Assembly (NCBI RefSeq): GCF_000018865.1
Contig: NC_010175.1
Span: 1,736,001 to 1,800,000 of the forward strand
Direction: 5' to 3'
Origin: Chloroflexus aurantiacus J-10-fl
Lineage (GTDB): Bacteria; Chloroflexota; Chloroflexia; Chloroflexales; Chloroflexaceae
DNA: 64,000 nt
Numbering within the stretch: position 1 is the first letter of the stretch; each line of letters opens with the position of its first letter. The position numbers were made by a program, and so were the translations under genes. Positions 1 through 64,000 of the stretch are shown here, one piece after another. Below the pieces are notes generated by a model, which saw nothing but the letters and a program-made list of their open reading frames with translations, made no database searches and was not told the origin of the DNA.

Positions 1-729
1 GCCGCAGCGGAACTATTCCCTGCGCGACGTCTACAACGGGCTGCGCTACCTTCTGCGTACCGGTGCGCCGTGGCGGATGCTGCCCAACGACGTACCGCCG
101 TGGCACGTGGTGTATCAACAGACCCAGCGCTGGCTGAAAGCGGGCGTGTTTGAGCAGATGGTGCATGATGTGCGGATGCTGCTGCGTGACATCACTGACC
201 GCACACCCCAGCCCCGCGCCGTCATTGTGGACAGCCGGACGCTTCAGTCGACACCGGAAAGCGGGGGACGTGCCGGCTACGATGGGCACAAACGTCGGAA
301 CGGCTCGAAGGTGCATCTGGCCGTGGATACGCTTGGACAACTGCTGGCGGTGGTGGTCACGCCAGCCAACGACCAAGACCGGGCGCAGGTAGCGGCACTG
401 GCGCAGCGCATTCAAGAGGTAACTGGCGACACGGTAGAGGTGGCCTTCGTTGACCAGGGCTACACTGGTGAGCAACCGGCAGCCGATGCCGCCGCCCACG
501 GCAGTCGCCTGGAGGTGGTCACGCTGCCGACCGCCAAACGGGGCGTTGTCTTGCTGCCGCGGCGCTGGGTGGTCGAGCGCAGGTTTGCCTGGATGACGCG
601 CTTCCGTCGCCTGGTGCGTGACGACGAACGTGTGGCAGCGACGCTGGCCGGCTTGCATTTCGTTGCCGTTGCCATCTTGTTGGCCCATCGGTTTGTCGCT
701 CTCATGGTTCAAAGTTCATAACAGGCTCT
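1..729 (+). mobile_element. IS5-family insertion sequence, right part
   Basis: The element carries the transposase above. Its right end appears to be at about 728: bases 711-728 end in ACAGGCTC, which in reverse gives a GAGCCTGTT start, the terminal inverted repeat form I know from IS427/IS5-group elements. The left end and the target duplication lie outside the window, so the right boundary is inferred from this similarity. Confidence 0.75.
2..721 (+). CDS. IS5-family transposase, 5' end outside the window
   Basis: DDE transposase of the IS5 family; it would cut and join the ends of its own insertion sequence. The frame is open from the first bases of the window (upstream of the ATG at 77 it still reads [15 protein letters not shown], typical of the N-terminal domain of this family), so only the start is missing. 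The three catalytic acids are visible: Asp in IVDSRT, Asp in FVDQGYTGE and Glu in WVVERRFAW, followed by the usual Arg/Lys-rich stretch. The stop codon at 719-721 lies within the terminal inverted repeat, as is common in compact elements. The catalytic core looks intact, so the copy may be active. Confidence 0.93.
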
Positions 730-730
730 A

Positions 731-753
731 GTGCGGAAGGCACGCTTCCGCAC
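731..753. other. Perfect hairpin just outside the IS right end
   Basis: GTGCGGAAG at 731-739 is the exact reverse complement of CTTCCGCAC at 745-753, around a 5-base loop. It starts within a few bases of the predicted IS end and could stop read-through from the transposase gene or be part of the insertion target. There is no U-run behind it. Confidence 0.5.
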
Positions 754-788
754 TCCAAACTACGTGCCATGGGCAACCCGGCCTGGAA

Positions 789-1255
789 CCTATGCATTAC
801 CCATAACTGGTGTCAACCACGTGCGTATCGGCTGGTATGATCGCTATTGTTGCTGTTTTGGGCGACCGAATCGGTGACAGTGCGCCGCTCCAGCCGTGCC
901 GGCACGTGCTGGATGGATTGCCGTACCCGCTTGTTATGCGCGTGTCGCGCGGTGTGGAGTGCGGCAGCCATGCTGCCGCGCCAGCCGCGCTCACGATCCG
1001 GCGCGTAGCATACCGTTCCCCATCCTGGTCACGGCGGTGCTGGATGTGCTCGTGCCGATCATCGAGTCGGTCAGGCATGCATGCGATACCTGCGCGTAGA
1101 CGTTTGGTTGTACCAGGTTCGTACCTGCGCACCAGCAGCCACGGCCAGTACCTGACGGTAGTGGCGATGATGCCTGCACGCAGGCTGGAATCCCGCGCCA
1201 CGGGGAGCACATGCAGCCTGGCCTAACGCAGCGCGACATGTGGGTAATGCATAGG
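789..1255. repeat. 467-bp non-coding block bounded by perfect 15-bp inverted repeats
   Basis: CCTATGCATTACCCA at 789-803 is the exact reverse complement of TGGGTAATGCATAGG at 1241-1255. The interior has no convincing gene; the open frames there overlap on both strands and have no ribosome site or recognisable composition. It contains a segment shared with 35677-35761 (see 926-1010) and, near its right end, a segment similar to 8031-8234. Terminal repeats plus an interior shared with other intergenic sites fit a non-autonomous (MITE-like) or composite repeat. A target duplication is not evident. Confidence 0.6.
926..1010 (+). repeat. Dispersed 85-bp intergenic repeat, copy A
   Basis: Nearly the same sequence lies in reverse orientation at 35677-35761, with about ten mismatches over 85 bases. 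The core is an inverted repeat, GCGGCAGC (961-968) and GCTGCCGC (972-979), followed by GCTCACGATCCG. Shorter, more diverged relatives lie near 28690-28745 and in each unit of the duplication at 62643-62956. All copies are between genes. Confidence 0.7.
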
Positions 1256-1415
1256 GCCTGAAACGAGGACTACCGGCATGCGATCCCATGGCGTGCGCAG
1301 CAGAAACGCTGGTGCTGCGCCGCCGCGCCCAGGAGCGGTGTCGGCGTGATCGGTGGATAATCCGCTACGACCACGATGACACCAGATTTGATTCCAGTAT
1401 TTTGTCCCCTGCCCC

Positions 1416-3884
1416 CTACGACAACGGATCGATTAATGTCGGCGTGGAGCCGTTACCGTTCTCTTCCGGGTCTTCCACCGATAGCGCAGCCACCCGATCA
1501 CCGGTCGCCACATTGACGATGGTCACCCCCTGCGTGGCCCGGCCCAGGCGTGAGATCTCGCTGGCGCTGGTGCGCAATACCATCCCACCGGTGGTGATAA
1601 AGGTGAGCAGAGAATGCTCACGGACAACCGCCGCAGCAGCAACTTCGTCAAGATCGTTGCGCAGTTTGATGGTAATGACGCCACCGGTAGCCCGGCCTTT
1701 GACCGGATATTCAGAGAGTGCTGTTCGCTTGCCTATCCCTCGCGCAGTCACAACCAGCAGATCGGCCCCCTCTTCAGCCAGATCCATACTGACAACGCGA
1801 TCACCGTCTGCCAGGTTGATCCCGATCACGCCGGTGGCCGGACGACCCATTGGTCGCACTTCGCTCTGCTCGAAACGCAGCGTCTGACCGCGAGCCGTCG
1901 TCAGCAAGATGTCTTCGTGGCCGTGGCTGACCCGCACCCAACCCAGCACATCACCCTCTTCCAGGCCAATCGCGATTAGGCCGTTCGAGCGCACCTGACT
2001 GTACTCACGCAATTGCGTGCGCTTGATCTTCCCGCGCACCGTCGCCATCACCAGATACTCGGCATCAAACTCGCGCACGGCCAGCATTGACGTCACCTGT
2101 TCACCCGGTTCGAGCGAAATCAGGTTTACCAGTGGCAAACCCTTCGCCGTTCGGGAGCTGTCGGGTACTTCGTGCGCCTTCAGTTGATAGACCTTGCCGC
2201 GGTCGGTGAAGAAGAGCAGGTTGTCGAGCGAATTGCACGTCAACAGGTGGCGCACAATATCCTGTTCTCTGGTCAGCATACCCTTGATGCCTCGACCACC
2301 ACGGCGCTGGGTGCGGTAGGCATCAGGTAACTGACGCTTGATATAGCCACGGTCGGTCAAGGTAATCATCACCCGCACATCGGGGATCAGGTCTTCGTCG
2401 CTCACTTCACCGGTGACATCAGGAATAATGCGGGTGCGCCGCGGATCGCCATACTTCTCTTTCAGGCGAGTCAGGTCTTGCTGGATCAGGTGCAACACCT
2501 TGCGCGGATTGGCCAGAATATCTTCCAGTTCGGCGATCAGCTTGATCACCTCACGGTATTCATCTTCGATCTTCTTGCGTTCGAGCGCAGCCAGACGGCG
2601 TAACTGAAGATCGAGGATAGCCTGCGCCTGCCGCTCGGTAAGCGAAAAATTACTCATCAGGTTATTGCGGGCGCTCTCAGCAGTTCGCGAGTCGCGGATG
2701 GTCTGAATGACAGCGTCCAGGTTATCGAGCGCAATCTTCAAGCCCTCCAGAATGTGGGCACGTTCCCGAGCACGGGCCAGATCGAACTCGGTTCGGCGTC
2801 GAATAACCTCTTGCCGGTGGGTGATGTACTCTTGCAAGAGGCGTTTGAGGGTCAAGACGCGCGGCTGACGACCGTGCTCGACCAGTGCCAGCATATTGAT
2901 CCCGAAGGTAGTCTGCATTTGGGTGTGCTTGTAGAGCGCATTGAGCACCTTCTTGGGTTGGGCATCTTGTTTCAAAAGGATCACCAACCGCATGCCGGTG
3001 CGGTCGCTCTCATCTCGCACATCGCGAATACCCTCGATCTTGCGATCTTTGACCAGCTCGGCAATTCGCTCTTGCAGACGAGCCTTGTTGACCTGATACG
3101 GCAATTCGGTGACGACGATCATAAAGGCACCGCGCCCGGCCTCTTCGATATGTGTCTTGGCGCGCAGCGTAATCTGCCCACGCCCGGTGCTGTACGCGGC
3201 TAAAATCCCCTCGGTGCCCAGAATCAGCCCGGCAGTTGGAAAGTCAGGGCCGGGGATGATCTTCATCAGCTCCTCAACCGTGGCCTCCGGGTGTTCGATT
3301 AGATAGCTGATCGCATCGCAGAGTTCGCCGAGGTTGTGCGGTGGAATGTTGGTTGCCATACCAACCGCAATCCCGGAAGCACCGTTGAGCAGCAGATTGG
3401 GCAGAATGGCCGGGAGCACGACCGGCTCGCGGTAGCTGCCATCGAAGTTATCACGAAAATCGACGGTATCTTTCTCAATCTCACTGAGCAACTCTTCGGC
3501 AATTGGCGCCAGGCGCGCTTCGGTGTAGCGCATCGCTGCGGGCGGATCGCCATCGATGGAACCGAAGTTACCCTGGCCATCGATCAGGGGATACCGCATA
3601 CTCCAGGGCTGAGCCATGCGGGCCAGCGCATCGTAGACGGCACTGTCACCGTGGGGGTGCATTTTACCGAGCACATCGCCCACGATACGGGCACTCTTTT
3701 TGTATGGCTGATTACTGCGAAAGCCCATGTCCCACATGCCGTAGAGAATACGGCGCTGCACCGGCTTCAAGCCATCACGTGCATCAGGGAGCGCACGCGA
3801 GACGATGACGCTCATCGCGTAGCTGAGATAGGCCGTCCGCATCTCATTGGTGATGTTGACGGGCCGGACGATACCGATTTCCAT
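1416..3884 (-). CDS. gyrA: DNA gyrase subunit A
   Basis: The 822-residue breakage-reunion subunit of DNA gyrase, which with GyrB introduces negative supercoils using ATP. The active-site tyrosine is Tyr120 in AMRYTEARL. The quinolone-determining loop [10 protein letters not shown] is at 76-85 with Ser81 and Asp85, the sensitive-type residues. The GyrA box QRRGGRG at 526-532 identifies it as gyrase rather than topoisomerase IV. The C-terminal beta-pinwheel repeats follow. The start has a weak ribosome site (CGGAG) and a near-consensus promoter upstream. It stands alone: the next gene is divergent, and gyrB is not in the window. Confidence 0.98.
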
Positions 3885-3940
3885 TTGTTACTCCGTTACG
3901 TCGGTTTTAGCGCATTATTATGCGATGTTTGCCATCTCAC

Positions 3941-3969
3941 ATTATACCCGATCCAGGCGTTTCTGTCGA
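3941..3969 (-). promoter_or_regulatory. Sigma-70-type promoter of gyrA
   Basis: On the minus strand TCGACA (3964-3969; five of six matches to the -35 consensus) is separated by 17 bases from TATAAT (3941-3946; perfect -10). Transcription would start near 3934, about 50 bases before the gyrA ATG. Confidence 0.75.
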
Positions 3970-4085
3970 ATAAAATGAAACATATGTTCAATTATTGTGC
4001 TACAATATGCTATACCATACCCTTCTACCGCGAATCAGGTTACAATGAGAAAACGGTATGTACCGTGATTGATATAGGACAGGAT

Positions 4086-5075
4086 ATGAGTGAATTACCA
4101 TTGTTTCGTTCGGTAACGTCTATCGAAACTGCTTTCAGGCCAGATGCCGACGTGATCATCATGTCAGGCGATGTGAGTGAATGCATCGCGCAGATTCCCG
4201 ATCGTTCAATCGCCCTGATCGTCACATCACCGCCGTACAATCTGGGAAAAGCCTATGAAGATCGAGTCTCGATTGAAGCATATTTGCAGACTCAGGCGGA
4301 ACTTATTGCGCAGCTCTGTCGTGTGTTGCGCGACGATGGCAGTATTTGCTGGCAGGTAGGTAACTTCGTCGAGCATGGTGAAGTGTACCCACTTGATATT
4401 CTGTACTACCCCATCTTCAAGAGACTGGGCCTGAGACTACGCAACCGGATTGTCTGGAAATTTGGGCATGGCTTGCACGCTTCAAAACGATTCTCCGGGC
4501 GCTATGAAACGATCCTCTGGTTTACCAAATCGGACCACTACATCTTCAATTTAGATGCAGTTCGTGTTCCGGCCAAATACCCCGGTAAACGACACTTTAA
4601 AGGTCCGAATAAGGGCAGGCCATCAGGTAATCCCCTGGGGAAGAATCCGTCGGATGTTTGGGAAATCCTCGAACGGGATTGGGAAGAACTGGTATGGGAC
4701 ATCCCGAATGTCAAATCGAACCATCCAGAAAAGACCATACATCCCTGTCAGTTTCCGATTGAACTGGTTGAGCGTTGCGTGCTTGCCCTGACCAATGAAG
4801 GTGATATGGTCTTTGACCCGTATATGGGGGTCGGCTCGACCTTGATTGCTGCATTGATGCATCAGCGACGTGCCGTTGGTTGTGATAAAGAAGCAACGTA
4901 TGTCGAAATTGCTCGTCAACGTGTGGTTGATTATTTCAATGGTACCCTGCGTTACCGTCCGCTCGGCAAACCCGTTTACCAGCCAACAGGGAGAGAGAAA
5001 GTTTCTCAGATTCCAGAGGAGTGGAAGGAGTCGTTACAAGCCCGACTTCTGGAGCGAAATGGAGATTACGAATGA
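4086..5075 (+). CDS. Type II DNA methyltransferase, probably N4-cytosine, beta class
   Basis: S-adenosylmethionine-dependent DNA methyltransferase of 329 residues. The catalytic motif TSPPY is at 47-51 and the SAM-binding motif FDPYMGVGS at 243-251, so motif IV precedes motif I, the beta-class order. TSPPY is the form usual in N4-cytosine enzymes. Between them, HPEKTIHPCQFP is the usual motif X region. The frame is open far upstream across gyrA, but I chose the ATG at 4086, which is where homology-like sequence begins. It overlaps the endonuclease gene by ATGA and is presumably its cognate modification enzyme; BglII/BstYI-type enzymes act on GATC-core sites, so it may modify such a site (inference). 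The pair is more A+T-rich than its neighbours, suggesting transfer. Confidence 0.9.
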   Translation: MSELPLFRSVTSIETAFRPDADVIIMSGDVSECIAQIPDRSIALIVTSPPYNLGKAYEDRVSIEAYLQTQAELIAQLCRVLRDDGSICWQVGNFVEHGEVYPLDILYYPIFKRLGLRLRNRIVWKFGHGLHASKRFSGRYETILWFTKSDHYIFNLDAVRVPAKYPGKRHFKGPNKGRPSGNPLGKNPSDVWEILERDWEELVWDIPNVKSNHPEKTIHPCQFPIELVERCVLALTNEGDMVFDPYMGVGSTLIAALMHQRRAVGCDKEATYVEIARQRVVDYFNGTLRYRPLGKPVYQPTGREKVSQIPEEWKESLQARLLERNGDYE

Positions 5076-5642
5076 GAGTCGTCGGCAAATATTCTTTCAA
5101 CGACGGTGAACGGTTTATCGAGGAGAACTATCCGATTGAATTGCAAGAGGTCTACAATGTTATAGAAAAAAGTAGATGCTACAAAGTGCAAAACAAAACC
5201 CAGTCTCGAGAAGAAGAAGTTTGGTCGTGAACTTTACAATCCACGTGAACTGAATAATGCTTTCACCGAGAAGTTCAAATCACGCGGCTGGACAAAACAT
5301 AAGATCGAATGCGTATATTCAACTGAGTACTACATTGATGGATTTCGACCTAAAAAACCACTGAAAGGTGCTTTTCGTGAAATGGATTTTGTTAAGAACT
5401 TTGTAGGTGTTGAGGTTCAATTCGGAAAATATGCTTTTATGGTCTATAACGTTTGTGCGAAAATGACCATCTTTCGTAACTCTGGCGTGATCAACGCAGG
5501 AATTGAGATTGTACCTGTTAAATCATTTGCTGAAGAGATGTCTAGCGGTGTTTCGTATTTTGAACAAATCGTTTGGGATTTGGAGAATCGTGGGATCGCA
5601 AACATTGATATTCCGGTGCTAATTTTGGGAGTAACTGCGTAA
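5072..5642 (+). pseudogene. BglII-like type II restriction endonuclease, frameshifted at an A6 tract
   Basis: The ATG at 5072 overlaps the methyltransferase stop (ATGA). The frame runs to a stop at 5228-5230, but the protein clearly continues in the next frame to 5642. Removing one A from the six at 5166-5171 joins both parts into a 189-residue protein, in which VIEKVDATKCKTKPS and FGRELYNPRELNNAF appear. The repaired protein has Asp105, Glu114 and Gln116 (MDFVKNFVGVEVQF); the 9- and 2-residue spacing equals Asp84, Glu93 and Gln95 of BglII. The length suits the BglII/BstYI family. As read, the nuclease would be cut off after about 52 residues before its active site. The cause may be a real mutation, a phase-variable tract or a sequencing error. 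Confidence 0.85.
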
Positions 5643-5727
5643 AGCCTGTTTGAACAGGCATACCATGACGCCGCTTAACGTACTTGTTACCCATGGCTGA
5701 AGAAAGGCAGCCAACCAGATATGTCTG

Positions 5728-7824
5728 GTGAAGAAGCGACACATGAACGCCGGGTCACGTCCATTGAACCGGCTGGCCCACGAAGCCAGTCCGTATCTCC
5801 AACAGCACGCCGATAATCCGGTTGATTGGTATCCGTGGGGCGAAGAGGCTCTCGAACGCGCCCGGCGTGAGGATAAGCCCATTCTGGTCAGTATCGGGTA
5901 TGCCGCCTGTCACTGGTGCCACGTGATGGCCCACGAGAGTTTCGCCGACCCGGAAGTGGCGGCTGTGCAGAATGAATATTTCATCAATATCAAGGTTGAC
6001 CGCGAGGAGCGTCCCGATCTCGACAATATCTATATGGCGGCAGCACAAGCGCTGACCGGGCGCGGTGGCTGGCCGCTCAATGTGTTTTGTCTGCCTGATG
6101 GAACACCGTTCTTCGCCGGTACCTATTTTCCACCCGACGCCAAAGCCGCCCGCTACCGGATGCCCGGCTGGCGGCAGGTGCTGCTCTCGGTAGCCGAGGC
6201 GTATAAAACCCGGCGGGCGGATGTGACCGCTTCCGCACACGAGCTGCTCGAACATATCAAGTTGCTCACCCGACCGTTGCCTGAAACCCTTCCCCTCGAC
6301 GAAGAGTTGCTGATGGCGGCAGCAGCGCAGATCGGGCGTGAATTCGATCCGCAGTATGGCGGGTTTGGCGACGCGCCAAAGTTTCCGCAGCCGGTCGTGC
6401 TGGAGTTTCTGTTGCGCACCCATCTGCGCGGTGACGTACAGGCGCTGCCGATGCTTCAGCAGACACTTGAGCAGATGGCGCGGGGTGGGATGTACGATCA
6501 GGTCGGCGGTGGCTTCCACCGCTACAGTGTCGATGAGCGCTGGCTGGTGCCCCATTTCGAGAAGATGCTCTACGATAATGCCCTGCTGGCTGAGGTCTAC
6601 CATCTGGCGGCCCAGGTCACCGGTGATACCTTCCTCGCCCGTATTGCCGATGAGACGTTCACCTACATGCTACGCGATCTGCGCCATCCTGATGGGGCGT
6701 TCTTTAGCAGTGAGGATGCCGACAGTTTGCCGACACCCGGTGCATCCCACGCCGAAGAGGGGGCGTTCTACGTCTGGACGCCCGATGAATTGCGAGCAGC
6801 GCTGGGCGATGATGCGGTGCTGGTTGGCGCCTACTACGGGGTGACGCGCCAGGGCAATTTTGAAGGGCGTTCGATCCTGCACGTGCCACGACCGGCTGCC
6901 GCTGTTGCAGCGATGCTGGGCGTGTCGGTGGAGCGGCTTGAAGCGACCGTTGCCCGTGCCCGCCCAATCCTGCGCACCTTTCGCGAGCGACGACCCCGCC
7001 CGTTCCGTGATGAGAAGGTGATTACGGCATGGAATGCGATGGCGATCCGTGCGCTGGCAGTGGCAAGTTCCCGTGTGCCGGCGTATCTGGATGCAGCGCG
7101 ACAGTGTGCCGATTTCCTGCTGACCAACCTTCGGCGTGATGATGGCCGGTTGCTGCGAAGCTGGAAGGACGGGCGGCCAGGACCGGCGGCATTTCTCGAT
7201 GATTATGCCCTGTTCTGCGATGCCCTGATCGAACTCCATGCTGCTGGCGGCGACACCCGCTATCTGGCTACCGCCATCGATCTGGCCGATGCGATGATCG
7301 ATCTGTTTTGGGATGATCAGGCCGGCATGTTCTTCGATACCGGTCGTGATCAACCCGCCCTGGTTACCCGTCCACGTGATTTGAGTGATAATGCAACACC
7401 GTCCGGCTCATCGGCGGCCACGGTTGCCCTGCTGCGGCTGTACGCCATCACCGGGCGCGAGAGGTATGAAACGCGGGCCATGCAGACGCTGCAACAGACA
7501 ACACCGCTGCTCAAGCGCTTTCCGTTAGGATTTGGGCGTATGCTGTGTGCGGCTGATCTGGCGCTGGGGCCGCTGCGCGAGCTGGCGATTATCGGCCCGC
7601 CTGATCATCCGGTAACGCAGGCGATGCTGGCAGTGGCGCGATCTGCATATCGTCCTCGCCTGGTCATTGCGCGAGCCATGCCTGACGATCCGGTCGTCAC
7701 GCTCAGCCCACTCCTGAACGACCGCCCGATGGTTGATGGGCAGCCGACCGCTTATCTCTGCGAGCAGTTTGCCTGTCAGATGCCGGTTACGACGCCAGAG
7801 GCACTTCAGGCGCAGTTGGGATGA
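5728..7824 (+). CDS. Thioredoxin-domain protein, DUF255 / YyaL / SPATA20 family
   Basis: A large cytosolic protein of about 693-698 residues. The N-terminal thioredoxin-like domain carries the redox motif CHWC (Cys61 and Cys64 counted from the GTG at 5728), within the family signature [14 protein letters not shown]. The remainder is the alpha-helical, AGE/glycosidase-like barrel usual in this family, for example [17 protein letters not shown] and [12 protein letters not shown]. Function in bacteria is not firmly established. Two starts are possible: GTG at 5728 or ATG at 5743 ([11 protein letters not shown]), the latter closer to where family members begin. Neither has a good ribosome site. 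It looks monocistronic. Confidence 0.93.
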
Positions 7825-7864
7825 GTAGGAGATAGGAGATAGGAGATAGGGGATAGGGGATAGG
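7823..7864 (+). repeat. 7-bp tandem repeat after the thioredoxin-domain gene
   Basis: Directly after the stop codon the sequence runs through about five to six copies of GAGATAG, drifting to GGGATAG in the last two. It is a simple-sequence array of the kind that can vary in length. Confidence 0.8.
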
Positions 7865-7904
7865 AAACCTCGTGTGGCAATGTGAACGGGTACATGCATC
7901 GTCT

Positions 7905-7932
7905 GTAGGGGCGGGTTCAGAACCCGCCCTAC
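7905..7932. repeat. Dispersed GTAGGGGC-type hairpin
   Basis: GTAGGGGCGGGTT (7905-7917), loop CAG, then AACCCGCCCTAC (7921-7932). It is almost perfectly self-complementary, with one bulged G. Related hairpins occur at 28853-28880, 40539-40565 and 60907-60934, all between genes. I recall this kind of repeat as frequent between genes in Chloroflexus-type and cyanobacterial genomes. Confidence 0.75.
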
Positions 7933-8030
7933 ACGAATCACGCAGGTGATCCTCTCATGAACGGATCGCGGAATAGTGGCGGCGGGGGCAGAAGGGGAGG
8001 ACGTGCCGGCCCGTGGCGCAGGCTAGAAGC

Positions 8031-8234
8031 CTGCGCACCAGCGGCCACGGCCAGCACCTGCCGGCGGTAGTGGGGATGCCTGCACGCGGGCTGGAAGACG
8101 AACCACATTGCGACTTACAAAGGTGCGGTTAAGTAGTGGGGATGCCTGCACGCGGGCTGGAAGCCCGCGCCACGCCACCCGCGCCACGGAGAGCGCTTAT
8201 AGCCCGGCCTAACGCAGCGTGACTGTGGGTAATG
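8031..8234 (+). repeat. Intergenic repeat block resembling 1126-1256, with an internal 31-bp direct repeat
   Basis: The segment shares stretches such as CCTGCGCACCAGC, GGCCTAACGCAGCG and TGTGGGTAATG with the right part of the block at 789-1255. Inside it a 31-base sequence starting GTAGTGGGGATGCC occurs twice without change (8067-8097 and 8133-8163). The rest of the gap 7825-8393 holds only the heptamer array, one hairpin and the inverted repeat at 8327-8379; I see no gene. Confidence 0.65.
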
Positions 8235-8326
8235 AAAAGGCTTCAGTATGGGGTCAGGAGCACAGCAAGCCGTGCCTATCTATAGCTCCACCACCATCCC
8301 ATACCTGCTTGCGTAGCCCCTCAGAT

Positions 8327-8379
8327 TTGTTATGATGCTGCCAGCACTGATTGCAACAGACCGGTAGTGATCATAACAA
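8327..8379. promoter_or_regulatory. Inverted repeat upstream of the glycosyltransferase gene
   Basis: TTGTTATGAT (8327-8336) and ATCATAACAA (8370-8379) are exact reverse complements, 33 bases apart, and the second arm ends 14 bases before the ATG at 8394. It could be an operator pair or a 5' UTR stem. No regulator can be named. Confidence 0.4.
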
Positions 8380-8393
8380 GGTGCTGATACTGC

Positions 8394-9671
8394 ATGCACA
8401 TTCTCCACGTTGTTCAACTCTACTGGCCGGCGCCAAGCGGCGCGGCCCGTTATTTTCAAGAAATCGGGAAGCGGCTGGTCGCTGAAGGCCATCGCGTTAC
8501 CGTGCTGGCAACTGACGCCTTCGATCTCGAACACCTCTGGATGGCCGGGAAGCGCCGGATTCCTGAACCGGTCGGTGAGCACGATGGCGTCGTTATACGG
8601 CGTCTGCCGATCCGACGGCTGCCTGCGCCAGCTATCCTCTACCCCATCATCCGCCGCCTGATGGTGGAATTGGGCCGGCTGGGCCGTCCCGCCATCCCGA
8701 CCCTCCGTCGATTGGCTACCGTAACCCCACAGCTTCCCGATCTGGAGGCATTCCTGGCCGACCCCTATCTCGCCGATGTCGCGGTGGTGCATACTACCAA
8801 CATCACCCTCGATTTTGCGCTCATCCCGGTTGTGCGCTGGGCAAGGCGGCGTGGTCTGCCCCACCTTTGTACCCCCTTCGTGCATTTGGGCGAACCGGGA
8901 AGTGAGCAGGTGGTACGCTACTATGCGATGCCACATCAGCTTGATCTGTTGCGGCAGGCAACCTGGGTGGCGACGATGACCGATCTGGAGCGGGCATACC
9001 TGATACGGCGTGGAGTGGCGGCACAACAGATCGTGACGGTTGGGGCAGGGGTGAACCCGGCTGAAGTGACCGGCGGTGACGGTCAGCGCTTCCGCGCAAT
9101 CCATCACATCCATGGCCCGCTGGTTCTGAGCCTGGGGGTTGCCGCTTTCGATAAGGGTACCGTGCATACGCTGGCTGCGATGCGTCAGTTGTGGGCACAG
9201 GGTAGTCATGCGGTGTGGGTGCAGTGTGGGCCGGCCTTTGGCGGTTTTGCCGAGACAGTCGCCGCCCTCAGCCCGGATGAACAGGCGCGAGTGCGGGTGC
9301 TCGGTTATGTTGATGATACAACGCGCCGTGATGCACTGGCGGCAGCCGATCTTTACGTGCAACCGTCACGCACTGATAGCTTCGGGATTACGTACCTTGA
9401 AGCGTGGTGTAACGGGGTTCCGGTGATCGGCGCCCGTGCCGGGGGCGTCCCTGCGGTTGTGCGGCACGGTGTTGATGGCTTGCTGGTGCGGTTTGGCGAT
9501 GTGCCGGGTATCGCAGCGGCTATCGACCGCTTACTGCGTGATAGAGCACTTGCCCGCGCTCTCGGTGCTGCCGGACGAGCGCGGGTCTGGCGCGAGTTAA
9601 CCTGGGATGCCGTCTATCAGCGGATTCGCCCGCTCTACATGCCTCACTTCAGCGAACATCGTCGCGGGTGA
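8394..9671 (+). CDS. Glycosyltransferase family 4 (GT-B fold)
   Basis: A 425-residue retaining glycosyltransferase of the GT4 type, which transfers a sugar from a nucleotide donor to an unknown acceptor such as a glycolipid or polysaccharide. The N-terminal Rossmann domain starts HILHVVQLYWPAPSGAARY, with the usual glycine-rich acceptor loop. The C-terminal donor-binding domain has VQPSRTDSFGITYLEAW followed by NGVPVIGARAGGVPAVV; the usual E-x7-E pair appears here as D-x7-E. There is no signal peptide. The 3' end overlaps the end of the convergent acetyltransferase gene by 23 bases. No partner glycan genes are adjacent, so the substrate is unknown. Confidence 0.93.
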   Translation: MHILHVVQLYWPAPSGAARYFQEIGKRLVAEGHRVTVLATDAFDLEHLWMAGKRRIPEPVGEHDGVVIRRLPIRRLPAPAILYPIIRRLMVELGRLGRPAIPTLRRLATVTPQLPDLEAFLADPYLADVAVVHTTNITLDFALIPVVRWARRRGLPHLCTPFVHLGEPGSEQVVRYYAMPHQLDLLRQATWVATMTDLERAYLIRRGVAAQQIVTVGAGVNPAEVTGGDGQRFRAIHHIHGPLVLSLGVAAFDKGTVHTLAAMRQLWAQGSHAVWVQCGPAFGGFAETVAALSPDEQARVRVLGYVDDTTRRDALAAADLYVQPSRTDSFGITYLEAWCNGVPVIGARAGGVPAVVRHGVDGLLVRFGDVPGIAAAIDRLLRDRALARALGAAGRARVWRELTWDAVYQRIRPLYMPHFSEHRRG

Positions 9672-10206
9672 TTTCCATGAGAATACGGTCGTAGCGCTGG
9701 CCGTCGAATAGCGTTGCCCCGCGCAGCCGGCCTGCCTCGCGAAAGCCGGCTGCCAGGTAAGCGCGACGGGCACGTTCGTTGAAGCCATGCACCCATAACC
9801 TGATGCTGTACAGGTTGAGGTAACGAAACCCATACGCGACGAGTAAGCGGACAGCTTCACGACCGTACCCCTGCCCCCAGGCCGTTTTGTCGCCGATAGC
9901 AATGCCCAACTCGGCGGTGCCGTGCAATAAATCGATGCTTCGCAGATTGCACGTACCTATCAATTGCTCATTGGCACACAGCACTATCGCAAACGAACGT
10001 TCACTATCTTTCGCCGCTGTGCTCTCTGTAATCCACTGCTGTTCTTGCTCCAGGGTAAAACTACGCCCCTGCTGCCCCAAGAGAGTGGTGAATTCCAGAT
10101 CGGCAAACCATTGCGCCAAAAGTGGAGCATCTTCAGCAAAGACGTGGCTCAAAAAGACCTTCTCGCCGGTCATCACCTTTGGGCGGGGGCGCGATGACGT
10201 GATCAT
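9649..10206 (-). CDS. GNAT-family N-acetyltransferase, RimJ/RimL-like
   Basis: A 185-residue acetyl-CoA-dependent acetyltransferase. It has the core GNAT pattern: TAELGIAIGDKTAWGQGYG gives the acetyl-CoA pyrophosphate loop (GQGYGREA), followed by AYGFRYLNLYSIRLWVHGFN and NERARRAYLAAGFREAGRL, typical of the RimJ/RimL group that acetylates protein N-termini or small amines. The ATG has a strong ribosome site, AGGAGG, 5 bases upstream. It lies 21 bases after rsgA on the same strand and is probably the last gene of that operon. The substrate cannot be told from the sequence. Confidence 0.92.
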   Translation of the reverse strand: MITSSRPRPKVMTGEKVFLSHVFAEDAPLLAQWFADLEFTTLLGQQGRSFTLEQEQQWITESTAAKDSERSFAIVLCANEQLIGTCNLRSIDLLHGTAELGIAIGDKTAWGQGYGREAVRLLVAYGFRYLNLYSIRLWVHGFNERARRAYLAAGFREAGRLRGATLFDGQRYDRILMEITRDDVR

Positions 10207-10227
10207 AGTTTCCTCCTGGGCAGGCTG

Positions 10228-11202
10228 CTATTCCTCGTCTTCACTCTCCATCAGCCGGGCGTAACTATCGTACCGGGCTGCCGTGATGTCACCCCGCTCC
10301 ACTGCGGCACGGACGGCACAATGCGGTTCGTGAAGATGGGTGCATCCGGCAAAGTAGCAGTCGTCGAGAAATGGGCGAAATTCACGGAAGCACCAGGCCA
10401 GATCACGTTCTGGCACATTCCACAGCCCAATCTCCCGAATACCCGGTGTATCGGCCACATAGCCGCCACCCGGTAGATCGAGCGGGATCAACTCGGCAAC
10501 GGTCGTCGTATGGCGGCCTTTGGTTAGTCGCTCGCTAATCTCACCGGTGCGCAGATTGAGGCCGGGTTGAATGGCATTGAGCAGGCTGCTCTTGCCAACC
10601 CCCGATTTGCCGGTGACCACACTGATACGTCCGGCCAGTTGGCTGCGCAGTTCGGCAATGCCCTCGCCGCTGACGATGCTGGTGTAAAAGACCGGATAGC
10701 CAATGCGGGCATACGGACTAAACATCGCCTCAGCCGCATGCTGCACCACCAGATCAATTTTCGTGGCGACAATCACAACCGGCAATTCACTGTGTTCGCA
10801 TATCACCAGATAGCGGTCAAGCATGCGCGGCGTGAACTCAGGTTTGGTGCAGGAAAAGACCAGCAATACCTGATCGACATTGGCAACGATCACGTCCTCT
10901 TTGTAAGCGCCGCGTGGCCCGGCGGCCCGTCGGGCCAGCCGGCTGCGACGGGGCAAGACAGCCTCAATCGCGCCCTGACCGTTACCAACCGGCATGACCT
11001 CAACCTGATCGCCGATCACAACCAGATCGGTGGCCTGCCGCTCTTTCTTCAAACGCCCGCGCAGCCGGCATTCGAGGACACCCTGTTCGGTCTGCACCCA
11101 GAAGAAGCCACTCTGGGCACGCAAAACGGTGCCAATCAGTCGGAGCGTTTTCTCCGTGGTGGTGGATGTATGAGTGACAGCGGGTGCAATATTACGACTC
11201 AT
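10228..11202 (-). CDS. rsgA: Small ribosomal subunit biogenesis GTPase RsgA
   Basis: A circularly permuted GTPase of 324 residues that checks late 30S maturation. The N-terminal OB fold (LIGTVLRAQSGFFWVQTEQG) is followed by the permuted G domain: NVDQVLLVFS, ATKIDLV (G4), then GKSGVGKSSLLNAI (G1) and DTPGIREIG (G3). The C-terminal zinc site is visible in DDCYFAGCTHLHEPHCAV. I prefer the ATG at 11202 to the one at 11229 because GGAGG stands 9 bases before it. It overlaps the upstream 87-residue gene by 11 bases, so translation is probably coupled. Confidence 0.97.
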   Translation of the reverse strand: MSRNIAPAVTHTSTTTEKTLRLIGTVLRAQSGFFWVQTEQGVLECRLRGRLKKERQATDLVVIGDQVEVMPVGNGQGAIEAVLPRRSRLARRAAGPRGAYKEDVIVANVDQVLLVFSCTKPEFTPRMLDRYLVICEHSELPVVIVATKIDLVVQHAAEAMFSPYARIGYPVFYTSIVSGEGIAELRSQLAGRISVVTGKSGVGKSSLLNAIQPGLNLRTGEISERLTKGRHTTTVAELIPLDLPGGGYVADTPGIREIGLWNVPERDLAWCFREFRPFLDDCYFAGCTHLHEPHCAVRAAVERGDITAARYDSYARLMESEDEE

Positions 11203-11455
11203 CGATGCGCACCTCCAGCCGATGAACACCTGCTATGTCAAAAGCTATACGAATGATCCGCTCAATCAAGGTCGCCGATGGTAAATCGTTCGGCGTTGCT
11301 GCCGTTATCGTCGTCTGCGCACGACGTTTCCGCTGCGATTGCGGTGGATGATATGATAACGAGCCATCTCGTTCAAGAATTATCACGATGGTCTCCTCCA
11401 CGTCTGGTTGTGTCCGGGGTTCGGCGATGTTATCGATGACGTCGTATGCCGACAT
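11192..11455 (-). CDS. Hypothetical 87-residue protein upstream of rsgA
   Basis: I do not recognise the family. The ATG at 11455 has a good ribosome site (AGAAAGGAAG). The protein begins MSAYDVIDNIAEP, has a polar middle with a basic patch (QSQRKRRAQTT) and ends in an amphipathic stretch, LIERIIRIAFDIAGVHRLEV. It has no signal peptide or membrane segment. Its 3' end overlaps rsgA, so the two are co-translated, and it is the first full-length gene downstream of the leader/attenuator-like region at 11528-11722. A role linked to ribosome assembly is only a guess from position. Confidence 0.7.
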   Translation of the reverse strand: MSAYDVIDNIAEPRTQPDVEETIVIILERDGSLSYHPPQSQRKRRAQTTITAATPNDLPSATLIERIIRIAFDIAGVHRLEVRIDES

Positions 11456-11527
11456 AGCAATCTTCCTTTCTGGTGGCATGCCGTAAACCGCTGCGACGAA
11501 CGAACCGTGACGTGGAGGAAACACAAA

Positions 11528-11599
11528 GGGCTGTGATGCGCCGGTAACGCCACAGCCCCATAAAAACGGGCTGTGGGTAACTTCAGCTTCCCACAGCCC
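11528..11599 (-). promoter_or_regulatory. Four-segment alternating hairpin region (attenuator-like)
   Basis: Read on the minus strand there are four mutually complementary segments: 1, GGGCTGTGGG (11599-11590); 2, CCCACAGCCC (11577-11568); 3, GGGCTGTGG (11558-11550); 4, CACAGCCC (11535-11528). Segments 1:2 and 3:4 can form two hairpins, or 2:3 can form one alternative hairpin. Hairpin 3:4 is followed by TTTGTGTTT and could act as a terminator. This is the layout of a classical transcription attenuator, placed between a short leader reading frame and the 87-residue/rsgA operon. Whether it regulates is inferred. Confidence 0.65.
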
Positions 11600-11623
11600 A
11601 TCAGTACGACAGGTTATCCCTGG

Positions 11624-11722
11624 TCAGCCTGCGCTGTGCGAAGCTCCTCTCACGTCAGCGGAGTCGTTCGTCATCACCACGACGGTGGCAATCATTATGT
11701 CCTGGTTGGTGATGAGTATCAT
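11624..11722 (-). CDS. 32-residue leader peptide candidate
   Basis: A short reading frame starting MILITNQDIMIATVVVM and ending in GASHSAG. AGAGGAGG (11729-11736) stands 6 bases before the ATG, a near-perfect ribosome site, and a promoter with a perfect -35 box lies just upstream. The first half is rich in Ile, Val, Met and Thr (ILI, IMI, TVVVMT). The stop codon is 24 bases before segment 1 of the alternating hairpins. Position and composition suggest a leader peptide sensing translation, but it could be an independent small protein. Confidence 0.6.
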   Translation of the reverse strand: MILITNQDIMIATVVVMTNDSADVRGASHSAG

Positions 11723-11763
11723 GAACGTCCTCCTCTGAACGAATACGAACCGCTTGCCCGTGC

Positions 11764-11792
11764 AGCATAGCACGTCAACGGATTGCTGTCAA
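11764..11792 (-). promoter_or_regulatory. Promoter of the leader peptide / rsgA operon
   Basis: On the minus strand TTGACA (11787-11792, perfect -35, overlapping the stop codon of the dehydratase gene) is followed after 17 bases by TATGCT (11764-11769, four of six). The start of transcription would be near 11757, about 20 bases before the leader ribosome site. Confidence 0.65.
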
Positions 11793-12781
11793 TGGGATGA
11801 TGCTCCGTCTTTGGGCGGAACTGCGAGAATGTGGTGCAAGGTGGAAATGGCAACATTACGCCCGCAGAGCAGTGCCACGATCCGTTTGCCGACAAGATGG
11901 GTGATCTGACCTTCGAGCAGGGCTGCCACCGTCACCGCAGCACTCCCTTCTACAATCAGATGGTGTTCGTCGATTAACCAGCGCATAGCGCGGGCAATAG
12001 CTGCCTCTTCGACCAGGATCATCTCGTCTAAAACCTGTTGCAGGATCGGGAGCGTGATGGTATCGCTGGCGATACCTCCAGCCAGACCGTCGGCCAGCGT
12101 TGGTTCATCAGGTGCCGGAACGACCCGCCCGGCCCGCAACGCCGCCGCCATTGCCGCGGAAGCGGCTGCCTGTACGCCAATGATGCGGACGCGCGGGTTC
12201 ATCGCTCTGGCCCAGATACCAACGCCGCTGGCTAACCCACCGCCACCGACCGCGACTACCACCATATCGACGTCGGGCAATGCGTCCCAGACCTCAATTG
12301 CCAGCGTTCCCTGCCCGGCAATCACTGCCGGGTCGTTGTAGGGTGACACAAAATGCCAGCCGTGGTGGGCTGCCAGCCGGAGCGCTTCGGTTTCAGCCTC
12401 GTCGTAGCCGGCACCGTGCAATATCACCTCAACCGGATAGCGTCGCAATGCGGTGACCTTCGCCGGCGAGGCGGTTGTCGGCACCACCAGGGTGGCCGGC
12501 GTACCGGTCAACGCGGCGGTATGGGCAACACCGAGCGCGTGATTGCCCGCCGAGCAGGCCACGACATGCGTGGCAGGTGGTAACTGGCGCAGAGCATTGG
12601 CTGCACCACGCAGCTTAAAACTGCCGGTCACCTGTGCCAGTTCCAGCTTCAACCAGACCTCGGCACCGGTCAGGGCGCTCAAGGGGCGACTCACCTCAAG
12701 CGGAGTTGGTTGAACGATACCGCTGATGCGACGGCGAGCAGCCAGGATGTCGGCAGGGGTAATGGTTTTCTCGGTAGACAT
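11789..12781 (-). CDS. Threonine/serine dehydratase, PLP-dependent
   Basis: A 330-residue fold-type II PLP enzyme that deaminates threonine to 2-oxobutyrate and/or serine to pyruvate. The PLP lysine is Lys56 in TGSFKLRGAAN. The phosphate-binding glycine loop is VVAVGGGGLASG. There is no C-terminal ACT domain, so it is the short form usually not feedback-inhibited by isoleucine, and could be catabolic. It starts 18 bases after the aldo/keto reductase gene and is probably in one transcript with it. Related enzymes include serine racemase and hydroxyectoine-type dehydratases, so substrate choice is uncertain. Confidence 0.9.
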   Translation of the reverse strand: MSTEKTITPADILAARRRISGIVQPTPLEVSRPLSALTGAEVWLKLELAQVTGSFKLRGAANALRQLPPATHVVACSAGNHALGVAHTAALTGTPATLVVPTTASPAKVTALRRYPVEVILHGAGYDEAETEALRLAAHHGWHFVSPYNDPAVIAGQGTLAIEVWDALPDVDMVVVAVGGGGLASGVGIWARAMNPRVRIIGVQAAASAAMAAALRAGRVVPAPDEPTLADGLAGGIASDTITLPILQQVLDEMILVEEAAIARAMRWLIDEHHLIVEGSAAVTVAALLEGQITHLVGKRIVALLCGRNVAISTLHHILAVPPKDGASSH

Positions 12782-12799
12782 CGCTTCATTCCCTGCCGG

Positions 12800-13780
12800 C
12801 TACGCATGGCCGCGGATCGGTTTCGGGCGGTAGGGTTCCTCTAAACGCTGAATCTCTTCGGGCGACAACTTTACATCGAGGGCTGCAACTGCTTCTTCGA
12901 GCTGATACATCTTGGTGGCACCGATAATCGGTGCAGTGACTTCGGGCTTGTGGAGGAGCCAGGCCAGCGCGATTTGCGCATTGCTCACCCCGCGTTCGCG
13001 GGCCAGTTCGCTAACCCGCTCGACGATGACGTAGTCGCTGGCATCATACATTGCGTGCGAGATGGTGTCTGAACGACCACGCACGGTCGCCGCACCGGTG
13101 CCCTGGGGACGATTACCGGTCAGAAAACCTCGTGCCAGCGGACTCCACGGAATAACCGCCAGCCCGGCATCGCGACACAGCGGGAGCATCTCGCGCTCTT
13201 CCTCGCGGTAGACAAGATTAAGGTGATTTTGCATCGACACAAAGCGCGCCCAACCGCGTCGTTCCTGAATCCCCAGCGCCTTCGCCAGTTGCCAGGCGAA
13301 CATGCTGGAAGCACCGATGTAGAGCGCCTTGCCGGCGCGCACCACATCATTCAACGCCTCAAGCGTCTCTTCGATGGGGGTCTCGTAGTCCCAGCGGTGA
13401 ATCTGGTACAGATCGACATAATCCATCCCCAGACGGCGCAACGAGGCATCGATAGCCTGCATAATATGCTTCCGCGACAGACCACGGTCGTTCGGGCGGT
13501 CGCTCATCGGCTGATAGACTTTGGTCGCGATGACCAGCTCTTCGCGGCGCACCCCGGAATCACGGATTGCCCGCCCCAGAATCTCTTCGCTTACCCCGAG
13601 CGAGTACATATCGGCGGTGTCGAAAAAATTGATACCCAGCTCCAGCGCACGAAAGATAAACGGGCGGCTGGCGTCTTCATCGAGTACCCATTCGCGCCAC
13701 TGGGGCGAGCCGTAGCTCATACAACCCAAACAGATACGCGAGACATGCATGCCGGTTGAGCCAAAACGGGTGTACTGCAT
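12800..13780 (-). CDS. Aldo/keto reductase
   Basis: NADPH-dependent oxidoreductase of 326 residues with the (beta/alpha)8 fold. The catalytic tetrad is recognisable: Asp and Tyr in FFDTADMYSLG, Lys in VIATKVYQP and His in DLYQIHRWDYE. The cofactor motif near the C terminus reads APIIGATK. I start it at the ATG at 13780 (MQYTRFGSTG), preceded by AGAGGAGC. It belongs to the group acting on small aldehydes or ketones; the physiological substrate is unknown. The next gene on the transcript is the threonine dehydratase. Confidence 0.93.
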   Translation of the reverse strand: MQYTRFGSTGMHVSRICLGCMSYGSPQWREWVLDEDASRPFIFRALELGINFFDTADMYSLGVSEEILGRAIRDSGVRREELVIATKVYQPMSDRPNDRGLSRKHIMQAIDASLRRLGMDYVDLYQIHRWDYETPIEETLEALNDVVRAGKALYIGASSMFAWQLAKALGIQERRGWARFVSMQNHLNLVYREEEREMLPLCRDAGLAVIPWSPLARGFLTGNRPQGTGAATVRGRSDTISHAMYDASDYVIVERVSELARERGVSNAQIALAWLLHKPEVTAPIIGATKMYQLEEAVAALDVKLSPEEIQRLEEPYRPKPIRGHA

Positions 13781-14017
13781 ACCAGCTCCTCTTTTTCTAA
13801 CATCGGGTAACGGTAGTATTATAACGGAGGTGAGCAATGGCCCAGAGCATGTCTGTTACACCACCCATGCACCCGGCGCAGTATGTGAATGGGGAAGCAC
13901 GGCTACCGTACCCTACCGACACGATACTTGCATCGCTGGGAGTCTAAAGGGGAATGATCCAACAGGGTCTCTCGGTGTAAATTTGTTCACAGATCGCATA
14001 GAGACGGTATCGTCTGC

Positions 14018-14046
14018 TTGACCGCACTGCAAGCACGTGATAGATT
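14018..14046 (+). promoter_or_regulatory. Promoter giving a nearly leaderless mRNA for the RlmI-like gene
   Basis: TTGACC (14018-14023, five of six) is followed after 17 bases by TAGATT (14041-14046, four of six). The expected start is about 14053, only about 3 bases before the ATG at 14056, and there is no ribosome site, so the message may be leaderless. Confidence 0.55.
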
Positions 14047-14055
14047 TAATCTATT

Positions 14056-15258
14056 ATGACAACTGTTATCATCCTTCCCGGTCGCGAACGACCGATTATA
14101 CAGCGACATCCATGGATCTTTTCCGGTGCTATCGCCGAAGTACGTGGTAATCCCGCGCCCGGCGATGTGGTTGATGTATGCGCAAAAGATGGGAGCTGGC
14201 TGGCCCGTGGCTTCTGGAGCAGCACGTCGCAACTGCGAGTACGGCTGGCGACCTGGGATGCAAACCAGCCCCTCGATGAAACCTGGCTCCGCGAGACTAT
14301 TGCCCGGGCTGTAGCCGGGCGCGAATACTGGCTTCAGAACCCGGCGATTGCCTGCCGGCTTGTGTTCAGCGAGTCGGATGGCCTACCCGGCCTGATTGTT
14401 GACCGCTACGGCTGCTATCTGGTGATTCAACTACTCACTCAGGCGATGGCGGTGCGCGCCGATCAAGTGATTGCAGCGTTAGTCGATCTGCTGGCACCAC
14501 GCGGTATCTACGAGCGGAGTGATGCTGAGGTACGTGAGAAGGAAGGACTGCCACCGGCGGTTGGTTTACGCTGGGGCGAAACCCCGCCGCGATTGCCGGT
14601 CACGCTCATCACTGCACTCGATCAACCGGTCACCAGACGGCGCATGTTCGCCGACCTGCAAACCGGCCAGAAGACCGGCATTTATCTCGATCAGGCGATC
14701 AACCACCTGCGGGTGGGGGCGTATTGTGCGGACGCCGATACCCTCGATTGTTTCTCCTACGCGGGCGGCTTTGCCCTGGCCGCCGCACTGGCCGGCGCTC
14801 GTCAGTTGACACTGGTTGATGCCAGTGCCGAAGCACTGGGGTTGGCGGCTGATAATCTGCGGCTCAACAACCTGTCAACACCAACCACCTTTGTCGAGGG
14901 TGATGTGTTTCAGGTGTTACGCCGGTATCGCAGCGATCAGCGCCAATTTGATGTCGTTATTCTCGACCCACCGAAATTCGTTCATCAACAGGCACATTTA
15001 CAACGGGCGACACGCGGCTACAAAGATATTAATTTGCAGGCACTCCACCTGATCCGACGCGGTGGCATCCTGGCTACCTTTAGTTGTTCGGGGTTGGTTT
15101 CAGCCGATCTGTTTCAAAAAATCATCTTCGGGGCTGCGGTTGATGCCGGTCGCGATGTGCAAATTCTGGAGCGACTGACGCAGGCACCCGATCATCCGGT
15201 ATTGCTGAGTTTTCCTGAAGCGGAATATCTCAAAGGTTTAATCTGCCGGGTGTGGTAA
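14056..15258 (+). CDS. RlmI-like rRNA (cytosine-C5) methyltransferase
   Basis: A 400-residue SAM-dependent methyltransferase of the RlmI/YccW family, which in E. coli makes m5C1962 in 23S rRNA. The N-terminal PUA domain (RHPWIFSGAIAEVRGNPAPG) binds RNA. The Rossmann core has CFSYAGGFALAAALAGA (motif I) and DVVILDPPKF (motif IV). The catalytic loop reads TFSCSGLV, holding the cysteine needed for C5 chemistry. It is the first gene of a rightward run with argJ 34 bases downstream. Target position in this organism is inferred from the family. Confidence 0.9.
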   Translation: MTTVIILPGRERPIIQRHPWIFSGAIAEVRGNPAPGDVVDVCAKDGSWLARGFWSSTSQLRVRLATWDANQPLDETWLRETIARAVAGREYWLQNPAIACRLVFSESDGLPGLIVDRYGCYLVIQLLTQAMAVRADQVIAALVDLLAPRGIYERSDAEVREKEGLPPAVGLRWGETPPRLPVTLITALDQPVTRRRMFADLQTGQKTGIYLDQAINHLRVGAYCADADTLDCFSYAGGFALAAALAGARQLTLVDASAEALGLAADNLRLNNLSTPTTFVEGDVFQVLRRYRSDQRQFDVVILDPPKFVHQQAHLQRATRGYKDINLQALHLIRRGGILATFSCSGLVSADLFQKIIFGAAVDAGRDVQILERLTQAPDHPVLLSFPEAEYLKGLICRVW

Positions 15259-15292
15259 ACTATAGACACTCGTATGTAGTTGCAGAGCAGGT

Positions 15293-16489
15293 ATGAACTT
15301 CACGATCTTTGAAGATGGTCACATTGCCAGCCCAACCGGCTTTCGCGCCACCGGTGTTTCCGCCGGGCTAAAAGAGGGCAGTAAAGCGCGCGATCTGGCA
15401 CTCGTCTACTCGCAATACCCGTGCCGGGCAGCGGCATTATTTACCACCAGTGTCTTCAAAGCTGCACCAGTCTTTCTCAGTCAGGCTATTTTATTGCGTA
15501 ATCACGATGCTATTCGTGCTGTGTTGATCAATGCCGGTCAAGCCAATGCCGGCACCGGGCAGAGCGGGTTGAATGATGCTATCGAATGTGCCAAGATCAC
15601 CGCTGATGAACTGGAGGTACCACGCGACTCGGTGTTGTTGATGTCAACCGGGTTGATCGGGGTGCCGCTCCCGATGCAACGGATGCGCAACGGGATCAGG
15701 CGGGCAGTGAGCGAACTCGACAGCAATGGTGGTCGTCGCGCAGCCCTGGCAATCTTAACCACCGACACTCGACCCAAAGAGCGGGTCCTGCGTGTCACCT
15801 TGCGCAACGGCCCTCGCTTCACTCTGGCCGGCATGGCGAAGGGAACCCGCATGATCCATCCGCGCCTGGCTACCGTGCTGGCTCTGATTACTACCGATCT
15901 GGCGATCAGTCAACCTCTCTTGCAACGGGCACTGCACCAAAGCGTAGAGCGCTCTTTCAACCGGCTCAATATTGATGGCGATTGCAGCCCAAACGATAGT
16001 GTTATCATGCTGGCCAACGGTGCCATCGATCATCCACCCATTACCGACTCCAGCACCTGGGAATTTGGTGTGTTTCAAGAAGCACTCGATTTTTTGTGTG
16101 CAGATCTGGCAGGGCAAATCGTGCGCGATGCCGCCGGTTCTGGTAAAGTAATAAAGGTAGTGGTGCAAGGGGCAGCCGACGAAGCCGCCGCCAGCGCAAT
16201 TGCCCACACCGTTGCCCGCTCTGGATCGGTACGTGCCGCCTGTCGGCGTCATTCATCCGATTGGGGAGCACTCCTGGCGGCAATTGGGGCCAGCAACGTA
16301 GAATTGCGCCCCGATCTCCTCGACTTACGGATCGGAACAGTGCCGGTCATGCTCCGCGGCGCACCCGTTCCTTTCGACCCGACGATGTTGGTGCAGACGA
16401 TGTCAGGCCCGGAAATAGAACTGCTGATCGATCTCAACCTTGGCCCGGCTGAAACAACCGTCTGGACCTGCACATGGACAGATGGGTAA
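15293..16489 (+). CDS. argJ: Arginine biosynthesis protein ArgJ
   Basis: Glutamate N-acetyltransferase/N-acetylglutamate synthase, which recycles the acetyl group in the cyclic arginine pathway. It is made as one chain that cuts itself before a conserved threonine. Here that is Thr194 in RLATVLAL, giving alpha and beta chains of about 193 and 205 residues. The preceding signature AGMAKGTRMIHP differs from the usual GMAKGSGMIHP, and NIDGDCSPNDSVIML varies from the common VDGDTSTND form, so it is a somewhat diverged member. Whether it is mono- or bifunctional cannot be read from the sequence. The next gene starts 6 bases after the stop. Confidence 0.95.
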   Translation: MNFTIFEDGHIASPTGFRATGVSAGLKEGSKARDLALVYSQYPCRAAALFTTSVFKAAPVFLSQAILLRNHDAIRAVLINAGQANAGTGQSGLNDAIECAKITADELEVPRDSVLLMSTGLIGVPLPMQRMRNGIRRAVSELDSNGGRRAALAILTTDTRPKERVLRVTLRNGPRFTLAGMAKGTRMIHPRLATVLALITTDLAISQPLLQRALHQSVERSFNRLNIDGDCSPNDSVIMLANGAIDHPPITDSSTWEFGVFQEALDFLCADLAGQIVRDAAGSGKVIKVVVQGAADEAAASAIAHTVARSGSVRAACRRHSSDWGALLAAIGASNVELRPDLLDLRIGTVPVMLRGAPVPFDPTMLVQTMSGPEIELLIDLNLGPAETTVWTCTWTDG

Positions 16490-16495
16490 ATCGGT

Positions 16496-17164
16496 ATGGA
16501 ACACCTTCTGCCATTATTTCCACTCGGTTCGCTCCTCTTCCCCGGCGGCACAATGAGTCTGCACATTTTTGAGCAACGTTATCGCCTGATGATTGGGCAC
16601 TGTCTGGCCGGGGAACAACGGTTTGGGATTGTCCTGCTCCGCCGGGGACACGAGGTCATAGAAGGCCGGGTGGTTGATGTTGCCCCGGAGCCATACGATG
16701 TTGGCACCGTCGCCATCATTCAGGAGTATCTCAAGCTGGAAGATGGCCGTTACCTGTTGCACGTGATGGGTCAGCAGCGCTTTCGCATCCTTCAGATCAT
16801 CGACCAATCACCGTATCTGGTGGCAAAAGTGCAGCTGCTTCCTGAACAGACCGATAACGAGAGTATCGCTGCGGCAACTGAACTGCGCAATACCTATCAG
16901 CGGTACTGGGAGCGCATTGCTACCATCACCGGAACCGAGATCGAGGTCGAGTCGTTGCCGCTCGACCCGATCAAGCTGGGGTACATTCTGGCCGACCGGT
17001 TGCAGATCGATATGGCCCAGAAACAACGCTGGCTGGAAACCGACGTCACCGACCGTTTACGCAGTCTGACCATGGCCCTGCGGACAGAAATGGCAATCTT
17101 GCCGCACGGCCCACAGGGTCTTGATCCGTCGAGCCTGTTGGGTGGTTGGAATAGTTTGAACTGA
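16496..17164 (+). CDS. LON substrate-binding-domain protein
   Basis: A 222-residue protein that consists only of the N-terminal substrate-binding domain of Lon protease: LPLFPLGSLLFPGGTMSLHIFEQRYR at the N terminus is the typical beginning of that domain, and the helical bundle follows. There is no AAA+ or protease domain. Stand-alone proteins of this type are widespread, with no settled function; roles as adaptors have been proposed. It is packed tightly between argJ and a DUF503 gene. Confidence 0.9.
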   Translation: MEHLLPLFPLGSLLFPGGTMSLHIFEQRYRLMIGHCLAGEQRFGIVLLRRGHEVIEGRVVDVAPEPYDVGTVAIIQEYLKLEDGRYLLHVMGQQRFRILQIIDQSPYLVAKVQLLPEQTDNESIAAATELRNTYQRYWERIATITGTEIEVESLPLDPIKLGYILADRLQIDMAQKQRWLETDVTDRLRSLTMALRTEMAILPHGPQGLDPSSLLGGWNSLN

Positions 17165-17179
17165 TTTATCAACAAAGTC

Positions 17180-17464
17180 ATGATCATCGGTTCTTGCACA
17201 ATCCATCTCCACATCGCCACTGCACAATCGCTGAAAGAGAAGCGCCAGGTTTTGCGCTCACTTATTGCCCGGATTCGCAACGAGTTCAACGTTTCGGTAG
17301 CTGAAATTGATGATCAAGATCGCTGGCAAAGCGCACGGCTCGGCGTGGCCGTGGTTGCCACCGACCGTGTGCACGCACAACGGCAGCTCGAATCGGTCGT
17401 CCATTTCATCGAACGGCAGCGCCCCGATTGTCCTCTGCTGACCTACGAGATCGAGATGCTATGA
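17180..17464 (+). CDS. DUF503 family protein (YlxP-like)
   Basis: A 94-residue cytosolic protein starting MIIGSCTIHLHIATAQSLKEKR and continuing VLRSLIARIRNEFNVSVAEIDDQDRWQSA, the complete DUF503 pattern. The family often lies in translation-factor operons (as ylxP near infB/rbfA) but has no firmly established activity. Here it is 15 bases behind the LON-domain gene. No membrane segment or signal is present. Confidence 0.9.
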   Translation: MIIGSCTIHLHIATAQSLKEKRQVLRSLIARIRNEFNVSVAEIDDQDRWQSARLGVAVVATDRVHAQRQLESVVHFIERQRPDCPLLTYEIEML

Positions 17465-17549
17465 TGGGGCAAGCGGGCCGGGTGGGCCATTCTCAACCCA
17501 ATTCACAGTTATCAGACGCACGCTGAGGACGCATACGAGGCTCTGAGCT

Positions 17550-18593
17550 ATGACCGACGATATTCATCCGTTTCCACTGCTGGCGATGGTCGGTCAGACC
17601 GAGCTGAAAACGGCATTAATCCTTGGCCTCATCAATCCACAGGTAGGTGGCATCCTGCTCAGTGGGCCTTACGGCGTTGGCAAAACGACGGCAGTCCGTG
17701 CCCTGATCGACCTGATGCCATTCGTTACACGCGAACCCCCGGATGCCGATGGGAAGACGATAGTCGAGCGGATGCGGCTAATTGAACTCCCACTCAATGC
17801 CCGCCTCGAAGACGTGGTGGGAGGGATTAACGAGCGGGTGGCCCTCGAACAACGAATTGTCCGGCTGGAAGAGGGGATTCTGGCCCGCGCCCACGGCAAC
17901 GTCTTGTACGTCGATGAGATCAATCTACTCGACCAGGCCGTTGTCGATGCCATCCTCGATGCTGCGGCGCAGGGACGGACATTCGTGCGGCGTGGTGCGA
18001 TGGTGCGTCTCTTCCCCAGCCAGTTTGTGTTAATCGGCTCGATGAATCCGGAAGAGGGCGCACTGCGGCCCCAAATCCTCGACCGTTTTGGCTTGCGAGT
18101 ATGGGTAGCGCCGGTAAACGATCAGCGTGCCCGGCTTGAAATCTACCGGCGGGCACGTGATTTTCGCAACGATCCGGCAGGATTCCGGCAGGCATACGCG
18201 GCTCAAACGGCTGCGCTGGCCGAAGAGATCATGATCGCTCGTGAGATACTTCCCCACGTCACAATTCCGCCTGAGCTGGAAGAGCAGGCACTGGCCCTGG
18301 TACAGCAGTTGCGCATCCCTTCCCATCGGGCCGAGATTGCGCTTCTCGAAGGCGCACGAGCACGGGCCGCCGCCGATTTTCGCAATGTCGTCAACGCAGA
18401 AGACATTCGGCGGATTGCACCGCTGGCACTGACGTGGCGGCACAGCGACTGGTTTGATCGGCATACTGCCGGTGTCCAGGCTGAACAAACGGCCATCAAT
18501 GCTGCGTTAGACGCACTGTTCCCGCTCGCCGAAACCGGACGGCGGCGTAGCCGGCGCAGCACAGTGCGTCAGATTGAAGAAGGTGACACCTGA
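17550..18593 (+). CDS. bchI: Magnesium chelatase ATPase subunit I
   Basis: The AAA+ motor of magnesium chelatase, which with BchD and BchH inserts Mg2+ into protoporphyrin IX, the first committed step to bacteriochlorophyll. The 347-residue protein has Walker A GPYGVGKTT (39-47), Walker B NVLYVDEINLL and the sensor/arginine-finger region LIGSMNPEEGALRPQILDRFG. It starts with MTDDIHPFPLLAMVGQ, close to other BchI proteins. The bchD and bchH genes are not in the window. This gene is the main evidence that the host is phototrophic. The gap of 85 bases before it may hold its own promoter, but I see no clear one. Confidence 0.93.
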   Translation: MTDDIHPFPLLAMVGQTELKTALILGLINPQVGGILLSGPYGVGKTTAVRALIDLMPFVTREPPDADGKTIVERMRLIELPLNARLEDVVGGINERVALEQRIVRLEEGILARAHGNVLYVDEINLLDQAVVDAILDAAAQGRTFVRRGAMVRLFPSQFVLIGSMNPEEGALRPQILDRFGLRVWVAPVNDQRARLEIYRRARDFRNDPAGFRQAYAAQTAALAEEIMIAREILPHVTIPPELEEQALALVQQLRIPSHRAEIALLEGARARAAADFRNVVNAEDIRRIAPLALTWRHSDWFDRHTAGVQAEQTAINAALDALFPLAETGRRRSRRSTVRQIEEGDT

Positions 18594-18620
18594 TCCAGAG
18601 CGTCGGTCTGACAACCAAAA

Positions 18621-18671
18621 GAGGATAAGCGTAGACGTGATGGCATATGCCCGCCTCAGCCGCTTATCCTC
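18621..18671. terminator. Inverted repeat between bchI and the convergent gene
   Basis: GAGGATAAGCG (18621-18631) and CGCTTATCCTC (18661-18671) are exact complements with a 29-base loop, placed between two converging genes. It may work as a bidirectional terminator, although neither side has a strong U-run. Confidence 0.4.
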
Positions 18672-18707
18672 AGCCACACAAACAGCACAACCGGCACGAG
18701 ACAGCTC

Positions 18708-19655
18708 TCATTCCGTCTCGGTCAAAGCCATACCGGCATCATCGGCAAAACTGTACACAATGATATTAAAGCGCTCGGCAACCTTCCTGGCCCGCGCATC
18801 CACCATCGGCGAAATCACCATCAACTGATCGGCTTGCCGCTCGTGGCAGCGTTCGTACCAGCGCGCCTTCCGCTCAAACAGGTACATATCGGCCTTACTC
18901 ATTGACAATTTGATCTCGCAGATGAGTAGGGTGCCATTTTTTATGATTAGATCAAGTTCGATCTGCTCGGGGCGACCGAACACCTCTCCCGTCTCGTCAT
19001 ACTCGTTCACCTGAACTACTTCGAGATTGAAGAAATCGGTGAGAATGCCGCGCAGCGCACTACGGAACGTCTCCTCTGAATGCAGCCCCCAACGAGCACC
19101 GAGAGCACCAATCGTCGAGTCGAATTTTCGCTCAACCGCGTCCAATCGCCGGGCTTGCTCCGCCCACTTACGCTCAATTTCCGCGTGCCGTTCATCCATC
19201 TCACCTAATCGGCGAAGCATTTCCCGGATTTCCTTCTGGTTCTCTTCCCACCGGCGATCATTCTCTGCCCAGCGTTGGACCTGTTCTTGCCACCACCGAT
19301 TCTGTTATTCCCACCGCTGGGTTTGCTCTGCCCAGCGTTGGGCCTGTTCTTCCCAGCGCCGATTCTGTTCTTCCCACTGCTGAGCCTGTTCTTGCCACCG
19401 CCGATCCTGTTCTTCCCACCGTTGGGCTTGCTCTGCCCAGCGTTGGGCCTGTTCTTCCCACCGCCGGGTCTGTTCTTCCCGCATTTGGCGCAACTCTTCA
19501 AGCACACGATCAAACCGGCTCTCAGTTTCTGAGCGACCGGCGAAATACTTCTGGGTGAGTTGTAGGATGAGCCGCTGCACTTCCGGGTCTGTCTCAATGA
19601 GTGCAGGCAATTCTTGCAAGATTAATGCTCTAATTTGCTCGCGTTCGAGAGGCAT
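18708..19655 (-). pseudogene. Coiled-coil PD-(D/E)XK nuclease-like protein (DUF3782 type), broken by one stop codon
   Basis: A 315-residue protein interrupted by one in-frame TAA at 19305-19307; both halves are in the same frame. The N-terminal part (MPLEREQIRALILQELPALI) is followed by about a dozen heptads of the form RWxEQxx encoded by 21-base tandem repeats (about 19270-19480). The C-terminal domain has a nuclease-like core: Asp in IELDLIIKNG and Glu-x-Lys in LLICEIKLS. In the other units the equivalent codon is GAA, so one G-to-T change (plus-strand C to A at 19307) explains the stop. A restart at 19220 (MDERHAEIERKWA is near) could still make the nuclease domain alone. Function of this family is unknown. 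Confidence 0.8.
19270..19480 (-). repeat. 21-bp tandem repeats encoding RWxEQxx heptads
   Basis: About ten consecutive 21-base units, each encoding a variant of Arg-Trp-x-Glu-Gln-x-x. Such an array predicts a coiled-coil stalk whose length can change by slippage or recombination in whole heptads without breaking the frame. The premature stop lies in one of the last units read by the ribosome. Confidence 0.85.
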
Positions 19656-19859
19656 GGTGTGATCCTTTGATGCGCAAGCGCAGCATATTGCAAAATTTGT
19701 TCTATTTTCTGATTATACCATGCGCGACTGCATTGTATGAGGAAAAAAGTACAAACGCTCTGAACGAATTTGCAGGCTTCCCGAACAAGCTGATCGCTAC
19801 GGGAAGAGCGCCTGTAGTGAAGCAAACAGGCTTTCCTCATCAACAGGCCGCTCATATCG

Positions 19860-21131
19860 TTACGTCACTGTCGGTCGGTTTGACTGATACTTCAGATAGC
19901 GCTGTTCGATCACCGCCTGAGCCAAACGCTCAACCGCGATGTAGATGTCGCGAAAACTGGTGTAGAGCGGCGTAATGCCGAGCCGGATGTTATCGGGGGC
20001 CCGAAAATCGGGCAGCACATTCAGCTCATTGATCAGGGCCAGATCAATGCCAAGACCGGCAGGATGGCCGAGTGAGACGTGTGAACCGCGACGCGCCGGG
20101 TCGCGGGGTGAGTTGAGCGTGTAACCGAGCGGGGCCAACCGTTGCTGCCACAACTCAATCAGGTACTCGGTTTGGGCAATCGATTTGGCCCGCAAGCGTT
20201 CAATCCCGGCAGCCAGAATGAGATCGACGCCCGGCTCAATCAGCGCCAGCGACATGATGGGTGGCGTGCCGGTAAGAAAGCGGCGCAGACCGGCTGTCGG
20301 CGCGTAATCCAGGTCAAAATTGAACAGATCACGCTGCCCCATCCAGCCGCTAATCGGGTTGATCAGACGTTCCTGCAGATCGCGCCGAATATACAAAAAT
20401 GCTGGGGCGCCAGGGCCACCGTTCAAATATTTGTAGCAACAACCAACCGCGAGATCAACGCCACTCCCGTTGAGATCAATCGGCACCGCCCCAACCGAGT
20501 GACTCAAATCCCATATCGTCAACGCACCAACCGCGTGGGCTGCCGCAGTCAGGGCTTTCATATCATAGAGAAAGCCACTTTTGAAGGTAACGTGGGAGAG
20601 GGTCAGCAGGGCTGTGTTGTGGTCAAGCAGGCTCAGTATCGTCTCAACCGGGCCGTGAATGCCGTCGGCTGAATACGCCAGGGCAATTTCATGCCCCGAT
20701 CCAAGCAGATCGACGACACCCTGCAAGATGTAGAGGTCTGAGGGAAAGTTGAGGTCATCGCTGATGATCCGCATCCGACCCCGTTGCGCCCGCAGAGCAG
20801 CTACAACCAGCTTAAACAAATTGACCGATGTACTATCGGCGACAATCACCTCATCTGGCGCAGCACCAATCAGACGAGCGATTTTTGCCCCGATCCGCTC
20901 TGGCAGATCAAACCAGCCCTCATTCCACCCGCGAATCAGGCGCTCTCCCCACTGTCTGCGCACCAGATCATCGGCCAGATCAACCGCAGCACGCGGCAAC
21001 CGTCCCAGCGAGTTGCCGTCCAGGTAGATCATATCCGGTTCAAGATTAACAAACGCCTGCTGCATACCGGCCAAATCATCAGCCGCATCAAGCTGGTCTG
21101 CGTAGGAGCGATCCAGGGGCACGGTCATCAT
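19860..21131 (-). CDS. kynU: Kynureninase
   Basis: PLP enzyme that splits kynurenine into anthranilate and alanine in tryptophan breakdown. The protein of 423 residues has the family start FVNLEPDMIYLDGNSLGRLP, the Asp in TIWDLSHSVGAVP, and the PLP lysine in VGCCYKYLNGGPGAPAF. The C-terminal part carries SRGSHVSLGH-like sequence (RRGSHVSLGHPAG). I begin at the first ATG of ATGATG (21131), with AAGGA 5 bases upstream. No tryptophan dioxygenase or formamidase gene is adjacent. The CHAT-like gene just upstream on the same strand ends 45 bases before it. Confidence 0.95.
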   Translation of the reverse strand: MMTVPLDRSYADQLDAADDLAGMQQAFVNLEPDMIYLDGNSLGRLPRAAVDLADDLVRRQWGERLIRGWNEGWFDLPERIGAKIARLIGAAPDEVIVADSTSVNLFKLVVAALRAQRGRMRIISDDLNFPSDLYILQGVVDLLGSGHEIALAYSADGIHGPVETILSLLDHNTALLTLSHVTFKSGFLYDMKALTAAAHAVGALTIWDLSHSVGAVPIDLNGSGVDLAVGCCYKYLNGGPGAPAFLYIRRDLQERLINPISGWMGQRDLFNFDLDYAPTAGLRRFLTGTPPIMSLALIEPGVDLILAAGIERLRAKSIAQTEYLIELWQQRLAPLGYTLNSPRDPARRGSHVSLGHPAGLGIDLALINELNVLPDFRAPDNIRLGITPLYTSFRDIYIAVERLAQAVIEQRYLKYQSNRPTVT

Positions 21132-21176
21132 CAATTCCTTCCAACGGTACAATAAAGTGTTGCTTCCATCTACGTT

Positions 21177-22460
21177 TTATGGCACAGGCGTTGGCATGAG
21201 CGTCGGCACCGGAATCCGTATCGGATCGAGCAACAGAGGGGGTGTCGGCGTAACAACCGATGTTGGGGTCGGCGTGCTGCCACCCGGCAGATTGATCACC
21301 TGACTCACCAGTAGAATCAGTACCAGACTGGCGATCAGCAGGGCAATGATCTGGGGGCGCAGACGCACTCGACGCGCCAGTTCTTGGATCCGCTTCGTTG
21401 GGGCACCGACACTGGTTGTAATCGGGGCAAATCGTGGCTTGCGCTGAACCGATGTCGTTGCGCGCACCGCGCGCACTGCTTCCGGCGGTGCCGGCGCAAT
21501 CGGTGGTTCACCCGGACGGAAGAGTTGCTCACCGCCGGGGGCCAGGTAAAGTTGCGGTGCACTCCAGGATTCCTGAAGGGTGGCCAGCTCTGCTCTGCCC
21601 AGGGTTACCGCAATATCCACCGGTTCACCGCTGGCCAGAGCGTGATAACAGGCCGTACTCCAACGCGCCTGCGCAAGAGTGCTTAGGTTGGGTAGAGCAA
21701 CGACCGCCCGCCCATCGAGATGGTGCAGGCTGCTGGCGAAGCCGATACAACTCTCAACAGCGCTGCCCGCTACCGTCAACAGACGCAGATCATCAATACC
21801 GACCAGAAATTCAGCCAGCTCGCCGGCAGTAACTGCTCGCCCCAGACGCATCCGTGCGGCCTGCCGGGGCGGCTGCTCACATTCACCGATTAGATGCAAG
21901 ATATGGCGTGGCTCTGCTGCCAGTTCAGCGACAATCTCGTCAGCCGTTGCCTCACGCAGACGATCCACCACCAGCAGGCCGGCCCGTACCGGTTCGATAA
22001 GGGCTTCACCTAAAGCGTCGGCCACTGCATCGTGACCACGGGCCACCGCAATTAAGACCCGCAACGGCCCGGCGACCCGGCGTGGTGGCGGCGGATGGAT
22101 GGAACGGGAACTGACGCGCACCAGGGTGTAATCATCGCGTATCGCGGGCTGCCAGCACTGATCGCCACTGCTGAGCGCAACGCTTTCCCAGGGCAAGACG
22201 GTCAGTTCAGGTGCCGCTACCTCTAGCCGTAATTGCATCCGTGCTTTGTGGTCAACAGCTTCACGGGCTGTTTCGATCAGTAATTGCCGGATTGGTGCCG
22301 GAAACAACCACTCACCCAGCTCGTTACCGGTGATGGTCGCTCCGGCTAACGGAGGCATGATCACCTCCGCGCTGCGGCCAGCACATGTAGCCCGCAGCGG
22401 ATAGCCTTGCGGGGTACGGGCACTCACAAGAATATGAAATGGAATAATAATCTCTTGCAT
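21177..22460 (-). CDS. Degenerate CHAT-domain-like membrane protein
   Basis: A 427-residue protein. The first about 300 residues follow the order of a caspase-like CHAT domain: VLPWESVAL, PLRVLIAVA, and RHILHLIGECE where active members have a GHG histidine, then LRLLTVAGSAVESC where they have the catalytic cysteine (NACxSA-like). Both catalytic residues appear replaced, so it is probably an inactive, scaffold-type homologue. A single membrane helix (IIALLIASLVLILLVSQVI) follows, with a short Pro/Thr-rich tail outside (TPTPTSVV, PTLMPTPVP), so the CHAT-like domain would be cytosolic. The start at 22460 (MQEIIIPFHI) is chosen by where the domain begins; no ribosome site is visible. Confidence 0.65.
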   Translation of the reverse strand: MQEIIIPFHILVSARTPQGYPLRATCAGRSAEVIMPPLAGATITGNELGEWLFPAPIRQLLIETAREAVDHKARMQLRLEVAAPELTVLPWESVALSSGDQCWQPAIRDDYTLVRVSSRSIHPPPPRRVAGPLRVLIAVARGHDAVADALGEALIEPVRAGLLVVDRLREATADEIVAELAAEPRHILHLIGECEQPPRQAARMRLGRAVTAGELAEFLVGIDDLRLLTVAGSAVESCIGFASSLHHLDGRAVVALPNLSTLAQARWSTACYHALASGEPVDIAVTLGRAELATLQESWSAPQLYLAPGGEQLFRPGEPPIAPAPPEAVRAVRATTSVQRKPRFAPITTSVGAPTKRIQELARRVRLRPQIIALLIASLVLILLVSQVINLPGGSTPTPTSVVTPTPPLLLDPIRIPVPTLMPTPVP

Positions 22461-22772
22461 GCCTGTGCACTGGTATCGGTGGTTTGCCTCTGAATATAAC
22501 ACGCCTGATGAAGACTGTCTACCGGTTTTTCGGCGCGTTGCAAAGAAGGCCGGCAAGTGTTTGTCATTTGTCAATGGACAAACAACGGGAAGGCTGGTGT
22601 CCTGCTACAAACGAAACGATTGTTGGGTGAGCATTGAAAAACTGTCTACAAAAAATACAACACCAGGCTCCTCAACGCCGATCATCAAACCCGCACTCTT
22701 CGCGGAGTGCGGGTGTCTCTGTTTGATGGTAGCAATGCCCTGACGAAGCCAGAAATCGCTGAAAAATCAGTG
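22461..22772. other. Intergenic region between the CHAT-like and GlsB genes
   Basis: No gene is supported. It contains GTTTGTC (22559-22565) and GACAAAC (22577-22583), a small inverted repeat that could be an operator, and the hairpin at 22689-22714. Confidence 0.5.
22689..22714 (+). terminator. Terminator-like hairpin
   Basis: ACCCGCACTC (22689-22698) and GAGTGCGGGT (22705-22714) pair perfectly around TTCGCG and are followed on the plus strand by a U-rich GTCTCTGTTT. On the minus strand it would also block transcription leaving the GlsB gene. Confidence 0.55.
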
Positions 22773-23033
22773 CTAACGCTTACTAACCAGAAACCGACTG
22801 AGCCAGATCAGGATCACAGAACCGATAGTTGCCACAACGATACTACCCAGGAAACCAGCATTTCCCTGGATACCCAGTAGCCCAAAGAGAAAACCACCAA
22901 CGAAAGCACCAATCAGACCAAGAATTAGATTGCCTGCCAGACCGCGTGAGTTATTCGTTAATTTTCCGGCTAACCAACCAGCAATCAAACCTACAAGAAT
23001 CCAGGAGATGATTCCACCGGGTTGTAGAGTCAT
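22773..23033 (-). CDS. GlsB/YeaQ/YmgE family stress-response membrane protein
   Basis: A small integral membrane protein of 86 residues with three hydrophobic helices: GGIISWILVGLIAGWLAG, NLILGLIGAFVGGFLFGLLG and IVVATIGSVILIWLSRFLV. The glycine-rich pattern with a GLAGN-type loop is that of the transglycosylase-associated (YeaQ/GlsB) family, induced by stress in several bacteria. AAGGAGG stands 5 bases before the ATG. It has its own promoter and appears to be a single-gene unit. Confidence 0.93.
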   Translation of the reverse strand: MTLQPGGIISWILVGLIAGWLAGKLTNNSRGLAGNLILGLIGAFVGGFLFGLLGIQGNAGFLGSIVVATIGSVILIWLSRFLVSKR

Positions 23034-23083
23034 AGTTGCCTCCTTTATCTTCCATATATTCTCCTTGTGCGCGAAACATTCCT

Positions 23084-23113
23084 ACTGTAACACCTGAAAA
23101 ATAGTGTTGTCAA
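23084..23113 (-). promoter_or_regulatory. Promoter of the GlsB-family gene
   Basis: On the minus strand TTGACA (23108-23113, perfect) and TACAGT (23084-23089, four of six) are 18 bases apart. Transcription would start near 23077, about 45 bases before the ATG. Confidence 0.65.
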
Positions 23114-23474
23114 TAGTTGCAGCCAGTACTAATGGAAAATGGTATGGATACTTGCCGATCACAGACAGGCAGCAACAGGCATACCAACATCTCACGTGTG
23201 CTTGGGAGGTTTATAAACAATACGGCATAGTCCCCTGCAGAGCGACCATGGAGAAACGCGCAACAACATCTCCCCGCCGCCCGGCCAGCTCCGCAGGGGC
23301 TTTCACAAATTGAGACAGGGTTTTACCCGCTAGCCGATGTAACCTGTCGCTCCTCGCAACGCCGCTAACCTGCGCAGCTCCAGGCAATTTGTAAGATGCG
23401 ATACATCCCCATCGCCATCAGAGGTTCTCACCACCGGTTACGAGGAATCCCTTGTGCGGCAACTGACCCTTGTT
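23114..23474. other. Intergenic region between GlsB and purC
   Basis: About 360 bases downstream of the purC stop. I see no supported gene, RNA or repeat. Confidence 0.5.
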
Positions 23475-24224
23475 CTACGAACCCGCTCCCCACCGACCCG
23501 TCAGCTCGGCAACCAACGCATACCGCGCCCGCACATCGGCCAGCAGTGCCTCATCAACCACCTGGGCATTGCGGTAGACCTGCTTGTCAAGCATCTGTGC
23601 CGGATCGCCGGATGGCCAGATTCGCCACGAGTCGTTGTCGATGACATCGGCAACCAGGAGATCGCCCTGTGCAGTACGGCCAAATTCAATCTTCAGATCG
23701 ACCAGGGTTACGTCAAGTTGTTGCCACGCTGCTTCCAGGGTCACAAATACCTTTCTCCCCGTGTCCGTCATCTGCTCGACTTCTGCAGGGGTTGCGATCC
23801 CCTGGGCAATGATCTCTTGCGGAGCGATTTGGGGGTCGTGGCGGGCATCATCTTTGAGAAAAAATTCCACCAGCGGCGGATCGAAGCGTTGCCCGGCGGC
23901 TTCTGGATGGCGTCGCAAGTATGATCCAGCCGGTAATCGCCGCATTACGACTTCGAGCGGGATCATCCTACAGCGCCGCACCACTGTTAACCTCGGCTCA
24001 GGCGCATCAACAAAGTGGGTGGCAATCCCGGCCCGGTTGAGCAACCGAAAGACATTGGCTGTCGTCTGCCCGGCCAGTTCCCCCTTTCCCTCAATCACAC
24101 TCCGCCGGGCACCATCACCGGCAGTAATCCCATCTTTGTGATAGAGAATCGCCAGGTCGGGATCGGTCGGGTGAGCGTACACAATTTTGGTCTTCCCTTC
24201 GGTCAAAACATAGCCGAGTTCCAT
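23475..24224 (-). CDS. purC: Phosphoribosylaminoimidazole-succinocarboxamide synthase (SAICAR synthase)
   Basis: Purine synthesis enzyme joining aspartate to CAIR with ATP. The 249-residue protein has the family start LTEGKTKIVYAHPTDPDLAIL, the second motif PLEVVMRRLPAGSYLRR, then DDARHDPQIA and the C-terminal LVDLKIEFGRTAQGDLLVADVIDNDSWRIW region with the nucleotide- and metal-binding acids. AAGGAGG precedes the ATG. It is the last gene of a leftward operon and starts 11 bases after purM. Confidence 0.98.
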   Translation of the reverse strand: MELGYVLTEGKTKIVYAHPTDPDLAILYHKDGITAGDGARRSVIEGKGELAGQTTANVFRLLNRAGIATHFVDAPEPRLTVVRRCRMIPLEVVMRRLPAGSYLRRHPEAAGQRFDPPLVEFFLKDDARHDPQIAPQEIIAQGIATPAEVEQMTDTGRKVFVTLEAAWQQLDVTLVDLKIEFGRTAQGDLLVADVIDNDSWRIWPSGDPAQMLDKQVYRNAQVVDEALLADVRARYALVAELTGRWGAGS

Positions 24225-24235
24225 TGCTGCCTCCT

Positions 24236-25264
24236 TCAGGCATCAACCAGCCGTACTTCAGGCGTTGCGGTCACTCGTCCAACCAGACAGGCATCGGCAA
24301 TGGTAGCGAGCGCGGTTGCCGCAGCATCGGCAGGAACAATGACCAGCATCCCCAGACCCATATTCAGGGCATGAAACGCTTCCCGCTCGTCAAGTCCACC
24401 AATATCGACCAGCAACTGACAGATCGGGGGAATTGGCCAGCTTCCCCGTACAATCTCGGCCCCCAGACCGGCAGGCAGCACGCGGGGAAGGTTGTCGTAA
24501 ATGCCGCCGCCGGTAATGTGACAGAGCGCTTTCACCAGCACTGCGGCTCGTAGTGCATTCACCTCTGCCAGGTAACAGCGATGGATCGCCAGCAACGCTT
24601 CGCCAATGGTCTGGCCGTTGAGAATTGACGGACGGGCCGCATAGCCGTCGGTCGCAAAGTGGCGCGCCACCAGCCGACGGGCAAGCGAATAGCCATTGGT
24701 GTGCAAGCCGGTACTGGGCAAGGCCAGGATCGCATCGCCGGGCACAATATCAGGGCGCGGCAACATCGCCGTTCGTTCTACAACCCCCACAATCGTCCCG
24801 GCCAGATCGAACGCCCCCGGCGCGTACACATCCGGCATTTCCGCCGTTTCCCCACCGATCAGGGCACAACCAGCCGCCCGACACCCCTCGGCCACACCGG
24901 TCACAATCGCAGCTACCTGTGCCGGATCGAGTTTAGCGACAGCGATATAGTCGAGAAAGAACAGTGGCCGCGCCCCCTGCACCAGAATATCGTTCACCGC
25001 GTGATTGACCAGGTCTTGCCCAACCGTATCGTACCGCCCCAACGCCGCGGCCACCAGCGTCTTGGTACCCACCCCATCGGTACTGCTGACCAGAACGGGC
25101 GCCTGCATCCCGGCCAGCGCCAGTGCCGCATCGAAACATCCACCAAAAGCTCCCATCCCGGCCAGCACTGCCGGCCCGTGTGTACTCCGCACCGCGTCTG
25201 CCATCAACTCTTTCGCCCGCGTTGCCGCAGCAATATCCACGCCGGCTGCACTATATTGCGACAT
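24236..25264 (-). CDS. purM: Phosphoribosylformylglycinamidine cyclo-ligase (AIR synthetase)
   Basis: Cyclises FGAM to AIR in purine synthesis. The 342-residue protein has SSTDGVGTKTLVA, the core NDILVQGARPLFFLDYIA, then GCALIGGETAEMPDVY (ATP site) and the C-terminal HITGGGIYDNLPRVLP. The early Lys-rich loop of family members is replaced by the MADAVRSTHGPAVLAGMG stretch, which is usual. Its start is 2 bases after hisG with a ribosome site ACGAGGAG, so it is translated from the same message. The neighbours purC and hisG share the PRPP/AICAR-linked pathways. Confidence 0.98.
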   Translation of the reverse strand: MSQYSAAGVDIAAATRAKELMADAVRSTHGPAVLAGMGAFGGCFDAALALAGMQAPVLVSSTDGVGTKTLVAAALGRYDTVGQDLVNHAVNDILVQGARPLFFLDYIAVAKLDPAQVAAIVTGVAEGCRAAGCALIGGETAEMPDVYAPGAFDLAGTIVGVVERTAMLPRPDIVPGDAILALPSTGLHTNGYSLARRLVARHFATDGYAARPSILNGQTIGEALLAIHRCYLAEVNALRAAVLVKALCHITGGGIYDNLPRVLPAGLGAEIVRGSWPIPPICQLLVDIGGLDEREAFHALNMGLGMLVIVPADAAATALATIADACLVGRVTATPEVRLVDA

Positions 25265-25266
25265 AA

Positions 25267-26274
25267 CTACTCCTCGTCAAGACGTGCGCAGAGGCGCGCA
25301 AACGCCTCACTTTCAGCCCGGAAGACGTGTTGTACCTGCACGGTTGTGACACTGCTCGCGCCGATAGCGCGCAAATAATCAATCGCCGGCAGTAATTCCT
25401 CTTGCGGAACCACCACATTGACAGCATACCAGCCACTGTCACCGGAAAACTTACTCCAGACCGGCGCGATAGTTGGCCCCTGCAAGCCTGCCAGCTCGTG
25501 GCGTGCGGTGACTTTTCGCCCCACCTCTTCCACCGAAGCCCCAGGCAGATTGGCCGTCAGCGAATAGAACAGGCGTCCCCGCCGCCGCGCCTCAATCAAC
25601 TCACAGAGCTGCCGCACCAGCTCCAGCCGATGACGATTGCCACGCAATGCCCGCCGCGACCCGATCAAAATGGCCTGGGAACGGATCAATGGCCCGCCGA
25701 CAATCTTCAACTGATTTTCCCGGATTGCCGTACCGGTTTCGGTAATATCGGCAATGATGTCGGCATACCCCAAACTGGGAGCCGCCTCGGTCGCGCCCTG
25801 CGACTCAACCAGCTCGAAGACATTAATTCCCTGCGCATAGCAGAAACGCCGGACTGTGTTGGGGTATTTGGTCGCGATCCGCAAGCGCCGCCCACGTGAC
25901 TGAAACTCAACCGCCAGATCGGCCAGATCGGCCCACGATGTAACATCGATCCAGCTTTGGGGCACGGCAAAGACCAGCTCGACCCGCCAGAAACCGAGAT
26001 CATCAATGATCGTCAACACATCATCGTCATCGTCACCGCGTAGCTCGTGGAGCAAATCGTAGCCGGTTACCCCCAAATCGATGGCGCCCTCGGCCACCTT
26101 AAGCACAATATCAGCCGGACGATGGAGCAACACCTCGGTATCGGGCAAGCCACGCAACACCGCAGTATACTGCCGCGGATTGGCGCGGGTCACCCGCAGC
26201 CCACAACTTTCCAGCAACGCAACGGTTGCCTCGTACCCGGAACCTTTGGAAGGAATAGCAAAACGGAGTGTCAT
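25267..26274 (-). CDS. hisG: ATP phosphoribosyltransferase, long form
   Basis: First enzyme of histidine synthesis (ATP + PRPP). At 335 residues it is the long form: the catalytic part starts LRFAIPSKGSGYEATVALLE and contains GAIDLGVTGYDLL and EAAPSLGYADIIADITETGT (PRPP loop). The C-terminal portion (GPTIAPVWSKFSGDSGWYAV and QVQHVFRAESEAF) corresponds to the ACT-like regulatory domain that binds histidine. Long HisG normally needs no HisZ, yet a HisS/HisZ-type gene lies in the same operon (see findings). It lies 5 bases downstream of the creatininase-like gene. Confidence 0.95.
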   Translation of the reverse strand: MTLRFAIPSKGSGYEATVALLESCGLRVTRANPRQYTAVLRGLPDTEVLLHRPADIVLKVAEGAIDLGVTGYDLLHELRGDDDDDVLTIIDDLGFWRVELVFAVPQSWIDVTSWADLADLAVEFQSRGRRLRIATKYPNTVRRFCYAQGINVFELVESQGATEAAPSLGYADIIADITETGTAIRENQLKIVGGPLIRSQAILIGSRRALRGNRHRLELVRQLCELIEARRRGRLFYSLTANLPGASVEEVGRKVTARHELAGLQGPTIAPVWSKFSGDSGWYAVNVVVPQEELLPAIDYLRAIGASSVTTVQVQHVFRAESEAFARLCARLDEE

Positions 26275-26279
26275 AGGTG

Positions 26280-26957
26280 TTATTGTCTATAGCGCTCGCG
26301 GCGCTGCTGATAGAGGGCAGCCAGCGCTGCCGTATTACGATGCTCAAGGAGATCGCGTACTGCGCCGGCCAGTCGCTCACCTGCCAGCATCAGCGACTGT
26401 TGGCCCAGTGATGAACTGGCGACATTGCGTACAGCCTGCTCGTGCTCACCAACCACGCGGGTCAGGTCTACCAGATCGGGGCGCAGCGCCAGCATCAACG
26501 ACGTCTCCCACAACGCCCCCCGATCATGCATCGTTCCGTCAACCAGCTCCAGCGGCGAGACGGCCAGCGCGATTAACCGATGCTGACACAGCGCCATTTC
26601 CGCCGCCTCAATCAGCGCCAGGTCTTCAGCAACGGTACCGGCCAAACCGGTGACAACCGCAACCTGACAGCCCTGATCGGCAACCATCGTCAGCCATGCC
26701 GTCATCACCCGCTGAAAGACGCCCGTCTCAACAGTATCGTAGTGCCATAGGGTTGGATAGACAATCCCCCCCACACGTTGTGCCGCCCGCTCAACCACCG
26801 CAGTCGCAATCAGCCCGGCACTGCCAATTGGGAGATGGTCTGCTCGCGCTGTATCCATGGCCCACGGTAACCAGCAGACCGGATAGTGAGCGAGGATGTG
26901 CTGGCGCTGATGAGGCAATAGTTCAACAGCACGCCCCCAGGTAAGACCCACCCTCAC
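26280..26957 (-). CDS. Creatininase-family protein
   Basis: A 225-residue amidohydrolase-like protein. It has DHLPIGSAGLIATAVVE at the place of the metal-binding HGPHLPxGTD motif and MHDRGALWETSLML in place of the GHAGxxETS motif. One histidine and the Glu of ETS are kept; others differ, so metal binding may be altered. Members act on creatinine, formamides in F420/riboflavin pathways, or peptide-like amides; here the substrate is unknown. The start is GTG at 26957, overlapping the upstream stop as GTGA, which shows translational coupling within the his/pur operon. Confidence 0.8.
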   Translation of the reverse strand: MRVGLTWGRAVELLPHQRQHILAHYPVCWLPWAMDTARADHLPIGSAGLIATAVVERAAQRVGGIVYPTLWHYDTVETGVFQRVMTAWLTMVADQGCQVAVVTGLAGTVAEDLALIEAAEMALCQHRLIALAVSPLELVDGTMHDRGALWETSLMLALRPDLVDLTRVVGEHEQAVRNVASSSLGQQSLMLAGERLAGAVRDLLEHRNTAALAALYQQRRERYRQ

Positions 26958-28408
26958 AGATGCCTCCCCAACATCGCGATGGGTATCTGACGCTCGCTAC
27001 GTGTCGCCAGATCGCGCCAAATCACATACTCACCTGCCCGTTCTGCCGCACCGACAATCACCACCGCACTGTAATTGCGTCGTGTCGCATCCCGGAGATT
27101 GTCTTTAACACTGCGACCACGCACATCCAGTACAACAATATAACCACCGGCACGTAACCGCTCGGCAACATGCAAGGCATAGGGGTAGTCATCATCACTC
27201 ACCGCCGCAACCAGCACTGTTGTCGGTGACTCGCCGCTGCCGGTCGTTGCGGCTGCGGTTACCCGTTCAAGCCCATAGGCAAAACCAACCGCCGGTGTGG
27301 CCTGCCGTCCACCGAGTGCGCCTACCAGATCATCATACCGTCCACCGCCACAGAGCTGATTCCCCTCGCGGTCGTAAATCTCAAAGATCAAGCCCGTATA
27401 GTAGTGTAACCCGCGGCGCCCCAGCGCACCATCAATCACAACTCTCTCAGCCGGAATATGGTAAGCGGCGAGGAGATTGAGAATTGCCTGTAGTTCGCGA
27501 AACGCTGCCGACTCGCTGCCGGGCAGATCGGCCAGCATGGGGATAGCGTGTTCAGGTGGGCCACTGATGGCAGCCAGCCGGGCTAATTGCTCAAGTGCCG
27601 CTTCGACCAGGGGCTGTTCATCGGCGCGCCGTAATGTACGGAGCAGGCGCTGAAGCACTTCAGCCGGACTGCGCGTTCCCGTGCGTAGATCGATCTGCAT
27701 CGCGGTCAGCACCCGTTCAAGCCAGCGTGCGGCCTGCTCATCATCCAGACCGGCAGGAAGTTCCAGTCCCTCTGGAGGGGTACCGAGATTGGCCAACACC
27801 CGTTCACGCACCGGGGCAATTCCCTCAGCTCGCAACCGTTCGAGACTCCAGACCAGCAGGCCACGGGTACGTTCCGGCAGTGCAAACCGACTCAACAACT
27901 CGCGGGCCAGCCCAATATGCCCGATCCGAACCGTGTATTCGGTTACACCTACGGCCTGCAAACCGGCACAGGCAAGCGCAATAACTTCAGCGTCGGCACG
28001 TGGCGGTAGGCCACCAATGATCTCACCACCGACCTGGGTAAACTGGCGATAGGTATACCGTTGGGGGCGTTCATAGCGGAATACCGGCCCGGCATAGCTC
28101 AGGCGTAACGGCAATGGCTGATCCTGCATGCTAGCCACGTAAGCCCGTAATACCGACGCCGTCCATTCCGGGCGTAATGCCAGATCACGACCGCCAAAAC
28201 TAAACTCGTAGACCTTACCGACCAGGTCTTCACCGAGTTTACGCAGGTAGAGTTCGCGATGTTCGATGACAGGCGTATCAATCATCTGATAGCCGTAACC
28301 GGCCATCGTCTGTTCGAGAATACGTTGTATGTATCGGCCATGCGCGAATTCCGCAGGATGGACATCACGCATGCCGCGTACCAGATCAATACTCACAGCG
28401 CCTCCCAT
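26954..28408 (-). CDS. Histidyl-tRNA synthetase-like protein (HisS or HisZ type)
   Basis: A 484-residue protein built as a class II HisRS: motif 2 FRYERPQRYTYRQFTQ, the histidine motifs RRGLHYYTGLIFE and CGGGRYDDLVGALGG, motif 3 AVGFAYGLERV, and a C-terminal anticodon-binding-like domain (TVLVAAVSDDDYPYALH). The usual GLDYY appears as GLHYY, and a longer helical insertion lies in the middle. With hisG two genes downstream, it may be HisZ, the regulatory subunit of HisG, or a real HisRS. The C-terminal domain and near-complete motifs favour a synthetase; GLHYY and the operon favour HisZ. The ATG at 28408 has AAGGAG upstream. Confidence 0.8.
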   Translation of the reverse strand: MGGAVSIDLVRGMRDVHPAEFAHGRYIQRILEQTMAGYGYQMIDTPVIEHRELYLRKLGEDLVGKVYEFSFGGRDLALRPEWTASVLRAYVASMQDQPLPLRLSYAGPVFRYERPQRYTYRQFTQVGGEIIGGLPPRADAEVIALACAGLQAVGVTEYTVRIGHIGLARELLSRFALPERTRGLLVWSLERLRAEGIAPVRERVLANLGTPPEGLELPAGLDDEQAARWLERVLTAMQIDLRTGTRSPAEVLQRLLRTLRRADEQPLVEAALEQLARLAAISGPPEHAIPMLADLPGSESAAFRELQAILNLLAAYHIPAERVVIDGALGRRGLHYYTGLIFEIYDREGNQLCGGGRYDDLVGALGGRQATPAVGFAYGLERVTAAATTGSGESPTTVLVAAVSDDDYPYALHVAERLRAGGYIVVLDVRGRSVKDNLRDATRRNYSAVVIVGAAERAGEYVIWRDLATRSERQIPIAMLGRHL

Positions 28409-28486
28409 CAGTTGCTGCTCCTTATTCCATTGTAACCGACGCAGAGACGTTGCGTGCAACACCGCTCTGGTTGATACGGTAGACGA

Positions 28487-28516
28487 AAACAGAGCACAGA
28501 TTGCTGTGCTCTGTTT
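28487..28516. terminator. Bidirectional terminator-like hairpin
   Basis: AAACAGAGCACA (28487-28498) and TGTGCTCTGTTT (28505-28516) form a 12-bp stem with a 6-base loop, followed by U-runs in both directions. Placed between the two-component operon and the his operon, it would stop leftward transcripts of the former. Confidence 0.75.
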
Positions 28517-28567
28517 TATCAATGCTTGCTCACAGAGATACATCGCTCAGGCGCGGTGCCAGCATGA

Positions 28568-28908
28568 TGTAGCAACCTGCTACGATGACAATGCCGTGCC
28601 CCTACCACTCACCGCAATACATCGCTCAGGCGCAGCGTCAGAATGATGCGTGAACAGCGGATCACACTTTCGTTGCTTCCAGATTGGTTGTGTCGCGTCG
28701 TTTGGAGTGCACCAGCCCTGCTCACGATCCGGTGCGTGTCACGCCGTGTACCCTGCTGGTCACGAGGATGTTATGTGTACTCGTCACGATATGGCGTCTG
28801 TTAGTCACGAATGCGATAACTTCCGGTATGTAGCAACCTGCTACGATGACAAGTAGGGGCACGGCATGCCGTGCCCCTACCACTCACCGCGATACATCGC
28901 TCAGGCGC
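28568..28908. repeat. Direct repeats around a perfect 28-bp palindrome
   Basis: A segment at 28568-28633 recurs at 28829-28908: TGTAGCAACCTGCTACGATG, then the run ending ATACATCGCTCAGGCGC. The second copy has 14 extra bases that complete a perfect 28-bp palindrome at 28853-28880 (GTAGGGGCACGGCA and its complement); the first copy holds only one arm. A third fragment, GATACATCGCTCAGGCGC, is at 28537-28554. Between the copies lies a diverged relative of the repeat at 926-1010. No gene is supported in 28409-28970. Confidence 0.75.
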
Positions 28909-28970
28909 CACACCAGGTTAGTGATTGGATAACGTATCATTTGCCATCAGGCGGCGCTGATGCTGACCGT

Positions 28971-29330
28971 TCAACGCCCCAGGAGATCACGCACCGTACT
29001 CAACAGATTGGTCAGATTACCCGTCTTCGGCACATAGGCATCGAAGCCCTGGGCCACGAACTCACCCGGCGTCTTTTCAGTGCGAGCGGTATGCGCGATG
29101 ATCGGGCAGGTAATCCCCATGGCCCGCAGATCGTGTAAGACCATCAACCCATCCCGATCAGCCATACTGATGTCGAGAATGATGATCTCAGGCGCAAACT
29201 CACGCACCTTTGCCAGCGCCTCAGCTCCACTTCCAACCGAAAGCACCTCGTGACGTCCAACGTGACGGAGCACTCGCTCAAACATCGAACGGGCCGTGTA
29301 GACATCATCGACAAGGAGAATTCGGGCCAT
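28971..29330 (-). CDS. Single-domain response regulator
   Basis: A 119-residue CheY-like receiver with no output domain. The acidic pocket is Asp8 and Asp9 (LLVDDVYTA), the phosphorylation site is Asp53 (IIILDISMADRDG), and the switch residues are Thr81 and Lys102 (YVPKTG). The ATG at 29330 has AAAGGAGC upstream and is preferred to a longer frame. It lies 78 bases downstream of the sensor kinase and is presumably its partner; with no DNA-binding domain it must act by protein contact or phosphorelay. Confidence 0.93.
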   Translation of the reverse strand: MARILLVDDVYTARSMFERVLRHVGRHEVLSVGSGAEALAKVREFAPEIIILDISMADRDGLMVLHDLRAMGITCPIIAHTARTEKTPGEFVAQGFDAYVPKTGNLTNLLSTVRDLLGR

Positions 29331-29408
29331 CGTTCTTGCTCCTTTGCTAACCCAACCATCACCGGTGATAGATAACCAACGACATTGCCGGTCAATCAAC
29401 CTCTCGCC

Positions 29409-30848
29409 TTACGCCGGTTCACTACCGGCCCGTGTCCGCGGTAGCGAGAAGAAGAAGATGCTGCCTTTACCCAATTCACTCTCTACCCACATCCGACCAC
29501 CGTGCAGTTCAACTAACCAGCGGCAGATCGAGAGACCAAGCCCGGTACCGGCATGCTGGCGAGTGTCGGCATTTTCGATCTGCTCAAATTGCTGGAAGAT
29601 ACGCTCTTGATCTGCCGGTGCGATGCCGATACCGGTATCACGCACCCAAAGCACAATCTCATTGGTATCGACACGAGCACCAACGGCAATCTCACCTGCA
29701 TGCGTAAACTTACAGGCATTTGAAACCAGGTTCAGCAAGACCTGCCGTACCCGCACCTCATCGGCAAACACCGTCGGCAATGGTTCGCGATACTCGCGGC
29801 GCAACTGGATAGGGCGGTCGTTGATCAGTGCCTGCGCAGTACGAAGCGTTTCTTCAAGGAGTGGGCCTAGTGCCAGATTTGTCTTGTTCAGCTCAAGTTT
29901 CCCGGCCTCAACCTTCGCCAGATCGAGGATGTCGTTGATCAGCCCTAACAGATGCTGACCACTCCGCCGGATTTCGGCGATGTCTTGCAGTACCTGCTCA
30001 TCAATCCGAACATCACCGTACATTTCAGGATGTTCCAGCATCGCCGTGCTGAAACCGATAATAATGTTGAGCGGAGTACGCAATTCGTGCGACATTGTGG
30101 CCATAAAATTGGATTTCGAGCGATACGCCGCTTCGGCAGCAGCACGCGCTTCTTCAAGCTCAAGCGTGGTACGGTAGAGCTGCTCATTCAAGAGATCACG
30201 CTCAAGCAGTGCCCGCTCCAGCGTCGCCTGCGTCTCTCGCAGCAACTGCTCACGCCGCTCGGATTTTTGAGCCGTATCAATCGCCCAACTGATCGTCCCG
30301 CGCACCACATAGGCTGCCGCCCAACTGAGCGTCGCTGCGCCGAACAACAAGGCGATCAGCAGCAACAGATGACCGATCACCTCGAACCAGGTCGGTCGTG
30401 GCTGCCCGATCAGGTCGGCACCCAGCAAGAGAAGCAGGTACAGCAGAATCGCGGCCTGCCCGGCACGAAACGGTGCGCGCGACGAGACTATGATCCCGGC
30501 AGCAAAAACCCCCAGTACCGAGAGGTAGATAAAGATATTGTTTGTAAACCCAAAGGCAGCACAACTCAGCACGGGCAATAATGTTATCGCGGCAACGACA
30601 ACGATACTGGCCATGCGTAAATCGCCTCGCCGCCGCAGCCGATCACTCACCGCGAGACAGACGAGCAGTAAGCCGATAATCAGGTAGGGCCAGAAATTGC
30701 CACTCCAGCGATTGAGGAGCAAAATACCGGTCGCCGCTCCCGCCAGCGTAGCCAGCAGGATGAGCATCGGTGGTAACAGGTCGGTGACCAACCCTTCATC
30801 GGGTGTTGCGACCGGAGTGCGAGCGGGGTTGAGAGTACGCGCAACCAT
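29409..30848 (-). CDS. Membrane sensor histidine kinase
   Basis: A 479-residue kinase. Six hydrophobic helices fill about residues 25-180 (MASE-like membrane sensor of unknown ligand), followed by a coiled coil at 190-245. The dimerisation domain holds His254 in TMSHELRTPLNI. The ATPase domain has the N box (LLNLVSNACKFTHAG), G1 (VRDTGIGIAPADQ), F box (IFQQFEQ) and G2 (HAGTGLGLSI). No sensor domain is large enough to bind ligands outside, so it probably senses something in or near the membrane. It is upstream of the single-domain regulator in one transcript. Confidence 0.95.
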   Translation of the reverse strand: MVARTLNPARTPVATPDEGLVTDLLPPMLILLATLAGAATGILLLNRWSGNFWPYLIIGLLLVCLAVSDRLRRRGDLRMASIVVVAAITLLPVLSCAAFGFTNNIFIYLSVLGVFAAGIIVSSRAPFRAGQAAILLYLLLLLGADLIGQPRPTWFEVIGHLLLLIALLFGAATLSWAAAYVVRGTISWAIDTAQKSERREQLLRETQATLERALLERDLLNEQLYRTTLELEEARAAAEAAYRSKSNFMATMSHELRTPLNIIIGFSTAMLEHPEMYGDVRIDEQVLQDIAEIRRSGQHLLGLINDILDLAKVEAGKLELNKTNLALGPLLEETLRTAQALINDRPIQLRREYREPLPTVFADEVRVRQVLLNLVSNACKFTHAGEIAVGARVDTNEIVLWVRDTGIGIAPADQERIFQQFEQIENADTRQHAGTGLGLSICRWLVELHGGRMWVESELGKGSIFFFSLPRTRAGSEPA

Positions 30849-31722
30849 TGGCCTTTATCCTTCGCGAGCGTTATGAATGGATTGCCTGTTCGTATTGTAG
30901 CTGTTGTGTACCTGTCATAAAGATTGAAAAATGATGAAAGAGGCCGGAATTCTGGCATTATGATAGCACATGTAGATTTATTTGATGTAGCACAAATTTG
31001 CAATGATGGACACCGGACGGACACCATGATCACGCGCAAGAGGCGGTTCTGCGTGGATGCCGTTGACGTATCATCATGCGCGGAAAGGTGCCGCGTTCTG
31101 ACTATCATCACCGACTCCAGGCAGCATCTGCTATCCGGCACACTATCGCAGTGACCGGTTGACGTGCAGTTGTCACATCCGTCGTTGTCAGATACCACGC
31201 CGGGTCAGATCGTATGGATGGGCTGCGACCAGAGTTTCGGTGCAGAGCACAGTGGTGCGCTGGCTGCCGCACGCCAAAAAGCAACCTGGGCATCATCAGG
31301 CGCAACAGGATACCATCCGGCAAGTGTCGTGCTGCTCATTGATTGCGGCAGTGCTGCGTCGTGCATCACCAGGCGCAACAGGTATGCCATCCGGCAAGGT
31401 GATCGCTAACCGGCTGCGCGAGCTACCTGGGTATCCCGTTTTGGCACGTACAACCATAGCCAACCGGAGCCGGGCTGTTATCGCAACTCAAGTTGCCAGC
31501 TATGCTGTGAGCATCTCACGGAGGCTGACTACCAGGACGAACAGCACGACGTTGTGCGCAACATCATGCGACGTAACTGCATGAACGATGTGGGGAGCAT
31601 CCACTTCCTATAGACGCGCCAGGTCACGCCTCACGGTTGCAACTCAGGTAATACCTATCCTCTGTGTCCTCCGTGCCTCTGTGGTGACAAAGGTAGCAAC
31701 TTTGGTTATAGAAACAAACCGC
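30849..31722. other. 874-bp intergenic region with a direct repeat and a low-complexity phrase
   Basis: No gene is supported; open frames here lack ribosome sites and protein-like composition. A 34/35-base direct repeat (CATCACCAGGCGCAACAGG and the rest) lies at 31291-31324 and 31364-31398. At about 31655-31690 a phrase of the type CTCTGTGTCCTCCGTGCCTC appears, which I recall as a widespread intergenic phrase in unrelated bacterial genomes. Confidence 0.55.
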
Positions 31723-32448
31723 TCATATCCCGGTCATTGCCGTATCCAGCACCTTGCGAAAAACCTCCATATCACTACGGAGATCGGCCAGGCGTTGCTG
31801 AACATTGCTGCTCGCCGAAGTCATCGCCACCGCATCGGCTGTGCGCAAGCGAATCACTTCGGCCAGGATCGTATCGAGACTGGCATCGATGTTCGCCAGT
31901 TGGGCCTGAATGCGGTCAATGTACAGCCGTAAATCCTGGAGATGTTTTTGCTGATCAAGCAGCGCCTTACGGCGCTCTTCAAGCTGCTGGCGGGTAAAAG
32001 GGTCAATCGTTGCACTGATCTGCCAGTCGAGTTGGGTTATTTGTTGAGTGAGGCGCTGGTAATCGTTAGATGCCAGATAGTGTTCGATGATCTGGCCCTT
32101 ATCGGCAAGGAAATACGCTTCCTCGACTAAATCACGGGTCTGCGTGACAATATTCGTGAGAATACCGGCCAGTGCCCCCTTCGTTCCGGCCACTGCCCGC
32201 TCCACCTCGCGCTGTGAACGTTCGATCTCGTTGATGGCAGCGCGCAACAGCGGACTGGTAATCCGTGGGCGTGGCCGCGCCGGCGGAGCCGTCAACCAGG
32301 GGTCTTGTGCCACCAGCCATACGACGACACCGTAGATCACCAGTCCGAGCGGTAACCACCAGATGGTAAGGGTTAATCCGCCGAAGATGGCAGCCACCAG
32401 CACGAGTACGGCGAGTGGTTGCCGGGCAGCGATGCGTAATGCCTTCAT
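31723..32448 (-). CDS. Membrane-anchored coiled-coil protein, last gene of the VWA cluster
   Basis: I do not recognise a firm family. The 241-residue protein has two adjacent membrane helices (AVLVLVAAIFGGLTLTIWWL and LGLVIYGVVVWLVA), a Pro/Arg linker, then a long alpha-helical, coiled-coil part from about residue 70 to the end (IERSQREVERAV, QLEERRKALLDQQKHLQDL, MEVFRKVLDTAM). The arrangement resembles XpaC-type proteins that go with TelA and VWA proteins, but I could not confirm this. It starts 91 bases after the VWA lipoprotein gene in the same direction. Confidence 0.7.
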   Translation of the reverse strand: MKALRIAARQPLAVLVLVAAIFGGLTLTIWWLPLGLVIYGVVVWLVAQDPWLTAPPARPRPRITSPLLRAAINEIERSQREVERAVAGTKGALAGILTNIVTQTRDLVEEAYFLADKGQIIEHYLASNDYQRLTQQITQLDWQISATIDPFTRQQLEERRKALLDQQKHLQDLRLYIDRIQAQLANIDASLDTILAEVIRLRTADAVAMTSASSNVQQRLADLRSDMEVFRKVLDTAMTGI

Positions 32449-32539
32449 ACGACCTACCTACAGTTGAGCAAGAGCCATCTTCCAGGCGAACATACTCTCT
32501 CACAACACACCCACGCCGGCGGGTTGCCCCAGACGTGGT

Positions 32540-34177
32540 TTAGAAGTAGCGACTCAAGTTCTCAAAGATTTGGGCAATATCACCCGAATCACCAACCACA
32601 ACGATAGTACGGGAAAATTCGGCAATCGCATCGAGTACCTGACGGTCAGCATCGCTGCCATAGGCAACCGGAAAGATCGTGATACCGCTCTCGTCAAACT
32701 GGCGCCGAACCTCCTCAAGTGTCAACCGGCTGGCATTATCGGCACCATCAGAGAGCAGCACAATTGCCCGAATCCGGTCATCCTCAGCCGGCGGTAACGC
32801 CTCTAACGTCTGCCGTGCCAGGTCGAGGGCATCAAACAAGGCGGTACGCCCAGAGGCACGCATCTCCTGAACGGCGATCTGCAAGTCAATCCGATTTTCA
32901 CTCAGCGGGGCCATGGGAACCACCAGCCGCGCCTGCGAGTCGAACGTAATCAGCCCCAGCCGGTCTTCGGGCAAGATTCGCATCAGGAAGGTCTCAATCC
33001 CTGCCTTCACCATCGTCATCTTATCACCTTCCATCGAGCCGGAGGTGTCTACTACCAGCAGAATATCGGCCCGCTTGCGATTGAGTTTCCACGAGTCTTT
33101 GACGGCGACGATCACCTCGGCAGATGGCACGGCCAGCACTGTCTGGACACCCTGCGGATCGGCACCGAACGCCGGGCTGATCGGATCGGTTAGCGGAACG
33201 TTGGGATTGGCCGGACGAAAGCCATATTGCATCGCCGCCCGCTGACTCTCTTCACTGAGTAGAAACTCGTAGAAACGTTCGGCAGCAGCCTGTTCATCGG
33301 CGCTGGTACTTGCCATAACGATGAATGGGTTGTCGTGCCAGAAGGTACCTTCGGCTGGATAGATAGCGACCAGTGGTGTCGGGGGTGGATCGAATTTGTT
33401 AAAGTCGATGAGCGTAATCTCTTCCATCGGAAAGGCCGAGATGTAGCTCATGCCGAACTTCTTCATGTTTTCGCTGAAGATCAGCGTGTTGTAGCCGTAA
33501 TGTTTGATGCTGCGTCCCAACTGACGGATGAAGGCGGTCGCCTGCTCGCTCTGCACGTCGGCAACGGTCAACCCCTCGCGCTTGCCGGTGGCAGCATAAA
33601 ATTCGGCAATCAATGTGCTGAGCGCCGTGGTGCTGATTTCGGGATCGGTGTGCCCCCACGAGAAGCGCCCCCATTCCGGGTGCCCGAAGCGCCCCCAACC
33701 CTGCGGATCGTTCGTCAGATCGAGAATGTCTTTCCAACCAATCGGACGGTTCGGCCAGCCCATGGCCTCTGCCATCGGCTTCCACATCGCAATCACCACC
33801 GGTGTCAGCACCAGCGGCTTGTTCGAGATGGCAACATTCTGGTTGCCGGTCTCTTGCTTCAACACTTCCAGCCAGGTGCTGGCCGACGGACTCCAGACCG
33901 TTACTTGCAGCGTGCCATTCTTGATCTCAGTCCGGGCGGCACCCGATGATTTGTTGATACCCTCAACTACAACACGTCGATCATTAACGATGACCCGCTG
34001 CTCGTTAAAACGGGCAATCTGTTCGGTCAGCCACTTCTCTTTCTCCGGGCTGTAGGCAATGGTGATGGTAACGGCATTGGCATCACCTATACCTACCGGC
34101 AAGAGATCACCGCAACCGCTCAGTGTGAACATCAACAGCAACAGTATAGTCATAAGCGTATGACGACGCATTGCCAT
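32540..34177 (-). CDS. Lipoprotein with solute-binding-like domain fused to a VWA domain
   Basis: A 545-residue surface lipoprotein. Signal peptide with lipobox LSGC (Cys22). Residues about 30-360 form a type-2 periplasmic-binding-like domain (VTITIAYSPEKEKWLTEQIA, then LVLTPVVIAMWKPMAEAMGW). From about 370 a von Willebrand A domain follows with a complete MIDAS: VVDTSGSMEG (DxSxS), Thr in SGRTALFDAL, and Asp in LLSDGADN. So it should bind a metal-dependent ligand and a small solute. No ABC permease is near. The ATG at 34177 has AAAGGAT upstream. It follows a paralogue of its own first domain by 34 bases. Confidence 0.88.
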   Translation of the reverse strand: MAMRRHTLMTILLLLMFTLSGCGDLLPVGIGDANAVTITIAYSPEKEKWLTEQIARFNEQRVIVNDRRVVVEGINKSSGAARTEIKNGTLQVTVWSPSASTWLEVLKQETGNQNVAISNKPLVLTPVVIAMWKPMAEAMGWPNRPIGWKDILDLTNDPQGWGRFGHPEWGRFSWGHTDPEISTTALSTLIAEFYAATGKREGLTVADVQSEQATAFIRQLGRSIKHYGYNTLIFSENMKKFGMSYISAFPMEEITLIDFNKFDPPPTPLVAIYPAEGTFWHDNPFIVMASTSADEQAAAERFYEFLLSEESQRAAMQYGFRPANPNVPLTDPISPAFGADPQGVQTVLAVPSAEVIVAVKDSWKLNRKRADILLVVDTSGSMEGDKMTMVKAGIETFLMRILPEDRLGLITFDSQARLVVPMAPLSENRIDLQIAVQEMRASGRTALFDALDLARQTLEALPPAEDDRIRAIVLLSDGADNASRLTLEEVRRQFDESGITIFPVAYGSDADRQVLDAIAEFSRTIVVVGDSGDIAQIFENLSRYF

Positions 34178-34211
34178 AGAGCGATATCCTTTCACGATTG
34201 TATTGCTACCT

Positions 34212-35321
34212 CTAAGGTCTCCTGACTTCTTGCCATGTCGCAATCAGCTCCTCGACGACCTCCGGTGGAGGAAGCTGAAGCTGAGCGGTAATATCGAGCT
34301 GTACGCCCAGATCGCGTTCGCGGTAACGACCAAAGAGCGACGAGGTATCGTCGAAATTGATCGTCACCTGGGGAATGACCGGACGAAAACCGTATTCACG
34401 CATGGCAATCGTCTGTTCTGCCGGACTGCGGAGAAAATCGCGCAGCAGGATTGCTGCTGCGCGCTCGTTACCATCTACCCACGGCGCACTCAGAACAACG
34501 TAGGGATGATCGCTCAGTAACGTTGCCGCCGGGTAGTAGACACGCAACCGCAAACCGCGCCCTTCTCCTTGCCGAAACGCCTGAAGCGCCAGATTTTCGT
34601 AGGTCGTAATGATGTCGTACACGCCGGGGCGAATAATGAAATCGGTCGTCAGTGTACCGGTACTGTCTGGCCAGTTGGGAACACGAGTACTGATCTGACG
34701 GAGCCAGTCCCGGAAGCCTTCATCACGCACCTGATCAACCGTCAGGCTGGCAGTTTGGTGGTACTGTGCAGCCAGAATGATCAGGGACTGCAATCCACCA
34801 TTACTCTGCACCGGCGAGGAGATGCCGAGCTTAAGCTGGTTTATTTGATCAGGAAGTTGACGTTGCCAGAGTTGCCAGGGATTGGTAATGCCATTTGTCG
34901 AAGGGGCATCACGCATCAGCGCCACTATTGGGGTGAGTGCCAGTGGCGAGGCCGGGTCACGCAAGAGATCGGGATACTGCTGTTGCAGCTCAACTAACTG
35001 AATGCTACTCGACGGACTGATAATCGTTGGCTGGTACCCCTGCCCGATTGCGTCAATCAACTCTCGCGAACCGGATACTCGCAAACGTACCTCGATGCGC
35101 CGTCCGTTGATCGTCGGGTTCGTTTGGGCAAAGCGTTCAAGCGCACTACGAATCCATGCCTCCTTCTCGGAACTCATTGCCACATCGATCTGAATCGGTG
35201 GTGCGGCGGTGGGTAACGGTAGCGGTGCCCAACCAATTGGACCCCATATAACAGTGGTGATCGCCAGCAGAGCAGTCGCCAGAAGATATACACCGGCAAT
35301 TGTACGAGAGATGCTGCGCAT
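34212..35321 (-). CDS. Solute-binding-like exported protein, paralogue of the VWA lipoprotein's first domain
   Basis: A 369-residue protein with an N-terminal signal/anchor helix (GVYLLATALLAITTVIW) without a lipobox. The rest resembles a type-2 binding protein: IDVAMSSEKEAWIRSALERF parallels AYSPEKEKWLTEQIARF in the neighbour, ALTPIVALMRDA parallels LTPVVIAMWKP, and REYGFRPVIPQV parallels MQYGFRPANPNV. So the two arose by duplication, and only one carries a VWA domain. It is the first gene of the three-gene unit. The ATG at 35321 was chosen for the signal peptide; AAAGAG precedes it. Confidence 0.8.
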   Translation of the reverse strand: MRSISRTIAGVYLLATALLAITTVIWGPIGWAPLPLPTAAPPIQIDVAMSSEKEAWIRSALERFAQTNPTINGRRIEVRLRVSGSRELIDAIGQGYQPTIISPSSSIQLVELQQQYPDLLRDPASPLALTPIVALMRDAPSTNGITNPWQLWQRQLPDQINQLKLGISSPVQSNGGLQSLIILAAQYHQTASLTVDQVRDEGFRDWLRQISTRVPNWPDSTGTLTTDFIIRPGVYDIITTYENLALQAFRQGEGRGLRLRVYYPAATLLSDHPYVVLSAPWVDGNERAAAILLRDFLRSPAEQTIAMREYGFRPVIPQVTINFDDTSSLFGRYRERDLGVQLDITAQLQLPPPEVVEELIATWQEVRRP

Positions 35322-36079
35322 GCACGTCTCTTTCAAGCAGGCAGACATTTGATAAGCGTACTGCCAAAACCTATCGAAATACAATACCTTCTCTGATAAC
35401 AATAGTAGCACTTCTCTGCTACCAGTATAGGATCAACATGACTGCTCCACAACAAAGATACGTTCATACCAGGCTAATCGTTGCAGGCACAGGCACCTTA
35501 TCTATCACAGCACGCTGCCAGGACGCGACGCAATACGCACGGTCGTGGATATTTGCCCGTCGAGCTAGAACCTATGGCAAAAAACATCTCCTGGAAGTTA
35601 TCTCATTCATTCCTGACAGACGCTATGCTCGTGATGAGAACGCACTGCATCCGCATGACCAGCAAGGTCAACGGCGTGCCACGCGTCGGATCGTGAGCGC
35701 GGCTGCTGCGGCAGCATGGCTGCTGCACTCCACACCGCGCAACACGCGCATGACGAGCGGGCAAAGCAACCAGTCCAGCGCGTGATGGCACCAGAGATGG
35801 TCGCCAGCACTGCTCGCTGCCATACCGGTAGACTGGGAGCCGGATAGGCTATCGTTGGCGATTGGCAAGCGTGCATGCACCTGTGCGACCGTCTGGGAGC
35901 ACAATCTACAGCTTTTATGAAGTAAGTTTTCCCGCACTGACCAACATCTCTCCACTACTGGCGCCTTAATCGATTCGCAGGCAAAACTTAATGTCCACTT
36001 AATAATTCAATGATGATTGATTAATCTCCACTCCTTACCATAGAAAGCCGAATGACATGCACAAAGCAAGCGGAACACT
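35322..36079. other. Intergenic region between the VWA cluster and the sugar importer
   Basis: It holds the second full copy of the 85-bp dispersed repeat (35677-35761). The end before the importer gene is A+T-rich (about 35985-36025) and probably contains its promoter, but I cannot assign boxes. No gene is supported. Confidence 0.5.
35677..35761 (-). repeat. Dispersed 85-bp intergenic repeat, copy B
   Basis: Reverse-oriented counterpart of 926-1010, sharing GCGCGGTGTGGAGTGC and GCCGCGCTCACGATCCG. The inverted-repeat core is slightly altered (GCAGCAGC against GCTGCCGC). Confidence 0.7.
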
Positions 36080-37000
36080 ATGGCCACGCACATGCCCAAA
36101 CAAGAGCGCCATCCCAACACGTTGCGGCGCGAACATCGTGAATGGTTGCTATTTGCGCTATTCATTGGCCCTAATCTGTTTCTCTTCACCATTTTTACCT
36201 ACTGGCCGCTCATCTACAACGTCTATCTGAGCATGGTGCGGTGGGATTTTCTTCGCCCCACAATGCCATTCGTCGGCCTCCAAAATTACATCGCTGCCTT
36301 CAGTGATCTGCGGTTCTGGAACATTATCTGGCAAACGGCCACCTTTACCGTCTGGTCGGTCGGTCTGACCCTCGTTCTGGGCCTGCTTCTGGCTCTGCTG
36401 CTCAACCAGCCGCTGCGCTATCGCAACACCGCTCGTGCGGTCGTTTTCGCGCCGGTCGTGATTTCGGGTGCGGTGGTGGCTGTGGTTTGGAGCTATATCT
36501 TCGATCCGCGATACGGGCTGATCGATCAACTCCTCGGCTTCTTTGGCCTCGACTCGCCCAACTGGCTGGCCGACTCATTCTGGGCAATGCCTGCCGTGAT
36601 CATTGTGTATGTCTGGAAAAATATCGGCTACGCGGTTGTGATCTATCTGGCCGGCTTACAGAATATCCCGCGTGAACTGTACGATGCCGCACGGGTTGAT
36701 GGTGCCGGCGCGTGGGAACGCTTCTGGAATGTCACGCTTCCCGGACTCTCACCGGTTGCCTTTTTCCTCTCGGTGACCAGTGTGCTGACCTGTTTCCAGG
36801 CGTTCGATATTATCCGTGTGCTCACAGATGGCGGCCCTGCGGATGCTACAACGACCCTGATCTTCCACCTCTACGAGCTGGGCTTTGTCTCTTACGATGC
36901 GGGTAAAGCCGGAGTCGTTGCGGTTGTGTTGTTCCTGATCATGCTTGCACTGACCATTGTGCAGATTCGATACCTCGAACGACAGGTGACATACGGATAA
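36080..37000 (+). CDS. Sugar ABC transporter permease, MalF/UgpA type
   Basis: One of two inner-membrane subunits of a carbohydrate importer (CUT1 family). The 306 residues form about six helices; the EAA loop that contacts the ATPase is seen in YDAARVDGAGAWERFWNVTLP. It starts with a short cytosolic tail (HREWLLFALFIGPNLFLF). It precedes the second permease by 13 bases and the binding protein further on, in one operon. The energising ATPase is not encoded here and is probably a shared MsmX/UgpC-type protein elsewhere. Confidence 0.95.
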   Translation: MATHMPKQERHPNTLRREHREWLLFALFIGPNLFLFTIFTYWPLIYNVYLSMVRWDFLRPTMPFVGLQNYIAAFSDLRFWNIIWQTATFTVWSVGLTLVLGLLLALLLNQPLRYRNTARAVVFAPVVISGAVVAVVWSYIFDPRYGLIDQLLGFFGLDSPNWLADSFWAMPAVIIVYVWKNIGYAVVIYLAGLQNIPRELYDAARVDGAGAWERFWNVTLPGLSPVAFFLSVTSVLTCFQAFDIIRVLTDGGPADATTTLIFHLYELGFVSYDAGKAGVVAVVLFLIMLALTIVQIRYLERQVTYG

Positions 37001-37013
37001 GACCTGGATTGTT

Positions 37014-37904
37014 ATGATGACAACGAACGAACTCGAGCAATCATTTCCATCAACTGTTACCCGCCGGCGCTCGCTGCCGCTCTCGCTGCTGATGTGGCGT
37101 ATCGCCGGTTACCTTGCCCTGATCGGCGCGGTGCTGATCATTGGCTTGCCGGTCTACTGGACCGTGATGGCAGCATTTAAAGAGACCCGCGAGATTTACT
37201 CGTTGCCAGTAACGTGGTGGCCGGCAAATCCGACGCTCAACAACTTTCCGGCGGCATGGCAGGCTGCTCCATTTGGCCGGTATTACCTGAACAGCTTCAT
37301 TACCACCTTCTTCGGCGCTGCCCTCGAAGTCACCCTTGCCCTCTTCTCGGCCTATGCGCTGGCCTATCTGCGGTTTCCGCGCAAAGACCTGGTCTTCCTG
37401 CTCCTGCTGGCGGCGCTGATGATCCCGGTCGAGATCACGATTGTGCCGAACTATCTGACCATTGCCCGCCTCGGCTGGATTAACACCTATCAGGGCATCA
37501 TCATTCCGGGGGCTGCCATCGCTTACGGAACCTTCTTGCTACGGCAGTCATTTCTGGCAATACCTCATGAAATCCTCGAAGCGGCACGAGTCGATGGTGC
37601 CGGCCACCTGCGCATCCTCTTCAGCGTAGTCGCCCCCATCGCTCAGCCTGCCATCGTAACGATGGCCCTGCTCTCAGTAGTAAGCAAGTGGAATGAATTT
37701 CTCTGGCCGCTCATTGTGACGAACACGACCGATATGCGCACATTACCGATTGGTGTCTTCTGGTTGCGTAACAGCGAGGGGTTCGCCAATTGGGGTGTCG
37801 TCATGGCCGGTTCGCTCTTTCTCATCGTACCGGTACTGATCGCCTTTCTGTTCGCCCAACGGGCAATTGTTGAAGGGATGACTGCCGGTGCGGTGAAGGG
37901 TTGA
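37014..37904 (+). CDS. Sugar ABC transporter permease, MalG/UgpE type
   Basis: The second permease of the same CUT1 importer, 296 residues. Helices include IAGYLALIGAVLIIGLPVYW and AALMIPVEITIVPNYL; the EAA loop reads LEAARVDGAGHLRILFSVV. The family signature ETREIYSLPVTWWPANPTL, which lies outside, matches other MalG/UgpE proteins. It works as a heterodimer with the gene before it. The 66-base gap to the binding-protein gene holds a ribosome site (AGGAG). Confidence 0.95.
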   Translation: MMTTNELEQSFPSTVTRRRSLPLSLLMWRIAGYLALIGAVLIIGLPVYWTVMAAFKETREIYSLPVTWWPANPTLNNFPAAWQAAPFGRYYLNSFITTFFGAALEVTLALFSAYALAYLRFPRKDLVFLLLLAALMIPVEITIVPNYLTIARLGWINTYQGIIIPGAAIAYGTFLLRQSFLAIPHEILEAARVDGAGHLRILFSVVAPIAQPAIVTMALLSVVSKWNEFLWPLIVTNTTDMRTLPIGVFWLRNSEGFANWGVVMAGSLFLIVPVLIAFLFAQRAIVEGMTAGAVKG

Positions 37905-37970
37905 CCCTATTCCTGGTGCAATACGGTTTTGTGCCGTATGCAAATAGTTTGATAGTAATGAGGAGCAATT

Positions 37971-39317
37971 ATGAAACAGACACTCACCCGGCGCGAATTG
38001 TTGCGCCTGATGATGGCAGGTAGCGGTGCGGCGGTGCTGGCGGCGTGTGGAGCACAAAGCGGACAATCAACCGGTCAGTCCCCCACTGCCCCGGCGGTTG
38101 TTAGCCAGCCCGGCTCGACGGTCAAGATCACGTATTGGGGATCGTTCAGCGGTAACCTGGGTGAAGCCGAGCAAGCGATGGTCAAGGCGTTCAACGACTC
38201 GCAAGACGAAGTTGAAGTCGAGTATCAGTTCCAGGGCAGCTACGAAGAGACCGCGCAGAAGTTTACGGCGGCCTTGCAGGCCAACACCACCCCCGATGTC
38301 ATCCTGCTCTCGGATGTGTGGTGGTTCGGTTTCTACCTTGCCGGTGCAATCACCGCCCTCGATGATCTCGCCCGCCAGGTCAATCTCGACTTCAGCGATT
38401 ACGAGCCGGTGTTGCTGAACGAAGGGGTACGCAAGGGTGTTCACTACTGGATTCCGTTTGCCCGCAGCACGCCACTCTTCTACTACAACAAAGACATTTG
38501 GGCCGAGGCCGGCCTACCCGACCGCGCACCAGAAACCTGGGCCGAGTTTGCGGAATGGGCACCAAAACTGGTGAAGAGTGATGGGAGCCGGGCAGCCTTT
38601 GGTCACCCTAACGGCGCCAGCTATATCGCGTGGCTCTTCCAGGGTGTCGTCTGGCAGTTCGGCGGTCAGTATTCGCAACCCGATTTCACCATGACCATGA
38701 CCGATCCCAACACCCTGCGCGCTGCTCAGTTCTACCAGGACACCGTGCTCAAAGAGAAGTGGGCAATCCTCTCGCCCAATCTGAATCAGGACTTTATCGG
38801 TGGTGCGATTGCGTCGATGATGGCTTCAACCGGTGCTCTGGCCGGTATTCAGGCGACTGCTACCTTCCCGGTTGGCGTCGGCTTCCTGCCCCGCGAGACC
38901 AACTTCGGGTGTCCGACAGGTGGTGCCGGCCTGGCGATTGTCAGTCGCGCACCCGCCGAGAAGCAACTGGCCGCGATGAAGTACATCGCGTTTGCGACCA
39001 GTTCTACCAACGCCGGGATGTGGGCACGCAGCACTGGCTATATGCCGGTGCGCATCAGCACAAAGCAAACCCCGGAAATGGTTGAGTTCTTCAATCAGAA
39101 CCCGAATTTCAAGACCGCAGTCGATCAGTTGCCGAAGACCCGTGCCCAGGATGCGGCTCGCGTGTTCGTGCGCAACGGCGATCAGATCATCGGCAAGGGC
39201 CTGGAGCGGATTATTGTCAATGGCGAAACACCAAGTGCCGTCTTCGCCGAGGTTAACAATGAATTGACCCAGGCTGCGCAGCCAATTCTGGAAGACCTGA
39301 AAGCTGTTGAGGGCTAG
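37971..39317 (+). CDS. Sugar ABC transporter substrate-binding lipoprotein, UgpB type
   Basis: Extracellular binding protein of 448 residues feeding the two permeases. The signal TRRELLRLMMAGSG carries twin arginines and ends in lipobox LAAC (Cys26), a Tat-type lipoprotein signal. The mature protein begins with VKITYWGSFSGNLGEAEQAM and has VEVEYQFQGSYEE and ALQANTTPDVILLSD, typical of the ATP-binding-cassette binding proteins for maltose- or glycerol-phosphate-like solutes. C-terminal helices (IVNGETPSAVFAEVNNEL) fit UgpB-like members. The substrate is uncertain. Confidence 0.95.
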   Translation: MKQTLTRRELLRLMMAGSGAAVLAACGAQSGQSTGQSPTAPAVVSQPGSTVKITYWGSFSGNLGEAEQAMVKAFNDSQDEVEVEYQFQGSYEETAQKFTAALQANTTPDVILLSDVWWFGFYLAGAITALDDLARQVNLDFSDYEPVLLNEGVRKGVHYWIPFARSTPLFYYNKDIWAEAGLPDRAPETWAEFAEWAPKLVKSDGSRAAFGHPNGASYIAWLFQGVVWQFGGQYSQPDFTMTMTDPNTLRAAQFYQDTVLKEKWAILSPNLNQDFIGGAIASMMASTGALAGIQATATFPVGVGFLPRETNFGCPTGGAGLAIVSRAPAEKQLAAMKYIAFATSSTNAGMWARSTGYMPVRISTKQTPEMVEFFNQNPNFKTAVDQLPKTRAQDAARVFVRNGDQIIGKGLERIIVNGETPSAVFAEVNNELTQAAQPILEDLKAVEG

Positions 39318-39337
39318 GTCCTTTCGGTATCTGATCA

Positions 39338-39378
39338 GGAGCGTGAATCGGTCTGCTCTACAGGCCGGTTCACGCTCC
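39338..39378 (+). terminator. Hairpin after the sugar importer operon
   Basis: GGAGCGTGAATCGG (39338-39351) and CCGGTTCACGCTCC (39365-39378) form a 14-bp stem with one G-U pair and a 13-base loop, 20 bases after the stop codon. No clear U-run follows, so it may stabilise the 3' end rather than terminate. Confidence 0.6.
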
Positions 39379-39569
39379 AACGCCCGGCCTGGACGAGAGG
39401 GCTGATACGGTAACGCATGTGTTCAACGCTGTTGTGTGGCAACCGGCGGTAAGGGTGCAACAGTACAGAGAACCAACAACATTGCTATTTTCCTTTGTCG
39501 CGAAAGCTACGTCGAGTACCAATTGTGCGCAGGTAATAGCATCCCTCACCGATCAGGTATTATTGCTGT

Positions 39570-40391
39570 GTGCGCATAGATACGTATAGGCGCTATGGCA
39601 CAACAACATTATTTCACCCGGTCGCTATGTTGACCATCACCAATCCCAAAATTGCCGGTTTTAAGCCGTGCTGGGCTACGTACCGGGGCTTGACCATCTT
39701 GTTCGACAATATTGGATTACGGCGCGACGGGCCATGGTTAAGACTCGATTGCGCTCTTGACGCCATTCCCGAATATACACTCTACCGCGGTCTGCGTGCC
39801 GCGATGTGTTCCCTCAACACCGATGATCTGTTACGCCGGTATCTGTTTTGTGCTCTGCCGCCGGCAACGTATCACGTTACGCTTTGGGATGGACCAAACG
39901 ATGGCAATGTTGCCCATGCGCTGCCAGAGGTGCGGCAGCGCATTGAAGATTTGCTGATCGATATTCCCGGTGCGCTCAGCCACGGCAATCTCATCAGCGG
40001 CACGATTGCCGGTTCACCACTGATCCGGCGGCGCGGCTGGCAGGTGAGTTTTACCGTGCAGAGGCTGGTTATTGTTCATCAAGCCGCTCTGGTAGCATTG
40101 CTGGCGCCCACCGCAGAGACACTGGATACCTTCACTACCCTCAACGGCCTGCGCAGCTCCTGGAACGCTACTTTCCGCAGTCGCTTCGGCATAGCCGCTT
40201 ATGAACCGTACATGCCGCACATTACCCTCGGTTATTTTGCGCACGCAGCGCTGGCCGAGGAAGCGCAGGCAGATGTACCGACCTGGGAAGAGGTTGTTTT
40301 GCAATACACTGCCGGCACCAGTATCACGTTTCGCAGTGCCAGCCTCTACGGGATGCTTGATATGGTTACCTTCTTTCGCACGGTTCGTTAA
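39570..40391 (+). CDS. 2H phosphoesterase-like protein (2'-5' RNA ligase family relative)
   Basis: A 273-residue protein of uncertain role. It contains two H-x-T motifs, TYHVTLWDG and MPHITLGYF, spaced as in the 2H phosphoesterase superfamily, which hydrolyses cyclic or 2'-5' phosphodiesters. The first part (TNPKIAGFKPCWATYRGLTILFDN) is not characteristic. The start is unsure: GTG at 39570 or ATG at 39627 (MLTITNPKIAG), neither with a good ribosome site. It is a single gene. Confidence 0.75.
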   Translation: MRIDTYRRYGTTTLFHPVAMLTITNPKIAGFKPCWATYRGLTILFDNIGLRRDGPWLRLDCALDAIPEYTLYRGLRAAMCSLNTDDLLRRYLFCALPPATYHVTLWDGPNDGNVAHALPEVRQRIEDLLIDIPGALSHGNLISGTIAGSPLIRRRGWQVSFTVQRLVIVHQAALVALLAPTAETLDTFTTLNGLRSSWNATFRSRFGIAAYEPYMPHITLGYFAHAALAEEAQADVPTWEEVVLQYTAGTSITFRSASLYGMLDMVTFFRTVR

Positions 40392-40538
40392 GGGTTGGGG
40401 AAACCACGAGTCTGTATATTATCCCGCCCATATCAAATCTTAATCGATACCGGCCATTATTACCTGTCACCAGACACGCGGTGAACCGTGACTATGCGTG
40501 CCCCACAACGATCTGTGGGCGTCGCCTGCATGATTCTT

Positions 40539-40565
40539 TAGGGGCGGGTTTAGAACCCGCCCCTA
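40539..40565. repeat. Dispersed GTAGGGGC-type hairpin
   Basis: TAGGGGCGGGTT (40539-40550), loop TAG, AACCCGCCCCTA (40554-40565): a perfect 12-bp stem, the same type as at 7905-7932. Confidence 0.75.
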
Positions 40566-40695
40566 CGGACGATACATTCGTCTATTCGCATTGCCGTACA
40601 AAGGGATGCGGCAAATAAGAGGTTGCCAAAGGGATACATCTTAGATCGCGTGCTAATTGACATCATGCGCTGACGTCTCTGCGCCATAAATAAAG

Positions 40696-40720
40696 AGAGA
40701 CGTTGCAGTGCAACGTCTCT
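40696..40720 (-). terminator. Terminator of the 15-codon minigene
   Basis: AGAGACGTTGCA (40696-40707) and TGCAACGTCTCT (40709-40720) are perfect complements. Read leftwards the stem (about 10 bp with a 5-base loop) is followed by CTTTATTTATGG. It lies 34 bases past the stop codon of the minigene. Confidence 0.75.
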
Positions 40721-40754
40721 CCACTGGAGGAAGGGGTCACCGGTTCGGTAAAGC

Positions 40755-40802
40755 CTAGCGGGCCTCACCAGCGGTGACACCCATACGCTTACTACTACCC
40801 AT
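40755..40802 (-). CDS. 15-residue peptide minigene
   Basis: The frame encodes MGSSKRMGVTAGEAR. AGGAGG (40811-40816), within AAGGAGGTGAT, a perfect anti-16S match, stands 8 bases before the ATG at 40802; an ATG two codons earlier (40808) is too close to that site. A consensus promoter lies upstream and a hairpin terminator downstream, so the whole unit is about 160 bases with nothing else in it. The peptide is basic, soluble and without a hydrophobic stretch. I know no family. Alternatives are a small RNA with a translated part, or a leader for an unknown regulator. Confidence 0.7.
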   Translation of the reverse strand: MGSSKRMGVTAGEAR

Positions 40803-40859
40803 GGGCATCACCTCCTTCACGCCTGACCGGCAATACAGTGTGCAAATACCGACATAGGT

Positions 40860-40888
40860 ACTATACCCAAGGTTTATGTGAAAGTCAA
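40860..40888 (-). promoter_or_regulatory. Consensus promoter of the minigene
   Basis: On the minus strand TTGACT (40883-40888, five of six), 17 bases, TATAGT (40860-40865, five of six). Transcription should begin near 40853, giving a leader of about 50 bases. It points away from rnhA. Confidence 0.85.
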
Positions 40889-40981
40889 GGGTCGAAGCGC
40901 AGAAGTTTGTGGCGAGTTTCAGATACGTGCAAAAAAGATGGTATAGTAACGCCGGTATCGAGTACAGAACCACAACAATGT

Positions 40982-41776
40982 ATGGCGCAAAAAAAGCAAT
41001 TCTATCTTGTGGTACGTGGCCGAAATCCCGGTCTCTATCAGCAGTGGTCAGGTGAGGATGGTGCATCTGCTCAGGTAACCGGCTTTCCCGGCGCACTCTA
41101 CAAAGGCTTTTCAACCATAGCCGCCGCCCACGAGTGGGTAAGATCGTTGCCTGCGACCGAACAGACGCTGGCACTGCAATTGCTCGCTGACTACGAGCAT
41201 GCGCCACACGCCGAAGCTGAACCGGATCAGAACACGCAACAGCCATTGTCACGACCGGCAACATCCCCCTCAGAGGACGCTTCTTCTTCCTCCACAAACG
41301 GGATTGTGATGATGTACACCGACGGTAGTGCTCTCGGCAATCCTGGGCCGGGCGGGTACGGCGTTGTGCTGCGCTACAATGACCATTACCAGGAACTCAC
41401 CGGTGGTTTTCGGCTCACGACCAACAACCGCATGGAGTTAATGGCCTGTATTGTCGGGCTGCGTGCACTCAAGCGACCGGTGTCGGTACGCCTGCACAGC
41501 GACTCGCGCTACGTCGTCGATGCTTTTCGCAAAGGCTGGATACACCGCTGGCAGGCACAAAACTGGATGCGCAGCGAGACCGAACCGGTAAAAAATGCCG
41601 ATCTCTGGGCTGAATTGCGCTTGCTGTGTGAAGGTCATCAGGTTGAGTTCGTCTGGGTGCCCGGTCATCAGGGCGTACCTGACAATGAACGTTGTCACGA
41701 ACTGGCCATCGCTGCCGCAGCTCGCCCAGACCTGCCGCCGGATGTTGCCTTTGAGATGCAGTGGAGTCGCACATAA
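40982..41776 (+). CDS. rnhA: Ribonuclease HI with N-terminal hybrid-binding domain
   Basis: Cuts RNA in RNA-DNA hybrids. Residues 1-55 form the caulimovirus-type hybrid-binding domain (KKQFYLVVRGRNPGLYQQW, GALYKGFSTIAAAHEWV), then a polar linker, then the catalytic domain from about 108. Catalytic acids are Asp114 (MYTDGSALG), Glu152 (NNRMELMAC), Asp174 (HSDSRYVV) and Asp234 (GVPDNERCHE), with the catalytic His in GHQG. The 264-residue length fits the two-domain form. I begin at ATG 40982, where the hybrid-binding domain starts; an upstream open frame has no homology. Divergent from the minigene. Confidence 0.95.
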   Translation: MAQKKQFYLVVRGRNPGLYQQWSGEDGASAQVTGFPGALYKGFSTIAAAHEWVRSLPATEQTLALQLLADYEHAPHAEAEPDQNTQQPLSRPATSPSEDASSSSTNGIVMMYTDGSALGNPGPGGYGVVLRYNDHYQELTGGFRLTTNNRMELMACIVGLRALKRPVSVRLHSDSRYVVDAFRKGWIHRWQAQNWMRSETEPVKNADLWAELRLLCEGHQVEFVWVPGHQGVPDNERCHELAIAAAARPDLPPDVAFEMQWSRT

Positions 41777-41870
41777 GCGCAATGATACCGGCGTGGATGT
41801 GCGAGCTGTGGGAGCCTCTGCACCGTACCTATGCGCACGAGCGGCATACCTGCTTCACATGCTCAGGTTT

Positions 41871-42671
41871 CTACAGCTCTAAGACACTATCAAGTCCCCG
41901 ATGCAGACCAACCAGTTTCCCCACGCGCCGGATGGCCAACAGTGCTCCGGCGACATAGGGTTCGGCACTGGCACCGGCATCATGGCGAATGCTCAGCCGC
42001 TGGTCGGGCATGCCAAAGATGATTTCCAGCCCGATTGTGTAGCCCGGTAGACGCACCGAATGCACTTGCATGCCGTTTAGGCGGGCACCACGGGTTGCCG
42101 GAACACCCTGGGTTTGCTCAAGCGGTACGCTCAGATGCGACGAGCGAATCTGCCCCAGCCTGGCAGCCAGTTCACGCGCTGTCCCGCTCGGTGCGTCCGG
42201 TTTGCTATCGCGGGCATAATCGATGATCTCCCACTGTTCGATGTAGCGGGCAGCAATACTGGCAAACCGTTGCAGCAAGACGGCAGTCAAAGCAAAGTTG
42301 CCTGCTGCCAGCACGCCCCGTTGCTGCGCTGTTGCCACTGCATCAATCTCGCGATAGTCGTCATCACTCAGCCCCGAAGTACCAATCACCACGTGACATC
42401 CGTGTTGCAGGGCGGTCAAGACATTGGCTTTCGCAACGTCAGGACGGGTATACTCGAAAAAGACATCACACGGCTGCGTCAATGCTTCAGCAGCGGTCGC
42501 GTAGACAGGACACGTCAGTCGTGGTTCACCCAACACATCGGCCAGCGACTGCCCGGCAGCGCGGCGGCTTAGCGCAGCACTCAGCACAATATCGTCAGTT
42601 TGCGCAATCGCACGGGCAAGTGCCGAACCGGCCCATCCGGTCGCACCCGCCAGGCACACCCGAATCGTCAT
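41871..42671 (-). CDS. dapB: 4-hydroxy-tetrahydrodipicolinate reductase homologue lacking the catalytic histidines
   Basis: NAD(P)H-dependent reductase family of lysine/diaminopimelate synthesis. The 266-residue protein has the dinucleotide loop AGATGWAGSALA, then FFEYTRPD and IGTSGLSDDDY, and the C-terminal domain with KPDAPSGTA. In E. coli the motif before this reads HHRHK with the acid-base His159 and His160; here 151-157 is DYARDSK, so both are gone and only the lysine (157) is kept. Either catalysis uses another residue or this is a related reductase. No other dap genes are near. The start has GGCGAGG upstream. Confidence 0.75.
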   Translation of the reverse strand: MTIRVCLAGATGWAGSALARAIAQTDDIVLSAALSRRAAGQSLADVLGEPRLTCPVYATAAEALTQPCDVFFEYTRPDVAKANVLTALQHGCHVVIGTSGLSDDDYREIDAVATAQQRGVLAAGNFALTAVLLQRFASIAARYIEQWEIIDYARDSKPDAPSGTARELAARLGQIRSSHLSVPLEQTQGVPATRGARLNGMQVHSVRLPGYTIGLEIIFGMPDQRLSIRHDAGASAEPYVAGALLAIRRVGKLVGLHRGLDSVLEL

Positions 42672-42698
42672 AGAAAACCTCGCCTATCGCTCATAAGG

Positions 42699-43208
42699 TC
42701 ACCACTCACCGGCGTAGATCGTCTGATAAGGAACAACGTCTTGCGCCAGACAGGCCCAGTGCAGCTCGACCAACTGACGGAGATGCAGCAGATCGTGGGC
42801 TACCCAGGCTGCCAGCAAATCACCCGCACGTATGACACCAAATGGTGCAGTGTAGGTTGCGTTCCAGTCAGGTTGGTGCAGGCCACGCAACCATTGGATC
42901 GACTCGGCACGAGCTGTAAGGAAGCGCTCCAGGGTCGTAGTAAGATCGCCTTCGTTGTAGCGATGAGCTATCACCCAACCCTCTGGATCAATCGGTGGCC
43001 AGCGTTCTCCCGGACGGTGGAGTGTGTAGTCGAGGCGCACCCGAAAATCGTATTGCTCCTCATCGGCCAGATGACCAATCACTTCGAGCATCGACCACAT
43101 TGCAGGTTGCGGCTTCCAACGCGCCTGTTCGAGCGATGCCCCTGCAAGCAATACCTGTATCCGTCTGGCATTATCACTGAGTTTCTGCGTCAGCACCGAC
43201 ACATCCAC
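42699..43208 (-). CDS. DinB-family (DUF664-type) protein
   Basis: A 169-residue four-helix-bundle protein with the three-histidine metal site of the DinB/YfiT superfamily: His in VIGHLADEEQYDF and two in WVAHDLLHLRQLVEL. It begins LTQKLSDNARRIQVLLAGAS. Members are metal-dependent thiol transferases or are induced by DNA damage; the function here is unknown. It lies 27 bases upstream of dapB on the same strand, probably co-transcribed. Confidence 0.9.
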   Translation of the reverse strand: MDVSVLTQKLSDNARRIQVLLAGASLEQARWKPQPAMWSMLEVIGHLADEEQYDFRVRLDYTLHRPGERWPPIDPEGWVIAHRYNEGDLTTTLERFLTARAESIQWLRGLHQPDWNATYTAPFGVIRAGDLLAAWVAHDLLHLRQLVELHWACLAQDVVPYQTIYAGEW

Positions 43209-43231
43209 CGCAGTCTCCTTTCCGGTCGGCT

Positions 43232-43912
43232 TCAGCGCGCTTCGCTCCGCTGATACAGGCGCGTTCGATCACACACCGTGATTTGCCCGCGACTGCTGCT
43301 GATAAGCCCCTCCTCACTGAAGTCGGCCAGAATGCGACTGACGACTTCGCGCGATGTGCCTAGCTCGGCGGCAATTTGCTGATGGGTGAGATTGAGTGTA
43401 GGCGGATCACCAACAGCCTGCCGCAGCAGAAATGCCGCCAGGCGCACATCAACCCGTCGGAAGGCGATCTCGTCAATGATTGCCATTACCGATGCCAGCC
43501 GCCTTGAAAGCAGTTGAAAGACATAGTCACGCCAGGCGCTATAGCGCTCGATCCAATCGCGAAAGATTGCCTGACCAACCAGAAAGGCGGTTGCCTCACG
43601 TTCAACCACAGCGATTGCCGGGAACTGATGGTTACTCAAGACACAACTGGTAGTGAGAATGCAGCTCTCACCACGACCAAACCGATAGAGCGTAATCTCC
43701 CGTCCGGTTTCGCCAATTTTGAACACCCGAATCTGACCATCGGCAAGAATCGCAAAAAAGCTACACTCATCGCCTTCGGCAAAAACGGTTGCACCGCTTG
43801 CGATACGCATGAGTGTCGCCTGCGTAGCAAAATCGCGGGCAATGGCAGTAGATGGATCGCGCAAGAAGTCTAATAGATCACCCGCCAGATGCATTTCGTG
43901 CGGTTGCAACAT
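43232..43912 (-). CDS. Crp/Fnr-family transcription regulator
   Basis: A 226-residue regulator: N-terminal cyclic-nucleotide-binding-like beta-barrel (ASGATVFAEGDECSFFAILADGQ), a dimer helix, then a winged-helix with recognition helix in IAAELGTSREVVSRILADFSEEGLI. The barrel holds the GESCILTTSCVL stretch seen in a common Crp/Fnr subgroup with paired cysteines. There is no N-terminal Fnr cysteine cluster. The gene starts upstream of the DinB and DapB genes (23 bases) on the same strand and may be in one operon, but its targets cannot be named. Confidence 0.93.
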   Translation of the reverse strand: MLQPHEMHLAGDLLDFLRDPSTAIARDFATQATLMRIASGATVFAEGDECSFFAILADGQIRVFKIGETGREITLYRFGRGESCILTTSCVLSNHQFPAIAVVEREATAFLVGQAIFRDWIERYSAWRDYVFQLLSRRLASVMAIIDEIAFRRVDVRLAAFLLRQAVGDPPTLNLTHQQIAAELGTSREVVSRILADFSEEGLISSSRGQITVCDRTRLYQRSEAR

Positions 43913-43955
43913 TATCGCTCTAATGCTCCTGTCTAACGACGTGTAGGACGAACAG

Positions 43956-45032
43956 TTACACGATCAAACGTCCCTGATCAACGATCACCCGCTCATCGAC
44001 CCGCAAACTGGCCGCACTGATCACAAAATCTATGTTGAGCGATGAGGCATTCGCTCCGCCCATATACCGGTTCTCGCCAAACGCAATGAAGAGTGCGCCC
44101 TGAATATGCTCATCAACGATTGTCCAGCCAATAGGATGGTGCAATCGCGGATTGAGGCCAATACCAATATGGCTGATCCGGCGTGGTTCACCACTGTGGC
44201 GGTCGAAGAGCGCATTGAGCTGGTCGGCTCCGCTGGCCGCTTCAATCTGCGTGACGCGACCACCGGCAAAGTGGAGATGAACGGCGCGGGCCGGGCCGGC
44301 CACCGGCAAGAAGAGATCGCCTTCGGCGCTCTCCTCAAGGACAGTAGTGTAGATTGATCCTGCCGGCAGGTTGATCACGATGGCTCCTGTCTCACCGACA
44401 CTGGTGGTCAGTTGGCCGGTATCACACAACCACGGGCGTTCACCGTGGTCGAGTCGTAACTCATACCCCGGCCCACTCACGATGGTGATGGTAGATGCAT
44501 TATGCAGTGCCGGCATGACCCGCTCGGTGATAGCACGCAGTTCTGCCGGTTCTACCAGCAACGCCGGCATCATGCGCAATTCCAGTTCTTCGTGACTGAT
44601 GCCCAATTGGGCTGCTTTGCCAATGGTCGGGATGGCAGCAATGACCTGTGGAATACGCCGCTCCTCACGCACCATTTCCAGCCGGTCGTAGGAGGTACCG
44701 AAGGCGCACAGCGCTTCATCAGCCACCTGTTTCAGGTCTGGTTGCGCGCCGATCAGCGTCAGTGAGCGATCAACGAGTTTTAACCATTCGGCATATCGCT
44801 GATGTCGCTCGGTGAGCACCTCTGGCGGTGTCGTTGCCAGTAAACGTTCAACGTGCTGCGCCGGCTGAATGGCAATCAGTGGTTCCGCGCCAATGCTTTC
44901 CAGAGCCAGCAACACCGCGTGCAGCAGACGTTGATTGCCCGCTTCGTCACGAACCTCAATCAGCTCACTGCGTTGGGCGCCGAGTGCATCAACCAGGCGC
45001 CGGGCCAGTTGATCCCACAAACTCGCGACCAT
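43956..45032 (-). CDS. M29-type (thermophilic) aminopeptidase
   Basis: A 358-residue metallopeptidase of the AmpS/PepS family (M29), which removes N-terminal residues using a two-metal centre. It has NLPAGSIYTTVLEESAEG (metal glutamate), SHIGIGLNPRLHHPIGWTIVDEHIQG and IAFGENRYMGGANASSLNIDFV (metal His and Asp pattern; one usual His-Asp pair reads NID here). The N-terminal part (LLHAVLLALESIGAEPLI) is typical. The start is at 45032. It is 13 bases from the end of the U32 gene and transcribed in the same direction. Confidence 0.9.
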   Translation of the reverse strand: MVASLWDQLARRLVDALGAQRSELIEVRDEAGNQRLLHAVLLALESIGAEPLIAIQPAQHVERLLATTPPEVLTERHQRYAEWLKLVDRSLTLIGAQPDLKQVADEALCAFGTSYDRLEMVREERRIPQVIAAIPTIGKAAQLGISHEELELRMMPALLVEPAELRAITERVMPALHNASTITIVSGPGYELRLDHGERPWLCDTGQLTTSVGETGAIVINLPAGSIYTTVLEESAEGDLFLPVAGPARAVHLHFAGGRVTQIEAASGADQLNALFDRHSGEPRRISHIGIGLNPRLHHPIGWTIVDEHIQGALFIAFGENRYMGGANASSLNIDFVISAASLRVDERVIVDQGRLIV

Positions 45033-45045
45033 GAGCGTATCCTCT

Positions 45046-47547
45046 CTACTGTAGTGGAATGTACTGATAGTTTGCCGGTACGAAGAAGCTCCCCTCCGTC
45101 ACGCCCTGCGGTGAGCACTGGCGTAAGCGACGGCCTAGCTCGGCTGCGCTGATCGTGTTGTGGAGATATGCCCGAAATGCCTCGCTGATAGCAGTGACCT
45201 GCGCCGCCGACTCGTGAACGAATTCCAGGCGGTAGTGCCCGATCCCGGCAGCCCGCCAGCGATCAAGGTATTTACTGGCTTCCTGCGCCTCGGCACCGAA
45301 CACAGTATTGCGACAACCGACATCAGCAATCACCGGATGTTCTCGTCCATTTGTATCGCGTAATGCCACGTGATGCCGTTCGCAGGGCCGACCACAGTCT
45401 TTATAGCTGGTACCATTCGACAGAAACCGACAGAAGACGCAATGTTCGGTGTGGAAGACCGGAAGATGGTGGTAGGCGATCACCTCAATCCGGCTCCCGC
45501 CAATCCGCTCCGCCAGATGCGCGATCTGTTCGGCGTTGAGATCATGGGTGGGTGTTAATCGTTGCAATCCCAGTTTCAGCAGCAGATCGGCGGTCAGGAC
45601 ATTTGCGGCGTTCAGGCTGAAATCGCCAGTTAACGCTACGGTCGGATCATCGCGCAGCAGTTCGAGCAAGCCGGTTGAGCGTACCAGCAACGGGGTTTGT
45701 AGTTTGCGCAGAAACCGCACGATCCGCTCATCTTCGGGCTTGAGCACACGTGGGGCGGCGATCCGGGCGGGAATACCGGCGTCACGAATCTGAGCCAGCG
45801 CCGGCTTCAATCCCTCAAGATCAAGGTAGTCGAGCGTGATGCTATCAGGGCGCAGGGCAATCGCTGCCGCGAGCTGTTCGGGCGAACGCACCAACAGGTG
45901 CAGGTGCGGTGTTGCCGACGGTGCGGTCGGTTCTACTGCGGCCAGGGCTTCATCTACCACCTGATCGGGATTAAGAATGGTCAACGCGGGTGGTTGACTC
46001 TGCAATTCGGCGAGTTGCGTCGTTGCCTGACGGCGTAACTGGTTGAGCAGTGATACCGGTACGAAGGGATTGCCTTCAATCACCGCCGAAAGTTCGCTCA
46101 GAATGTAGGGCGTATCCCCCAGTCGACTGAGTTGATCACGTAACGTTGCTTCATCAAGCGGTCGGTTTTGCGCAGTTGTGAGCGATGTCTCACTCCGCAC
46201 AACGACCGACAATGCCGGCTGATCGATGAGCGTCCACCTCATTTCCAGAGCCGTACCGGCGGATGCCTGGACGTGAACACGCACCGGTTGCCGGCGCACC
46301 GGCGCCGCCGGTTGGACGAAGGGGCGAGCAATCCGTTCGGTCTGCGGATCAGACGTGCGCCAGAGCAGATCACCGACCCGAATCCGGCGCGGATTGATCA
46401 CCCCCTTCATAAACCGGATTGCCAGCCGGCCATCACCTACCGGTTCGACGGCGACGATCCGGCCACCCTCTTCCGGCTCCTCTGGACTACGCCAGTCGGC
46501 GGCATCGAAAACGACACCATCACCGGGTTTCAGTGGCGCTGCCTCACGCCCCGGCTCCGGCGTAATGATGATCGCATCCGACCGTACCTGTACGACGCGC
46601 CCCATCAGGAGACCACGATGGCGTGGTGCCCGTCCTTCAACAACTGCCTGATGATTGGTCCCCCGCAGGAAATGAGGCCCCAGACCACGCGAATACACCT
46701 GCTCAAGATGCAGCCGATCAGCCCCGGTCAGATCGGACGGCAAACCTGCCCATGCCGCATCGAGCGCCCGGCGATAGGCATTCGTCGTAATCGCAACATA
46801 TTCAGCATCTTTGTAGCGACCTTCAATCTTAAGCGCACTGACACCCAGGCGCGCAATGGTTGCCATATCATCAATTGCCGCCAGATCACCCGGCGAGAGG
46901 AGATAACGAGCTGCACCCAGTGGTCGGTGCTCACCATCGACAATCATCTCATACGGCAACCGGCAGGCCTGCGCACACTGACCACGATTGGCGCTGCGCC
47001 CTCCCCATGCCTCCGAGGAAAAGCACTGACCGGAGTACGAGACACAGAGCGCACCGTGGACAAAGATCTCCAGCTCGATAGGGCTGCGGGCACGGATCGC
47101 GGCCACCTCTGCCAGCGATAATTCGCGCGCCAGTACAACCCGCGACACACCGTAGCGAGCCGCCAGTTCAACACCTTCTGCGCTGGTAATACTCATCTGC
47201 GTACTACCATGAATGGGAAGATCAGGCGCAATCCGGTGCGCAAGAGCCGCAATGCCGAGGTCTTGCACAATGATCGCATCGGCACCAGCAGCGGCAATCT
47301 CGGCCAGAGCATTTGCGGCAGCCCGTATCTCGTGATCGAACACCAGCGTGTTAAAGGTGACATACCCCTTCACGCCGCGCCGATGAAGCGTCTTCATCAC
47401 GTCAGGTAATTCGCTGCGGGTAAAGCCTACCTTGGCCCGCGCCGTAAAATGGGTTAATCCAAAATAGACCGCATCCGCGCCGGCTTCAATGGCAGCATAC
47501 AGTTGTGGCCAGTAACCGGCTGGACTCATTATTTCAGGTTTGCGCAT
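45046..47547 (-). CDS. Peptidase U32 / RlhA-type protein, long form
   Basis: An 833-residue protein of the U32 family. The N-terminal TIM-barrel part opens KPEIMSPAGYWPQLYAAIEAG and carries the signature ELEIFVHGALCVSYSGQC, followed by the cysteine set (GQCAQACRLPYEM). A second part from about residue 550 contains AVFHTEHCVFCRFLSNGTSY and DCGRPCERHHV, a second cysteine cluster of the extended (DUF3656) members. In E. coli RlhA hydroxylates C2501 of 23S rRNA, while other members are annotated as collagenases; the RNA role is my preference. The ATG at 47547 has AGAGAG upstream. Confidence 0.9.
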   Translation of the reverse strand: MRKPEIMSPAGYWPQLYAAIEAGADAVYFGLTHFTARAKVGFTRSELPDVMKTLHRRGVKGYVTFNTLVFDHEIRAAANALAEIAAAGADAIIVQDLGIAALAHRIAPDLPIHGSTQMSITSAEGVELAARYGVSRVVLARELSLAEVAAIRARSPIELEIFVHGALCVSYSGQCFSSEAWGGRSANRGQCAQACRLPYEMIVDGEHRPLGAARYLLSPGDLAAIDDMATIARLGVSALKIEGRYKDAEYVAITTNAYRRALDAAWAGLPSDLTGADRLHLEQVYSRGLGPHFLRGTNHQAVVEGRAPRHRGLLMGRVVQVRSDAIIITPEPGREAAPLKPGDGVVFDAADWRSPEEPEEGGRIVAVEPVGDGRLAIRFMKGVINPRRIRVGDLLWRTSDPQTERIARPFVQPAAPVRRQPVRVHVQASAGTALEMRWTLIDQPALSVVVRSETSLTTAQNRPLDEATLRDQLSRLGDTPYILSELSAVIEGNPFVPVSLLNQLRRQATTQLAELQSQPPALTILNPDQVVDEALAAVEPTAPSATPHLHLLVRSPEQLAAAIALRPDSITLDYLDLEGLKPALAQIRDAGIPARIAAPRVLKPEDERIVRFLRKLQTPLLVRSTGLLELLRDDPTVALTGDFSLNAANVLTADLLLKLGLQRLTPTHDLNAEQIAHLAERIGGSRIEVIAYHHLPVFHTEHCVFCRFLSNGTSYKDCGRPCERHHVALRDTNGREHPVIADVGCRNTVFGAEAQEASKYLDRWRAAGIGHYRLEFVHESAAQVTAISEAFRAYLHNTISAAELGRRLRQCSPQGVTEGSFFVPANYQYIPLQ

Positions 47548-47577
47548 AGCACGTCTCTCTTGTGGGTGTGGAATTGA

Positions 47578-47614
47578 TCCTGTGCTCAATTCAAGACGGG
47601 CAACGAGCACAGGA
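47578..47614 (-). other. Stem upstream of the U32 gene
   Basis: TCCTGTGCTC (47578-47587) and GAGCACAGGA (47605-47614) are exact complements with a 17-base loop, about 30 bases upstream of the U32 ATG. It could lie in the 5' UTR or mark the end of the radical-SAM-like gene's transcript. Confidence 0.4.
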
Positions 47615-47707
47615 CACACAGTGTGCAACCAATAGTCGGTGAGGTGCTCTCGATGCTACGAATGCAGAACTCGCTCCTTTAGCGTCGTCTGCTGTTTAAC
47701 AACAACA

Positions 47708-48709
47708 TTACGTGCGATGCACCTTAAAGATCGATAGATACAAATTCGTGGCATAACCACAATTACTACAGCGATTGCCATCGAGACCAACCCGCCGGCT
47801 CACACCGTGCTGCCGATTAATCAGCGTTGCGTGGCAGGACGGACAACGTGTGGGCTGATTAGGCTCGTGACCGTAAATGAACTGCAAGCCACCCTCGTGG
47901 CCGATACGACGAGCCTGCTTGGTTGCCGCCGCCGTCTCGCTCCCGGCATCACCTGGCAACACATGCCACGGCGTTTCCTCACCCAGGGTCTTCTTGATCC
48001 ACTCAACCAGATCACGCAGCTCATCGGGGTGATCATTGACGCCGTGATGAATACGGGTCGTAATTTCAATATGACATTTCCAGCGCTGCTGTGCCTCTTC
48101 GGCAAAACGGAGAATGTGGCGCCAGTCGCTTATCCCACCCAACCGTTGGTACGCATTATCGGAAAAGCCGCGCAGGTCGAGGCTAATGCCGTTAAGGTAC
48201 GGTCCTAGTTCATTCAAGGCTTCCAGACTCAGCATACCGCTGGTTACAATCGCCGTATAGCGGCTGGCAGCACGGCTCAGTTGCAGCAGCGCCAGCACAT
48301 ATTCAAAATTGACCGCCGGCTCACCAAATGCCCACACCACACCGCGGCAAAGCCGTTCGAGCGCAAAATCGGCGGCCCGTTGCGGTTCAAGCCGACGCTG
48401 CTTTGCCGGTTCGGTTGGTAATGTGCCGTAAGGACCACGCTGCTGATCGATAGGTAGCGCATAGCCCCATCCGCCAATCGCCAACACCGTCGTATCCGGG
48501 AAGAAATGCCAGAGACGATGATCCTCAACCGGGCCAATCGCTGCTCCGCTGATCATGCCGTGATTGATCAATTCGATCCCTTCTTCACGACCGATACGCA
48601 TGTGACAACGCCCAATCTCGCCCGGTGCCAGCGTGCAACGCCACTGACATGCCAGACACTGAAATGTTCCATCGGCAAGCGGTTGCGCTAATGTGGCCAG
48701 CGATGACAT
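47708..48709 (-). CDS. Radical-SAM homologue (AmmeMemoRadiSam/PflA type) without the cluster cysteines
   Basis: A 333-residue protein with the outline of the radical-SAM enzyme of the AmmeMemoRadiSam group: N-terminal cysteines in CLACQWRCTLAPGEIGRC, LWHFFPDTTVLAI, the substrate/SAM sheet VVWAFGEPAVNFEYVLALL, and a C-terminal zinc ribbon (CPSCHATLI and CSNCG). But where these enzymes have GCNxxCxxCQN, here the aligned stretch 80-90 is GWGYALPIDQQ, so the three iron-sulfur cysteines are Trp, Leu and Asp. It therefore cannot bind the usual cluster. The rest is well kept, suggesting a selected new role. No Memo or AMMECR1 gene is adjacent. Confidence 0.8.
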   Translation of the reverse strand: MSSLATLAQPLADGTFQCLACQWRCTLAPGEIGRCHMRIGREEGIELINHGMISGAAIGPVEDHRLWHFFPDTTVLAIGGWGYALPIDQQRGPYGTLPTEPAKQRRLEPQRAADFALERLCRGVVWAFGEPAVNFEYVLALLQLSRAASRYTAIVTSGMLSLEALNELGPYLNGISLDLRGFSDNAYQRLGGISDWRHILRFAEEAQQRWKCHIEITTRIHHGVNDHPDELRDLVEWIKKTLGEETPWHVLPGDAGSETAAATKQARRIGHEGGLQFIYGHEPNQPTRCPSCHATLINRQHGVSRRVGLDGNRCSNCGYATNLYLSIFKVHRT

Positions 48710-48777
48710 AGGATCGACGTTCCTTTATTGCTACGGACTGGCAATTTGCCGTTCATTCGAGTATAATGCCATGGGTG

Positions 48778-48800
48778 GCGGAGGGAAACCTTCCCTCCGC
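48778..48800 (+). other. 10-bp hairpin upstream of lepB
   Basis: GCGGAGGGAA (48778-48787), loop ACC, TTCCCTCCGC (48791-48800). A perfect -10 box TATAAT is at 48762-48767 with a poor -35, so a transcript starting near 48774 would begin with this stem, a typical stabilising 5' end. It could also terminate transcription. Confidence 0.45.
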
Positions 48801-48861
48801 ATACCATCTTTGGCTTTACGTGCTATCTCTTAGTGTAGCATAGAGTGTCCACGTTCATGCT

Positions 48862-49572
48862 ATGACGAATAGTCCTTCATCATCAGAACCGCTCACGAGT
48901 GATCCGGAAACTGTTCAAGTTCGTCAACCTCGTGCCCCTCTGCGGTACGTGGTTCGTGAACTGCTCGAAACAGCTATCTTTATTCTGCTGGTTTTTCTCA
49001 TCGTGCGCGGTGTCGTGCAAAATTTCAAGATTGAAGGCTCAAGTATGGAGCCAACGCTCCACACCGGTCAATATATTTTAGTCAACAAACTCATCTATTT
49101 TCATTTCGATTTAAACGCACCACTACGCCTGCTTCCCGGCCAATCTGATCTTCCACCCCGTATTGTATATCCTTTTCGCCCTCCCCAACGCGGTGACATT
49201 GTTGTCTTTGAGTATCCACGTGATGTACGTAAAGATTATATCAAACGAGTTATTGGTTTGCCGGGTGACATTATCGAGATTCGTGAAGGTAAAGTCTTTG
49301 TCAATAACGAACCGCTCGATGAGCCATACCTGCGCGGTGCGTCCACCTATTGTCTGGGTGGGTATCCCTGCGCCCAGGGACCGGTCCTGGTGCCAGCCGG
49401 TAGTATCTTCGTGATGGGTGACAATCGCGGCAATAGTTCCGACTCGCGAGAGTGGGATGCCTTACCGCTGGATCGGGTTGTCGGTCAGGCATGGCTCATC
49501 TACTTTCCGTTTAGTGATTGGGGATTGGTACCGCACCATCGCTACGAGACCAGTACTGCGGTAGCACCTTAG
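48862..49572 (+). CDS. lepB: Signal peptidase I
   Basis: Removes signal peptides from exported proteins. The 236-residue protein has a cytosolic tail, one membrane helix (ETAIFILLVFLIVRGVV), and the catalytic Ser61 in IEGSSMEPTL and Lys128 in DYIKRVIGLPGD; the box GDNRGNSSDSREW follows. A Ser/Lys dyad of the S26A type is complete. The start is at 48862, and the small overlapping ATG-CTA-TGA before it is out of frame. It is followed 16 bases later by a glycosyltransferase gene in the same direction. Confidence 0.95.
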   Translation: MTNSPSSSEPLTSDPETVQVRQPRAPLRYVVRELLETAIFILLVFLIVRGVVQNFKIEGSSMEPTLHTGQYILVNKLIYFHFDLNAPLRLLPGQSDLPPRIVYPFRPPQRGDIVVFEYPRDVRKDYIKRVIGLPGDIIEIREGKVFVNNEPLDEPYLRGASTYCLGGYPCAQGPVLVPAGSIFVMGDNRGNSSDSREWDALPLDRVVGQAWLIYFPFSDWGLVPHHRYETSTAVAP

Positions 49573-49588
49573 TCAACCGCTCAATCGT

Positions 49589-50737
49589 ATGCATATCGCT
49601 ATCAACGCTCATCTGCTTGCGCATACCCACTCGTTTCGGCGGGCCGGTGTTTCTCACTATATCGAACAAGTCTTACTCCACCTGGCCCAAATTGATCGCG
49701 AGAATCGCTACACCGTCTACACCACACGCGGCCTCGATCAGGCGGCCCTCGGCTTACCGGCCAACTTCGTGGTCAAACCATCACGCTTACCAACCATTAA
49801 CCCGCGCGTCCGGATTCCGTGGGAACAGATTATTGCGCCACTCATGTTGCGCGGCAAAGCAGACCTCTATCACGGCTGCCTTAACGTGGCACCGTTGCTC
49901 AGTCCGGTGCCAACGGTAATCACCATCCACGATCTGGCCTTCATCCGCTTTCCGCAAACGTTTCGGGCCTACAATCGCATCTACCTCGATTTCGCCACCC
50001 GGCTCAGCGCCCGGCGGGCCAGTCGGATTCTCGTTGTTTCCGAGCACACAAAACGCGAAGTGGTGGGATTGCTCGGGGTTGATCCAGAACGGGTCGTTGT
50101 GACACCAAATGCCGTGCGTCATCACTTCCGTCCGCCTGATCCGGTTCAACTCGAGCAGTTCCGTGTTCGCCATAGTCTGCCGGAGCGCTTCATTTTATAC
50201 GTCGGAACACTTGAACCGCGCAAGAATCTGACGACGCTCCTCGAAGCGTTTGCCATCCTGAGCCGACAGGTGCCGACCGTTCCTCTCCTTATTGGCGGTG
50301 GAAAGGGCTGGATGTATGAACCGATCTTTGCCCGTCTCGAACAATTGCAGTTACGTGACCGGGTAAAGTTCGTTGGTTATATTCCCGAAGAGGAATTACC
50401 CCTGTGGTATGCAGCGGCTACCGTCTTTGTTTTTCCGTCGATATATGAAGGCTTCGGGATGCCACCACTCGAAGCAATGGCCTGCGGGACACCTGTCATC
50501 ACCTCGAACACATCCAGCCTGCCGGAGGTAGTCGGCGATGCCGGGATAATGGTTTCACCCACCGATACCACTGCGCTTGCTGAAGCAATGCAGCGTATTC
50601 TGACCAGTGCTGATGTACGAGCAGATCTGCGTACCCGTGGCCTGAAGCGCGCTCAACAGTTTTCCTGGACGCAGACAGCAATCAAGACCCTGGAAGCGTA
50701 CCGGGCAGCGTTGACACACCCCTCTGGTGGGGTATAA
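49589..50737 (+). CDS. Glycosyltransferase family 4
   Basis: A 382-residue GT-B enzyme. It starts with [20 protein letters not shown] (acceptor domain) and has the donor-site sequence [20 protein letters not shown] and [20 protein letters not shown] with the E-x7-E pair (Glu in YEGFG and LEAM). The family adds hexoses to lipids or polysaccharides. Its last codons contain the consensus promoter of tatA. The acceptor is unknown. Confidence 0.95.
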
Positions 50738-50738
50738 T
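50711..50738 (+). promoter_or_regulatory. Consensus promoter of tatA inside the glycosyltransferase 3' end
   Basis: TTGACA (50711-50716) and TATAAT (50733-50738), both perfect, are 16 bases apart. The spacer contains a short ACCCC/GGGGT inverted repeat. Transcription should start near 50745, within 50 bases of the tatA ATG. Confidence 0.85.
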
Positions 50739-50791
50739 GAATGAGCATAGCCATGGATAGCGCTGGTGCAATAACGAGGAAGGAGTGCCGT

Positions 50792-50980
50792 ATGATCGGT
50801 GGTCTTGGCTGGGGTGAGCTGTTAATCATCTTGATTATTGTGATTGCGATCTTTGGTGCCGGGAAGCTGGCGGGTCTGGGTGGAGCACTCGGCAGCAGTA
50901 TTCGCGAATTCCGCAAAGCGGTAAAGGGTGATGATGAGCCACGCAGCGATGCGAAGACCGAGGGCGAGACCAAAGTCTAG
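50792..50980 (+). CDS. tatA: Twin-arginine translocase subunit TatA/TatE type
   Basis: A 62-residue pore-forming protein of the Tat export system: short N-terminal helix ([20 protein letters not shown]), the [14 protein letters not shown] hinge, an amphipathic helix ([13 protein letters not shown]) and an acidic tail. The ATG at 50792 has AGGAAGGAG upstream and fits where TatA proteins begin. The importer's binding protein (37971) has a Tat-type signal and is a possible client. No tatC is in the window. Confidence 0.95.
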
Positions 50981-51343
50981 TCTCACACGTTAGGTCTTCA
51001 CCGGTGAAATGTGCTGCTGCTCGTTCAGATAGCTTGCTCTTCGTTAGAAGAGAGTATCTCACGCACCTGAAAACGTCTGGCCTGAAGCAAGGAGGGTAAA
51101 AACCTCGTTTCAGGCACGGAAGTCTTTTGCCCCATTCACCAGTTCCAAAGTTGTGATACCTGCGACGTCAACCCTAACCAACATGAGCAGGTACACACTC
51201 TCTCTGCCCTGTGGAGACGTATCCTATTGTCCTGGTAGAGTCATGTCCGCTCTGCATACCTCACTCGGACGTATAATGAAAGCTGACCGTTAAAAATAAA
51301 CGCAATTTGGGGGCGTCATCAGACACCCCATGTTGATACGCTT
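50981..51343. other. Intergenic region between tatA and obg
   Basis: It contains GCCTGAA (51080-51086) and TTCAGGC (51109-51115), a stem with internal AGGAGG/CCTCG pairing, and a perfect TATAAT at 51272-51277 without a recognisable -35, probably the obg promoter. No gene is supported. Confidence 0.5.
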
Positions 51344-52663
51344 ATGAAAACTGAAACCGATTTCTTTGATCAGGCAACAATTGTAGTACGTGCCGGTAAC
51401 GGTGGTAACGGTGCGGCCACATTCCGGCGTGAAAAATATGTTCCGCGTGGCGGCCCCAATGGCGGTGATGGTGGTCGTGGAGGTCACGTCTATCTGATCG
51501 CCGATCCTGAATACAACACGCTGCTCCATTTTCGCTATCAGCGCAAGTTCGTTGCCGAAAATGGTGGGCACGGTGGCAAAAATGCGATGCATGGGCGCAA
51601 CGGCACTGATGTCTACGTACCGGTACCACCGGGCACAGTAGTGCGGGCAACTATCGACGGCGTTACGTACAGTGTCGATCTGGCCCGCCCTGGTCAACGC
51701 CTGCTCGCCGCTCGCGGGGGACGTGGTGGGTTGGGCAACATCCACTTCGCAACCTCGACTCGCCAGGCACCGCGGCTTGCTGAATTGGGAGAACCGGGCC
51801 AGGAGTTGACCCTTGAACTTGAGCTAAAGATGTTGGCCGATGTAGGGCTGGTCGGTTTTCCGAACGCCGGGAAGTCTACGCTGCTGTCGGTCATTAGCGC
51901 CGCCCGCCCGAAGATTGCCGCCTATCCCTTTACCACACTCACTCCGAACCTGGGTATTGTCGAAGTTGGCCTGCAACGCTTTGTGGTAGCCGACATTCCC
52001 GGTTTGATCGAGGGCGCTCACGCCGGCGTGGGTCTCGGTCACGATTTTCTGCGCCATGTCGAACGTACCCGGCTGTTGATCCATATTATCGATGCCGCTG
52101 GTGTCGATGGTCGTTATCCCTGGGATGATTACGAGCAGATCAACACCGAGCTGCGCCTCTATCAGCCTGAACTTGCCCAACGCAAGCAGGTCGTGGCTCT
52201 CAATAAAGCCGATCTACCCGCTGCCCAGGAAAATCTGCCGATCTTACGTGAACGATTGCCGGTGGCTCCTGAAGACCTCTTCGTGATCTCTGCGGCCACC
52301 GGTGAGGGTATCGAACCCCTCCTGCGCCGGGTTGCCGACCTTTTGCGGGCCGATCCTCCACCACAGCGCGATCCGGTCGATCCCGACGAACCACCCCTAC
52401 AGTGGCCTCTGCCAGAGGTTGATGAGAATGCCTTTACCATCGAACGTGAAGGTGAGGCTTTCCGGGTACGTGGGATCAAGATTGAACGCTTGATCGCGAT
52501 GAGCAATCTCGATCAAGATGAAGCGCTCGACCGGATTCAGCGCGTCCTTGAGGCGAGTGGGATTAACGAAGCCCTGATTGCGGCCGGCGTGCAGGACGGT
52601 GATCTGGTACGGATTGGACGGGCTGAATTAGTCTGGGATGATAGCGGACAGCATGCCTTATGA
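51344..52663 (+). CDS. obg: GTPase Obg/CgtA
   Basis: Ribosome-associated GTPase for 50S assembly and stress control, 439 residues. The glycine-rich Obg fold ([19 protein letters not shown] and [11 protein letters not shown]) runs to about 155. The G domain has P-loop GFPNAGKST (171-179), G3 DIPGLIEGA and G4 NKADL. A C-terminal OCT domain (about 345-435) is present. It overlaps the downstream carboxypeptidase by ATGA, so the two are translationally coupled, an odd pairing. Confidence 0.97.
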
Positions 52664-54141
52664 CAACAACGAACCAACCTACAAACCCACCACCGGCGCC
52701 ATCGGCGCCGCCGACCGATCAGATCGTTCAGACCCATCATTCAGTGACGATTAACGGGGTGGAAATCGGCTACACCGCGACTACCGGCATCATCATTATG
52801 AAGGAGGAGGCCGAGAAAGACGGTGTCAGTACCGGTGAACAGGCACGAGCCGGTATCTTCTTTGTCGCCTACACCCGTGATGATGTCACCGACCTGAGTC
52901 GGCGGCCAATTACGTTTGCCTTTAATGGTGGCCCAGGTTCATCATCGGTGTGGCTACACCTCGGCTTGCTCGGCCCCCACCGCGTCTTGATGCAAGAGGA
53001 AGGCTGGCCTTTACCACCACCCGGTCGACTGACGCCCAATCAATACTCTTTGCTCGATGTCAGTGATCTCGTCTTCATCGATCCGGTCAGCACCGGCTAT
53101 AGCCGACCGGTCGCAGGTGAGTCGGCGAAGCAGTTCCACGATTTTCGCAAAGATATCGAGTCGGTCGGCGATTTCATCCGCCTCTACGTGAGCCGCTATG
53201 GACGCTGGCTGTCGCCGAAATATCTGGCCGGTGAGAGTTACGGTACCACACGGGCAGCCGGTCTGGCCGGCTATCTACAAGAGCGGCATGGCCTCTACCT
53301 GAATGGGCTTATGCTGATTTCAGCCGTGCTGCATTTTCAGACCCTCTCGTTCGATCACGGCAACGACTTGCCGTACATGCTCTTCCTGCCGGCCTACACC
53401 GCAACTGCCTTCTACCATCGCCGCCTCGAACCAGAGCTACAACGCGATCTGATCACAACCTTACGTGCGGCAGAGGCGTTTGCCCTTGGCGATTATGCAC
53501 TGGCCCTGTTGCAAGGTGACCAGCTTGATCCATCCGCTACCGAGCGCATCATCACCCAACTGGCACGCTATACCGGCCTGAGCCGAGAGTATATTGAACG
53601 TTCACGATTACGCATTCGCGATGATCGGTTTGTTAAGGAATTATTGCGCGATCAGCAACGCACAGTTGGTCGGCTTGATAGCCGGTTTACCGGTAGCGAC
53701 CGTGACGCGGTAGGCGAAACGGTCGAGTTAGATCCAAGTCTGGCGGCCATTCTTGGCCCGTACACGGCAGCTCTCAACGACTACGTGCGTCAGCAGTTGG
53801 GCTTTAGCAGTGACCTGCCCTATGAAATCCTCACCGAGCGCGTCTGGCCCTGGAGCTTCAACGACCATCAGAACCGCTATGTGGATGTCGCCGAGACCTT
53901 GCGCCGGGCAATGCATCGGAATCCAGCTCTGCGGGTACATGTGGCAAGTGGATACTACGATCTGGCAACCCCCTACTTTGCCACCCGCTATACGCTGAGT
54001 CATCTGGCCCTCGATCCGGCACTGCGCAGCCAGATTAGCGAGAGTTTCTATCCTGCTGGCCATATGATGTACATTCACGAACCGTCACTCGCCGCGTTAA
54101 AAGCCGTCCTCTCTGACTTTGTAAGCATTGGAGAAAGGTGA
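52660..54141 (+). CDS. Serine carboxypeptidase, S10 family
   Basis: A 493-residue peptidase of the carboxypeptidase Y type. The oxyanion loop NGGPGSSSV starts at 89, the nucleophile is Ser193 in [10 protein letters not shown], Asp is in [10 protein letters not shown] and His in [11 protein letters not shown]. It has no clear signal peptide (N-terminus is Thr/Pro-rich), so it is likely cytosolic or leaderless secreted. The ATG overlaps the obg stop. The following alpha/beta hydrolase begins 3 bases after its stop. Confidence 0.93.
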
Positions 54142-54144
54142 GTC

Positions 54145-54966
54145 ATGCAAGGCGAACCATGTCACATCTCAGCGCAACGTAAGGCAATCCAGCTCGCGCA
54201 TGGGCGGGTCAGCTACCTGGAATGGCCTGCGGACGGACCGGTCGTTCTGTTGTGTCATGGCATTACCAGCAGTGCGGTCACCCTCTGGCGATTAGGTGCC
54301 GACCTGGCTGCCGACGGCTGGCGGGTGATTGCGGTTGACTTACCCGGTCATGGCCAGAGTGATCTCAGCCCTGCTCACGATATGGACACCATAGCCGGGA
54401 TTGTCGGCGACCTGATCCAGGCCCTCGCAATCACCGATCTGGCGATGGTAGGCCACTCGTGGGGTGGGGCAACAACACTGGCTCTCATCAGTGGACAGCA
54501 TCCGGCTCGCGCCGCAGTCAGGCGAGCTGTCTTGCTCGATCCACTCGTTCGCCAGGAAGCAGCCGTTGCGCCCTCGCTGTTGCCCCAGTTTACTATTGGT
54601 GTTGGTCAACCACCCACCGAGACTCTCCCACGCCTACGCGAGTTGAATCCCGACTGGCATCCCTGTGATTACTACTGGAAGACCCAGGCGTTGGCTGAAT
54701 GCAGGTACGAGCAGGTAGCCGGACTCTTCCTCATGCCAGAGGATTGGACACTGGTACCGCGCATTGCCCGGGTGCAGATACCGGTATTAATCCTTTTGGC
54801 CGAGCCTGCCTACACAATCATTCCACCGGCGATCCAGGACGAGTTACGGGCTACGGCACCAGCCGATCTTGTCCAGATGGTAACCATTCCGGGCACCAAC
54901 CACAACATGCTGCGTGGGCCAGGGTACGAGCCAACCTTCCAGGCTTTACGTCAGTTTTTGGGATAA
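54145..54966 (+). CDS. Alpha/beta hydrolase
   Basis: A 273-residue hydrolase with the nucleophile Ser105 in MVGHSWGGAT, an oxyanion region LLCHGITSSA and His in GTNHNMLRGPG near the C terminus; the acid is probably Asp in VLILLAEPAY-adjacent sequence. The family covers esterases, lipases, haloalkane dehalogenases and more, so the substrate is unknown. It is the third gene of the obg unit and likely co-transcribed with it. Confidence 0.9.
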   Translation: MQGEPCHISAQRKAIQLAHGRVSYLEWPADGPVVLLCHGITSSAVTLWRLGADLAADGWRVIAVDLPGHGQSDLSPAHDMDTIAGIVGDLIQALAITDLAMVGHSWGGATTLALISGQHPARAAVRRAVLLDPLVRQEAAVAPSLLPQFTIGVGQPPTETLPRLRELNPDWHPCDYYWKTQALAECRYEQVAGLFLMPEDWTLVPRIARVQIPVLILLAEPAYTIIPPAIQDELRATAPADLVQMVTIPGTNHNMLRGPGYEPTFQALRQFLG

Positions 54967-55028
54967 CAAATGGCGGCGCCTGAACGCCGCCGCATCAATC
55001 CGAACGATCATCGGGCGCGGTCGGGGCG

Positions 55029-55982
55029 CTACATCGCCTCACGCCGAGATGGCACCTGGAGGCTAACCGGTCGTTCGGCGGTATGAGCACGACTCCGAAC
55101 CAGCTCACTGTAACGGCGGGTCGACCGTGGATCACGATGACCGAGGATACGTCGCACAACCTGTTCCGGGTAGAATGCAATCAGTTCTGCGGCAGCAGTA
55201 TGCCGCAGGTGGTGCAAAGTATAGCGGGGCTGCTCGCGGCCATCGACAATGTCGATCAGGCGGGCAGCTTTGCACACGGCCACCCAACGGCGGTGCAGGG
55301 TATCATACGATACTCGCGTTCCGCGTGAGGAGCGGAACAACGGTGTCTCCGGAGCAGCATCCTCCATATCACGTACCCATACCCGCAATCCGCGGAGCGA
55401 GCGCGGCATCGCGTCAGGGGTCAAGACAATCATCCGTTTACTGCCACTCTTACTGTCCTGAACCAGGAGCATCTCGCGTCCGGGTTCAAGAATCACATCA
55501 CCGACGTTCAGATTCAAAACCTCGTCTGTGCGGATACCAATTTCACGCAGCATCGTAAAGATCAGACGGTAGGGCTGTGGTGCTGCCGCAATCGCCTGAT
55601 CGAGTGCGCGTAGCTCAGCCTCGTTGGTAATCGGTTGCGGCCGGTGTTCGGTGGGCAAACGCCCATCAATCTGTTCAACCGGATTGTGCGTCACGTAGCC
55701 ACGCTCTAATGCCCAGCGAAAAAACCGACCCAGACTGGCAATTCGTCGGTTCGTTGTACCCGGTTGCTCCTGACGCCGCGCCAGGAACTGCTGAATATCA
55801 GCCGTCGTGATAGCACTCAGCTCCTGGCTTAGAGCAAGCCCGGCTGTCCGCAGATCACAGCGGTACGAAGTGATGGTATTGTCGCTCAAACCATCATCGC
55901 ACTTCAAATCGTGCAAAAATTGTTCGAGTTCGCTGATAATGGTGCGCGCATGCTGTGAACCGGCTCCGTTCGCCTCAGACAT
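55029..55982 (-). CDS. Tyrosine recombinase (XerC/XerD-like integrase)
   Basis: A site-specific recombinase of 317 residues. An N-terminal SAM-like DNA-binding domain (FLHDLKCDDGLSDNTITSYR) is followed by the catalytic domain with Arg151 (GIRTDEVLNL), Lys178 (DSKSGSKR), His257 and Arg260 (LHHLRHT), His282 (LGHRDP) and nucleophile Tyr291 (RRYSEL). All catalytic residues are present. It could be the chromosome-dimer recombinase or an integrase of a mobile element; I see no attachment sites. The nearby inverted repeat at 56178-56194 might be its operator or site. Confidence 0.93.
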   Translation of the reverse strand: MSEANGAGSQHARTIISELEQFLHDLKCDDGLSDNTITSYRCDLRTAGLALSQELSAITTADIQQFLARRQEQPGTTNRRIASLGRFFRWALERGYVTHNPVEQIDGRLPTEHRPQPITNEAELRALDQAIAAAPQPYRLIFTMLREIGIRTDEVLNLNVGDVILEPGREMLLVQDSKSGSKRMIVLTPDAMPRSLRGLRVWVRDMEDAAPETPLFRSSRGTRVSYDTLHRRWVAVCKAARLIDIVDGREQPRYTLHHLRHTAAAELIAFYPEQVVRRILGHRDPRSTRRYSELVRSRAHTAERPVSLQVPSRREAM

Positions 55983-56538
55983 ACGACTCTCCTCTCTCCT
56001 GCTGTGATGAAGATACTTCTCTTCAGGGTATGCACAGCAAGTAGCTCACAGCGCACCGGTCAGCGCCGTAAGCAATGACACTCCTGTCAGATTGACTCTG
56101 CGCTGCAATTATCTATCACGACCCTATCTCACAATAACAGATAGGTGCTCCTCCCGAAGATGGGAACAGTGAACACATTATCACTGTGTGATAACTGCCG
56201 AATACCGAAGATGCGATCTTCAGCAGCATAACACCGTGAACAGCTTCATTGTGTTCGGTATTGATTGCATTATAGCAAATGCTTTGACCTCATGCTAGTT
56301 CTAAAAATGAATATTTTTTGCTTCAAGGCAAAACTATTATCGTCATGAAAACGAACAGAAAACCGGATCATACGGCAGCACAAAATTGTTGGGAATATAG
56401 AGCCTGAGCAGGTGTTAACGTTGCCTGATTAGTTAAGACGAGACGAATTGCCGGGTGTTGGCGACGAAGTGAGCAGGTTGGTGGGGTATTAGCCGGCGGG
56501 TTGTATTGGCGGGTTAAGGGGTCGGCAGGTTAAAACCC
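55983..56538. other. Intergenic region upstream of the recombinase
   Basis: Two inverted repeats stand out: TTATCAC (56178-56184) with GTGATAA (56188-56194), and AATACCGAA (56201-56209) with TTCGGTATT (56254-56262). It is otherwise without supported genes. Confidence 0.5.
56178..56194. promoter_or_regulatory. 7-bp inverted repeat, possible operator or recombination site
   Basis: TTATCAC-TGT-GTGATAA is perfectly symmetrical, about 200 bases upstream of the recombinase start. It has the look of a dimeric protein-binding site. Confidence 0.45.
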
Positions 56539-56950
56539 TGCCTCACCACGTGGAAGCCCCTCGGGGGCTGGTCTGACGGCGGGAAGTGGGCGCCGGGCGT
56601 GCTCGCGGACAGACCTGGCGGGGCTTGCACGGCGTCAGGTAAGGCTTCAGCCCACCTGACGGCAGAAAGTGGGTGCCGGGCGTGCTCACGGATAGCCCCC
56701 CAGGGGCTTGCACGGCGTCAGGTAAAAATTCACCTGCCTGACGGCAGGAAGTGGAACCGAACGTGCTCTTGGATATAACCCCGCAAGGGCTTGCACGGCG
56801 TCAGGCAGGGCTTCAGCCCGCCTGATGGCGGGAGTGGGCACCGGGCGTGCTCACGGATAGCCCCCCAGGGGCTTGCACGGCGTCAGGCAGGGCTTCAGCC
56901 CGCCTGATGGCGGGAGTGGGCACCGGGCGTGCTCACGGATAGCCCCACAA
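56539..56950 (+). repeat. 83-bp tandem repeat array
   Basis: The phrase GCTTGCACGGCGTCAGG starts at 56623, 56706, 56789 and 56871, spaced 83, 83 and 82 bases; a partial unit precedes. Each unit also holds CTGACGGCAGGAAGTGG-like and CGGGCGTGCTCACGGATAG-like phrases, and short complementary pairs (TCAGGC... GCCTGA) that can form stems. The units have diverged individually, with the last two nearly equal. There is no gene inside. Confidence 0.85.
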
Positions 56951-56978
56951 GTGCGAAACAAAACAACCGACACACCCG

Positions 56979-57836
56979 TCACCGCATCATTCGTCCACCA
57001 GCTCTGAACTGTTCTCTCCCATTCATTGCCAGCGCAATACCGTCTTGAAGCGTAGCCCGTGTCTCAAAAATACTCAGATCGGCACCAAGACTAACCAGTG
57101 TCTGTGCTACTTCAGGACTGATTCCGGTCAATACTACCCGCGTCCCAAGTAAGCGCACGGCTCGCGCCGCGCGAATCAAGGCATCGGCGACAAAGGTGTC
57201 AACCGTCGCAACGCCTGTGATGTCAACAATCACGATCTCAGCCCCGCGTGCCGACACCCCTTCCAGCAACGTTTCAATGATCAGATTAGCCCGGCGCTGA
57301 TCAATGGTACCAATCAGGGGTAAAGCCACGGCCCGATCACTGATTGGCACCAGCGGCGTGCTTAATTCACGTAAGGCTCGCTCCTGCGCGTCAATAATCT
57401 CTGCCTGCATCTGCAAGCGCTCGAACTCGATGGCCTTGATCTCACTGATGTTTTGCATCATACCGACCATCCGTACCGCTTTCCCATCCGGGCCGGCGAG
57501 AAAGTAGCCGCGATCCAGAATCCAGACATACGAACCATCTTTGTGGAGAAAGCGATACTCAATGTCATATTCGCTCAAGCGAGCTTCAGCTTCCCCCAGT
57601 AATGCAACTGCCCGCTCGCGATCATCTGGATGGATCAATTCTTCCCACTGCGCGATACCACCACTCAATTCACTCAACGTCCGTCCACAGACATGCTCGG
57701 TCTCGCCACTCCAGCTAATCTCGCCACTAACCACATCATAATCGTAGATCATCAGTCGTAGTGCCCGCACCAGCATTGCATAACGATGACGCAAATCGTT
57801 GAGTTCCTGAAGCAGGCTTTGGGGATCAAGTGCCAT
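56979..57836 (-). CDS. PAS-STAS signalling protein (RsbR-like)
   Basis: A 285-residue cytosolic regulator. Residues about 15-145 form a PAS domain with PAC (IYDYDVVSGEISWSGETEHV, IEYRFLHKDGSYVWILDRGY), then a helical linker, then a STAS domain from about 175 (DRAVALPLIGTIDQRRANLI). The loop VDITGVATVDT matches RsbR/RsbS stressosome proteins; Thr there is the usual phosphorylation site of that group. It could sense a small molecule and act in a partner-switching cascade. The ATG at 57836 has AAAGAGG upstream. No kinase partner is adjacent. Confidence 0.92.
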   Translation of the reverse strand: MALDPQSLLQELNDLRHRYAMLVRALRLMIYDYDVVSGEISWSGETEHVCGRTLSELSGGIAQWEELIHPDDRERAVALLGEAEARLSEYDIEYRFLHKDGSYVWILDRGYFLAGPDGKAVRMVGMMQNISEIKAIEFERLQMQAEIIDAQERALRELSTPLVPISDRAVALPLIGTIDQRRANLIIETLLEGVSARGAEIVIVDITGVATVDTFVADALIRAARAVRLLGTRVVLTGISPEVAQTLVSLGADLSIFETRATLQDGIALAMNGREQFRAGGRMMR

Positions 57837-57896
57837 GACTGACCTCTTTCCACATCGAGCTGACAGCATGGTCACTGAGCAACGGGGCTACGGGTG

Positions 57897-57926
57897 ATTG
57901 TAGGGGAAAGACGACTCTGTTGTCAA
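57897..57926 (-). promoter_or_regulatory. Promoter of the PAS-STAS gene
   Basis: On the minus strand TTGACA (57921-57926, perfect) and TACAAT (57897-57902, five of six), 18 bases apart. Transcription would start near 57890, about 54 bases before the ATG. Confidence 0.8.
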
Positions 57927-57931
57927 CTCTT

Positions 57932-58633
57932 TTAAGCCCTCCCATACACCGGAATTGCTGCACCGCTGATGATCCGTGCTGCCGGGCTGACGAGAAAGTG
58001 AATGACGGCGGCGATCTCTTCTGGTTTCACCCAGGATTCATGATTTGCTTTTGGCATTGCCGAGCGGTTGGTTGGTGTATCAATCACACTTGGTAATACG
58101 GCGTTGACGGTAATGTCATGAGGGCGCAATTCGGCAGCCAGTGCTTCGGTCAGTTGCAGCACCGCTCGCTTGGCAGCCGCATAGGCCGCCAGATTGGCAC
58201 CGGCCTGAGTCGCAGTCCGGCTGCTAACATTCACAATTGCCCCGCCACCGCGAGCAATCAGGTGGGGAATGGCAGCGGCACACGAAATTACAGCCGTCTT
58301 CAGGTTTATATCAAGCTGCACCTGCCAGAGCGCCCATGGCGTTTGATGCACCGGCTCGCCACCGGCGAAGCCACCCGCAGCGTTGATCAAGATGTCGATC
58401 CCACCATGCGTGGTTGCAATCGTGCGATAGGCGGCCTGGGTTGCCGATTCATCGGTGAGATCGAGCGGTAAGCCGATTACTGCCGGTATACGCTCGGCAA
58501 GTGACCGAAATGCATCCTCTTTCACAAAGGGGGCGACAACCGTAGCGCCAGCATTCGCCAAACGTTCGACAACCGCTACTCCTAATCCCCCTGTGCCGCC
58601 GGTGATAATCGCAACCTTTCCTGCCAAATCCAT
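57932..58633 (-). CDS. Short-chain dehydrogenase/reductase
   Basis: A 233-residue Rossmann-fold oxidoreductase. The cofactor loop is TGGTGGLG, the NNAG-type motif reads LINAAGG, and the active site is Ser in VSSRTATQAG and Tyr/Lys in AAYAAAKRAV. The ATG at 58633 has GAGAGGAAG upstream. The N-terminal Asp-less loop gives no clear cofactor preference. It is a single gene, and the substrate is unknown. Confidence 0.9.
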   Translation of the reverse strand: MDLAGKVAIITGGTGGLGVAVVERLANAGATVVAPFVKEDAFRSLAERIPAVIGLPLDLTDESATQAAYRTIATTHGGIDILINAAGGFAGGEPVHQTPWALWQVQLDINLKTAVISCAAAIPHLIARGGGAIVNVSSRTATQAGANLAAYAAAKRAVLQLTEALAAELRPHDITVNAVLPSVIDTPTNRSAMPKANHESWVKPEEIAAVIHFLVSPAARIISGAAIPVYGRA

Positions 58634-58757
58634 GGCTCTTCCTCTCGTAGATATATAAACAACTCTGGCGCACACCTACGCCAGAGTCGCCTCTATGCTC
58701 AGACAAACGGAGAGCACTCCTTGCAGGCAACCCCATCGTTACCCGTTTTGGTGTTGA

Positions 58758-58973
58758 CTACTGCATCAGCAGGTCGAAATGCGGTCGTCCGTCATCACCA
58801 CCGAGTCGGCGCAAACCACGCTGAATGGCCCGCGCTGCACCTTCGCCGATCCAGAATGTCAGCACTGAACCGACGATCAGGCCTAACGCGCTACCCAACG
58901 CTGCCCCACTGGCGAACAGAACGAACCGTTTGCGTCGCGACGCTGCTTTGCGCCGCGCAGTCTCCTTGCCCAT
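58758..58973 (-). CDS. Small membrane protein downstream of rsfS
   Basis: A 71-residue protein I do not recognise. It has a strongly basic N terminus (MGKETARRKAASRRKR), one membrane helix (LFASGAALGSALGLIVGSVLTF) and a short cytosolic or external tail (GRPHFDLLMQ). The ATG at 58973 has AGGAAG upstream, 8 bases after the rsfS stop, so the two are one unit. Confidence 0.75.
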   Translation of the reverse strand: MGKETARRKAASRRKRFVLFASGAALGSALGLIVGSVLTFWIGEGAARAIQRGLRRLGGDDGRPHFDLLMQ

Positions 58974-58981
58974 ATGCTTCC

Positions 58982-59314
58982 TCACTGCACAACGACTACC
59001 GGCATCGCTTTGCTCCAAAGACGCTCCAACCGGTAGTACTCACGCTGGCTCTGGCTGAAGATGTGCACCACAATATCGCGATAGTCGAGCACAACCCAGC
59101 CGGTGTCGGCGCTCCCTTCAAAGCGCGGGCTTAACCCGTGCTCGGTTGAAATCTTCTCGTCGATGTGGTCGATGATCGCTCGCATCTGCCGATCATTGTC
59201 GGCGGTACAGATGATAAAGTAGTCGGCTATGGTTGTCTGCGAGCGGATGTCCAGCAGGACAATGTCGTGCGCCTGCTTGTCTTCTACCAGCTCGACGATG
59301 CGGCGGGCAATCAT
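58982..59314 (-). CDS. rsfS: Ribosomal silencing factor RsfS
   Basis: Binds uL14 and blocks subunit joining when nutrients are short. The 110 residues include the complete RsfS core: IVELVEDKQAHDIVLLDIRS, TTIADYFIICTADNDRQMRA, DTGWVVLDYRDIVVHIF and REYYRLERLWS. The ATG at 59314 has no well-placed ribosome site: GGAGG is about 20 bases upstream. Four in-frame codons earlier is ATC (59324-59326), 8 bases after that GGAGG, so translation may begin there (see findings). Confidence 0.93.
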   Translation of the reverse strand: MIARRIVELVEDKQAHDIVLLDIRSQTTIADYFIICTADNDRQMRAIIDHIDEKISTEHGLSPRFEGSADTGWVVLDYRDIVVHIFSQSQREYYRLERLWSKAMPVVVVQ

Positions 59315-59523
59315 TCCGGTCTCGATGGTTCTCTCCTCCTGTAGTGTATTATCGTATCATCCTGAATCCTATCACAATTGACGCACCTTGTAAAACTATT
59401 ATAGCAGGATCGCTGCGGCTAATTTACGATGGACGGGGTAGGGGATGGTGTTGCCGTATTCACAGTTCTGCCGGTACCTGATGGGGGTCTGCGGTAGACC
59501 TGGCTGTTTAGAGAGGAGGATGG

Positions 59524-60096
59524 ATGATGAATGAACCGCTAACATTACGTATTGGGCAGGCGTGTCTTGAGGTGGTCGAGGGCGATATCGTGAGCCAACA
59601 GGTTGATGCGATTGTCAATGCCGCTAATGAACAGTTGCTGCAGGGTGGTGGTGTCTGCGGTGCAATCTTTCGCGCTGCCGGAGCTGCTGAACTACAACGG
59701 GCATGTGATGCTGTTGCTCCCTGTCCAACCGGCGAAGCTCGTATTACGCCCGGCTTTGCTCTGCCGGCACGCTATATCATTCACGCGGTTGGGCCTATCT
59801 TCGACCACTATGCACCATCAGAAGCCGACCGGCTGCTCATAAGCGCGTATCGCGCAAGCCTGGCGCTGGCCCGTCAGTATGGTCTACAAAGTATCGCTTT
59901 TCCCAGTATTGCCACCGGTATCTACGGTTTTCCGGTTACTCGTGCCGCACCGCTAGTCCTGCAAACGCTCATCGATGATCTGCATACCCATCAGGCCCCT
60001 GGTCTGGTGCGGATGGTGCTGTGGCGCGATACGTTCCCGGTGTATCGTGATGTGTTCACCCACATGCAATCTGAACGGAAACTGAACGGTGGGTAA
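59524..60096 (+). CDS. Macrodomain protein
   Basis: A 190-residue ADP-ribose-binding protein of the YmdB/MacroD type, which typically removes ADP-ribose or O-acetyl-ADP-ribose. It has DAIVNAANEQLLQGGGVCGAIFRAAG with the conserved Asn and Gly pattern, and SIAFPSIATGIYGFPVTRAA. The start is the first ATG of ATGATG at 59524, preceded by GAGGAGG. It is a lone gene. Confidence 0.95.
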   Translation: MMNEPLTLRIGQACLEVVEGDIVSQQVDAIVNAANEQLLQGGGVCGAIFRAAGAAELQRACDAVAPCPTGEARITPGFALPARYIIHAVGPIFDHYAPSEADRLLISAYRASLALARQYGLQSIAFPSIATGIYGFPVTRAAPLVLQTLIDDLHTHQAPGLVRMVLWRDTFPVYRDVFTHMQSERKLNGG

Positions 60097-60321
60097 CCGG
60101 TGAGGCGCTGGTAATGCGCCAGCCGTGCCTGCAATAGGGTTGTGCCTGTACGAGCGTGTTGATACCAGGCATGAGCCTGTTCACCCATGGCGATGAATCG
60201 CTGCCCGCATATGGTCTCGTGACGGTGAGCAGACGTGGTTGCAACTATTTGGTAAAACTTTCGTCAAATTCGCAGAATACGTGGGCACAACTCTTTGGCC
60301 CTGGCTGGAAGGAGCCGATAT

Positions 60322-60849
60322 ATGCAGACACGACTTACCCGGAGTAGAACAGATCGCATGATCGGCGGTGTGTGTGGCGGCCTGGCTCGCTACTTCGCCG
60401 TTGATCCGGTCATTGTGCGCTTGATCTTTGTGCTGATCTTTTTCATCAATGGCATTAGCCTGCCGATCTATCTGGTGCTCTGGCTGATTATGCCAAGAGA
60501 GAATCCTCCGACACCCTTCTCCTCGACAGGTAGTGAGGCAAATTTCGCCCCGCAGGAAGCTTTCGTTAGCCAGAGTCAGGTGAGTGGGCAGGCACGGGTC
60601 GGATATGCTCCCGATCCCTCATACCGCTTCGATCCACTTACCGGTCAGCCTATCGGTGGCCCGGCAACCAGTGAGACAGTACAACTGACAACGACACCAT
60701 CGCGTCGCCGTAACTGGAGTTTACTCGGCATGATTCTGATCGGTGTGGGCGGTATCATTCTGCTTGAGCAATTGGGGGTGAATCTCTCGCTGCTATTCCC
60801 CGTGCTGTTGATTGGGGCCGGCCTGGTGCTGTTGCGACGTGGACGCTAA
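60322..60849 (+). CDS. PspC-domain membrane protein
   Basis: A 175-residue protein. The N-terminal PspC domain has RTDRMIGGVCGGLARYFAVD and a membrane helix (LIFVLIFFINGISLPIYLVLW). A proline/glycine-rich linker follows (PSYRFDPLTGQPIGG), then two C-terminal helices (GMILIGVGGIILLEQLGV and LLFPVLLIGAGLVLL). PspC-type proteins take part in the envelope stress response, but this C-terminal part resembles DUF5668-type modules, whose role is unknown. The ATG at 60322 has GGAAGGAG upstream. Confidence 0.9.
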   Translation: MQTRLTRSRTDRMIGGVCGGLARYFAVDPVIVRLIFVLIFFINGISLPIYLVLWLIMPRENPPTPFSSTGSEANFAPQEAFVSQSQVSGQARVGYAPDPSYRFDPLTGQPIGGPATSETVQLTTTPSRRRNWSLLGMILIGVGGIILLEQLGVNLSLLFPVLLIGAGLVLLRRGR

Positions 60850-61149
60850 ATGAAACCGGTCACATCAGCCAGAAACAGGGAATGAACACTATCGTAGAAG
60901 GCCAGGGTAGGGGCGCACGGTCATGCGCCCCTACCGTGAATTCCCCTGTGTTCACCACCTCAATCTGTACCACGCAACGTTTAGGGTTCGGCAAGAATGA
61001 GATGGCGTATGTGTCGCCTTCCCTTCACAGGTAGCACAAGGTCATTCGCCCGACTACCAACCCTCTTGGCCTGACCAGCCGCTGTTGTGGTATCAGCGAA
61101 TGGATAGCGGTAGCGAAACATCCTTCGCCAACCCACTGTCACCGGCCTG
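60850..61149. other. Intergenic region after the PspC gene
   Basis: Only the hairpin at 60907-60934 stands out. No gene is supported. Confidence 0.5.
60907..60934. repeat. Dispersed GTAGGGGC-type hairpin
   Basis: GTAGGGGCGCA (60907-60917), loop CGGTCA, TGCGCCCCTAC (60924-60934): perfect 11-bp stem. Confidence 0.75.
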
Positions 61150-61971
61150 TCAAAGCGCCCCCATCATTGCCGCAATCACCACCGCGATCAGGGCACCACC
61201 AATTGAGCTGATCAGGTTCACCAGGTCGTTATCCATCCAGCGCCAGCCGCGCAAAAAGCGATTGGGAGTGCCGTCACGGGCCACCCGGCGTTCAGTCTCG
61301 CGGCCATCGGGATAGACGTAGATCGCCTGTACGGTAGCTCCCATCAGACTGTCGAGCAGCGCACCACCTAGACCTCCAAGGAGACCAGCCGGGATCATCC
61401 ACCACGGCGGCGTACCACCGATACTGCTCAGCAGGAACATAGTGATGCCAATCAACAACCCGCCTGCGGCAGCCGCTGAGGTACCCATCAGGGTAACACC
61501 GCCGGATGTTCCCGGTGGTACCGGCTGGCGCGTCGTAATCAGTCGTGGTTCATGCGGGCTGAGTACGCCCAATTCGGTCGCCCAGGTATCGGCAGTCACC
61601 GTTGCCATCAACCCGACAAATGCTGCCAGTAATACCGCCGGCTGGTCGTTCAAGGCATACGCGACCGCGCAGAGTGCACCTAACCCACCGTTGGCAATGG
61701 TCTGAAAGAAATCGCGCCTGCCGCCCTTGGCAAACTTTTCTGCTGCTCGCCGTTCTTTGATGGATTCTTTGTAGTGAGAGAGTAGACTGCTGCTGACGAA
61801 AAAGACGATCAGGGTAATTCCCCAGGCCCAACCACCAAAACCAAACGTCAATGTCCCTACCAGTACCGCACCCAGCCAGCCACTTTCGCTTAGTGAACGG
61901 CGGGCAAAGGCAACACCGCCGATCACAATACTGAGCACAAACCCCAACCCGATCTGCACAACGTCAATCAT
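61150..61971 (-). CDS. DUF92 integral membrane protein (TMEM19/VTE6 family)
   Basis: A 273-residue membrane protein with about seven helices. The family motifs are SGWLGAVLVGTLTFGFGGW, then GGLGALCAVAYALNDQ and TVTADTWATELGVLS, GTSGGVTLMGTSAA and a C-terminal NDLVNLISSIGGAL. In plants the VTE6 member phosphorylates phytyl phosphate, which recycles phytol from chlorophyll breakdown; a role in phytol handling would fit a phototroph, but this is inference. The ATG at 61971 has GGGGGAG upstream. Confidence 0.9.
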   Translation of the reverse strand: MIDVVQIGLGFVLSIVIGGVAFARRSLSESGWLGAVLVGTLTFGFGGWAWGITLIVFFVSSSLLSHYKESIKERRAAEKFAKGGRRDFFQTIANGGLGALCAVAYALNDQPAVLLAAFVGLMATVTADTWATELGVLSPHEPRLITTRQPVPPGTSGGVTLMGTSAAAAGGLLIGITMFLLSSIGGTPPWWMIPAGLLGGLGGALLDSLMGATVQAIYVYPDGRETERRVARDGTPNRFLRGWRWMDNDLVNLISSIGGALIAVVIAAMMGAL

Positions 61972-62067
61972 AGTCTCCCCCGACGCACTCGCCGGAGCGG
62001 CAAAAAGAATGCAGAGCACCGTGCAATTGGTGCTCTGCGATTATACCAGAGACAGGGACAGAGTTGA

Positions 62068-62544
62068 TTAGGCTGCGGCGCGGGCAGTTAATGTCTGACG
62101 AGCCTGGCGAGCGACACCTCGCAATGCTGTCTCAAGATCGGCACCCAGCATATCGGCGACGGTCTTCTCCGGCACAAACGATGCCATCATGCCCAGAAGT
62201 GGTGCCAGATCAATTCCCATAATAACCTGCAGATCGGTACCATTGACCGCCTGGCTCAGCACCCAGCGCGTCTCAACCGGTAGCGGCGTGCGCACGGTGA
62301 AGACGATTTCGCGGTTGTCTTGCCAGGTCAGATCACCTTCACAGCGGATCGTGCCGAACAAACCACCCATTGACATATAGGTGACCAGACGGGCGCGACG
62401 TGCGACATCATCACGATTGAGCAGCTCTGTCTTCTGCACGCGAGGCAAAATCTGGCTGATCAATGCCGGGTCAGAAAGGGTGGCGAACACCTGCTCTGGC
62501 GTTACTCCCTCTATGTGGCAGCGCCGTCCTACTTTAATCATCAT
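62068..62544 (-). CDS. SRPBCC-fold protein, CoxG-like
   Basis: A 158-residue ligand-binding protein of the START/SRPBCC superfamily. It has the family pattern GVTPEQVFATLSDPALISQIL and CEGDLTWQDNREIVFTV, and the C-terminal helix ASFVPEKTVADMLGADLETALRG. Members include CoxG and polyketide cyclases; the ligand here is unknown. The ATG at 62544 has CAGGAG upstream. Confidence 0.85.
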   Translation of the reverse strand: MMIKVGRRCHIEGVTPEQVFATLSDPALISQILPRVQKTELLNRDDVARRARLVTYMSMGGLFGTIRCEGDLTWQDNREIVFTVRTPLPVETRWVLSQAVNGTDLQVIMGIDLAPLLGMMASFVPEKTVADMLGADLETALRGVARQARQTLTARAAA

Positions 62545-62582
62545 GGTCTCCTGTCTCTGTACTGTCAATGTTTTGCACAGTC

Positions 62583-62611
62583 ATCATAGCACCCTTGCAC
62601 AGACATGTCAA
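62583..62611 (-). promoter_or_regulatory. Promoter of the CoxG-like gene
   Basis: On the minus strand TTGACA (62606-62611, perfect) and TATGAT (62583-62588, five of six), 17 bases apart. Transcription should start near 62576, about 32 bases before the ATG. Confidence 0.85.
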
Positions 62612-62642
62612 TAGCTTTATTAATGAAAATACAATGAGGAGC

Positions 62643-62956
62643 GTCGTTTGGCCTGCGGCAGCCATGCTCCGCGCCTGCCGTGCTCGCGATCAGGTGCGGG
62701 GCGCAGCGGTTTCGTCGCCGGTCACGGCAACGCACTGCCGTCTGCTGTGACGATACGTGCTGCGTAGACGGGGTGTGAGCGGGGGAGCGGATCGTGATGT
62801 GTCGTTTGGCCTGCGGCAGCCACGCTCCGCGCCTGCCGTGCTCGCGATCAGGTGCGGGGCGCAGCGGTTTCGTCGCCGGTCACGGCAACGCACTGCCGTC
62901 TGCTGTGACGATACGTGCTGCGTAGACGGGGTGTGAGCGGGGGAGCGGATCGTGGC
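62643..62956 (+). repeat. 158-bp tandem duplication
   Basis: GTCGTTTGGCCTGCGGCAGC starts at 62643 and again at 62801. The two copies are almost identical; I see one difference (CCATG against CCACG) before the second diverges near 62955. Each copy is a relative of the 85-bp dispersed repeat (GCGGCAGCCATG, GCTCGCGATC). The rest of the gap up to 63207 has no supported gene. Confidence 0.85.
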
Positions 62957-63207
62957 ACAGACGTTCCGCCTGCTGTTTGGAGCATGCCTTAGCTATTGAA
63001 CAGCAACCATTTCGCAAAAGTCTCAACCCACAAACCATCCTGGCGCAGGCTGCCAACAGTGTGAACGCGCCGCACGTGTGCCCCCGCCGGTGCGCGTCAA
63101 TTGCCACGACACAGGCGTTCCAGCCCGACCCACGCTCCTACAGCGGTTGCCCTACCAGTACTTGTTAGATTTCACAGCATACTTGCGGAATGACCAGCAG
63201 CCAGGTG

Positions 63208-64000
63208 CTACTCTTCGCTCACAACTACCGGCTCAGGTTGATCGCGATTGGCCCAATACATCAAGACCAGCGCACTAAAGGCCAGTACAGCGAACCCCAT
63301 CGCCAGTGGCGTCACTGTGCCGTTGTACGCCTGCCCAATAACCGCACCGAGCGGAATCGCGACGAAGGTGGAAAGCGAGCCAACTACTGCCGAACCTACA
63401 CCGGCAATATGACCGAGTGGTTCCATCGCCAGTGCATTCATATTGCCGAAGAGAATGCCCAGACAGAAGAAACACGGGATCAGGTACGCCATCAACTTCC
63501 ACAACGGCGGTTGCCCGGCGGTGATCAGAGCGATCCCGACAAAGAGCAGGGCTATGCTGCACAACGCAAACAGCGCAATTTTTACCAGCGGACGCATGCC
63601 GTAGCGCATGACGAGGCGGCCATTCACGAATGAAGCGAGGCCAATCGCCAGGGCATTGATCGCAAAAAATAGTGGAAACAGTGCACCTAAACCGTATTGC
63701 TGCTGAAAAATCTGCTGTGACGAATTCAGATACGCTTGCAGGATGGCCGACACTGCTCCGGCCATGAGGGTGTAACCGAGCGTGGTGGCGTTCGCCAGTA
63801 CTTCGCGGAGCGCACCAATCATTCGGCGTGCCGACAACGGCACCCTGCGCTCGGATGGAAGTGTCTCCGGCTGACGGAGCGCAAACCAGATCAGTGATAC
63901 TACCCCCAGCACCAGCAGGATGACGAAGATGATGCGCCAGGCAGCCACAAACAGGATAGCCTGGCCGATAGCCGGCGCAATGATAGGTACCACGATGAAG
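63208..64000 (-). CDS. Bcr/CflA-type MFS efflux transporter, N-terminal part outside the window
   Basis: An integral membrane exporter whose first half lies beyond the right edge; the frame is still open at 64000. The visible part covers helices 5-12: IIAPAIGQAILFVAAWRIIFV (motif VAWRxIF of the Bcr/CflA group), LGALFPLFFAINALAIGLAS and MEPLGHIAGVGSAVVG (family signature). It ends with a cytosolic tail (RDQPEPVVVSEE). It belongs to the drug/H+ antiporter group; substrate unknown. Confidence 0.93.
   Translation of the reverse strand, partial: FIVVPIIAPAIGQAILFVAAWRIIFVILLVLGVVSLIWFALRQPETLPSERRVPLSARRMIGALREVLANATTLGYTLMAGAVSAILQAYLNSSQQIFQQQYGLGALFPLFFAINALAIGLASFVNGRLVMRYGMRPLVKIALFALCSIALLFVGIALITAGQPPLWKLMAYLIPCFFCLGILFGNMNALAMEPLGHIAGVGSAVVGSLSTFVAIPLGAVIGQAYNGTVTPLAMGFAVLAFSALVLMYWANRDQPEPVVVSEE

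Follow-up and report, generated by a model that had tools for sequence, protein, structure and literature searches.

Organisation of the rsgA leader in Chloroflexus aurantiacus

The window, by which we mean the whole 64,000-nucleotide stretch of C. aurantiacus J-10-fl DNA analysed here, carries on its minus strand a leader composed of a promoter, a 32-codon upstream open reading frame (uORF) and two tandem terminator hairpins, followed by the genes for ORF87, for the GTPase RsgA and for an acetyltransferase (Table 1). The upstream neighbour of the leader encodes a PALP-family enzyme. When 4 kb were scanned for promoters, that of the leader ranked first among 7 sites (10/12 plus TG).

Table 1. 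Features of the rsgA leader and its operon in the window
Feature	Position	Strand	Remarks
rsgA leader	11792-11517	-	promoter, uORF, two tandem terminator hairpins
Leader promoter	11764..11792	-	TTGACA-17-TATGCT, extended -10 (TG); near-consensus
-35 and -10 boxes	11792-11787 and 11769-11764	-	TTGACA; 17-nt spacer; TATGCT, TG-extended; from sequence
Shine-Dalgarno of uORF	11729..11736	-	AGAGGAGG; six bases ahead of ATG 11722
uORF	11624..11722	-	32 codons, MILITNQDIMIATVVVMTNDSADVRGASHSAG, then stop TGA 11626-11624
Segment 0	11633..11644	-	GCTTCGCACAGC; within uORF 3' end; antiterminator 5' side; complementary to 11597-11586
Small hairpin CAGG/CCTG	11610..11622	-	nested in antiterminator; from folds and alignment
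Segment 1	11586..11599	-	pairs with 0 in antiterminator, with 2 in terminator hairpin 1; no change among 8 genus genomes
Four alternating segments	11599-11590, 11577-11568, 11558-11550, 11535-11528	-	GGGCTGTGGG, CCCACAGCCC, GGGCTGTGG, CACAGCCC, in this order
Terminator hairpin 1	11565..11602	-	segments 1:2, then GTTTTTAT
Terminator hairpin 2	11527..11559	-	segments 3:4, then TTTGTGTTT from 11527
ORF87	11192..11455	-	small conserved protein without known family; first operon gene
rsgA	10228..11202	-	30S-subunit-dependent GTPase; PF03193; TIGR00157 above cut-off; start overlaps ORF87 end
GNAT acetyltransferase	9649..10206	-	3' of rsgA

A sequence-only reading of this DNA had already noticed the promoter with its perfect -35 box, the 32-codon frame with its ribosome-binding site, four alternating complementary segments ending in a T-rich tail, a distance of 24 bases between the uORF stop and segment 1, and the three downstream genes, and we found all of these where it had placed them. 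Its interpretation as an attenuator largely held: the leader-peptide attenuator was retained, the four-segment picture of the trp type was not, and a further segment lying inside the uORF had been missed. This segment 0, which encodes Ala-Ser-His-Ser, is complementary to segment 1 and can form an antiterminator with it.

The leader could be aligned in all 8 genomes of the genus. The GGAGG 5' of the uORF start is present in 8/8, insertions and deletions within the uORF are of 3 or 6 nt only, and the position of the stop is kept; segment 1 is invariant, and its partner, segment 2, varies. Of the two features for which the sequence-only reading proposed to look, compensatory changes in the segments were seen across other genera, and conservation of the uORF extended to the frame, the Shine-Dalgarno sequence and the stop position but not to the N-terminal peptide. 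In single-sequence folds, the Shine-Dalgarno sequence and start codon of the Chloroflexus uORF can pair with later uORF codons (GTCAGAGGAG/CTCCGCTGAC and ATGACAC/GTGTC, 11736-11661, minus strand), a pairing that may gate initiation of the uORF.

We asked whether the leader belongs to a described RNA family or to a dispersed repeat. Rfam returned 3 matches at E≤10, all under the gathering score (the best with 18.8 bits against 45), and a known family was rejected for want of a match at the curated threshold. A repeat family was rejected as well: in the bacterium's own genome, a single contig of 5,258,541 bases, there was no second copy of the leader, the best other match being 31 nt long at 84% identity (E 0.08). 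A 21-nt match in one relative, among genes that we read as dhaL-like, was put down to chance.

The leader is linked to rsgA across the order

Direct reading of the DNA upstream of rsgA revealed this arrangement in further genera. A covariance model built on the two hairpins, R1, matched 39 of 41 family genomes at a loose E≤1; among the 82 genomes of the order, 57 had a match at E≤0.01. At E≤1e-4 it matched 48 of 158 class genomes, 47 of which belong to the order. The weakest matches, some of them far from rsgA, are probably chance. In 45 of the 47 order genomes that R1 matched at E≤1e-4, the match is followed by rsgA in the same orientation, a count that is free of selection for nearness to rsgA and that includes two genomes, G031 and G041, whose contigs contain only part of the gene. 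This leaves two exceptions, G049 and the best match of G057. The match in G049 (E 1e-6) was judged false, as the hairpin is odd and no rsgA was found in that genome, and so was a match in G058 at E 7e-4. When weak matches were included, rsgA lay downstream in 47 of 50 leader loci, a biased figure in that some of the weak loci (e.g., G016, G021, G028 and G032) had been chosen for their nearness to rsgA; with G000, G002 and G005, the loci considered here number 53 in total.

The second exception comes from the Herpetosiphonaceae. In G057, the best R1 match precedes a gene for a class I SAM-dependent methyltransferase (L121, reverse strand, near 3977-4115), and a second, weaker leader (E 9e-4, read by eye) precedes rsgA; the leader module may be portable. 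Promoter, uORF, both hairpins, the gene for an ABC ATPase and rsgA were also seen in three records from Herpetosiphon, one of them H. aurantiacus DSM 785. These leaders were located by a promoter scan and by eye, R1 missing divergent leaders, and an ORF87-like frame was seen in them by eye, with no match by tblastn.

By these searches, each of the four families of the order has members with the leader, but not every genus does. In G042, G024, G037, G025 and G027, rsgA is present with neither promoter nor hairpin in the 1.5-3.3 kb upstream, save for one unrelated-looking hairpin in G024, and 10 of the 11 genomes of genus g21 gave no R1 match at E≤0.01. A hairpin upstream of rsgA is visible in G046, G026 and G058, in which R1 scored poorly or missed. 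The rsgA gene itself was not found in 9 of 19 order genomes searched (G053, G014, G049, G063, G066, G069, G070, G071 and G073); these nine, several of which are incomplete assemblies, are also without a trustworthy leader match. Two of them, G070 and G071, are 99% complete and kin of a leader-bearing genus, which raises the possibility of a joint loss of gene and leader.

Between leader and rsgA lies ORF87, a DrrA-like ABC ATPase or both in 44 of the 47 rsgA-linked loci; neither was detected in G009, G032 and G048. ORF87 homologues follow the leader in 34 relative loci and share the core VIILERDGSL ... FDxLGxxxLEVRV. The members tested matched no Pfam or NCBIfam family, and the AlphaFold model is weak (mean pLDDT 63). 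The ABC ATPase, which scores under the curated cut-off, is found in many genera (G020, G021, G022, G016, G030 and others), and its presence in the operon may hint at a link with drug export or stress.

The upstream frame is kept and most of its peptide is not

The leaders were scanned for a frame of 24-46 codons preceded by a Shine-Dalgarno sequence and ending 18-35 nt before the GTGGG anchor. Such a uORF, with a near-constant stop distance, was present in 44 of the 46 leaders of clear register, whereas 1.4 were expected from first-order Markov sequences; 7 of the 53 leaders had been set aside beforehand for unclear register and, scored as misses, bring the count to 44/53. The two misses are G022, whose stop lies farther upstream, and G048, which as read has lost both the stop and hairpin 2. 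As a side observation, the latter leader (L091) appears to be decaying, its frame running on toward rsgA. Among the leaders of unclear register, the uORF of G016 stops 55 nt from the hairpin, G031 and G034 have only GTG or TTG frames, and the scan found no uORF in G021 and G065.

The uORFs are 27-43 codons long and start with ATG in 41 of 44 cases. Within genera, the N-terminal part showed 113 synonymous and 224 non-synonymous single changes, with 93.8 synonymous changes expected, and its differences were spread over codon positions 1, 2 and 3 as 313, 326 and 342; these counts, like those given below for the C-terminal part, are pairwise and non-independent, and about half come from the Chloroflexus genus. 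On such substitution patterns, the N-terminal peptide looks unconstrained: the frame is kept, most of the peptide is not. In G019, G011 and G012 we also noticed by eye two small hairpins in the middle of the uORF (GTCGGC/GCCGAC and CGGGCC/GGCCCG types), which seem to vary in concert from one genus to the next and are perhaps polymerase pause hairpins.

Antiterminator and terminators covary

In the other genera, the counterpart of segment 0 is found some 24 to 15 nt ahead of the stop and mostly consists of the codons for Leu, Ala or Val followed by Pro-Thr. Its changes go together with those of hairpin 1: the pairs CTACCC/GGGTAG, TGCCCA/TGGGCA, CGCCCAC/GTGGGCG and CTGGTC/GACCAG are all encountered. 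A further helix, P0, joins the last uORF codons to the bases just 5' of hairpin 1 and is likewise altered on both sides (GCTC/GAGC, ACTC/GAGT and, in Herpetosiphon, GTGCTT/AAGCAC). The CAGG/CCTG hairpin of C. aurantiacus is presumably its counterpart.

To quantify this covariation, the pairing energy between each leader's own segments 0 and 1 was compared with that obtained when partners were permuted among 24 genera. Own partners gave a mean of -19.9 kcal/mol, against -17.7 kcal/mol (sd 0.47) for permuted ones (0/5000), and the permutation fraction was 0.0016 in family f1 (13 genera) and 0.0042 in the other families (11 genera). Of four off-target controls in which other pairs of stretches were treated in the same way, three had no effect and one reached 0.027.

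The same helices were then followed in an alignment of 38 leaders, A3, from which the 8 Chloroflexus-genus genomes (different register) and G049, G058, G016, G021, G031, G034 and G065 (hairpin or register unclear) were left out. The antiterminator was paired in 81.2% of the cells, compared with 73.2% in shuffles and 32-43% when it was slid along the alignment. It contained 41 double-changed cells against 17.5 in shuffles (0/500 reach this value) and 8 pairs with double changes against 5.3 (13/500); the number of pair types, 23 against 21.6, was not above shuffling (142/500). Helix by helix, double changes were seen in 5/5 pairs of P0 and in 3/9 pairs of helix 0:1 (75.7% of cells paired), and terminator hairpin 1, with 99.4% of its cells paired, had them in 5/9 pairs.

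Permutation gave 0/5000 for each of the terminator pairings 1:2 and 3:4, and the two tandem terminator-like hairpins are mostly followed by T-rich tails. For the pairing 2:3, which contains an A.C mismatch in many genera, the fraction was 0.0016 overall, 0.0064 in f1 and 0.10, not significant, outside f1; some automatic picks of hairpin 2 look wrong (e.g., in G008, G020, G043 and G054), and G048 was left out of all these permutations. The pairing 1:4 reached 0.04. The classic 2:3 alternative is therefore supported by these comparisons, more weakly than the other pairings. Taken together, the covariation supports a leader RNA with two states, both of which are conserved as complementarity, alongside a conserved reading frame.

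A proposed kinetic switch governed by translation of the uORF

Partial transcripts were folded in order to follow the leader as it would emerge from the polymerase. In RNA ending short of the 3' arm of hairpin 1, the uORF was the partner of segment 1 in 43 of 44 leaders; G017 failed, and in G041 the pairing involved another part of the uORF. With the last 15 uORF codons folded alone, 9 to 16 pairs formed per leader. The uORF end made 12.2 pairs with segment 1 on average, against 8.9 after codon shuffling, and the stability of the pre-hairpin fold exceeded that of 95% of codon shuffles in 24/44 leaders only. Once completed, hairpin 1 outcompetes the antiterminator at equilibrium with a ribosome and even without one (mean P 0.95 in the latter case), which requires a kinetic switch. 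For escape from the antiterminator, a barrier with a median of 12.8 kcal/mol was computed (interquartile range 9.7-14.6, extremes 0.7 and 23.2, as modelled at 37 C), the value for G030 being uninformative because its full-length fold still kept the antiterminator. With a ribosome placed on the stop codon, the probability of the antiterminator fell below 0.5 in 7/8 leaders of the Chloroflexus genus and in 20/44 overall; 24/44 kept a probability above 0.5. In the folding model, the ribosome would thus have to sit a few codons earlier in the other genera to cover segment 0.

We propose, with a probability of roughly 0.78, that the leader is a uORF-mediated transcription attenuator that senses translation of the leader frame, failed or early-stalled translation giving readthrough into the rsgA operon. 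In the nascent leader, the 5' arm of hairpin 1 would be captured by segment 0 and P0, so that the antiterminator precedes completion of the hairpin; it would also free segment 2 to pair with segment 3 and thereby disarm hairpin 2. Because segment 0 lies within the uORF, translation itself can break the antiterminator and should favour termination: ribosomes translating promptly would unwind or cover segment 0 and P0, letting hairpins 1 and 2 form. If initiation failed or the ribosome stalled early, the antiterminator would persist and ORF87, in many genera the ABC ATPase, and rsgA would be transcribed. The combination 0:1 with 2:3 would thus stand for readthrough and 1:2 with 3:4 for termination, and what matters would be translation of the uORF, most of the peptide sequence seeming not to. 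The hairpin balance points to kinetic trapping of the antiterminator; the signal would be general translation failure, and the benefit a larger supply of a 30S maturation factor in cells short of working ribosomes. The suggestion of the sequence-only reading that RsgA is controlled by translation state is, in this form, the best reading of the data, rsgA being the constant downstream gene, with a direction of control that we infer.

Peptide-specific, trans-acting and two-unit explanations

In contrast to the N-terminal part, the last 14 columns of the uORF showed 74 synonymous and 105 non-synonymous changes with 46.4 synonymous expected. This excess adds weight to a drug-specific arrest peptide of the RLR or +x+ kind, in which a macrolide-bound ribosome would stall at the C-terminus and flip the RNA, as in rli80-hflXr, and takes some from the attenuator proposed above. 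Such a peptide would agree with the basic motif [RK]x[RK] found in the last six residues of 10/44 peptides, with the many uORFs ending in LRS or LKR, with the ABC ATPase of many operons (under the curated cut-off) and with HflXr, a precedent involving a ribosome-associated GTPase in the available part of its description (PMC6310831). However, the motif is absent from 34/44 peptides, including 8/8 of the Chloroflexus genus, and a ribosome stalled at the end of the uORF would be expected to cover P0 and to favour termination. Moreover, the C-terminal codons that are conserved fall on segment 0 and P0, so that their conservation can be explained at the level of RNA, although substitution counts leave a mild constraint on the C-terminal residues possible. 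We consider a drug-specific arrest peptide unlikely.

Another explanation would reverse the roles: the conserved arm of hairpin 1 would be a binding site for RsgA itself, for a ribosomal protein or for an antisense RNA, and translation of the uORF would only modulate the outcome. An arm that is invariant within the genus opposite a varying partner would be expected of such a binding site, and so would an equilibrium that favours hairpin 1 whether or not a ribosome is present. Invariance of segment 1 is nevertheless also expected from its pairing with both segment 0 and segment 2, and both helices covary across genera. A trans-acting ligand is, on this evidence, very improbable.

Tandem hairpins with T-rich tails could also close a separate short transcript, an sRNA or a small protein gene, with rsgA served by a promoter of its own. 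A promoter of the form TTGACA-17/18-TGnTATnnT, with at least 10 of 13 positions, precedes the uORF in 42/43 leaders (G062, at a contig end, G048 and G022 are omitted from this set). In the 118 nt after hairpin 2, no promoter was found above the shuffled level when a sigma-70-like consensus was searched (mean 5.79 against 5.53; a score of at least 10 in 1/43). These two results argue for an attenuator and not for two units. As the antiterminator covaries, the peptide is not conserved and linkage to rsgA persists across families, we regard a separate transcript as highly improbable.

Finally, a trp-type amino-acid attenuator, in which shortage of charged tRNA would stall the ribosome at Ile, Val or Thr codons and let 2:3 form, can practically be set aside: alternating segments, a leader peptide and alternative hairpins with an intrinsic terminator are there, and Ile, Val, Met and Thr abound in the C. 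aurantiacus peptide, as the sequence-only reading had pointed out, but no residue makes up 25% or more of any of the 44 peptides, runs of three equal residues occur in 8/44, the N-terminal codon positions vary equally, the roughly 25 nt between stop and segment 1 are too many for direct masking, and no amino-acid biosynthesis gene was recognised downstream of the leader.

Discussion

Comparison among the genomes shows the uORF and its geometry, the promoter, both alternative structures and the linkage to rsgA. In its general features, the leader resembles the trp and ilv attenuators, which also combine a leader peptide with mutually exclusive hairpins. It differs from them in having no regulatory codons and one extra segment, and in the predicted outcome: in the trp operon an untranslated leader terminates, whereas the untranslated rsgA leader is predicted to be ON.

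Further likenesses are found in other systems. In the whiB7/wblC genes of Actinobacteria, a translated uORF promotes a Rho-independent terminator, and disrupted translation leads to an antiterminator and readthrough (PMC11550727). By description, not by sequence, the logic that we infer for the rsgA leader is the same, translated being OFF and untranslated ON, but the target in Actinobacteria is a transcription factor for antibiotic resistance; the present leader is set apart by having two terminators in a row and a segment that lies within the end of the uORF, and by its usual target, rsgA, in another phylum. A uORF and an alternative terminator/antiterminator likewise precede the gene of a ribosome-associated GTPase in Listeria (rli80-hflXr) and in the uORFC-6-1 motif, which is located 5' of hflX (PMC6310831, PMC8632094). 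In rli80-hflXr, stalling on a 14-residue RLR peptide drives induction and a start-codon mutant is uninduced (PMC6310831), whereas the rsgA leader has a variable peptide of 27-43 codons and its operon should be turned on by loss of translation. The toiL uORF before topAI also senses several translation stresses but, in the account available, acts on ribosome-site access and Rho rather than on intrinsic terminators (PMC12121999). As a terminator that precedes a gene for 30S maturation, the rimP-leader comes closest; it is a conserved 5' terminator, sometimes in tandem with a possible antiterminator. Here the gene is another one, a uORF is not described in the part of the source available, and the likeness is again one of description, not of sequence (PMC2965389).

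The rsgA leader is best regarded as a variant of uORF-mediated attenuation, with a 30S-assembly GTPase as its target. Among the literature matches listed, which were short lists of partial coverage, no paper dealt with an attenuator before rsgA or with a comparable leader from Chloroflexota, and a word search in the available text of a review of ribosome-assembly GTPases (PMC6912228) gave no relevant mention of attenuation or leader peptides. The target is unusual, since almost all earlier antibiotic-sensing uORFs precede antibiotic-related genes according to the part of PMC12121999 that was available.

At a broader level, we lean slightly towards regarding the leader as an ancestral sensor of ribosome capacity, present in all four families and largely independent of the peptide: a five-segment, double-terminator RNA would read translation of the uORF, adjust RsgA and so close a feedback loop from ribosome output to ribosome assembly. 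To our knowledge, the matching of ribosome assembly factors to translation capacity is poorly understood outside the control of rRNA and ribosomal proteins. The geometry of the leader is simple enough for the proposal to be tested by a few base changes. If it is true, translation status would act directly on a late 30S-assembly GTPase in these bacteria, and the building of ribosomes may rise when translation fails.
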